DNA of 33,360 bases from Maribacter sp. Its GTDB lineage: Bacteria > Bacteroidota > Bacteroidia > Flavobacteriales > Flavobacteriaceae. Every line of letters starts with the position of its first letter. The first letter of the stretch is position 1. Both the position numbers and the translations under genes were made by a program. This document shows positions 1-33,360 of this stretch, piece after piece. Location of the stretch: assembly GCA_024228355.1 (NCBI GenBank), contig JAAETN010000080.1, positions 1 to 33,360 on the forward strand. Reading direction: 5' to 3'. A model generated the notes under the pieces. That model saw only the letters and a list, made by a program, of their open reading frames with translations, was not told the origin of the DNA and did not search any database.

Positions 1-702
1 CTGACCGAGGAATAAGGCTTGTATTATCCCTAATTCGGCATTTCCGAAATTGGCTTGTTCAAGTTTGGTGATGATATTTTGGCGCAATGATGCAGCATAA
101 CCTTTAATTGTTCTTGAAGAATTTTCAAGAACAGTATGGTTGTTCCCATTCAACTTCAGTTGATGATAAACCCCCTGTTTAAACATATAATTCCTGTAAT
201 TGAATTGATGTGGATTCAAAGGCAATTTAATTTCATCTTTGCTCGCAAGCACTACGAGTTCATCATCTACCTGAAATTTTTGGCCCATTGAATCGATTGC
301 CTTACTGAGCAGTATTTTCCCAGAGGATTTATAAGAATTGTATTCCACTACTTCAGCAAAATAACGTTCTGAAAAAGAAGTTGATTTTAAAACATCAGTA
401 ATCTTTAATTTCCAAGTTTCTTGTGGGCTTGATGTTATATTTGAATAATGGTCATTGGCATTTTTTGGTTGTGCAAGTCCAACAATGAGAACGCCGAGGC
501 AAAGAGTGGTAAGTGCGGTAATTATTCCGAAAGATAGGCCGATGGGCTTTTTTTGTTTAACCAAGATAAAGCCGAGCGTGGATAGAAAAACAAGGGTAAG
601 AAGAAATGGGAAAACTACCCCAATTTCAAAAAAATATCCGACCAAAATTCCTAAAACCAACAATAATGTCAATTTTATTGGAATGAATTTGAACAGATCC
701 AT
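1..702 (-). CDS. comEC: ComEC/Rec2 family DNA-uptake protein, N-terminal part (runs off the left edge)
   Basis: The minus-strand frame opens at ATG 702 (begins MDLFKFIPIKL) and stays open for 234 codons to the window edge, so only the N-terminal part is visible. Hydrophobic helices cover about residues 8-70 and 80-95. A soluble stretch follows with the family signature FNPH-like 'NPHQFNYRNYMFKQG', and the last visible residues, GIIQALFLGQ, match the entry to the competence domain of ComEC proteins (family knowledge). ComEC forms the inner-membrane channel for single-stranded DNA in natural transformation. In Bacteroidota the N-terminal soluble region corresponds to the DUF4131 type. The start lies 3 nt after the stop of the NlpC/P60 gene, so the two are probably co-transcribed. 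The polytopic Competence domain and any beta-lactamase-like domain lie outside the window, so completeness cannot be judged. Confidence 0.85.
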   Translation of the reverse strand, partial: MDLFKFIPIKLTLLLVLGILVGYFFEIGVVFPFLLTLVFLSTLGFILVKQKKPIGLSFGIITALTTLCLGVLIVGLAQPKNANDHYSNITSSPQETWKLKITDVLKSTSFSERYFAEVVEYNSYKSSGKILLSKAIDSMGQKFQVDDELVVLASKDEIKLPLNPHQFNYRNYMFKQGVYHQLKLNGNNHTVLENSSRTIKGYAASLRQNIITKLEQANFGNAELGIIQALFLGQ

Positions 703-705
703 TTT

Positions 706-1263
706 TTAAAGAATTCTTGTAGCCTTTACGAAGGCATAATTCCAATAGCCCTCCCTTAAGGAAGAGACGATGACCCCTCTTGAGGTTGAAGCATGGATAA
801 ACTTGATTTCATCATCTTCCACGGCGACGACCAATCCAACATGGTTGATTTTTTTTCCTTTCCGAGTAGTTTTGAAGAACAATAAATCTCCTTTTTCAAC
901 TTGATGTACACGAATACGTTTTCCTTCATTGGCAATTTCGTTGGAACCCCTAGGGATATCAATGTTATGTTTTTTGAAAGAAACATATAGCAATCCTGAA
1001 CAATCCATGCCTTTACTCGTTGTGCCTCCGAATTTATATCGAACGCCTGAATAAGTAAGCGCCGTATTAATGATGTCATTGGCTTTCGATGAGGGTGAAA
1101 CAGATGTTGGTAATTTACTTGCAGTACTTTCTATCCCAGCCATTTTTGAATCTGATGAGGCTTCAACAGTAATTTTACGTTCTTTGCTGTACGTGGTTTT
1201 CTTTTTAACGACACAACCGCCTAAAAAAAATAAGATTAAAATATATGGAAGTAGTCTTTTCAT
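706..1263 (-). CDS. NlpC/P60 family lipoprotein, cell-wall endopeptidase
   Basis: This is a 185-residue secreted cysteine peptidase of the NlpC/P60 fold, which normally cleaves peptidoglycan stem peptides. I chose ATG 1263 because it gives a clean lipoprotein signal, MKRLLPYILILFFLGGC, with lipobox LGGC17. The longer in-frame start at 1305 would put 14 odd residues ahead of that signal and overlap the end of lpxB. A low-complexity Ser/Lys linker (about 20-62) precedes the catalytic domain. The likely catalytic residues are C88 in GMDCSGLLY, H141 in INHVGLVV and H157 in FIHAS. The gene sits between lpxB (34 nt upstream) and comEC (3 nt downstream), consistent with an envelope operon. The substrate bond cannot be read from the sequence. 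Confidence 0.9.
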   Translation of the reverse strand: MKRLLPYILILFFLGGCVVKKKTTYSKERKITVEASSDSKMAGIESTASKLPTSVSPSSKANDIINTALTYSGVRYKFGGTTSKGMDCSGLLYVSFKKHNIDIPRGSNEIANEGKRIRVHQVEKGDLLFFKTTRKGKKINHVGLVVAVEDDEIKFIHASTSRGVIVSSLREGYWNYAFVKATRIL

Positions 1264-1297
1264 CCCAAAGAATGCTAATTGTCCTTGGATATCAAAT

Positions 1298-2410
1298 TTA
1301 AGCATTTTCTACAATTAGGCTAGCTGCCTTTTCGCTGGCCCCTTCTCCACCTAACTTGTTTTCAAGAAGATTATAGGCTTCCAATTGCTTTTCGCGACCT
1401 GTACCGCTAAGTATTTTGGCTAACTCGTTTTTTATGTTTTTGGCGCTGAGGTCATCTTGAATAAGTTCTTTAACGACCTCTTTATCCATTATTAAGTTAA
1501 CCAGTGAAATGTATTTTAAGGTAATAATGCGCTTGGCAATTTGATAGGACAACCAGTTGGCCTTGTAACAAACAACTTGTGGAACCTTGAATAATGCTGT
1601 TTCCAATGTAGCCGTACCACTAGTTACCAAAGCAGCATGCGATATATTCAGTAAATCATAGGTCTTATTGGCTACAAACCCAACATTGGTATTTACTAAA
1701 AACGGTTTATAAAAATCGTCATCCAAACTAGGGGCACCACCAATAACAAAATTATATTCAGGAAAATCATCTGTAACAGAAAGCATTAATTGGAGCATTT
1801 TATGTACTTCCTGTTTGCGACTTCCGGGCAACAAGGCGATAATTGGCTTATCGCTATCCAAGTTGTTCGCTAACCAAAAGGTCTTTTCATCTAACGTATT
1901 GCGATTACCAATAGCATCGATCAAAGGATGGCCTACAAAATGAACCGGGAAGCCATGTTTATTTTCATAGAATTCTTTTTCGAAAGGCAGTATCACGTAC
2001 ATTGCGTCAATATTCCTTTTTATTTTATTGATCCTACCCTCTCGAGAAGCCCAAATTTGTGGGGAAATGTAATAATTGGTCTTATAATTCCGCTGCTTGG
2101 CCCATTCGGCTATCCGTAGATTGAAACCGGAATAATCTATAAAAATAATGACATCAGGATCAAATTTGGCAATATCATTTTTACAGAATTTAATGTTCTT
2201 GAAAATAGTGCTAAGGTTCAGTAAGACCTCCAAAAAACCCATAAAGGCCATTTCTTTATAGTGTTTTACCAAAGTACCACCGGCGACTTGCATTAAATCA
2301 CCCCCCCAACATCGAATTTCGGCATTTGAATCCTTATTTTTTAAGGCCTTTATTAGATTGGATCCGTGAAGATCTCCAGATGCTTCCCCGGCGATGATAT
2401 AGTACTTCAT
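1298..2410 (-). CDS. lpxB: Lipid-A-disaccharide synthase
   Basis: This 370-residue protein has the length expected for LpxB. The enzyme joins UDP-2,3-diacylglucosamine and lipid X to form the beta-1,6 lipid A disaccharide at the cytoplasmic face of the inner membrane. Visible family marks are the N-terminal MKYYIIAGEASGDLHGSNL, the middle FVGHPLID and the glycosyltransferase segment IALLPGSRKQEV. A C-terminal 'VTSGTATLETAL' segment belongs to the nucleotide-sugar site. The ATG at 2410 directly precedes the conserved N terminus, so the start is secure. The gene lies downstream of surE and the 94-residue membrane protein in the same direction. The 120-nt gap ahead of it holds two heptamer repeat arrays, so it may have its own promoter or post-transcriptional control. 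Confidence 0.96.
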   Translation of the reverse strand: MKYYIIAGEASGDLHGSNLIKALKNKDSNAEIRCWGGDLMQVAGGTLVKHYKEMAFMGFLEVLLNLSTIFKNIKFCKNDIAKFDPDVIIFIDYSGFNLRIAEWAKQRNYKTNYYISPQIWASREGRINKIKRNIDAMYVILPFEKEFYENKHGFPVHFVGHPLIDAIGNRNTLDEKTFWLANNLDSDKPIIALLPGSRKQEVHKMLQLMLSVTDDFPEYNFVIGGAPSLDDDFYKPFLVNTNVGFVANKTYDLLNISHAALVTSGTATLETALFKVPQVVCYKANWLSYQIAKRIITLKYISLVNLIMDKEVVKELIQDDLSAKNIKNELAKILSGTGREKQLEAYNLLENKLGGEGASEKAASLIVENA

Positions 2411-2423
2411 ACAGCGTAAAGAT

Positions 2424-2451
2424 CAAATTCCAAATTCCAAATCCCAAATTC
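2424..2451. repeat. Four tandem 7-bp repeats (caaattc)
   Basis: Four consecutive heptamers are seen: caaattc, caaattc, caaatcc, caaattc. On the lpxB coding strand the unit reads GGAATTT in a shifted phase. The array begins 14 bp before the lpxB start codon and so would lie in its leader. Short heptamer arrays are known from other bacterial phyla (STRR repeats of cyanobacteria). Whether this is related or simple slippage is inference. Confidence 0.8.
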
Positions 2452-2497
2452 TAATTTATTCATTTATTGATAATTAATTTTTCAGGCTATTACATTG

Positions 2498-2525
2498 GTC
2501 TTCCGTCTTCCAACTTCCGTCTTCA
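2498..2525. repeat. Four tandem 7-bp repeats (gtcttcc)
   Basis: Four consecutive heptamers are seen: gtcttcc, gtcttcc, aacttcc, gtcttca. On the opposite strand the unit is GGAAGAC, which shares the GGAA core and the 7-bp period with the array at 2424-2451. It ends 5 bp from the stop codon of the 94-residue membrane protein gene. Confidence 0.8.
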
Positions 2526-2530
2526 TTACT

Positions 2531-2815
2531 TCAAAAGACCTTGTAATATAATATAACCAAAGCGATTAGTATGGTTGCTATCAAAACACCTTTTGCCCGT
2601 TGGTCCCTTCGTAATTTCAAAAACCCAAAAAAGGCCACTAAATTCAATATTGCACCCAGAGCAAGAAGACTCCCTACATGACCTTGTTGTACGGCAGCTG
2701 CAAAGGTTTCGGTTATTCCAAGATCGGAAAACAATACGATATAAATTAAAGTTCCAACTGTATTTGCAATTATGCCGACGATAAAACCTATTATAAGTTC
2801 TTTTTTAGAGTTCAT
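2531..2815 (-). CDS. Small membrane protein, unknown function
   Basis: This 94-residue protein starts with MNSKKELIIGF at ATG 2815. The frame is open further upstream, but that part lies antiphase inside surE and has no membrane-protein character, so the short form is preferred. Three hydrophobic helices are visible: about residues 6-29, 45-68 and 75-93, separated by short charged turns such as KLRRDQRAK. The start codon overlaps the last 11 nt of surE, which suggests translational coupling. I do not recognise a named family, and no catalytic motif is visible. Its position between surE and lpxB suggests an inner-membrane housekeeping role at most. Confidence 0.75.
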   Translation of the reverse strand: MNSKKELIIGFIVGIIANTVGTLIYIVLFSDLGITETFAAAVQQGHVGSLLALGAILNLVAFFGFLKLRRDQRAKGVLIATILIALVILYYKVF

Positions 2816-3587
2816 GTAAATTCCAATTATTAATATTTTGAATGGCATGGTGGGCGGTAAGGTCAAATTGTGTTGGTACCACTGAGACATATCCATTCGC
2901 AAGGGCCCATTCATCGGTATCCTCTCCCTTATCCAAGAGCTCAAATTCCCCAGTGAGCCAGTAGTAATCCTTACCCATGGGATTTGTACGCTTATCAAAC
3001 TTCTCTTTCCAGTTAGCGCGTGCTTGCCTACATATTTTTATGCCCTTTGCAGCTTCATCTCCCATTTTCGGGATGTTTACATTAAGAACTACACCCTTAG
3101 GCATCGTATTTTTAAGAGCTTCCCGGACTATTCTTTTTATTGCATCGCCTGTTGATTCAAAATGGGCATTCCAAGCATAGTCGCAAAGAGAGAATCCAAT
3201 CGCTGGAATACCTTCTATACCTGCCTCAATGGCAGCACTCATGGTACCAGAGTAGATAACATTTATTGAAGCATTTGAACCATGGTTTATTCCGCTGATG
3301 CAGATATCCGGTTTGCGGTCCAATAATTCTTGCAGCGCTAATTTAACACAATCAGCCGGTGTACCGCTACAGCTATATTCGGCAACTGCTCCATCTTTAA
3401 GGTCTATATTGATTTTAGATGAATATAGGGTATTATCTAGTGTTATGGCGTGTCCCATCCCTGATTGAGGACTGTCTGGTGCAACAACTACAACATTCCC
3501 TATTTCAGCCATAAAACGAATTAGTGCCCGCAGTCCTGGAGCGGTAATTCCGTCATCATTTGTTACTAAAATCAAGGGTTTTTCCAT
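2805..3587 (-). CDS. surE: 5'/3'-nucleotidase SurE
   Basis: This 260-residue member of the SurE survival-protein family is a metal-dependent phosphatase of nucleoside 5'- and 3'-monophosphates (family knowledge). The start at 3587 gives MEKPLILVTNDDG, with the family metal-binding pair D11-D12. A longer in-frame start at 3638 adds 17 residues with no family match. Further conserved segments are VVAPDSPQSGMGHAIT, GTPADCVKLAL and 'SGINHGSNA'. It is the first gene of the minus-strand run toward comEC and is divergent from prc. It overlaps the downstream membrane-protein gene by 11 nt. Confidence 0.95.
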   Translation of the reverse strand: MEKPLILVTNDDGITAPGLRALIRFMAEIGNVVVVAPDSPQSGMGHAITLDNTLYSSKINIDLKDGAVAEYSCSGTPADCVKLALQELLDRKPDICISGINHGSNASINVIYSGTMSAAIEAGIEGIPAIGFSLCDYAWNAHFESTGDAIKRIVREALKNTMPKGVVLNVNIPKMGDEAAKGIKICRQARANWKEKFDKRTNPMGKDYYWLTGEFELLDKGEDTDEWALANGYVSVVPTQFDLTAHHAIQNINNWNLHEL

Positions 3588-3712
3588 TTCACATACTTTC
3601 TTGGGTAAAAATACGTTTAAAAAAAGATATGTTCCCAAATCGCGTTTAACAAAAATTTAATGCCTGAATTTGAAGTACTGGCACGGTTTTTTCAGTATAT
3701 TAGGGAATTAGT

Positions 3713-3729
3713 TATGTTCTCGAAACATA
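3713..3729. promoter_or_regulatory. Inverted repeat in the surE/prc divergent region
   Basis: The 201-bp region 3588-3788 between surE and prc must hold both promoters, but I find no exact TAnnTTTG box in either direction. The clearest structure is TATGTT-ctcga-AACATA, two 6-bp arms around a 5-bp centre, about 60 bp ahead of prc. It could be an operator, but a 6-bp dyad in AT-rich DNA can arise by chance. Confidence 0.25.
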
Positions 3730-3788
3730 CTGGGATTGTGATATTCAGTAGAAAGTAAAGGTTATAAATTAATAACAAAGGATATTTT

Positions 3789-5981
3789 ATGAAAAGGAAT
3801 CTAGCCTACGCTCTTATTGCCATGCTTGTTGCAGTTGCTTCATGCAGCTTTACCAATAAATCTTTTGAAAATGACGACAAGGACAAATTGTTGTTGGATT
3901 TGATCACATATGTACTGGAACGAGGACATTATGAACCAAAGGATATCAACGATGATTTTTCGGTAAATGTCTTTGAGGATTTTATTGATATTCTTGATCC
4001 GACCAAAAGATATTTTCTGGAGGATGATATCATGGAATTTGAACAGTACAAATTTCAAATAGACGATCAAATCAAGAACACAGAAATAGCTTTCTTCAAT
4101 TTGGTCTATGATAGGTTAATGACCAGAATGCAGGATGCCAAGGTTATTTACAAACAGGTTTTGTCTGATCCCTTTGACTATAATGTCGAAGAAAATATTA
4201 GTATAAACTACGAAAAGGAACTTTTTGCCGCATCAAGATCTGAATTGAAGGAAAGATGGAGGAAACAATTGAAGTACGCTACCTTGGGCACCTATGATTC
4301 GAAATTATCTCGAACAAAAAAAGAACTGAAAACGTCTAAAACTTTCAAAAATGACCAAGTAGAGACGCACATCGAAGGTAATCCTGATTTGGTAGGTTCA
4401 ACCACCCAAAAAATATTGACTCCCGAAGAAGCTGAATTGGAAGCTAGGGAATCTACACAGAAAACTTTGGATGAGTTTTTCGACTTTATTGACGACCTAG
4501 AACGTAAAGATTGGTTTGTTCAATACATCAACACTATAGTTGATGAATTTGACCCTCATACTTTTTACTTCGCTCCTGATGATAAAGAGAAGTTTGATAC
4601 GAGTATGTCTGGCAAATTCGAAGGTATTGGAGCCCGTTTACAAAAGAAGCCGGAAGGTGCAAAGATTGTTGAAATTATTTCAGGTGGACCGGTTTGGAGA
4701 GACAAACGCTTAGAAGTTGGCGATGAAATAATTAGAGTTGGTCAAGATGGTAAAGACCCTATTGATATAGTTGGTATGCGATTGGATGATGCCATTAAGT
4801 TGATAAAAGGTCCAGAGGGTACCGTTGTGGATCTTACGGTCAGAAAGGTTGATGGTGCTATCGATGTTATCTCTCTTACAAGGGATATTGTGGAATTGGA
4901 AGAATCGTATGCTAAGTCGGCAAATATTATTAAGGATAACCAGCAGTTCGGCCTTATAAATCTACCTAAATTCTATGTTGATTTTAATGATTACTCTGAA
5001 AGAAATGCGGCTACTGATGTAGCCAAAGAAGTAGAAAGATTAAAGCAGGAAGGTGCAGAAGGATTAATTCTTGATCTTCGTGATAATGGTGGGGGGTCTT
5101 TAAAGACCGTTATTGAAATGGCGGGCTTGTTTATAAAAGAGGGTCCAATCGTTCAAGTACGTTCCAATGGAAAAGGCAAGGATGTCTATGATGACAAGGA
5201 TGAACGCATACAATGGGATGGTCCCTTGGTAATTTTGGTGAACGAACTTTCCGCGTCGGCCTCTGAAATTTTGGCTGCCGCAATGCAAGATTATAAAAGA
5301 GCTATTGTTATAGGCAGTAAGCAAACATTCGGTAAAGGAACCGTTCAAAATGTTATTCCTTTGGATAATATTGTACGTAGTAATGAGCATGGTGATTTAG
5401 GAGCTATTAAGCTGACAACCCAAAAGTTTTATAGGATTAATGGCGGCTCTACACAATTGAAAGGTGTTAAAAGTGATGTGGTGGTTCCTGACAAATACAG
5501 CTATATAGATCTAGGCGAAAGAGATCAATCGAACCCATTAAAATGGGATAAGATATCACCTGCAGAATATGATGTTTGGGATGGTTATATTGACTATGAG
5601 CAGACCATTGCAAATAGCGAAAGAAGAATGGCTGCAAATCCTCAAATAAAATTAATTGAGGAAAATGCCAAATGGATTAAATCTGAGCAGGACGAAAATT
5701 TGATTTCATTGAACTATCATATTTATAAGGCTGAGGAGAAGAAAGACAAAGCTAGATCAGATTACTTTAAATCACTTTCTGAATATGATTCCAAGCTCAC
5801 CTTTGAGTCCTTAAAATATGAGGAGGAATTATTTACCAAGGATTCTGTTTTAAGGGAGAAGAGAGATCTCTGGCATAAAGACCTTGCTAAAGATGTGTAT
5901 GTTGAAGAGGCGGTAAATGTATTACAGGACCTTAAAATCAATAATATTAAGCATGCTAAATTAGCCAGTGTAAAGGGATAG
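3789..5981 (+). CDS. prc: Carboxy-terminal (tail-specific) processing protease, S41A family
   Basis: This 730-residue periplasmic protease is of the Prc/Tsp type, which degrades or trims proteins from their C termini. The N terminus MKRNLAYALIAMLVAVASC has a lipobox-like VASC19, so it is probably a lipoprotein. Then come an N-terminal helical domain (about 30-210), a PDZ domain (about 265-350, containing GKFEGIGARL and 'GPEGT'), the S41 peptidase domain and a C-terminal charged DUF3340-like region (about 570-720). The catalytic residues can be placed by spacing against E. coli Prc: S490 (middle Ser of SASASE), D501 (MQDY) and K516 (TFGKGTVQ). The Ser-Lys spacing is one residue longer than in E. 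coli. The gene is monocistronic, with a terminator 28 nt after its stop. Confidence 0.95.
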   Translation: MKRNLAYALIAMLVAVASCSFTNKSFENDDKDKLLLDLITYVLERGHYEPKDINDDFSVNVFEDFIDILDPTKRYFLEDDIMEFEQYKFQIDDQIKNTEIAFFNLVYDRLMTRMQDAKVIYKQVLSDPFDYNVEENISINYEKELFAASRSELKERWRKQLKYATLGTYDSKLSRTKKELKTSKTFKNDQVETHIEGNPDLVGSTTQKILTPEEAELEARESTQKTLDEFFDFIDDLERKDWFVQYINTIVDEFDPHTFYFAPDDKEKFDTSMSGKFEGIGARLQKKPEGAKIVEIISGGPVWRDKRLEVGDEIIRVGQDGKDPIDIVGMRLDDAIKLIKGPEGTVVDLTVRKVDGAIDVISLTRDIVELEESYAKSANIIKDNQQFGLINLPKFYVDFNDYSERNAATDVAKEVERLKQEGAEGLILDLRDNGGGSLKTVIEMAGLFIKEGPIVQVRSNGKGKDVYDDKDERIQWDGPLVILVNELSASASEILAAAMQDYKRAIVIGSKQTFGKGTVQNVIPLDNIVRSNEHGDLGAIKLTTQKFYRINGGSTQLKGVKSDVVVPDKYSYIDLGERDQSNPLKWDKISPAEYDVWDGYIDYEQTIANSERRMAANPQIKLIEENAKWIKSEQDENLISLNYHIYKAEEKKDKARSDYFKSLSEYDSKLTFESLKYEEELFTKDSVLREKRDLWHKDLAKDVYVEEAVNVLQDLKINNIKHAKLASVKG

Positions 5982-6008
5982 GCAATGTCCTTAGAAATTA
6001 TCAAGTAG

Positions 6009-6035
6009 ACCCTGACCTAAGCGTCAGGGTTTTTT
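6009..6035 (+). terminator. Rho-independent terminator of prc
   Basis: A perfect 8-bp stem accctgac/gtcagggt with a 6-nt loop is followed by a run of T, 28 nt after the prc stop codon. Confidence 0.9.
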
Positions 6036-6116
6036 GTTTATCCTTTTCAGAAAGAGCGATGCATATGGGATAATTAATTGCAAGGTATCATCAGGTATTC
6101 AATTATATAATTCGTG

Positions 6117-6151
6117 AAAAATAAAAGCCCCGCATTAATTGCAGGGCTTTT
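6117..6151 (-). terminator. Rho-independent terminator of the sugar transporter gene
   Basis: Arms at 6123-6133 and 6141-6151 (aaaagccccgc / gcagggctttt) form an 11-bp stem. The single mismatch is C-A on the plus strand but a G-U pair in the minus-strand RNA, and on that strand a U-rich tract follows. It lies 41 bp past the transporter stop codon, so it fits minus-strand transcription better. Confidence 0.85.
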
Positions 6152-6192
6152 GATTTTCATATCATTAGATTAAAAAATATTCTTGATCTAGC

Positions 6193-7644
6193 TTATTTTT
6201 TTGTAAATACGGCTTCCATTTCTTCCAATGTTTTGCCTTTGGTTTCAGGGATATATTTCCAAACGAACAAGATAATAATCACGATAAATCCTGAAAACAG
6301 AAAATAGGGCAGGGCATTATTCCATGTGCCACCATCCATAATCAGTCTATTGGTATCACTCTCAACAATTATAGGGAAAGTCTGTGATACAAAATAATTG
6401 GCCAACCATTGAGCTGCCACTGCGACTGCCATGGCCGCACTTCTAATTTTATTAGGAAAAATCTCAGATAACAACACCCAAACAATCGGACCCATTGACA
6501 TCGCGAATGCACCTATAAAGATCAAAACACCAATTAAGCTCAGTATACCTTCAAAAGTAGAAATTGTTGGTAATCCAGCTGAATTTATCTGTGAATAATC
6601 ACTGAAATATAAGGTGAAGCCCATTATTAAAAAACCTACCAACATTCCAAAGCCGCCAATAATCAATAACGGTTTTCTACCTAATTTATCGACGGTGAAC
6701 ATCGCTATAAAAGTAAATATCAAGTTGACAGTAGCAAGTAATATTTGCTGTAGAAGGATATCATCCTGTCCAAATCCAAGGGCTTGTTCAAAAATATCGG
6801 CTCCATAATAGAGTACGGCATTGATTCCTGTAAATTGCTGCAATATTGATAATATAGTACCAATGACGACAATGGGCAACATGGTCTTACTGAAAATAGA
6901 AACTTTTACCGCAGTACTTTCCGCTTTAATCGAGTTTCTAATTTCCTTGATTTCCTTGGTGGCTATTTCTTCGCCATGTATTCTTGTTAAAATGTTTTCA
7001 GCTTCTTCTTCTTTCCCTTTGATCATTAACCAACGTGGACTTTTAGGTACAAAAAACAATAGAATCAAAAACAACCCAGCAGGCACCATTTCTGACCAAA
7101 ACATGTTGCGCCATCCAAATGCAATGTTTTCACTTTCGCTCAGTTTGGCCCCAATGAAATAGGTAACCAAGAAAACGACAAAAAACCCGATAACAACTGC
7201 CAGTTGATAAAAGGTCACTAATATCCCCCTGTTCTTTGCAGGAGCTATCTCAGCAATGTACATTGGGGCGTTCATAGAGGCCATACCAATGGCAACACCC
7301 CCGATAAGTCTAAAAATGACCAATAATGTGGTCGATTCTGGTAGCATACTTGGCAGGCCGGAACCCCAAGCCGAGATCATAAAAAGCAACGCTGCAATGA
7401 TCAATGAGTTTTTTCTGCCAATGGCCTTGCTTATGATGCCAGCACAAGCAGCACCTACCAAAGCCCCTAAGAGGGCACTACTCACAATAAAACCTTTTAG
7501 TGCTCCCGTTAATTCGAAATATTTTGAAAAATAAAACTGGGTGCCGTTTATGACCCCAGTATCGTAACCAAACAACAACCCTCCCAGGGTAATGACAATG
7601 GTTATAAAATATATATTGATTTTTTTAGTCGAAGTTTTACCCAT
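6193..7644 (-). CDS. MFS sugar porter (sugar:H+ symporter, XylE/GLUT-like)
   Basis: This 483-residue protein has 12 predicted helices in the sugar-porter family of the major facilitator superfamily. It carries GGLLFGYDTGVINGT in TM1, the loop motif 'KAIGRKNS', RLIGGVAIGMAS in TM4, 'PKSPRWL' after TM6 (usually PESPRWL), QQFTGINAVLYYG in TM7, DKLGRKPLL, and PETKGKTLEEM after TM12. These motifs define proton-coupled or facilitative hexose/pentose transporters. The exact sugar cannot be called. It is transcribed alone, with its own terminator. No sugar-catabolism gene lies beside it here, so its pathway is not revealed by context. The QLS motif that marks glucose preference in some members is not evident. 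Confidence 0.93.
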   Translation of the reverse strand: MGKTSTKKINIYFITIVITLGGLLFGYDTGVINGTQFYFSKYFELTGALKGFIVSSALLGALVGAACAGIISKAIGRKNSLIIAALLFMISAWGSGLPSMLPESTTLLVIFRLIGGVAIGMASMNAPMYIAEIAPAKNRGILVTFYQLAVVIGFFVVFLVTYFIGAKLSESENIAFGWRNMFWSEMVPAGLFLILLFFVPKSPRWLMIKGKEEEAENILTRIHGEEIATKEIKEIRNSIKAESTAVKVSIFSKTMLPIVVIGTILSILQQFTGINAVLYYGADIFEQALGFGQDDILLQQILLATVNLIFTFIAMFTVDKLGRKPLLIIGGFGMLVGFLIMGFTLYFSDYSQINSAGLPTISTFEGILSLIGVLIFIGAFAMSMGPIVWVLLSEIFPNKIRSAAMAVAVAAQWLANYFVSQTFPIIVESDTNRLIMDGGTWNNALPYFLFSGFIVIIILFVWKYIPETKGKTLEEMEAVFTKK

Positions 7645-7915
7645 GGTCTCTTTGGTTTAAGGTTACTTAATTAGGATTCTTGATGGTCGTGTTTTGATTA
7701 AGCGTTAAACATTCAACTTAAGACATTGGACATTTATTGGTCAAAAGTATTGATAATAACAAAAATGCTTACTTTTTTTGATTAATTCTAATGCATTAAG
7801 ATCAAATTCAGATTAAATAATAAACGAACCAAATATACCTTTTTGTTCCGGAAATGCCCCTTTGGAATCTTTTAAATATTCAGCTTTTTTATATCGACTT
7901 GATTGGAAAACTGTT
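7645..7915. other. Intergenic region upstream of the sugar transporter
   Basis: These 271 bp hold no supported gene. On the minus strand two exact TAnnTTTG boxes occur, at 7742-7749 (TACTTTTG) and 7830-7837 (TATATTTG). Neither has a TTG at the expected 17-23 bp upstream. The first lies about 100 bp ahead of the transporter start and is the better candidate. No convincing terminator follows the msrA-like gene ending at 7916. Confidence 0.35.
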
Positions 7916-8371
7916 TCAACAGACTCTTAACTTTGGGTCAATGTGATTTTTGCAAAAAGGTTTTTCCGGATTATTATAATAATAGCTGGCAAACTGCTTT
8001 TCAGAAGGTTTAAAGTCAGCATACAATAGTACACGGACAATGAGATTATTATCATACTCTTTTTGTTTTGACTGTAGCATCCGTTTAACTTTATCACGTT
8101 GCACTTCCGAGAATACATAAATAGCCGAACGATATTTAGAACGCATCTGGTGATTGATTGTGCTCTTATGAGTTCTTAAATGAATTTCAACCAATAGATG
8201 TAACGGAATTATATCCTGGTTATAATGAACTATCACTGCTTCTGAGAACGCGCTATTTTCACCAGTAGATGCTATAAAACCTTGGTCTACCTTGCACACA
8301 CCAATCAAAGATTGAAATACCGCTTCGGTACACCAATGGCAACCACCTCCCAATCCGATTTTATTCATCAT
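7916..8371 (-). CDS. Divergent MsrA-like protein
   Basis: This 151-residue protein has the MsrA (peptide methionine-S-sulfoxide reductase) fold signature in altered form: GGGCHWCTEAVF in place of GCFWC, so the reactive C11 is kept but the following Phe is His. The Glu matching MsrA GHAE is kept (AFSEAV). The GTQYRS segment is KYRS, and the FYEAEDYHQ-like segment is FKPSEKQFASYY, which keeps the Glu but loses the Asp. A C-terminal 'FCKNHIDPKL' resembles the resolving-Cys region. ATG 8371 (or 8368) is chosen, because the longer form needs TTG. It overlaps the 90-residue gene by 11 nt. It may be an MsrA paralogue with a different substrate or reductant. A canonical msrA lies in the same cluster. 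Confidence 0.8.
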   Translation of the reverse strand: MMNKIGLGGGCHWCTEAVFQSLIGVCKVDQGFIASTGENSAFSEAVIVHYNQDIIPLHLLVEIHLRTHKSTINHQMRSKYRSAIYVFSEVQRDKVKRMLQSKQKEYDNNLIVRVLLYADFKPSEKQFASYYYNNPEKPFCKNHIDPKLRVC

Positions 8372-8633
8372 TCTTCTTTTTTTCAATTATAGATAGTTTC
8401 ATTATAAAATCAATAACTTTTCTCGCGGTCATTTCACAGGGTTTTAAGTTTTCCGATGTATTTGTGATGTAGTAATTCATACTTATTAAATCGTTGCCCC
8501 CTAATTCTTCGGCAAAGACCTTAATACTTCTTCCCCTATTGAAATCGGTTCTTGTAACACCATATTTTCTTTGGCGATAAAGTACTTCGGAGTAGCCTTT
8601 GGGGATTAACTTTATGTAGTCTAGCAAGCTCAC
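8361..8633 (-). CDS. Small protein of unknown function between selO and the msrA-like gene
   Basis: This 90-residue soluble protein starts at GTG 8633. The GTG shares its first base with the last base of the selO TAG stop (TAGTG), a classic termination-reinitiation arrangement. Recognisable stretches are IPKGYSEVLYRQRKYGVTR, 'RGRSIKVFAEELGGNDLIS' and 'LKPCEMTARKVIDFI', with one Cys in the last. There is no signal peptide or membrane helix. My impression is that similar small proteins accompany msrA-like genes with GCHWC in other bacteria, but I cannot verify this. It overlaps the downstream msrA-like gene, so the two are probably made in stoichiometric amounts. A partner or accessory role is inference. 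Confidence 0.8.
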   Translation of the reverse strand: MSLLDYIKLIPKGYSEVLYRQRKYGVTRTDFNRGRSIKVFAEELGGNDLISMNYYITNTSENLKPCEMTARKVIDFIMKLSIIEKKKNDE

Positions 8634-10195
8634 TATGAACTACATGAGAGCATGGAGCAACCCACTTTATGTCTAGCCCAATCAGGACGTTTGGCGAACC
8701 ATTTTTGATTTTCTGGTTGTTCAGCATAGGGTTTTTTAAGCATAATGAACAATTCGTCTATCAATTTATAATCTCCTTTATCTGCATCATCTATTGCTAA
8801 TTGCGCCATATAATTTCTCAATACATATTTTGGGTTTACTTGGTTCATTTTTTCTTTTCTCTCTTCCTCAGGTATTGATTCTTGAATTAATCTGGCATCA
8901 TAACCCCCAAACCATTCATTCCATTTGCCTTTCATCGCCTCAGTAACTTCAGATTCTGTGTAAAATGCGTCAGAGACAATTTTTAACCCCTCTAACGGTT
9001 TTCCGATTTTATAATTACTCAGATTTCGAAAGAATATGGTCATATCGGTTTCGGCCATTTGTAAGTTGTCCTCCAAATCTTTCACAAGTATCGAATCATC
9101 TTCCTCTGACTTTGAAAGTCCCAATTTTGAACGCATCATTTTTAGATATTGCATTGCGTATGAAATCCTATACGTTGCTAAGATAGTTTCCAGTTCTTTG
9201 GCTTCTTCAATTAAAGGGTAAATGGCATTTGCCAATTGATATAAATTCCATAATACAATATCCGGTTGACTACCAAATTTATAGCGTTTAAATTGGCTGT
9301 CGGTGGTGTTGGGCGTCCAGCCAAAATCATATCCTTCGAGCCAACCATAAGGTCCGTAATCTATAGTCAGACCTAGAATGGACATATTGTCGGTGTTCAT
9401 GACACCATGTACAAACCCTACGCGTTGCCAATCGATGACCATGGCCAAGCTTCGTTGAGACACTTCCTTAAAGAACTGTAAATAGATTTCCTTGGAAGGT
9501 TTCCCAAGATGTGGAAAGAAATGTTTTATGGTATAATTGGTTAACTTTTTAAGGTTGGGAGTATCTCCTCTTGCCGCAAAAATCTCAAAATTCCCAAAAC
9601 GAATAAATGATGGAGAGGTTCTACAAACAACTGCACCTTTTTCATATTCCGGATTACCGTCATACATAATATCGCGTAAAACTTGGTCTCCAGTTAAAGT
9701 TAATGACAATGCTCTAGTCGTTGGGATCCCCAGATGATACATAGCTTCACTACAGAGATATTCTCGAATAGAGGAACGCAGAACAGCTAAACCATCTGCT
9801 GTCCTTGAATAAGGCGTTTCTCCGGCTCCTTTTAATTGTAATGTCCAGCGTTCATTATTGTGTTCAACTTCGCATAAATTTATGGCACGACCATCGCCCA
9901 GTTGTCCAGCCCAATTGCCAAATTGATGACCACCATAGCACAAGGCATATGGTTTTGTAGTGGGTAAAACTTCATTTCCTGTAAAAACCTTTAAAAATGA
10001 TTCACTTTTACTATCAGAGACAGATAGGCCAATTTTTTTCAGCATTTCTGGGGATACATGAAGTATTGCAGGCTTTGTCGTTTTAATTGGTGTTACAAAG
10101 GAAAAACATGCTTCTTTTACCTGTCTTCTTGAGTTCTCCAAAATTGGGTCTGCTGGTAATTCTACATTGAATGTATCTTTTATATTCAGCTTCAT
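8633..10195 (-). CDS. selO: Protein adenylyltransferase SelO (YdiU/UPF0061)
   Basis: This 520-residue pseudokinase-fold enzyme transfers AMP, not phosphate, to Ser/Thr/Tyr of client proteins. E. coli SelO acts on redox and metabolic proteins, including a glutaredoxin. Motifs seen: CYGGHQFGNWAGQLGDGRA (86-104), LQLKGAGETPYSRT with K122, SSIREYLCSEAM, FVHGVMNTDN (261-270) and the DFG-like DYGP (279-282). The C-terminal CSS places Cys where animal SelO has selenocysteine. A second Cys lies six residues earlier (CSMLSCSS). ATG 10195 is preferred over the in-frame 10231 because GGAAGGATC precedes it at good spacing and homologous proteins begin near here. It lies 14 nt after the glutaredoxin-GNAT gene. 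Confidence 0.94.
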   Translation of the reverse strand: MKLNIKDTFNVELPADPILENSRRQVKEACFSFVTPIKTTKPAILHVSPEMLKKIGLSVSDSKSESFLKVFTGNEVLPTTKPYALCYGGHQFGNWAGQLGDGRAINLCEVEHNNERWTLQLKGAGETPYSRTADGLAVLRSSIREYLCSEAMYHLGIPTTRALSLTLTGDQVLRDIMYDGNPEYEKGAVVCRTSPSFIRFGNFEIFAARGDTPNLKKLTNYTIKHFFPHLGKPSKEIYLQFFKEVSQRSLAMVIDWQRVGFVHGVMNTDNMSILGLTIDYGPYGWLEGYDFGWTPNTTDSQFKRYKFGSQPDIVLWNLYQLANAIYPLIEEAKELETILATYRISYAMQYLKMMRSKLGLSKSEEDDSILVKDLEDNLQMAETDMTIFFRNLSNYKIGKPLEGLKIVSDAFYTESEVTEAMKGKWNEWFGGYDARLIQESIPEEERKEKMNQVNPKYVLRNYMAQLAIDDADKGDYKLIDELFIMLKKPYAEQPENQKWFAKRPDWARHKVGCSMLSCSS

Positions 10196-10209
10196 GAATG
10201 ATCCTTCCG

Positions 10210-10740
10210 TTATCCTATTATTGATTGCCACTTTTCACTACGTTTAGCAATAGCTTTAATAAAAGTGCAAACAGCTACTGCCTGAAAACCTTCTTTGGTT
10301 AATTTTTCAAAAGACTTTTCAACCAAAACCTTGCCAATACCTTGTCCCCTTAAATTATATGGGACTTCTGAATGCACCAAAAACATTTGACCATCTCTAA
10401 GGTTATATTCCACTTTTGCGTTTTCACCATTAATATCCAAAACGAATTGCTGACTATCAATATCGTGAATTAATTGCAGTCTGCTCGGAATTAGTTTATT
10501 TATCCATTTTATTAAATCATCTTTATCAGGGTTTCTCAACCTCTTTTTTCCAATGGTGATGGTAGGGAAATTGAGCTTATTGTTTATATAAAGACCTCGC
10601 AATTCTTCGGCATGGTCTTCATTGGTCTCCACATTCAAAAATTGATATGGCAAATTGGTCTCATCTAACAATAATTGATAATAACGGGTCTTATGACAGC
10701 CTGAGGCTCCATATAATTTTATTTTTGGGATGTCTTTCAT
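10210..10740 (-). CDS. Glutaredoxin-GNAT acetyltransferase fusion protein
   Basis: This 176-residue protein has two domains. Residues 5-82 resemble a glutaredoxin: IKLYGASGCHKTRYYQ, with a single active-site Cys (C15, CHKT rather than CPYC or CGFS), and the cis-Pro segment NFPTITIG. Residues 98-170 match small YidJ-type GNAT domains (COG2388): VEYNLRDGQMFLVHSEVP, then the acetyl-CoA loop RGQGIG, then VAVCTFIKAIAKR. The fusion suggests a thiol-redox step coupled to acetylation or to CoA/thiol binding, but no function can be read directly. Its start codon abuts the stop of the thioredoxin-like gene (TAGATG), and selO follows 14 nt later. A glutaredoxin next to an enzyme that AMPylates glutaredoxin is suggestive. 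Confidence 0.85.
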   Translation of the reverse strand: MKDIPKIKLYGASGCHKTRYYQLLLDETNLPYQFLNVETNEDHAEELRGLYINNKLNFPTITIGKKRLRNPDKDDLIKWINKLIPSRLQLIHDIDSQQFVLDINGENAKVEYNLRDGQMFLVHSEVPYNLRGQGIGKVLVEKSFEKLTKEGFQAVAVCTFIKAIAKRSEKWQSIIG

Positions 10741-11238
10741 CTATGCTATATTTTTTAGAAACGCTATGGCTTTATCAACGTTCAAATGGAAATCATTGAA
10801 GACTACATTGTTTTTTTGGTCGATGAAAATGAACCATGGGGTGCCACCCGTTCTATAAAACTGCATTACCCTTGACCGGTTGTGGGAATCATCATCGCCG
10901 GAATCATGACCAAAAGGAATTTTGAGGCTATACTTTTCTTGTATTTCAATTATTTTATCAAAAGTATTCTCATGAAAACCTTCGAATACCGTTTGTATAG
11001 CTAAAAAGGTAACCTTATCGTTGTTCTTTAGAGCTTTGGTCATTTCCTGTAAGGCCGGTAGTCCTCTGCTATGACAACCGGGACACCAACTTTGAAAGCA
11101 ATAAATTACCTTGAATTTGCCTTCAAAATCAGAAAGTTTTATAGGTTTAGTTGGATTTCCTTTGACATCAACCCATTTGTCAACTTCAAATTCATGGGCC
11201 TTAAACCCATCTACACCATATTTAGTATCGTTATTCAT
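10741..11238 (-). CDS. Cytoplasmic thioredoxin-like (TlpA/redoxin family) protein
   Basis: This 165-residue thioredoxin-fold protein has an active site WCPGCHSRG (C52, C55) and a cis-Pro motif GGTPWFIFID. There is no signal peptide, in contrast to most TlpA/ResA proteins, so it should act in the cytoplasm. An 'AKGxG'-type spacing region between beta strands carries 'HDSGDDDSHNRSRVMQF', an acidic loop. A clear AAGGAA site lies 8 nt ahead of ATG 11238. It lies after the msrB-msrA pair and before the glutaredoxin-GNAT gene with no gap. A reductant role for the Msr enzymes is a reasonable inference. Confidence 0.88.
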   Translation of the reverse strand: MNNDTKYGVDGFKAHEFEVDKWVDVKGNPTKPIKLSDFEGKFKVIYCFQSWCPGCHSRGLPALQEMTKALKNNDKVTFLAIQTVFEGFHENTFDKIIEIQEKYSLKIPFGHDSGDDDSHNRSRVMQFYRTGGTPWFIFIDQKNNVVFNDFHLNVDKAIAFLKNIA

Positions 11239-11274
11239 TTTATTTTCCTTTCTAAAATTTAATCAATAGTGTAA

Positions 11275-11299
11275 TTTGGGGAGTAAAAAACTCCCCAAA
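11275..11299 (-). other. Stem-loop between msrA and the thioredoxin-like gene
   Basis: Perfect 9-bp arms tttggggag (11275-11283) and ctccccaaa (11291-11299) flank a 7-nt loop. On the minus RNA the loop is U-rich (uuuuuua) but no U-tract follows the stem, so it is not a standard terminator. It lies 30 nt past the msrA stop. It may be an mRNA-stabilising or processing hairpin, or a weak terminator. Confidence 0.5.
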
Positions 11300-11329
11300 A
11301 ATTAGTTGCTTAAGTTTAATATTAATTAT

Positions 11330-11881
11330 TTAAGCCGATACCCCTTTTAATTTATCGGCATGCATTTTTCGAAGTTTAGCCAACTTAGGTGTAATCACAG
11401 CACTGCAATATCCTTGTGCGGTATTATTTTTATAATAATCTTGATGATAATCTTCCGCTTCATAAAAAGTGCCTAAAGGACTTATCTCGGTCACTATTGG
11501 ATCTTCATAATATGAGGCAACCTCCTTAGAAACAATCGTTGCAATCTCTTTTTGGGCATTATCATGATAATAGATTACTGAACGATATTGGGTTCCCGTA
11601 TCACCGCCTTGACGGTTTAAAGTGGTTGGATCATGACTGGTCATAAAGATGACCAACAAATCTTCATAGGAAATCACATTCTGATCAAAAGTTATTTGAA
11701 CAACTTCGGCATGACCAGTTAGGCCAGAGCAAACTTCCCTGTAGGTTGGTTTACCTGGGGCCGTACCACCGGTATATCCTGAAACAATTTTTTCAACACC
11801 TTTGATTTCGTTGAAAACAGCTTCAATACACCAAAAACAACCGCCACCTAGAGTGGCTATTTGTAATTTCTTATTACTCAT
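11330..11881 (-). CDS. msrA: Peptide methionine-S-sulfoxide reductase
   Basis: This 183-residue MsrA reduces the S epimer of methionine sulfoxide in proteins. It shows LGGGCFWCIEAVF with catalytic C15, GYTGGTAPGKPTYREVCSG, GHAEVVQITF, HDPTTLNRQGGDTGTQYRS, and FYEAEDYHQDYY. A C-terminal GYCSAVITPKL supplies the probable resolving Cys. The start at 11881 is chosen because its ATGAGTAA overlaps the msrB stop by 8 nt and leaves a normal N terminus. The in-frame start at 11908 would extend into msrB. No signal peptide is present, so the enzyme is cytoplasmic. It is translationally coupled to msrB. Confidence 0.97.
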   Translation of the reverse strand: MSNKKLQIATLGGGCFWCIEAVFNEIKGVEKIVSGYTGGTAPGKPTYREVCSGLTGHAEVVQITFDQNVISYEDLLVIFMTSHDPTTLNRQGGDTGTQYRSVIYYHDNAQKEIATIVSKEVASYYEDPIVTEISPLGTFYEAEDYHQDYYKNNTAQGYCSAVITPKLAKLRKMHADKLKGVSA

Positions 11882-12353
11882 TTCCAATCCTTTCTTTCTT
11901 GTCAGCAACGGCAGGTTCTAATTTCATTGACTCTGAATTAATACAATAGCGCAAACCACTCGGTTCTGGGCCATCAGGAAAAACATGTCCCAAATGGGCA
12001 TCACAGGTATTGCACATGACCTCTACTCTGACCATGCCAAAAGCAGTGTCTTTTTCATACTTAATAGCATTTTCCTTGACCGGTTGTGTAAAGCTAGGCC
12101 AGCCTGTTCCTGATTCAAATTTAATGGTCGAATCAAAAAGGGGTGTGTCACAGCAAATACAATTATATTTACCTGATTCATGAATACCACAAAGTGCACC
12201 AGAATGCGGTGCTTCAGTACCTTTGTTTCGAGTAACCCTAAATTGTTCAGGGCTTAAAATTACACGCCATTCGGCATCGGTTTTTTCAACCCTTTTATCA
12301 GGTTTTGGATTTCCTTTTACCGCAAAATTGATAACCTCTTTCCATGTTAGCAT
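11874..12353 (-). CDS. msrB: Peptide methionine-R-sulfoxide reductase
   Basis: This 159-residue MsrB reduces the R epimer of protein-bound methionine sulfoxide. Structural zinc ligands are visible as C65/C68 (NCICCDTPLF, with an extra Cys at 67) and C114/C117 (MCNTCDAHLGHVF). The catalytic Cys is C137 in RYCINSESM, and GTGWPSF holds the family substrate-pocket segment. It is the first gene of the cluster. The promoter should lie in the 161-bp divergent region 12354-12514 shared with the nuclease gene, but I see no exact TAnnTTTG box there. Its end overlaps msrA by 8 nt. Confidence 0.97.
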   Translation of the reverse strand: MLTWKEVINFAVKGNPKPDKRVEKTDAEWRVILSPEQFRVTRNKGTEAPHSGALCGIHESGKYNCICCDTPLFDSTIKFESGTGWPSFTQPVKENAIKYEKDTAFGMVRVEVMCNTCDAHLGHVFPDGPEPSGLRYCINSESMKLEPAVADKKERIGNE

Positions 12354-12514
12354 GGTTTGTTTCCTCTCTTTTTTAAACGATTATTGGATTTTTAATATTC
12401 AAATTACTCCTTAAAGCCAGTAATTTTTGAAGTCATTATCTTTGTCTCCAAAATAACCTAAACCTTACAAAAACCGTTATCGTTACAACTACTAATTTAA
12501 ACTAAATTTAACCG

Positions 12515-13327
12515 ATGAACCAAAGTAAAAAGAATAGAACAATGTATACTGTTTTACTTTTGCTTTGTATAGTAGTTTTTTGGTTATTTGAGAATTTTTA
12601 CACCCCGGATACATATTCCACTGTTGAAGATGATGGACTTAAAACTGATATCCCATCCTATTTTTTGCCAAGTACTTCTACAGGGGCAATTGTAGTGCAT
12701 GACCATTTTATGTTGTCTTATAATGAACCTTATGAACAGGCCGAATGGGTTGCGTATTTACTTACAAAAAACCATTTGACCTATGATGATCGTAGACGCC
12801 CTTATTTTATAGAGGACCCCAAAGTAAAAACCAAATCCGCCGATTGGCGAAACTATAAGGGTTCTGGTTATGATCGTGGTCATTTATGCCCAGCTGGAGA
12901 TCGTCGTTTTTCAGAATTTGCCTATAATGAAACTTTCTATACCAGTAACATTAGTCCTCAAAATAGGGAGTTCAATGCAGGGATTTGGAATCGTTTGGAA
13001 ATGCAGATTCGACAATGGGTGAAAAAGTATGGTGACCTTTTCGTGGTTACAGGAGGAGTTCTGGAAGACGGACTTGTTGAAATTGGGGAGGAAGATGTTG
13101 ATGTACCCAAGTATTATTACAAAATAGTTGCAAAGGGTAATGCCGATGATTTAAGAGTAATCGCTTTTTTGATGCCTAATTACGAAAATACCGATCCATT
13201 ACATCATTTCGTTGTACCGGTTGATAAAATTGAAAAAGTTACAGGCTTGGATTTTTTTCAGGAGCTTCCTGATATTACAGAAACCAAATTGGAAAGCCAA
13301 TCAACTTTAGCAGGGTGGAAATTCTAA
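12515..13327 (+). CDS. Membrane-anchored DNA/RNA non-specific endonuclease
   Basis: This 270-residue protein has an N-terminal membrane anchor or uncleaved signal (about residues 9-27, MYTVLLLLCIVVFWLF). A beta-beta-alpha-metal nuclease domain of the NUC1/EndA type follows. The active site DRGHLCPAGDRR is at 120-131 with general base H123, and metal-ligand segment SPQN...NAGIWNRLE is at 148-162 (N159). Such enzymes cleave single- and double-stranded nucleic acid, usually outside the cytoplasm for nutrient scavenging or DNA uptake. The role here is not shown. It diverges from msrB, and its TAA stop overlaps the rodA stop by 4 nt in a convergent arrangement with no terminator between. Confidence 0.92.
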   Translation: MNQSKKNRTMYTVLLLLCIVVFWLFENFYTPDTYSTVEDDGLKTDIPSYFLPSTSTGAIVVHDHFMLSYNEPYEQAEWVAYLLTKNHLTYDDRRRPYFIEDPKVKTKSADWRNYKGSGYDRGHLCPAGDRRFSEFAYNETFYTSNISPQNREFNAGIWNRLEMQIRQWVKKYGDLFVVTGGVLEDGLVEIGEEDVDVPKYYYKIVAKGNADDLRVIAFLMPNYENTDPLHHFVVPVDKIEKVTGLDFFQELPDITETKLESQSTLAGWKF

Positions 13328-14607
13328 ATACCTTCTTTCAACCTGTTCGAATCCAACTTTAGGAATATAAAAAGTAAAATGGTAAAGAAAAGCAAACCTG
13401 ATCCACCGTAACTGAAGAAGGGTAGTGGAATTCCTATTGTTGGTAAAATACCAATCACCATCCCTATATTAATAAAATAGTGAATTAACAGAATCGATAT
13501 GACCCCATAGCCATACATTCGTGGAAATGCGTTTTTTTGTCTTTCAGCCAAATAGACCAATCTTAAAAATAGAATGGTAAAAAGTAAAATTACCAAGGCA
13601 GTACCCAGAAACCCCCATTCTTCACCTACGGTACTGAAAATATAATCAGTATGTTGTTCGGGGACAAAATCGCCTTTGGTACGGGTGCCTTCCAAAAAAC
13701 CTTTGCCAAAAAATCCACCAGATTCTATAGCCTTTTCTGATTGATACGTGTTGTAACCTATTGTCTTTCTAATTTGTTCCAGTTTATTGGGGTCTTTTTC
13801 CAAGCGCAGCCATAAACTAAAACGATCTCTATGTCTTTGTTCAAAAACATTGTTGAATACAAAGTCAACTGATAGGGAAAATAATATTGTGGTCACTACA
13901 ACCAAGATCAACGGAAAAATAGGGACTTTGAATTTTTTCTTTTTTAACAAAAAGAATAGAACGATTAACAGTCCTAATATTATTGCGATCCAAATAGTGC
14001 CGAACATCAAAGTCGCTACAAATACTAGAATCGTCAAAAGACCAATGACCAAATAATAAAGGGGTAAGCCTTCTCGGAATATCACAAAAATCAGGGCAAA
14101 GAATACGAGAGCACTACCTGGGTCTGGCTGTGGAACAATTAAAATGGCCGGAAGTAAAATAATCCCTAAAGCAAAAAGTTGGTGTTTGGGTCGTTTAATA
14201 TCGGTTTGAATATCACTTAAGTACTTTGCTAAGGCCAGTGCTGAAGCTACTTTAGCAAATTCTGATGGTTGCAGATTAAAAAATCCAAGGTCATACCAGG
14301 ATGTTGCTCCTGCAATGGTTTTTCCAAAAATAAACAAGCCCAATAGCAACACTATTGAAATAACATACATTAAACTCGAAAAGCGTTCATAGAAGCTCGC
14401 TTCAAGGGCCATTATGACTATTATTGCGATGATGCTAACTCCAAAAAAGAATAATTGTTTGCCATGTAAGGTCGCAAAGTTGAATATAGACGGGTCGGCT
14501 TCTGTAAAAGTACTTGAATAAATACTTACCCAACCTATTACAACCAAGGCGAGGTAGATGAATATCGTGAGCCAATCAATACGTTTTAGTAGACTCTTAC
14601 CAGACAT
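13324..14607 (-). CDS. rodA: Rod-shape SEDS glycosyltransferase RodA
   Basis: This 427-residue polytopic protein of the SEDS family polymerises peptidoglycan glycan strands during side-wall elongation together with PBP2. It has about ten hydrophobic helices, and the hallmark segments 'NLQPSEFAKVA', QPDPGSALVF, and the C-terminal 'GIPLPFFSYGGSGLL'. A long charged periplasmic loop (about 235-325) carries WLRLEKDPNKLEQIRKT and EQHTDYIFSTVGEEWGF. It overlaps mrdA by 11 nt, which fits the obligate RodA-PBP2 partnership, and it is last in the purH-mre run. Confidence 0.96.
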   Translation of the reverse strand: MSGKSLLKRIDWLTIFIYLALVVIGWVSIYSSTFTEADPSIFNFATLHGKQLFFFGVSIIAIIVIMALEASFYERFSSLMYVISIVLLLGLFIFGKTIAGATSWYDLGFFNLQPSEFAKVASALALAKYLSDIQTDIKRPKHQLFALGIILLPAILIVPQPDPGSALVFFALIFVIFREGLPLYYLVIGLLTILVFVATLMFGTIWIAIILGLLIVLFFLLKKKKFKVPIFPLILVVVTTILFSLSVDFVFNNVFEQRHRDRFSLWLRLEKDPNKLEQIRKTIGYNTYQSEKAIESGGFFGKGFLEGTRTKGDFVPEQHTDYIFSTVGEEWGFLGTALVILLFTILFLRLVYLAERQKNAFPRMYGYGVISILLIHYFINIGMVIGILPTIGIPLPFFSYGGSGLLFFTILLFIFLKLDSNRLKEGI

Positions 14608-16465
14608 ATTCGTTTATCTTGAACTCTTCACCACTATATGGTTTTGCATATTCATGCTCCAAAGTTCTGTCGAGCATTCGTTTTTCTAAATCTTTCCGGG
14701 TTATTTCCCCTTTAATATATTTTTCTATCATCAGGGAAGCAATGTGTCCGGCATATCGCCCTCCATAATATCCATTTTCAATATAAACGGCGATAGCTAT
14801 TTTTGGTTTATTGACTGGCGCAAAGGCCACGAAAACAGAATGATCGGTAAGTTGGGTCTTAACACTGTCGATAATTGTGTAATTTTCTACAGTCCCTGTT
14901 TTACCCGCTATTTCAATTCCGGGGACTTGAACCCATCTTGCTGTGCCTTTTTCATATACATTTGCCATGCCCCGTACAATAGGTTCAAAATGTTTGCGGT
15001 CTATCGAAGTTTGCTTCAATTCTGTAAATTCAGGAATTGTAATATCCTTGCCATCGACCTTCTTAAGAATATGTGGCGTAAAAAAGTGACCCCGATTGGC
15101 AATTGCCGACGTCATGTTAGCCAACTGTATAGGCGTTGCTGCAACTTCACCTTGCCCAATGGCATTCGATATTATAAACGAAGAAGTCCATCTATTATCC
15201 CCGTACCAACTATCGTAGTATTCTTTAGACGGAATACGACCCGGTCTTCCTGTGTGAAGATCGGAACCTAAATATCCTCCAAGTCCAAAACTACGCATAT
15301 GTTTTTCCCAAACATCCATACCCTCATCGGTAGTCTCGTATTTGTCATATATTTTTCTAAAAGTACCAGCAAAATAGGCATTACATGACCTGTATATACC
15401 AATATTCATGTCACGGACACCACCACCACAATGGCAACCTCGTTTCGTATTCCCGACATAAAATCCGTTATAGCATTTTATTTTGGTCTCTGGCGTCATT
15501 ACACCTTCCTGTAGCGCTATTAATGCATTTAAGGTCTTGAATGGTGATCCAGGTGAACCTTCAGCCGAAATTGATCTATCAAATAGTGGTTTTGATATGC
15601 TGTCGTAATGGAGCTTGCTATAATTTTTTGACCTCTTTCTACCAACCAACAAAGACGGATCATAAGTTGGTCCCGAGATCATTGATAAGATTTCTCCCGA
15701 CGATGGTTCCAACGCCACAACACCGCCTCGTTTGCCGTGCATTAGTAGCTCTCCATATTCCTGAAGGTCTTTATCTATAGTGATGCTAATTTCCCTGCCT
15801 TGTTCTGGTGGAGTATCAAGTGCCCCATCTTTATATGGGCCAATATCCCGATTAAACCTGTCTTTTTGAATGTATTGTATGCCTTTCTCCCCTCTTAAGG
15901 TGTCTTCATAGGTCTTTTCAACCCCGGTTCTTCCTTTGAGCTCTCCTTGCACATAGTAAGGGTTTTGCGCGAGATCACGTTCATTCACTTCGCTTATATA
16001 ACCCAGTACATTTGCCGCACTTTTGGTATCGTAATATCTTAGGGACCTCTTTTGGATATAAAAACCTTCAAAATGACGCATTTTTTCTTGAAGTTTGGCG
16101 TAATCCTCTTTTGAAAGTTGAGGCACCAATACTGAGGGTAATCTAGGAGAATATACTCTGGCCTTTTTTAGTTTTGTAATTAAAACTTCTTTATCTAATC
16201 CAATTAACTTACAAAATTCCAATGTGTCTAAAGGCTTAACCTCCCTTGGAATAACCATGACATCATAGGCAGGATCATTGCCTACTAGCAATTTGCCATT
16301 ACGGTCGTAGATATACCCTCTTTCAGGATAGTCATAGATAGGCTTAATTGCCGGATCCTCGAGTAAATTATCGGTGGGAAAACTGAATATTTGCAGATAT
16401 GACAATCTGCCAATAAAAGTTATCCCTATAATCAGAATAATAGATGATAAAAGAATCTTCTTCAT
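14597..16465 (-). CDS. mrdA: Penicillin-binding protein 2, elongasome transpeptidase
   Basis: This 622-residue class B PBP crosslinks peptidoglycan in side-wall growth. It has one N-terminal membrane anchor (residues 4-24), a pedestal domain beginning 'YPERGYIYDRNG', and a transpeptidase domain. The three active-site motifs are S307-P-F-K310, S360-C-N362 and K522-T-G524. A cluster C344-H-C346 with C331 precedes the SxN motif, where E. coli PBP2 has a bound zinc, so metal binding is possible. ATG 16465 starts a normal anchor. It lies 120 nt after mreD and overlaps rodA by 11 nt. Confidence 0.96.
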   Translation of the reverse strand: MKKILLSSIILIIGITFIGRLSYLQIFSFPTDNLLEDPAIKPIYDYPERGYIYDRNGKLLVGNDPAYDVMVIPREVKPLDTLEFCKLIGLDKEVLITKLKKARVYSPRLPSVLVPQLSKEDYAKLQEKMRHFEGFYIQKRSLRYYDTKSAANVLGYISEVNERDLAQNPYYVQGELKGRTGVEKTYEDTLRGEKGIQYIQKDRFNRDIGPYKDGALDTPPEQGREISITIDKDLQEYGELLMHGKRGGVVALEPSSGEILSMISGPTYDPSLLVGRKRSKNYSKLHYDSISKPLFDRSISAEGSPGSPFKTLNALIALQEGVMTPETKIKCYNGFYVGNTKRGCHCGGGVRDMNIGIYRSCNAYFAGTFRKIYDKYETTDEGMDVWEKHMRSFGLGGYLGSDLHTGRPGRIPSKEYYDSWYGDNRWTSSFIISNAIGQGEVAATPIQLANMTSAIANRGHFFTPHILKKVDGKDITIPEFTELKQTSIDRKHFEPIVRGMANVYEKGTARWVQVPGIEIAGKTGTVENYTIIDSVKTQLTDHSVFVAFAPVNKPKIAIAVYIENGYYGGRYAGHIASLMIEKYIKGEITRKDLEKRMLDRTLEHEYAKPYSGEEFKINEYVW

Positions 16466-16585
16466 CGAAGACGATATTGGTTTTTTAGGAAATGAATCCT
16501 GGTGTTAGACAATTATTTGAGCACAACGGTTACTTATTCTTTGATTCTTTATAAAGTTAATTAAACAATGTAATAAAATGAATTC

Positions 16586-17092
16586 TTATTCTTTATTAAC
16601 ACTAAACAATGAACCGAACAACAGACATAAAACAAGTGAGGCAAGGCCAATGGATAATACCTTTTTTACAATTAACAACAAATTGGCAATGCTAAAAATC
16701 TCCAATGAAAAGTAAACCAAATGGTGTACTAGTATTAATAACGCTAAAAATGTAAATTGTTGTGCCCTGGTAGTGTTGCTTAGCTTAAAACTTTGGAATT
16801 CATAATTAATTCCAAAAACAAATCTCATTATGGCTGGTCGCAAATAGGCAATTGTGATTGTTGCTGCGGAATGCAGGGCCATGGTATCGGAAAAAAAATC
16901 AATTGAAAACCCTAATAGAAAACTTAGCCCAATAAAAGCAGATCTATTCTCTTTAATTGGATACCAGTATAAAAACAATATATAGACCATAGGATTTATA
17001 AATCCGAAAAAGTTAAGCCTATTAAAAACAGTCACCTGTACCAGAACAAGGAGTATAAAACGGATGATATTTATGAAATAACCGCTATTCAT
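16586..17092 (-). CDS. mreD: Rod shape-determining protein MreD
   Basis: This 168-residue, highly hydrophobic inner-membrane protein has about five to six helices. It contains FINPMVYILFLYWYP and GFSIDFFSDTMALHSAAT, the MreD-like region in which a conserved Asp faces the membrane. MreD bridges MreC and the PBP2/RodA complex. Sequence conservation of the family is low, so the call rests on size, hydropathy, the recognisable segments and position between mreC and mrdA. ATGAATAG couples it to the end of mreC with an 8-nt overlap. Confidence 0.92.
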   Translation of the reverse strand: MNSGYFINIIRFILLVLVQVTVFNRLNFFGFINPMVYILFLYWYPIKENRSAFIGLSFLLGFSIDFFSDTMALHSAATITIAYLRPAIMRFVFGINYEFQSFKLSNTTRAQQFTFLALLILVHHLVYFSLEIFSIANLLLIVKKVLSIGLASLVLCLLFGSLFSVNKE

Positions 17093-17900
17093 TATTGGTT
17101 GTCTCTTCTAGCTCTAAAATTTCCTTACGGTCCAGATTATTTATTATATATATGTTTTTAATGTTGGTCATATCATTGAAAAGATCAACATCAATTCGAT
17201 AAAAGCTCTTAGCAACGTCCAGATCAAATTTCTTGATTGCCCCTATTGGAATATTCTCTGGGAATATACTACTCATTGCCCCAGTGACAATTGTATCACC
17301 AATATTCAAAGGTACCAATCTTGGAATATCTATTAATTGAACAACATCGTAATTCTTGGCATCCCAAATTAATGAACCAAAATGGTTCGTATTCTTGATT
17401 TTGGCATTAATATTCGAGTTTTCGTTGAGAATGCTTTGAACAGTTGCGAACTTATTCGAAGTGTTTTCCACTATTCCTAGAATCCCCAAGTCGGTAATAA
17501 CCCCCATATCCTGTTTTACGCTATCCTTTTTGCCTCTATTTATGGTAATATAATTTCTGTGATCAGCGTAGCTATTCTTTATTACTTGACCGGAAACAAT
17601 GGTGAACTTGACATTCGTAGTATCAATTCTTATTACCGAAGATGATTCTTGGTTGAACAACTTATCTCTTAATCTTTCGTTTTCTTGAAGTAAACTTTGA
17701 TTTTCTTCGTCCAAATCAAAATAAGTAGTGATTCCATGGGAAATACTATAAATATTGCCGGTTATCCAATTTGATGAATTAAAGAATCTTGACTGGTGAT
17801 AAGAATGCGACTGAATAGTGAAAGCCAGTGAGATAATCAACAAAAATAAATAAAGCAGGAAATTCTTATATCGAATTATGAAGTTAATAATCTGCTGCAT
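17085..17900 (-). CDS. mreC: Rod shape-determining protein MreC
   Basis: This 271-residue bitopic protein has a membrane helix at about 11-27, a coiled-coil segment at about 60-85 (LDEENQSLLQENERLRDKL) and the periplasmic beta-barrel domain with 'INRGKKDSVKQDMGVI' and NIGDTIVTGAMSSIFPENIP. MreC couples cytoplasmic MreB filaments to the PBP2/RodA synthase. It follows mreB after 93 nt and overlaps mreD by 8 nt. The C-terminal tail is acidic and short. Confidence 0.95.
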   Translation of the reverse strand: MQQIINFIIRYKNFLLYLFLLIISLAFTIQSHSYHQSRFFNSSNWITGNIYSISHGITTYFDLDEENQSLLQENERLRDKLFNQESSSVIRIDTTNVKFTIVSGQVIKNSYADHRNYITINRGKKDSVKQDMGVITDLGILGIVENTSNKFATVQSILNENSNINAKIKNTNHFGSLIWDAKNYDVVQLIDIPRLVPLNIGDTIVTGAMSSIFPENIPIGAIKKFDLDVAKSFYRIDVDLFNDMTNIKNIYIINNLDRKEILELEETTNNE

Positions 17901-17993
17901 TCACTTTTTTTATTTTGTGAAGCCGGAATAAAACCCCTTTTAAGCTCAGGAATAGTATGCCGTACCTATTGAAACTAAAATATTCTGATAGCC

Positions 17994-19022
17994 CTATTTG
18001 ATTAAAATACTCTTGTAACGTTCTAGGTTTTTCAGTGCAATACCAGTACCCCGCACTACAGCGCGTAACGGATCTTCAGCAATGTAAACAGGTAAATCAG
18101 TTTTTTGGGAAAGTCTTCTATCCAATCCCCTTAACATAGAACCTCCACCCGCTAGGTAAATACCAGTATTATAAATGTCTGCCGCCAATTCAGGTGGCGT
18201 TTGGGAAAGGGTTTCCATAACGGCATCTTCAACCCTTAGGATAGACTTGTCCAATGCCTTGGCAATTTCCCTATATGATATTTGTACTTGCTTAGGTTTT
18301 CCAGTAAGCAAATCCCGCCCTTGAACCGATTTTTCATCAGGTGGAGTTTGTAAGTCCTCCGTAGCCGAGCCTATTTCAATTTTTATTGCTTCCGCAGTAC
18401 TTTCCCCAACATAAAGGTTATGCTGTGTTCGCATGTAATAAATGATATCGTTGGTGAAAACATCCCCAGCAATTTTCACTGATTTGTCACAAACAATACC
18501 TCCCAATGCAATTACGGCAATTTCAGTTGTTCCACCTCCTATATCAACAATCATGTTTCCTTTGGGTTGCATAATATCCAAACCAATACCTATAGCAGCA
18601 GCCATAGGTTCATGAATCAGATATACCTCTTTGCCATTTACACGTTCAGCGGATTCCTTTACCGCACGCATTTCAACCTCGGTAATCCCAGATGGAATAC
18701 AGATAACCATTCGTAAAGCTGGCGGAAACCATTTTTTCTTCAAAGCTGGTATGTTCTTGATGAACATATTGATCATCTTTTCAGAGGCATCAAAATCTGC
18801 AATAACCCCATCTTTCAATGGCCTAATGGTCTTAATGTTTTCGTGTGTTTTTCCTTGCATCATGTTGGCTTCTTTACCAACTGCGATGATTTTACCAGTG
18901 ATACGATCTCTGGCAACAATAGACGGACTGTCAACTACTACTTTGTCCGCGTGAATGATGAGGGTGTTTGCTGTACCTAAGTCAATAGCAATCTCCTCGG
19001 TCAAGAAATCAAAAAATCCCAT
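17994..19022 (-). CDS. mreB: Rod shape-determining actin homologue MreB
   Basis: This 342-residue actin-fold ATPase forms membrane-bound filaments that orient side-wall synthesis. It shows the N-terminal amphipathic stretch MGFFDFLTEEIAIDLGTANT with phosphate-1 DLGTANT, then HEPMAAAIGIGLDI, the phosphate-2 loop VDIGGGTTEIAV and the adenosine motif 'YLAGGGSMLRGLD'. Length is standard. It lies 55 nt after purH, so it is probably co-transcribed from the purH promoter. An internal promoter in that short gap cannot be excluded. Confidence 0.98.
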   Translation of the reverse strand: MGFFDFLTEEIAIDLGTANTLIIHADKVVVDSPSIVARDRITGKIIAVGKEANMMQGKTHENIKTIRPLKDGVIADFDASEKMINMFIKNIPALKKKWFPPALRMVICIPSGITEVEMRAVKESAERVNGKEVYLIHEPMAAAIGIGLDIMQPKGNMIVDIGGGTTEIAVIALGGIVCDKSVKIAGDVFTNDIIYYMRTQHNLYVGESTAEAIKIEIGSATEDLQTPPDEKSVQGRDLLTGKPKQVQISYREIAKALDKSILRVEDAVMETLSQTPPELAADIYNTGIYLAGGGSMLRGLDRRLSQKTDLPVYIAEDPLRAVVRGTGIALKNLERYKSILIK

Positions 19023-19077
19023 TTTAAGTTATTTGGTTTCGGTTAAAAGGTGCATTTCATCGACAAAAGTAGTAAAA

Positions 19078-20607
19078 TTAATGCTTAAAATGACGTGTGC
19101 CAGTCATTACCATAGCAATATTATTTTCATTACAGTAATCAATGCTCAGCTGGTCTTTAATAGAACCACCTGGCTGTATAACGCTGGAAATGCCACTTTT
19201 ATGTGCAATTTCTACACAATCTGGAAAGGGAAAAAAAGCATCGCTCGCCATGACCGCATCATTGAGGTCGAATTTGAATGATTTTGCCTTGTGAATAGCC
19301 TGGTTTAAGGCATCTACTCGCGAGGTTTGTCCTGTGCCACTGGCGCAAAGTTGTTTGTTCTTTGCCAATACTATGGTATTACTCTTGGTATGCTTACATA
19401 GTTTTGATGCAAAAATCAGATCTTCCAACTCTCGAGATGAGGGTTCATTTCCAGTTACGTATTTTAAATCGGCCACTGTATCGGTTTTGTAATCCTTATC
19501 CTGGACTAAAACACCATTCAAACAGGTCCTTACAATAGTTTTGGGAAGGTCAACCTCATTCTGGATCAATATGATTCTATTCTTCTTACCTTTTAATACT
19601 TCAAGGGCTTCTTCTGAATAGCTTGGTGCAATAACCACTTCACAGAAAAGATTATGAATTTCCTCAGCTGTTGGTTTATCTATTTGAACATTACTGATAA
19701 GGACCCCTCCAAATGCAGAAACCGGGTCACCGGCCAAGGCATCAACGTAAGCTTGATGTATTGAATCCCTTGTCGCCAAACCACAAGCATTGTTATGTTT
19801 TAGAATGGCAAATGTTGGATCGTCTTTTCGGAATTCATTCATTAAATTCACAGCGGCATCTACATCCAACAAATTGTTATATGAAAGTTCCTTGCCATGC
19901 AGTTTTGAGAACATTGCTTCAAAATCTCCAAAAAAGAATCCTTTCTGATGTGGATTTTCTCCATACCGTAAAACCTGCCCATTAGTTTCGCTTATTTTTA
20001 AAACCGCCTCATCATGATTTTGATTAAAGTAATTGAAAATAGCCGTATCATAATGTGAAGAAACATTAAATGCCTTAGAAGCAAATCTTTTGCGTTCCGC
20101 TACGGTCGTATTTCCATTTCCTGAAGAAATAATGTCCAAAAATTCACTGTAATCCTCCATCGAAGAAACACAAAGAACATCTTTGTAATTCTTGGCAGCG
20201 GCCCGAATAAGGGAAATACCTCCTATATCTATTTTCTCGATAATTTCTTGTTCAGAAGCACCACTTGCCACTGTTTTTTCAAAGGGATAAAGATCAACAA
20301 TCACTATGTCCAATTGAGGAATTTCAAATTCCGCAAGTTGGGCAACGTCCCCTTCATGGTCTTGTCTGTTCAATATGCCACCAAATACTTTTGGGTGCAA
20401 TGTTTTTACCCTTCCACCTAAGATAGAAGGATAACTAGTTACTTCTTCTACCGGGACAACTTCTATACCCAATTCTCTAATGAATTTTTCAGTACCACCA
20501 GTTGAATAAATGGTAACACCTAAATTATTGAGTTTTTTTACGATAGGTTCTAAACCATCTTTGTGAAATACGGAAATTAATGCGGAGGTCGCTTTTTTGG
20601 TGCTCAT
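19078..20607 (-). CDS. purH: Bifunctional AICAR transformylase / IMP cyclohydrolase
   Basis: This 509-residue enzyme catalyses the last two steps of de novo IMP synthesis. The N-terminal methylglyoxal-synthase-like IMP cyclohydrolase domain carries VTIYSTGGTEKFIRELG, GGRVKTLHPKVFGGIL and DIGGISLIRAAAKN. The C-terminal AICARFT domain carries LRYGENPHQKGFFFGD, LKHNNACGLATRD (Lys-His catalytic pair), GDPVSAFGG and the end segment SDAFFPFPDCVEIAHKSG. It heads the transcript that continues into mreB. A good Bacteroidota promoter with a dyad in its spacer lies 98 bp upstream of the start codon. Confidence 0.98.
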   Translation of the reverse strand: MSTKKATSALISVFHKDGLEPIVKKLNNLGVTIYSTGGTEKFIRELGIEVVPVEEVTSYPSILGGRVKTLHPKVFGGILNRQDHEGDVAQLAEFEIPQLDIVIVDLYPFEKTVASGASEQEIIEKIDIGGISLIRAAAKNYKDVLCVSSMEDYSEFLDIISSGNGNTTVAERKRFASKAFNVSSHYDTAIFNYFNQNHDEAVLKISETNGQVLRYGENPHQKGFFFGDFEAMFSKLHGKELSYNNLLDVDAAVNLMNEFRKDDPTFAILKHNNACGLATRDSIHQAYVDALAGDPVSAFGGVLISNVQIDKPTAEEIHNLFCEVVIAPSYSEEALEVLKGKKNRIILIQNEVDLPKTIVRTCLNGVLVQDKDYKTDTVADLKYVTGNEPSSRELEDLIFASKLCKHTKSNTIVLAKNKQLCASGTGQTSRVDALNQAIHKAKSFKFDLNDAVMASDAFFPFPDCVEIAHKSGISSVIQPGGSIKDQLSIDYCNENNIAMVMTGTRHFKH

Positions 20608-20704
20608 TTTATGTGGGTGGGATTAAGGTTCTAAGCACACAAAAGTAATTTTTTTAAAGCTAATAAATAGCTCAGGTTATTAACAAAACGGCTAAAGTTT
20701 TAAC

Positions 20705-20736
20705 CAAAATTATCCAATCGAAAGCTTATTGGACAA
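20705..20736 (-). promoter_or_regulatory. Probable purH promoter (Bacteroidota type)
   Basis: On the minus strand TTG (20734-20736), a 21-bp spacer, and TAATTTTG (20705-20712) match the flavobacterial -33 TTG / -7 TAnnTTTG consensus with spacing in the accepted 17-23 range. Transcription would start near 20698, giving a leader of about 90 nt before purH. Confidence 0.7.
20713..20733. promoter_or_regulatory. Inverted repeat filling the purH promoter spacer (candidate operator)
   Basis: TCCAAT (20713-20718) and ATTGGA (20728-20733) are perfect 6-bp arms around a 9-bp centre. The 21-bp dyad starts directly beside the -33 TTG and ends directly beside the -7 box. A protein bound here would block RNA polymerase. 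No regulator gene lies nearby. Confidence 0.45.
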
Positions 20737-20770
20737 ATTGACCTTTAATCCGTGTCATTATGTAGTGGAA

Positions 20771-21223
20771 TTAAAGAATTTTGGCCACTTCGGCATTTAT
20801 AAATTCCAAAAGCTTCTCATCTTCATTGGTAAATGGATCAGGAGTATTGGAATCTATATCGATTTGACCAATGTTTTCACCATTCAGAAAAAGTGGCACA
20901 ACGATTTCTGCCTTTACATTAATGCTGCAAGCAATATAATTATCCTGGGCCTTAACATCTGGGACTACGAAATTCTCATTGCTCAAGGCAACTTGTCCAC
21001 AGATTCCTTTACCAAAGGGTATAGTAGTATGGTCAGTAGGTTCCCCAGCATAGGGCCCAAGTCTTAGTTCATTTTTATCACCATTTTTAAAATAGAACCC
21101 TACCCAATCATAATAGTGGATACTTTCTTTCAATAACTTGCATATTCCCTGTAAACGCCCATCTATTGAAGTGTTGGTATCCGAGATTATGGCTGTTATT
21201 TTTGGCCGTAGGGCTTTAAGCAT
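20771..21223 (-). CDS. GAF domain protein resembling free methionine-R-sulfoxide reductase
   Basis: This 150-residue protein is a single GAF domain of the YebR/fRMsr type, which reduces free (not protein-bound) methionine-R-sulfoxide. Matching segments are YYDWVGFYF, LRLGPYAGEP, IPFGKGICGQVAL, DNYIACSINVKAEIVVPLF and GQIDIDS. Against E. coli fRMsr, the Cys equivalents of C94 (C75) and C118 (C99, the catalytic one) are kept with identical 24-residue spacing. The C84 equivalent is His65. Activity with a different resolving mechanism is therefore possible, as is a non-enzymatic ligand-binding role. It is divergent from the copper module and upstream of the purH promoter. Confidence 0.75.
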   Translation of the reverse strand: MLKALRPKITAIISDTNTSIDGRLQGICKLLKESIHYYDWVGFYFKNGDKNELRLGPYAGEPTDHTTIPFGKGICGQVALSNENFVVPDVKAQDNYIACSINVKAEIVVPLFLNGENIGQIDIDSNTPDPFTNEDEKLLEFINAEVAKIL

Positions 21224-21317
21224 TATTCAAATTTTGACTAAGATATTAAAATACAATAATACTTTTCTCGCTGGTTTTAATTGATAATTTTAACCCTAAA
21301 GTTTCGTTAATCATGTG

Positions 21318-21355
21318 TTGGGGAGCTGATCCCCAATCAATAATCCGTATTTTTG
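21318..21355 (+). promoter_or_regulatory. Candidate promoter and operator of the copper module
   Basis: A perfect dyad TTGGGGA-gctga-TCCCCAA spans 21318-21336. An exact -7 box TATTTTTG lies at 21348-21355. The dyad covers the place where the -33 element should be, and no TTG sits at normal spacing, which is what an activator- or repressor-controlled promoter might look like. The start of transcription would fall near 21361. Linking it to metal control is inference from the downstream genes. Confidence 0.4.
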
Positions 21356-21360
21356 TGGTC

Positions 21361-21777
21361 GTGAAGGACTTCGCTTTTAAAATAGCATCAGTATCAATGG
21401 CCTTATTGCTATTGGCTTCTACTACTTCCTGGAAAGTAGAGAAACACTTTTGTATGGGCCATTTAGTGGATGTAGCTCTCTTTTCGGATGCTAAGGACTG
21501 CGGAATGTCAATGTATTTAATGAATGATGATAATTCAACTTTGCAGCAGGAAAATTCTTGTTGTAGCGATGAGGTCATCTTTGTTGCTGGTCAGGAAGAC
21601 CTAAAGATAGCATTCGAAAATCTAAGCGTTGACCAACAATTGTTCTTATTTGCCTTTACACATTCTTTTACAAACCTTTTTAATGGTTTAGAGCAGCAGA
21701 ATGTTGCTAATGAATATTATCCTCCTCCCTTATTGGTCCGGAACGTACAGATTCTAGACCAGGTTTTTCTTATTTGA
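21361..21777 (+). CDS. HYC_CC_PP family protein (secreted, metal-module associated)
   Basis: This 138-residue protein (GTG start) carries the three marks that name the family: H29-F-C31 (usually HYC), C67-C68, and a C-terminal PPPLL. It ends with VRNVQILDQVFLI, the typical family terminus. A signal-like helix covers residues 8-22. I prefer GTG 21361 over ATG 21313, because the longer form adds 16 residues translated from the dyad and -7 box and homologues start close to the hydrophobic helix. The function of the family is not known to me. Its place before copA and a copper-type TonB receptor, and its Cys/His content (C31, C47, C67, C68), point to metal binding in the envelope. Confidence 0.8.
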   Translation: MKDFAFKIASVSMALLLLASTTSWKVEKHFCMGHLVDVALFSDAKDCGMSMYLMNDDNSTLQQENSCCSDEVIFVAGQEDLKIAFENLSVDQQLFLFAFTHSFTNLFNGLEQQNVANEYYPPPLLVRNVQILDQVFLI

Positions 21778-21810
21778 TTTTTTTGATATTCCCACTAGGC
21801 TGGGATTAGT

Positions 21811-21845
21811 ATGGATTATACCAACTTGATAATCCATTGTTTTTT
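21811..21845 (+). terminator. Terminator-like hairpin between the HYC_CC_PP gene and copA
   Basis: Perfect 9-bp arms ATGGATTAT (21811-21819) and ATAATCCAT (21829-21837) with a 9-nt loop are followed by TG and six T (21840-21845). The stem is AT-rich, so it may act as a weak terminator or attenuator and lower copA expression relative to the first gene. It lies 35 nt before the copA start. Confidence 0.55.
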
Positions 21846-21879
21846 AGTTGTATTCGAAGCGAACTAATTCAAAAAAATA

Positions 21880-24270
21880 ATGAAACATAGCTACAAAGTT
21901 ACTGGAATGACCTGCAACGGCTGTCGAAGCCATGTAGAAGAGATACTTACCAAAGTGAAAGGGGTTTCGAAGGCCACTGTTGATTTGGAAAAAGCTGAAG
22001 CAAGTATTGAAATGGACTTCGATATCCCCTTGGAAAAATTTCAGGAAATTCTTAAAAATGATGGTGGTCATTATAGTATTCATAAGCCGGGGGAAGATGT
22101 TCACAAGTTAGAAAAGACAGAAATAAAATTTAAGGGAACAGCCACTGGCAAATACTATTGTCCCATGCGTTGTGAAGGCGAAAAAGAATATGAAGAGACT
22201 GGTGATTGCCCTGTGTGCGGCATGGATTTAGTTGCACTGCAGACTAATATATCCGATGAAGAACAGATATATGACAACTTATTGAAAAAGTTTTGGATTT
22301 CTTTTGGCTTCACACTACCTATTTTTTTAATAGCCATGTCCGAAATGTTGCTGAGTAATCCACTTTATAGGATAATGGATCAATACTATTGGAATTGGAT
22401 TCAATTCGGCCTGTCATTACCAGTGGTGTTTTATACCACTTGGATATTCTTTGAACGCGCTTTTCGCAGCATTAGAACATTGAATTTGAATATGTTCACC
22501 TTAATTGGCATTGGTGCAGGAATAGCTTGGTCTTTTAGTGTCGTTGGACTATTGTTTCCTGATGTTTTCCCAGATCAATTCAAATCTGAATCTGGAACAG
22601 TACATGTATATTTCGAGGCGGCAACAGTGATACTAACATTAGTATTGTTAGGTCAAGTGTTGGAAGCGAAGGCACACAGTAAAACAAATTCTGCCGTAAA
22701 GGAATTGTTGAAATTGGCTCCCAATGATGCAATAAGGGTAAATAATGGAGTGGAAGAACAAATAAGAATAGAAGATATTGTTTTAGGTGATATACTACGA
22801 GTTAAACCAGGTGAGAAGATTCCTGTTGATGGCTCAATAACCAAAGGAAATACTTCTGTAGATGAATCCATGATTTCCGGAGAACCGATACCGGTAGATA
22901 AGCGCGAAGGGGAGATTGTGAACAGCGGCACCATCAATGGTAACCAATCATTTTTAATGAAGGCTGAAAAGATAGGCTCCGATACTTTGCTCGCCCAAAT
23001 TATTCAGATGGTAAATGAAGCTAGCCGTAGTAAGGCCCCAATTCAGAAATTGGCCGACAAAATATCAGGGTATTTTGTTCCCATCGTTGTATCCATTGCG
23101 GTAATAACATTTATATTTTGGTTCAATTGGGGTCCTGAACCAGCATACGTCTATGCCATGGTCAACGCAATTGCAGTATTGATAATAGCTTGCCCATGTG
23201 CATTGGGGCTAGCTACTCCTATGTCGGTAATGGTGGGTGTGGGTAATGGGGCACTTAACGGAGTGTTGATCAAGAACGCGATGGCACTGGAGTTAATGGC
23301 CAAGGTAGATGTTCTTATTGTAGATAAGACAGGAACGATTACTGAAGGAAAACCTACAGTGGAAACCATTGGAACATCAGGGGAGTCCATTTCGGAATCA
23401 GAAGTAGTTAAAAATGCCATATCATTAAACCAACTCAGTGAGCATCCTTTGGCCTTAGCAACAATAGAATATGGTAAAGAGCGTGGAGTGGAACCATTAA
23501 AAGTAAATGCATTCAATGCCGTAACAGGTAAAGGCGTTGAGGGTATCATAAATGGTGAAAAGGTGGCATTGGGGAATTTAAAAATGATGGAACAGGTTAA
23601 TGCCTTGGTTTCTTCCAATCTACTTTACGAATCCCAGATGTATCAAAAACAAGGTAAAACTGTATCATACCTGTCGATAGATAGTGATGTTATTGGTTTT
23701 ATAGTAATAAGTGATAGAATTAAAAAAACCAGTAAAAAGGCAATTTCAGAACTGATCAATAAAGGTATTGATGTAGTTATGTATACAGGAGATAATCATG
23801 ATACAGCAAAAGCCGTTGCCGACGAAATAGGCCTAAATAGCTTTAAAGCAACTATGCTTCCCAAAGATAAATTAGAGGAAGTTGAAAAGCTTCAAAAACT
23901 TGGAAGAGTTGTGGCGGTTGCGGGTGATGGAATCAATGATGCTCCTGCATTAACTAAAAGTGATGTAGGCATCGCTATGGGTACAGGAAGCGATGTGGCC
24001 ATTGAAAGTGCGCCAATTACCTTAGTAAAGGGCGATTTAAAAGGGATTGTAAAGGCAAAAAACTTAAGTGATAAAGTAATGAAGAACATTAAACAGAATT
24101 TGTTTTTCGCACTTGTATATAACTCTATAGGTGTGCCAATTGCTGCTGGAATACTTTTCCCATTTTTCGGAATATTATTGTCCCCGATGATAGCGGCCTT
24201 GGCTATGAGTTTTAGTTCAGTATCTGTAATTGCAAATGCCCTGAGATTACGAAATATCAGTATCGATTAA
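21880..24270 (+). CDS. copA: Copper-exporting P1B-type ATPase
   Basis: This 796-residue P-type ATPase probably exports Cu(I) from the cytoplasm. An N-terminal HMA domain has GMTCNGC (C12, C15). A heavy-metal-binding segment [10 protein letters not shown]...[10 protein letters not shown] follows (C94, C98, C110, C113). Later come the actuator ISGEP, the transmembrane C438-P-C440 with [11 protein letters not shown], the phosphorylation site D482-KTGT, SEHPLA, and the hinge [10 protein letters not shown]. The last helix has YN and M-x-x-SS type residues ('[11 protein letters not shown]'), the Cu(I)-selective set of P1B-1 pumps. It is 26 nt ahead of the TonB receptor gene. Confidence 0.95.
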
Positions 24271-24296
24271 TAATTTAAGATTTAATAAAATAGTTC

Positions 24297-26531
24297 ATGA
24301 ATAAATACATCATATTAACAATATTACTTCCCTTATTCTCCTTTTCTCAAGAAAAGATTGAAGGTATGGTTATGGAAGCTAATTCAGAAAACAAACACCT
24401 AGGACTGGCAGGTGCAAATGTATATTGGATGAACTCTCAAACAGGGACAATCACCAACGAGGAAGGCTTGTTCAGTATACCTTTTACCAAAGAGTACAAC
24501 AAGTTGATTATTAGTTATGTGGGCTTCAAATCAGATACCTTGACGATCAATGAGCCAAAAATGGTTCATCATTCATTAATACCCTCCAACGAATTGGATG
24601 AAGTGCTAGTACAGAAAAAACGTGATGCAGTTCAGAAAGCTTATTTCAGCGCACAAAACGTAACTACGATTAATAGTGCAGAATTGCTAAAGGCTGCCTG
24701 TTGTAATCTTTCGGAAAGTTTTGAAACCAATCCTGCGATTGATGTTAATTTTTCCGATGCCCTTACAGGAACCAAGCAGATTCAAATGTTAGGGCTAACG
24801 AGTCCGTATCTGTTGATTACCCAAGAGAATATCCCAATGGTTCGTGGGGCTTCGCAGGCCTTCGGACTGACTTTTACACCAGGAACCTGGGTTGAAAGTA
24901 TTCAGATAACAAAAGGGGCAGGTAGTGTGGTCAATGGGTATGAAAGTATTTCGGGCCAAATAAACACTGAACTTGTAAAGCCTTTAACCGATAAATCTAT
25001 TTTTGTCAATGGGTATGCCAATAAAAATGGCCGCTTGGAACTGAATACCCATTTCAATAAGAAACTTACCGATAAATTAAGTACAGGATTATATATCCAT
25101 GCAAACAGAAGGGACCATGAGGAGGAGAACAACGACGATGGATTCTTAGATGCCCCGTTGGCCAACCAGATTAATGTGATGAACCGTTGGCAATATCAGA
25201 ATTCTGAAACCGGATGGGTAAGTTTTATCAATGTTCGTTTCTTGAACGATGAAAAACAAGTTGGGCAATTAGACTTTAATCCTTTATCAGACAAGTTCAC
25301 AACCAATGCCTGGGGCAGTGAAATTGATACAAGACGTTTTGACTCTTCCTTGAAATTGGGTTATGTTTTCCCAGAACTTCCTTTTCAAAGTATGGGATTT
25401 CAAGCATCATATAGTAATCATCAGCAGGACTCATATTTTGGTTTTAATCGTTATGATATTACCCATGAAAGTATTTATTCCAACCTTATTTTCAATTCTA
25501 TCCTTGGTGATACCCAAAATAAATTTAAAACAGGAGTTACTTTTGCCTATGACGGGTATGATGAGCTGGTTAATTCACTAAACTATGGTAGAGTCGATAA
25601 CTCGGTCGGAGCTTTTTTTGAATATAGTTATGATAATTTAGAGCGCTTGAGTTTAACAGCTGGTCTTAGGGTAGATACCCACAATCGTTTGGGGACCTTT
25701 GTTACACCAAGATTCCATTTGCGATATACCCCATGGGAAAAAGCGAGTTTAAGAGCGTCGTTCGGAAGAGGTAAGCGGGCAGCGAATATTTTTGCGGAGA
25801 ACCAACAGTTATTCGGTTCTTCTAGACAGATACGCTTGGTGGATGATGGAGGTACAGTATATGGTCTAGATCCTGAAGATGCATGGAATTATGGGGTCAG
25901 CTTTTTACAAGGTTTTAATTTGTTTGAACGTAAAGGTAATGTTACCCTGGATTACTATAGGACCGATTTTATAAACCAGATTGTAGTGGATTGGGAAAAT
26001 CCGTCCGAAATTTCATTTTATAATTTAGATGGAAAGAGCGAGGCAAATAGTTTCCAATTAGAAGTGAATTATGAAGTATTAAAGAATGTAGATGTACGTA
26101 CTGCCTATAAATATTACGATGTCAAAACTGATTACCAGACGGGACTTTTACAGAAACCATTACAGGCCAAACATCGCTTTTTCGCAAATATAGGGTATGA
26201 AACCATTCCGAAGGAAAGTGGATCCCAATGGCGTTTTGACTATACCTTGCATACTTTGGGTGAACAGCGCTTACCGAATACCTCAAGTAATCCAGGACAA
26301 TATCAGTTAGGAGAGTTTTCTGAATCATACAGTCTAATGAACTCCCAAATAACCAAGGTGTTCAATGAGCATTTTGAAATTTATATAGGCGGCGAAAATT
26401 TAACTAATTTTACACAGAGCAATCCTGTATTGGGAGCCGATGACCCTTTTGGCGCAAATTTTGATACCAGTATTGTGTATGCCCCGATTATGGGAAGAAT
26501 GTTTTATGGCGGATTTAGATTTAAATTATGA
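24297..26531 (+). CDS. TonB-dependent outer-membrane receptor, copper-module type
   Basis: This 744-residue protein has a signal peptide (cut after about residue 18, FSFSQ), a carboxypeptidase-regulatory-like beta domain (20-95), a plug domain (about 115-235) and a 22-strand barrel ending in an aromatic-rich YGGFRFKL. The plug begins with KAACCNLSESFETNPAIDV, a vicinal Cys pair C135-C136 at its entry. That is typical of a Bacteroidota receptor subgroup found with copper and heavy-metal genes (family knowledge, not certain). It lies in one unit with copA (26 nt upstream) and the HMA protein (18 nt downstream), suggesting metal or metal-chelate transport. The ligand cannot be read directly. Confidence 0.9.
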   Translation: MNKYIILTILLPLFSFSQEKIEGMVMEANSENKHLGLAGANVYWMNSQTGTITNEEGLFSIPFTKEYNKLIISYVGFKSDTLTINEPKMVHHSLIPSNELDEVLVQKKRDAVQKAYFSAQNVTTINSAELLKAACCNLSESFETNPAIDVNFSDALTGTKQIQMLGLTSPYLLITQENIPMVRGASQAFGLTFTPGTWVESIQITKGAGSVVNGYESISGQINTELVKPLTDKSIFVNGYANKNGRLELNTHFNKKLTDKLSTGLYIHANRRDHEEENNDDGFLDAPLANQINVMNRWQYQNSETGWVSFINVRFLNDEKQVGQLDFNPLSDKFTTNAWGSEIDTRRFDSSLKLGYVFPELPFQSMGFQASYSNHQQDSYFGFNRYDITHESIYSNLIFNSILGDTQNKFKTGVTFAYDGYDELVNSLNYGRVDNSVGAFFEYSYDNLERLSLTAGLRVDTHNRLGTFVTPRFHLRYTPWEKASLRASFGRGKRAANIFAENQQLFGSSRQIRLVDDGGTVYGLDPEDAWNYGVSFLQGFNLFERKGNVTLDYYRTDFINQIVVDWENPSEISFYNLDGKSEANSFQLEVNYEVLKNVDVRTAYKYYDVKTDYQTGLLQKPLQAKHRFFANIGYETIPKESGSQWRFDYTLHTLGEQRLPNTSSNPGQYQLGEFSESYSLMNSQITKVFNEHFEIYIGGENLTNFTQSNPVLGADDPFGANFDTSIVYAPIMGRMFYGGFRFKL

Positions 26532-26549
26532 CAACTAATTAAATAAATA

Positions 26550-26906
26550 ATGAAAAGAGTAATTTTAGGAATTGCTATGATGCTGCTAACGACAGTATCA
26601 TTTGCACAGGAGAAGAATAAAAAAATGTCTTTTGAGGTTGATGGCAAATGTGAGATGTGTAAAGCGCGTATCGAGAAAGCAGCATTGGGAGTTAAGGGTG
26701 TAAAATATGCATTATGGGATATTCCTTCCCATGAACTTTCGTTGATTATTGATGAACGAAAGACAGATCCAATGAAGATAAAAACCGCCTTGGTCGCTGT
26801 TGGCCATGATACTAAGGAGTTAAAGGCTACCGATGAAGCATATGACAATGTACATCCTTGCTGTAAATATCGTGATGATGATACCGATGACAGCGATAAG
26901 CATTAA
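26550..26906 (+). CDS. Periplasmic heavy-metal-associated (HMA) domain protein
   Basis: This 118-residue secreted protein has a signal peptide MKRVILGIAMMLLTTVSFAQ (cut after 20), then a single HMA domain with GKCEMCKARIEKAA (C34, C37). A C-terminal tail follows with H102-P-C104-C105 and an Asp-rich end with a final KH. The tail could form a second metal site. It is likely a periplasmic copper carrier or sensor between the TonB receptor and CopA. It is the last gene before a strong terminator. Confidence 0.9.
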   Translation: MKRVILGIAMMLLTTVSFAQEKNKKMSFEVDGKCEMCKARIEKAALGVKGVKYALWDIPSHELSLIIDERKTDPMKIKTALVAVGHDTKELKATDEAYDNVHPCCKYRDDDTDDSDKH

Positions 26907-26927
26907 AAACGAAAGCTTTAAAAAACT

Positions 26928-26960
26928 AAAACGCCCTGATATTTTTGTCTGGGCGTTTTT
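26928..26960 (+). terminator. Rho-independent terminator after the copper operon
   Basis: A 9-bp perfect stem aaaacgccc (26928-26936) / gggcgtttt (26951-26959) with a 14-nt loop and T run lies 21 nt after the HMA gene stop. The rest of 26907-27087 holds no gene. No exact TAnnTTTG box for the next gene was found there. Confidence 0.88.
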
Positions 26961-27087
26961 GATTTCTTTTACAATAATCCCATTTTATTTTCAAATGTTA
27001 AATTAGTGTAAAACAGGTTCTTACTGATAGTTCTTGTGTAAGGTTGTCTTTTTTGAGTCCACTAAGAATGTGTAAAGTTGATGATAA

Positions 27088-28071
27088 ATGCACATACGAA
27101 CATTCGTTTTTATTCTTGTTTTTATTATATCTCAGGGGGTTATTTCCCAAACCTGTTGTTCGGGCGGAATACCTTTATCCAATAATCTAGGGCTTTCCAA
27201 TGAAGGAAAAGGAAGTCTTCAACTTGGACTGAATTATGATTTTAATAACTTGAATACTCTTAATTCAGGTAGCGATAAACTTGACGATGATTCTCGAAAA
27301 AGAATAACCCATTCCGCCTTATTGAATTTTGGGTATTCAATTTCCAATCGGCTTTCCTTTGAAACACTTTTCACTTGGGTAAACCAGCGCAGAGCAATAA
27401 ATCAGTTTGGCAATACAGATTTGCAGCAAACTACTGGAATTGGTGATGCAGTGGTTTTGATTAAATATGATTTTCCAAAAACATTGGGAGAGAAAAGTAT
27501 TTTGGCCTTGGGGGCTGGAGCTAAAGTACCATTGGGTTCATTCGATGAGGTTGATAATAGTGGTATTACCTATATCGCAGATTTACAACCAGGTAGTGGG
27601 GCGTGGGACTTTATCTTTTTTGCTTCTATTTCCAAGAATTTTGATTTTAGACCCACGACAACTTTTTCAGGTAGACTTATAGGGAGGCTTACAGGCGAAA
27701 ACAAGGATTATTTGGACGGAGCTTCTATCTATGAATATGGTGACGAGTTTCAGGTGTTTTTAGGTGTATCTGATCAGTTTTTACTTTTTAATACCATTAC
27801 CAATCCAGGATTAAACCTTAAGTATAGAAAGGCTAAAAAAGATATTATTGATACTAATGCATTGGACAATACTGGAGGTAACTGGTTATTTGTTATACCC
27901 AGCATAGGATTTCAGGTGACACCTAAAATATTGTTTCAGACTAAGGCAGAAATCCCATTAATCGCCAAGGTTGACGGTACGCAGCTAACACCAACATATA
28001 GATTTACAAGTGGATTTCTTTTCAACTTATCTCCAAAACGAAATGTACTGAATCTCAATATAGAAAATTAA
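27088..28071 (+). CDS. Outer-membrane beta-barrel protein with N-terminal CCSGG
   Basis: This 327-residue secreted protein has a signal peptide (about 1-21, ending VISQ) and a mature N terminus TCCSGGIPLSNNLGL with vicinal C23-C24. Alternating amphipathic strands follow throughout, for example GSLQLGLNYDF, SALLNFGYSISNRLSFETLF and 'KSILALGAGAKVPLGSF', ending in an aromatic/charged strand. This is the pattern of a small outer-membrane barrel of the transporter-like 'MetA-pathway of phenol' or uncharacterised type. I do not know a named family. It is paired with the DUF3179 gene 41 nt downstream and follows the copper operon after a terminator. Confidence 0.75.
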   Translation: MHIRTFVFILVFIISQGVISQTCCSGGIPLSNNLGLSNEGKGSLQLGLNYDFNNLNTLNSGSDKLDDDSRKRITHSALLNFGYSISNRLSFETLFTWVNQRRAINQFGNTDLQQTTGIGDAVVLIKYDFPKTLGEKSILALGAGAKVPLGSFDEVDNSGITYIADLQPGSGAWDFIFFASISKNFDFRPTTTFSGRLIGRLTGENKDYLDGASIYEYGDEFQVFLGVSDQFLLFNTITNPGLNLKYRKAKKDIIDTNALDNTGGNWLFVIPSIGFQVTPKILFQTKAEIPLIAKVDGTQLTPTYRFTSGFLFNLSPKRNVLNLNIEN

Positions 28072-28112
28072 AAAGTGCTTAGAAAATATAATCTATTAAT
28101 TAAAAAAAAGCT

Positions 28113-29192
28113 ATGAAAAAGAAAATTCTAACAATAGTGTTTAGCATGTTACTCATAATTTCGTGCAGTAGTAGTGATGCCTCAGCCGATCAAAACAATC
28201 AGTTGCCATCTGGTGGTGAACCTAATAATAGTAATGAATGGTTATATCCTATTGCAGAAATTCGTGATGGGGGTCCGGGGAAAGATGGAATACCCTCTAT
28301 TGATGCACCCAACTTTACAACTGCAGATCAGGCTTCTCCAGTCTTAAGTGATGATTTATTGGTTATTGGGATAAAGGTAGAAAATGAAACTCGGGCTTAT
28401 CCGCATTATATATTGGATTGGCATGAGATTGTGAATGATGATGTTAACGGTGTTGAAGTTGCGGCGTCCTTATGTCCTTTGACAGGGACTTCAATAGGAT
28501 GGAGTAGAATAGTAAATGACAACCTGACTACATTTGGGGTTTCAGGTAAGTTATACAATAACAACTTAATACCCTATGATAGGGCCACTAATAGTAATTG
28601 GTCACAGGTGGGTCTTCAATGTATCAATGGTAGTTTAATAGGCCAAAGACCTGATTTGGTAACGGTTTTGGAAACCACATGGGGCGTGTGGAAAACCATG
28701 TATCCAAATACCAAAGTAATGACATCAAATACAGGTTTCTCTAGAAATTATGGAGTTTATCCTTATGGAGACTACCGGACCAATAATTCGTATTTGATTT
28801 TTCCTTTAACCATAAATGATAACCGTATTCCTGCAAAAGAGCGCGTACATTCTATTATTGAGGATGATAAAGCCAAAGTATATAAGTTCAATACTTTTGG
28901 TAATGGAAATACCCTAAGGGATGTATATCAAGGAAAAGATATTTTATTGATAGGGGATAATACTACGATTGTTTCCTTTGAGTTGGATGGCCCAAGCGGT
29001 TCTTTGGATTTTGAGTATGATTATAATGGATCCGAAGGATTCTTCAAGGATAACGAGGGTACGATTTGGAATGTTTTTGGAGAGGCAATTTCAGGTCCGG
29101 GACAAGGTAATATATTAAAACCAACGGCTTCTTTTATTGCCTATTGGTTTTCTATCGGTGCATTTTATCCTAATGCTGAAATATTCGAATAA
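28113..29192 (+). CDS. DUF3179 domain lipoprotein, unknown function
   Basis: This 359-residue lipoprotein has signal MKKKILTIVFSMLLIISC with lipobox at C18, then a Ser/Asp/Asn-rich linker. A DUF3179-type domain follows: IRDGGPGKDGIPSIDAPNF, 'ENETRAYPHYILDWHEIVND', SLCPLTGTSIGW, FGVSGKLYNNNLIPYDR, and WSQVGLQCINGSL. Many members read CPLCGT in the central motif, while here the second Cys is Thr. Three conserved His/Asp residues in YPHYILDWHE could bind a metal, but this is inference. It ends the plus-strand block before a bidirectional terminator. Confidence 0.85.
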   Translation: MKKKILTIVFSMLLIISCSSSDASADQNNQLPSGGEPNNSNEWLYPIAEIRDGGPGKDGIPSIDAPNFTTADQASPVLSDDLLVIGIKVENETRAYPHYILDWHEIVNDDVNGVEVAASLCPLTGTSIGWSRIVNDNLTTFGVSGKLYNNNLIPYDRATNSNWSQVGLQCINGSLIGQRPDLVTVLETTWGVWKTMYPNTKVMTSNTGFSRNYGVYPYGDYRTNNSYLIFPLTINDNRIPAKERVHSIIEDDKAKVYKFNTFGNGNTLRDVYQGKDILLIGDNTTIVSFELDGPSGSLDFEYDYNGSEGFFKDNEGTIWNVFGEAISGPGQGNILKPTASFIAYWFSIGAFYPNAEIFE

Positions 29193-29211
29193 AAGTTCCC
29201 CTACAAACTAG

Positions 29212-29242
29212 AAAGCCTCCCAACATATATTGGGAGGCTTTT
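29212..29242. terminator. Bidirectional terminator between the DUF3179 gene and groEL
   Basis: A perfect 12-bp stem aaagcctcccaa (29212-29223) / ttgggaggcttt (29230-29241) with a 6-nt loop has T on the plus-strand 3' side and a shorter U stretch on the minus side. It sits 20 nt after the DUF3179 stop and 34 nt after the groEL stop, so it probably serves both convergent genes. Confidence 0.88.
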
Positions 29243-29275
29243 ACTTATATCATGTTAAACTTGATTATGCCCTGA

Positions 29276-31001
<1,726 letters not shown>

Positions 31002-31007
31002 GGTGGT

Positions 31008-31286
31008 TTAAATAATTGCTAAAATGTCACTTTCCCTCATCATAAGGTAATCTGTTCCTTGTAATTTCAATTCAGTACCAGCATATTTTCCATAAAGTAC
31101 GGTATCCCCAACTTTTACAGTTATTTGCTCGTCTTTAGTTCCAGGACCAACCGCCACTACTTTACCTTTTTGCGGTTTTTCTTTTGCGGTGTCAGGAATA
31201 TAGATGCCAGATGCAGTTTTGGTCTCTGCTGCCATTGGTTCAATAAGAACTCTGTCCGCCAATGGTTTAATGCTAACTTTAGCCAT
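31008..31286 (-). CDS. groES: Co-chaperonin GroES
   Basis: This 92-residue heptameric lid of GroEL begins [17 protein letters not shown] and contains '[13 protein letters not shown]', the mobile loop that touches Gro[12 protein letters not shown], and '[16 protein letters not shown]'. Length and sequence are standard for Bacteroidota. It heads the groESL pair. The secG terminator lies upstream, so a groES promoter must lie in 31287-31368. A sigma-54-like match is there, and no CIRCE element is seen. Confidence 0.98.
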
Positions 31287-31330
31287 ATTTATTAGTTTTA
31301 AATTGATTTTTATTTTACTCGATTATTTAG

Positions 31331-31345
31331 ACAGAAATTGTGCCA
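31331..31345 (-). promoter_or_regulatory. Sigma-54-like -24/-12 sequence upstream of groES (weak)
   Basis: The minus strand reads TGGCACAATTTCTGT. Against the sigma-54 consensus TGGCACGnnnnTTGC, the -24 block TGGCAC is perfect and the invariant G of the -12 block is in place, but the following C is T. Initiation would fall near 31320, about 35 nt before groES. The match is partial and may be chance. Confidence 0.25.
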
Positions 31346-31368
31346 TTTCATAAAAACTGACATATTGT

Positions 31369-31403
31369 AAAATAAAAATGCCAGCTTGTCATTCAGGCTG
31401 GCA
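31369..31403 (-). terminator. Rho-independent terminator of the lptE-TPR-secG transcript
   Basis: A 7-bp stem tgccagc (31379-31385) / gctggca (31397-31403) is followed on the minus strand by UUUUUAUUUU. It begins 26 nt after the secG stop and separates secG from groES. Confidence 0.8.
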
Positions 31404-31428
31404 CTTTCTTATATGTTAAGCGAATAGC

Positions 31429-31788
31429 TTACTCACCGTCTGTTGAACTATCTGTATTTGATGCCGGAGCAGGTACTTCTTCAGGCACAGCCTCTGGAAC
31501 AGTCTCTTCGATTTCATCACCTTGAAGCAATTTAGAATCCGCATCACCAAAATTTCCTTTAAGGGCAATGTTAGATGCTAAAATCAAAACAACCAATAAT
31601 ATGGCCAAAGTCCAGGTGCTTTTATCTAAAAAGTCCCCAGTTTTCTTAACGCCACCAACTATTTGACTACCCCCACCTCCAAAAGAGGAAGATAATCCGC
31701 CACCTTTCGGGTTTTGTACCATAATCACCAAAACTAACAGAAAGCAAACTGCAAGGATAAGAATCAAGAATATTGTAAATGTGCTCAT
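31429..31788 (-). CDS. secG: Protein translocase subunit SecG
   Basis: This 119-residue inner-membrane subunit of the SecYEG channel has two helices, about residues 3-23 and 55-75. Between them is the conserved cytoplasmic loop VQNPKGGGLSSSFGGGGSQIVGGVKKT. The C-terminal tail is acidic and Pro-rich (EEVPAPAS), as usual in Bacteroidota. It follows the TPR gene by 5 nt and ends with its own terminator. Confidence 0.95.
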   Translation of the reverse strand: MSTFTIFLILILAVCFLLVLVIMVQNPKGGGLSSSFGGGGSQIVGGVKKTGDFLDKSTWTLAILLVVLILASNIALKGNFGDADSKLLQGDEIEETVPEAVPEEVPAPASNTDSSTDGE

Positions 31789-31793
31789 TATTA

Positions 31794-32720
31794 CTAGGTA
31801 TTTTCTTGTTGTATTTTTTGGGCCGCTTTAATACGGTCTGCAAAGAAACCACTTTTTTCCGGATATTTCAAACTTAAAATTTTGTATGCCTGAATGGCTT
31901 TTTTATACTTTTTCTGTTCTAGATAAACCTTGGCCAAAGTCTCTGTCATCAACTCATCCTTATCCAACTTTATCGACTCTTTTATATCAACTTTTGAAGC
32001 TGTTTTTTGGGTAGGGACTATTTTAGGATTATTTTCAATAAACCGGTCTATGAGGTCGAACTTTTTCTTTTTAAGGACCTCTTTTTCCATAGGGGAATCA
32101 GCTTCCCCTTCGTCATGATCTTTCTCATTAAAATGCTCTTGATCACGTTTTATGGTTTTCATAGAGGTTAATTGCAACCATTCACTAAATGAATGTTTCT
32201 CTTGCTTTGTAAAAGGCAAGGGTTTGCCAATTTCAAGTTCTTTTTTGGCCTTTTCCTTTTCTTCCGTTATTGCTTTGTCAACTTTTGGATCTTTGGATTT
32301 AAATAGTTTTGGGTCCAAAATTTGGTCTGCATCATCAACGTCTTGCGGCAAAGGTTTGTCCTCTGATTCTGCAATAATTGCAGTAGCGGTTTTTACCTCA
32401 ACCATTTCTTCCACAACAGCTTCCTGCTCTTTCTTATTTTCAGTTTTACCGGATATTGAATCGGCAATTGAATTTTGTAGGAATTCCTTTGATGTGATAA
32501 AGTCAAAGAGAACATCGCGATCTGTTGAATACGCTGCCGTTTTTTTTAGGGCGTTATTGTATTTAAAACTGTTGAGATTTTTGAGGCCTTTTAATTGAAG
32601 AGCCCTTGCAGGTTGAAAATAGGGGTATTCCTCCAATACATCTTCCAATTGTTTGGTCTGTACAGGGGAGACTACCTTGTCAGGGTTTTGTAATAGATAT
32701 GTAAAATCCTGTACATTCAT
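31794..32720 (-). CDS. Conserved Bacteroidota protein with a C-terminal TPR-like repeat
   Basis: This 308-residue protein has no signal peptide. Its N-terminal region (1-90) is well ordered (TYLLQNPDKV, LEEYPYFQPARALQLKGL). The long middle (about 95-235) is Lys/Glu-rich and looks disordered. The C terminus (about 255-300) contains a TPR-like helix pair, ETLAKVYLEQKKYKKAIQAYK and ILSLKYPEKS. Its role is unknown. It lies 6 nt after lptE and 5 nt before secG, an order I associate with flavobacterial genomes, so a link to envelope biogenesis is plausible but unproven. Confidence 0.85.
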   Translation of the reverse strand: MNVQDFTYLLQNPDKVVSPVQTKQLEDVLEEYPYFQPARALQLKGLKNLNSFKYNNALKKTAAYSTDRDVLFDFITSKEFLQNSIADSISGKTENKKEQEAVVEEMVEVKTATAIIAESEDKPLPQDVDDADQILDPKLFKSKDPKVDKAITEEKEKAKKELEIGKPLPFTKQEKHSFSEWLQLTSMKTIKRDQEHFNEKDHDEGEADSPMEKEVLKKKKFDLIDRFIENNPKIVPTQKTASKVDIKESIKLDKDELMTETLAKVYLEQKKYKKAIQAYKILSLKYPEKSGFFADRIKAAQKIQQENT

Positions 32721-32726
32721 ATGGCC

Positions 32727-33248
32727 CTACCAGTCTGCAAGTGATTCGTTAAAAATATCTTGGGTAATTCTTTCAAAAATAATTTCGTGCGCTTCGTCTT
32801 TAACTGATGACAATTGTGCATTTGCACCATAATCATAAAAAAAAGAAAAACGTCTCTCAAAATCAGCATCCTCTTTTGTTTTATTGTAAAAACGAACATT
32901 AACACCAATTGACAATCTATTTTGGGCAGCTGTTTGCTGGGCCGTGGCACTCATAGGAGAGATTCTGTATTCTACGATTTCACCTTCATACAACAAGTCC
33001 GCATTATTCGTATTTACAAGGTCCAGACTCGTTTGGTTTAAAATTCTGTCCTGAAGGGCAAGCGTAAAGTCACGATCCATTCCAGGTTCAAAGGTCGATC
33101 CAGGACTTTGAGTCGCATAATTCTGAAAATAGTTTACCTGAAAGGTTTGAGCTGTACCAACATCGCCTCCTGTAAAGTTATATATACCACAGCTCACAAG
33201 GGTAGACAATACTACAAACACCATTAGAGTCTTTTTAAAATCGGGCAT
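32727..33248 (-). CDS. lptE: LPS-assembly lipoprotein LptE
   Basis: This 173-residue outer-membrane lipoprotein has signal MPDFKKTLMVFVVLSTLVSC and lipobox LVSC20. The mature part starts GIYNFTGGDVGTAQTFQV and contains FTLALQDRILNQTSLDLV and LLYEGEIVEYRISP, the LptE-type pattern of Bacteroidota. LptE plugs the LptD barrel that inserts LPS in the outer membrane. lptD is not in the window. It starts 2 nt after the stop of the sigma-54-type regulator gene. Confidence 0.9.
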   Translation of the reverse strand: MPDFKKTLMVFVVLSTLVSCGIYNFTGGDVGTAQTFQVNYFQNYATQSPGSTFEPGMDRDFTLALQDRILNQTSLDLVNTNNADLLYEGEIVEYRISPMSATAQQTAAQNRLSIGVNVRFYNKTKEDADFERRFSFFYDYGANAQLSSVKDEAHEIIFERITQDIFNESLADW

Positions 33249-33250
33249 AA

Positions 33251-33360
33251 TCAGAGATCGTATTGTTTTATTTTACGGTAAAGTGTTCGTTCGGAAATTC
33301 CTAATTCAGCCGCTGCGGCTTTTCGCTTGCCTCGGTTTCTTTCCAAGGATTTTTTAATAA
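33251..33360 (-). CDS. C-terminal end of a Fis-type (probably sigma-54-dependent) transcriptional regulator
   Basis: Only the last 35 codons are visible, running from the right edge to a TGA at 33251-33253. They read as a Fis-type helix-turn-helix, with [20 protein letters not shown] and the end KQYDL. This is the usual C terminus of sigma-54 activators. That identity is supported by the known flavobacterial gene order regulator-lptE-TPR-secG, but the AAA+ domain is outside the window. Confidence 0.8.

What the first reader, a model, noticed from the sequence alone, without database searches (positions are those of the whole stretch)
7916..12353. Redox-repair cluster centred on SelO, with a glutaredoxin next door
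Seven minus-strand genes are packed with overlaps or near-zero gaps: msrB, msrA, a thioredoxin-like protein, a glutaredoxin-GNAT fusion, selO, a 90-residue protein and an MsrA-like protein. E. coli SelO is known to AMPylate redox proteins including a glutaredoxin and to affect protein S-glutathionylation. A glutaredoxin domain encoded 14 nt before selO, together with the repair reductases, suggests a unit in which SelO switches thiol and methionine repair by AMPylation. The functional link is inference.
Basis: partly seen in the sequence, partly recalled or inferred. Interest (0 to 1): 0.72.

Follow-up and report, generated by a model that had tools for sequence, protein, structure and literature searches.

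The report
Methionine-repair gene cluster with SelO aboard
A marine bacterium keeps a set of protein-repair genes together, and the modifying enzyme SelO often sits in the set, but some relatives keep the same set without SelO, so repair rather than SelO seems to be its core.

Summary
The seven genes are there as described, except for a 91-base gap with a hairpin after msrA. The neighbourhood is conserved: of 63 other SelO loci in the family, 44 have an Msr-family gene close by on the same strand. Msr genes near SelO were reported in 2012 (PMC3281104).

The SelO-centred switch fares worse. Five sampled genomes without detected SelO keep msrB, msrA, Trx and Grx in that order, four with the odd MsrA as well. 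The residue SelO modifies in E. coli glutaredoxin, Tyr13, reads as Lys in all 40 relatives counted, SelO-linked or not. The genome has BshC and neither GshA type sought, so bacillithiol is the likelier small thiol.

Best reading: a methionine-sulfoxide repair operon with its own thiol reductants, which SelO often joins. Apparently undescribed: a distinct MsrA-like subfamily, a monothiol CHK[T/S] glutaredoxin fused to a small acetyltransferase where both occur, a widespread 90-residue partner, and related islands on proteobacterial plasmids, one of those opened holding SelO.

The parts
11874..12353 (-). msrB (159 aa), methionine-R-sulfoxide reductase
   Evidence: TIGR00357 184.7 bits, SelR 166.6 bits
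11330..11881 (-). msrA (183 aa from ATG 11881, my choice of start; overlaps msrB by 8 nt), methionine-S-sulfoxide reductase, canonical GCFWC / QGxDxGTQYRS motifs
   Evidence: TIGR00401 198 bits; motif table
11239..11329 (-). msrA-Trx gap with a 10-bp hairpin, no U-run; hairpin also in L073 and L140 with altered stem bases
   Evidence: fold -17.6 kcal/mol, z -3.46; relatives
10741..11238 (-). TlpA/redoxin-like thioredoxin-fold protein (165 aa, CPGC); no signal peptide seen by eye (not run through a predictor)
   Evidence: AhpC-TSA 39.2 bits, Redoxin 38.5 bits
10210..10740 (-). monothiol glutaredoxin (CHKT) fused to a small GNAT of the Acetyltransf_CG type (176 aa)
8633..10195 (-). selO (520 aa), protein adenylyltransferase; LKGAG, NTDN, DYG motifs and C-terminal Cys present; no Cys in the activation loop
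   Evidence: PF02696 423 bits; aligned to PDB 6eac; motifs
8361..8633 (-). P90: 90-aa protein, invariant PCEM, predicted alpha/beta fold
   Evidence: no Pfam/NCBIfam; alignment A5 of 20; AF2 pLDDT 91.7
7916..8368 (-). MsrAL: diverged MsrA subfamily (GGGCHWCTEA; SEA for HAE; HxxRxKYRS for QGxDxGTQYRS)

Best explanation
This is a methionine-sulfoxide repair operon with its own thiol reductants, which SelO has joined. (SelO is in 64 of 199 sampled family genomes, and 44 of the 63 besides the window have it by an Msr gene.) MsrB and MsrA reduce the two sulfoxide forms of oxidised methionine in proteins; the Trx-like protein and the monothiol glutaredoxin pass electrons to the Msr enzymes and to MsrAL, a diverged MsrA that keeps the catalytic Cys but has a changed substrate pocket. 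The GNAT domain and P90 are accessory parts of unknown chemistry. SelO is an active-looking AMPylase co-expressed under the same stress, acting on its own targets rather than as the switch of the unit. Shown: genes, motifs, fusion, conservation of the order with and without SelO. Inferred: co-transcription, electron flow, enzyme activities, and SelO's role.
For: Same order without SelO: msrB-msrA-Trx-Grx-MsrAL-OsmC in L101, L102, L103; msrB-msrA-Trx-Grx-AKR in L104; msrB-msrA-(a 470-aa gene)-Trx-[Grx+GNAT]-P90-AKR-MsrAL in L100; no SelO match in these five genomes, which are listed as 90-99% complete. L110 has msrB-msrA-Trx-GNAT-P90-MsrAL while that genome's SelO lies on another contig. In 199 genomes MsrAL-Grx co-occur in 13 (4.6 expected) and MsrAL-P90 in 17 (6.0), against SelO-Grx 11 (5.1) and SelO-P90 13 (6.8) (relatedness not corrected). 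Plasmids of Citrobacter, Acinetobacter, Leclercia and Shewanella place a CHKT Grx beside msrB with no SelO annotated or matched in the stretch. Precedent: Grx reduces Clostridium MsrA and a monothiol mutant forms the Grx-MsrA complex (passages of PMC4479559); PDB 7c13 is listed under both MsrA and Grx. SelO motifs intact.
Against: SelO is retained in this slot across many genera (45 of 64 family SelO genes, window included, have an Msr-family gene within 2.5 kb on the same strand), which suggests a real functional tie. A similar order with SelO stands on a Phaeobacter plasmid. All 11 SelO-bearing genomes with a strong Grx hit have the Grx immediately upstream of SelO. The 'module' is loose: MsrAL stands with none of the other sought genes in 23 of the 40 loci and in 10 of the 80. 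No expression or biochemical data. MsrAL lacks the Asp of canonical MsrA, so it may not be an Msr at all.
Confidence: 0.66

Rival explanations
1. One reading: SelO switches the unit by AMPylating the neighbouring glutaredoxin (and perhaps the Msr enzymes), slowing de-thiolation under oxidative stress.
For: E. coli SelO AMPylates GrxA and RNase Z removes the AMP (PMC12663964 passages); Grx or GNAT stands immediately upstream of selO in many loci; a hydroxyl (T or S) is invariant one residue after the lost Tyr position.
Against: Tyr13 of GrxA, the known site, reads as Lys in all 40 Grx counted; T/S at the next residue is invariant with and without SelO, so SelO does not explain it. Grx-Msr clusters exist without SelO. 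No GshA of the two types sought.
Confidence: 0.15
2. A hypohalous-acid (HOCl/HOBr) resistance island, partly shared between marine Flavobacteriaceae and proteobacterial plasmids, in which SelO, Msr enzymes and thiol reductants are among several payloads. This is about the trigger and does not exclude the best explanation.
For: Plasmid relatives carry AraC or LysR regulators; a DUF417 gene is annotated in three stretches (confirmed by Pfam for the Leclercia one), in two of them beside msrB-msrA-MsrAL; DUF417 proteins RclC/RcrB act in HOCl resistance (PMC9600549 passages). MsrAL of the Phaeobacter plasmid is 58% identical to the window's, within the 52-62% seen between Flavobacteriaceae genera. 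OsmC-type and aldo/keto-reductase neighbours recur.
Against: None of the 120 Bacteroidota loci scanned holds a DUF417 or an RclA-like relative by phmmer at E 1e-4 (L035-L139 were not scanned for these two). The main text of a Zobellia RNA-seq paper on fresh algae does not hold the terms sulfoxide, msrA or msrB (term search). The Phaeobacter SelO is only distantly related, on a long branch, so wholesale transfer of the unit is not shown.
Confidence: 0.3
3. The genes are neighbours by inheritance only; the order has been kept without functional linkage.
For: SelO genes with Msr neighbours cluster on the tree (14 changes against 34.9 in shuffles), as common descent alone would give.
Against: Repeated loss, gain and re-ordering of members, fusions of GNAT to Grx or MsrA and of a Grx to P90, and similar groupings on proteobacterial plasmids.
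Confidence: 0.05

Closest known systems
SelO/YdiU neighbourhoods of Dudkiewicz et al. 2012 (PMC3281104; section 10 read, and passages)
   Same: msrB (corrected P 5.9e-10), msrA and GST (uncorrected only) near SelO; oxidative-stress context
   Different: Based on 22-kb windows and COGs in 265 genomes; nothing in what I read on MsrAL, CHK[T/S] Grx, the Grx-GNAT fusion or P90
E. coli SelO - GrxA - RNase Z AMPylation circuit (PMC12663964 passages)
   Same: SelO family with kinase-like motifs; a glutaredoxin at hand
   Different: E. coli grxA is not beside selO; GrxA is CPYC with Tyr13; E. coli SelO has Cys272 in the loop, the window's SelO has none; the host lacks the GshA types sought
Clostridium oremlandii MsrA-glutaredoxin pair (PMC4479559 passages; PDB 7c13)
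   Same: A Grx serves an MsrA through a mixed disulfide; a monothiol Grx mutant is competent
   Different: Selenoproteins, 1-Cys MsrA with an extra helical domain; no SelO in the passages seen
RclABC / RcrARB hypochlorous-acid systems (PMC9600549 passages)
   Same: DUF417 and redox genes near Msr genes on some plasmid relatives
   Different: No DUF417 or RclA-like gene found in the 120 Bacteroidota loci scanned

Membership tests
SelO protein adenylyltransferase | PF02696 over cut-off across nearly the whole domain | tested here: met
   423 bits, profile 16-464/466; 560 bits to NF000658 YdiU family (cut-off 431) but 425.5 and 392.1 against the SelO equivalog cut-offs of 850 and 900
SelO protein adenylyltransferase | kinase-like active-site motifs (LKGAG Lys, NTDN, DYG; roles recalled) | tested here: met
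SelO protein adenylyltransferase | redox Cys pair as in E. coli (Cys272 in the loop, Cys476 at the C-end; pairing recalled) | tested here: not met
   loop reads TPNTTD, no Cys; C-terminal Cys513 and Cys518 present. This bears on regulation, not on family membership
SelO protein adenylyltransferase | AMP transfer to protein | not testable with these tools
   none
MsrA (TIGR00401), for MsrAL | score over the curated cut-off | tested here: not met
   58.9 against 108.1 bits, although PF01625 is met at 73.3 bits
MsrA (TIGR00401), for MsrAL | catalytic Cys, acidic residue of the HAE motif and Tyr of QYRS kept (roles recalled) | tested here: met
   C10, E43, Y79 invariant in 19
MsrA (TIGR00401), for MsrAL | GCFW pocket and Asp of QGxDxGxQYRS (roles recalled) | tested here: not met
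   GC[HY]W and HxxRxKYRS instead
Glutaredoxin (PF00462) | score over cut-off | tested here: inconclusive
   21.7 against 22.9 bits, E 2.3e-4; profile A2 finds PDB glutaredoxin 5cax at E 8e-5
Glutaredoxin (PF00462) | CxxC dithiol active site (monothiol members are also known, recalled) | tested here: not met
   CHK[TS] in 39 of 40, CRKT in one
Acetyltransf_CG / NATD1-type GNAT | PF14542 over cut-off | tested here: met
   62.8 against 30 bits
reactive-chlorine resistance island | RclR/RcrR regulon genes (DUF417, RclA) | tested here: not met
   none in 120 Bacteroidota loci and none among the seven genes of the window; DUF417 in three plasmid stretches

The most novel reading that the evidence does not exclude
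A partly mobile, cross-phylum sulfoxide-repair module in which MsrAL is a reductase for a substrate that normal MsrA does not take, the CHK[T/S] glutaredoxin (fused to an acetyltransferase where both occur) is its dedicated monothiol reductant in bacillithiol-using cells, P90 is a further redox partner, and SelO tunes the unit, possibly by AMPylating the Thr/Ser that replaces the second active-site Cys.
Probability: 0.15. Interest if true: 0.78.

Novelty: new variant of a known kind. Interest (0 to 1): 0.5.

Why it matters
SelO's bacterial targets are poorly mapped. Here evolution has put it beside a small, testable set of redox proteins in dozens of genera, and relatives without SelO give natural controls. 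If MsrAL and the CHK[T/S] glutaredoxin work as inferred, they extend sulfoxide repair beyond the known MsrA/MsrB reactions and give a Grx-type reductant for cells that probably use bacillithiol. It also corrects the neighbourhood inference: the steadier core is repair, and SelO is an optional part.

Tried and rejected
SelO as the organiser of the cluster: rejected as the best reading after SelO-less clusters in the same order were found.

Cluster as a Bacteroidota-wide SelO unit: rejected; of 30 SelO loci outside the family only L243 has Msr genes nearby (queries were mostly the window's proteins at E 1e-4; some contigs are short, and L260 was too short for the tree).

P90 fold: the AF2 model is confident but Foldseek in PDB gives nothing at E <= 0.001; best are Ivy lysozyme-inhibitor chains at E 0.31 and above, TM (query) 0.52-0.59. 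Sequence search of PDB gives only one match, E 0.42. Function left open.

Bacteroidetes-type promoter (TTG/TTT N17-24 TAnnTTTG, consensus recalled): none on the minus strand of 7600-12800; sigma-70-like hits 24 against 19.7 expected, uninformative; terminator-like hits 12 against 3.2 expected, but none at the msrA-Trx hairpin and those on the minus strand lie inside genes. Rfam: no match in the window.

Glutathione route: GshA types PF04262 and PF04107 not found, but a GshB-like PF02955 match of 184 bits exists, and GshF was not sought by a model of its own; so glutathione is unlikely, not excluded.

GrxA alignment: MAFFT put a gap after the active-site Cys; the Tyr13-Lys17 match rests on my ungapped reading of the shared G-x-S-G-C stretch.

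Rows dropped before counts: 45 of 102 genomes whose best match is under 130 bits (one, G006, is a broken MsrAL remnant) not counted as MsrAL, 18 of 34 places between 37 and 82 bits (among them broken remnants in G006 and G188, and other glutaredoxins) not counted as Grx, only Grx over 75 bits in frames under 220 aa plus the ten named L035-L097 frames, so L189 (CSKT) and L187 (no motif in the fragment) are outside the 40, as are the plasmid sequences.
Full report
What is there. The window holds seven minus-strand genes at 7916-12353 in the order msrB, msrA, Trx-like, Grx-GNAT, selO, P90, MsrAL, with gaps of -8, 91, 0, 14, -1 and -8 nt. The one real gap, between msrA and the Trx gene, holds a 10-bp hairpin that is also seen in a same-genus genome (L073) and a Maribacter MAG (L140) with changed stem bases. 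By eye the gap is short and without such a hairpin in L036, L056, L058, L060, L102 and L103, while L110 has a different inverted repeat there. Whether all seven genes share one transcript is open.

Host. The closest named record found is L140, 'Maribacter sp. isolate SS_bin_62', which has msrA-Trx-[Grx+GNAT]-selO-P90-MsrAL followed by a relative of the window's sugar transporter. The host is therefore probably a Maribacter-like member of Flavobacteriaceae (inference).

Conservation. SelO (PF02696) is in 64 of 199 genomes drawn from the family. I fetched all 63 other neighbourhoods. Of these 63, 44 have an Msr-family gene on the same strand within 3.5 kb, 38 MsrB, 35 canonical MsrA, 34 both, 19 MsrAL, 8 a further MsrA type (GCFWGME), 10 Trx, 10 Grx, 5 P90 and 2 GNAT (contig ends count as misses). 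Nineteen have none of the Msr types. In a quick SelO tree 45 of 64 family genes, window included, are Msr-linked within 2.5 kb, and 42 of 51 rows in the starred set that holds the window. Outside the family the link nearly vanishes: 1 of 30 loci (L243); of 10 additional same-family loci, 5 are linked. Those are all 30 outside-family genomes over the cut-off and 10 of the 20 new same-family ones.

The unit without SelO. I searched 199 family genomes with profiles of MsrAL, Grx and P90. MsrAL is in 57 (over 200 bits, next match at 128), Grx in 16 (over 100 bits), P90 in 21. Of the 16 Grx genomes 11 have SelO and 5 do not; MsrAL is in 13 of the 16. The five without SelO keep msrB, msrA, Trx and Grx in the same order (a 470-aa gene lies between msrA and Trx in L100); in L101, L102 and L103 MsrAL and an OsmC-type hydrolase follow directly; L100 has the Grx+GNAT fusion, P90 and MsrAL. 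In L110 the cluster stands alone while that genome's SelO is on another contig. Fisher tests give MsrAL-P90 2e-7, MsrAL-Grx 8e-6, SelO-MsrAL 2e-4, SelO-Grx 0.0035, SelO-P90 0.005; relatedness is not corrected, so only the ranking should be used. Among 80 named MsrAL loci from the genome collection (the best 80 of 579), 46 have SelO in the stretch, 51 MsrB, up to 31 Grx (weak matches included), 20 P90, 43 the OsmC-type gene and 33 an aldo/keto reductase. In two Tenacibaculum loci (L174, L216) SelO follows the OsmC gene instead of preceding MsrAL. L183 is a Saprospiraceae MAG with msrB-msrA-Trx-GNAT-selO-MsrAL-OsmC. Against a tight module: MsrAL stands with none of the other sought genes in 23 of the 40 loci and in 10 of the 80.

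The Grx and GNAT. The glutaredoxin is a monothiol type: the motif is CHKT or CHKS in 39 of 40 distinct sequences and CRKT in one. GNAT occurs alone in the slot before selO (L043, L183, L195, L209, L212), alone in clusters without SelO in the stretch (L110, L197), fused to the end of MsrA (L051), or fused to Grx (window, L140, L159, L100 and the Phaeobacter plasmid). In the five places where I saw both the CHK[T/S] Grx and GNAT they were fused; I saw none with both as separate genes. L107 has a second Grx-like domain fused to P90.

Against the proposed switch. Two reviews state that SelO modifies Tyr13 of E. coli GrxA in the active site (passages). In the window the ungapped match of the shared G-x-S-G-C stretch puts Lys17 there, and Lys is at that position in all 40 sequences counted, 27 from stretches with SelO and 13 without. 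The Thr or Ser that follows is invariant in both sets. The E. coli logic rests on protein-glutathione disulfides; this genome has no PF04262 or PF04107 GshA match, has BshC (460 bits), and has a GshB-like gene. The window's SelO keeps LKGAG, NTDN, DYG and the C-terminal Cys but has no Cys at E. coli Cys272; the same holds for all 92 rows (of 104) in which the loop motif was found.

MsrAL. It is a distinct subfamily by motif: GGGC[HY]WC[TL]EA, SEA in place of HAE, HxxRxKYRS in place of QGxDxGxQYRS, PFC near the C-end. It keeps the nucleophile, the acidic residue and the Tyr, and falls below the MsrA equivalog cut-off. No tree of it was built. The own genome holds four PMSR genes, two of them here.

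Relatives on plasmids. tblastn finds P90 in 185, Grx in 48 and MsrAL in 23 plasmid records, proteobacterial in all rows and names shown. I opened twelve stretches. A Phaeobacter gallaeciensis plasmid has LysR, msrB, msrA, redoxin, selO, a pyridine-nucleotide reductase, a Grx-GNAT fusion, a carboxymuconolactone decarboxylase, an antiporter, an unknown gene and MsrAL. Shewanella and Leclercia plasmids have msrA-grx-msrB-CHKT Grx-PMSR and DUF417-msrB-msrA-MsrAL blocks; Acinetobacter has msrA-grx-msrB-CHKT Grx (an IS element between the first two) and DUF417 further on; Citrobacter has msrB-CHKT Grx and, further on, Grx-DUF427-P90; Klebsiella has Grx-DUF427-P90 with msrA-msrB some 5 kb on; Comamonadaceae and Sphingomonas have DUF427, P90 and MsrAL grouped; Sinorhizobium has P90 with DUF427 and an msrA 4-5 kb away. 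A Paracoccus stretch is not annotated and shows only an MsrB match at its edge, and two Rhizobium stretches have P90 with no Msr gene, so P90 is not tied to Msr everywhere. SelO matched in the Phaeobacter stretch alone. DUF417 is the RclC/RcrB family of hypochlorous-acid resistance (PMC9600549 passages).

How it most likely works. Msr enzymes repair oxidised methionine; the Trx-like protein and the monothiol Grx supply thiols. This is inferred from proximity and from the Clostridium pair, where Grx but not Trx reduces MsrA and a monothiol Grx mutant forms the mixed disulfide (PMC4479559 passages). SelO is probably a co-regulated stress enzyme with its own substrates. A hypohalite trigger is plausible for algae-associated bacteria, but DUF417 and RclA-like genes are absent from the 120 Bacteroidota loci scanned for them, and a Zobellia paper's main text has no msr term.

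What is known. Msr genes near SelO were reported in 2012 (PMC3281104, section 10 read), and a 2023 neighbourhood tool used SelO as an example (PMC10364804 passages). My searches of the open library (listings) showed no account of the Grx-GNAT fusion, MsrAL or P90 with SelO; subscription papers are not covered, and supplementary files were not read.

Noticed in passing
window 11239-11329 (-): A hairpin between msrA and the Trx gene is kept in L073 and L140 with different stem bases but no U-run; L110 has another inverted repeat there. It may be a processing or attenuation element.
   Followed up: partly
window 12515-13327 (+): A DNA/RNA non-specific endonuclease gene stands divergently before msrB; the same pairing is seen in L073, L110, L123, L137, L145, L149, L153, L157 and L162.
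   Followed up: no
L107 (G051:C9): A Grx-like domain fused to P90 in one 173-aa frame, apart from that genome's SelO locus.
   Followed up: no
L226, L227 (Shewanella and Leclercia plasmids): Dense Msr islands with four PMSR genes plus a short one, two MsrB, two glutaredoxins, DUF417 and an AraC regulator; near mer genes in L226.
   Followed up: partly
L105 (G006): A cluster in which Grx, MsrAL and the OsmC-type gene appear only as fragments while msrB, msrA and Trx look whole, as if they decayed together; no SelO match in that genome.
   Followed up: no
L142, L143, L182, L191: Longer Msr neighbourhoods with the GCFWGME-type MsrA and DUF427, three of them also with an aldo/keto reductase and a carboxymuconolactone decarboxylase.
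   Followed up: no
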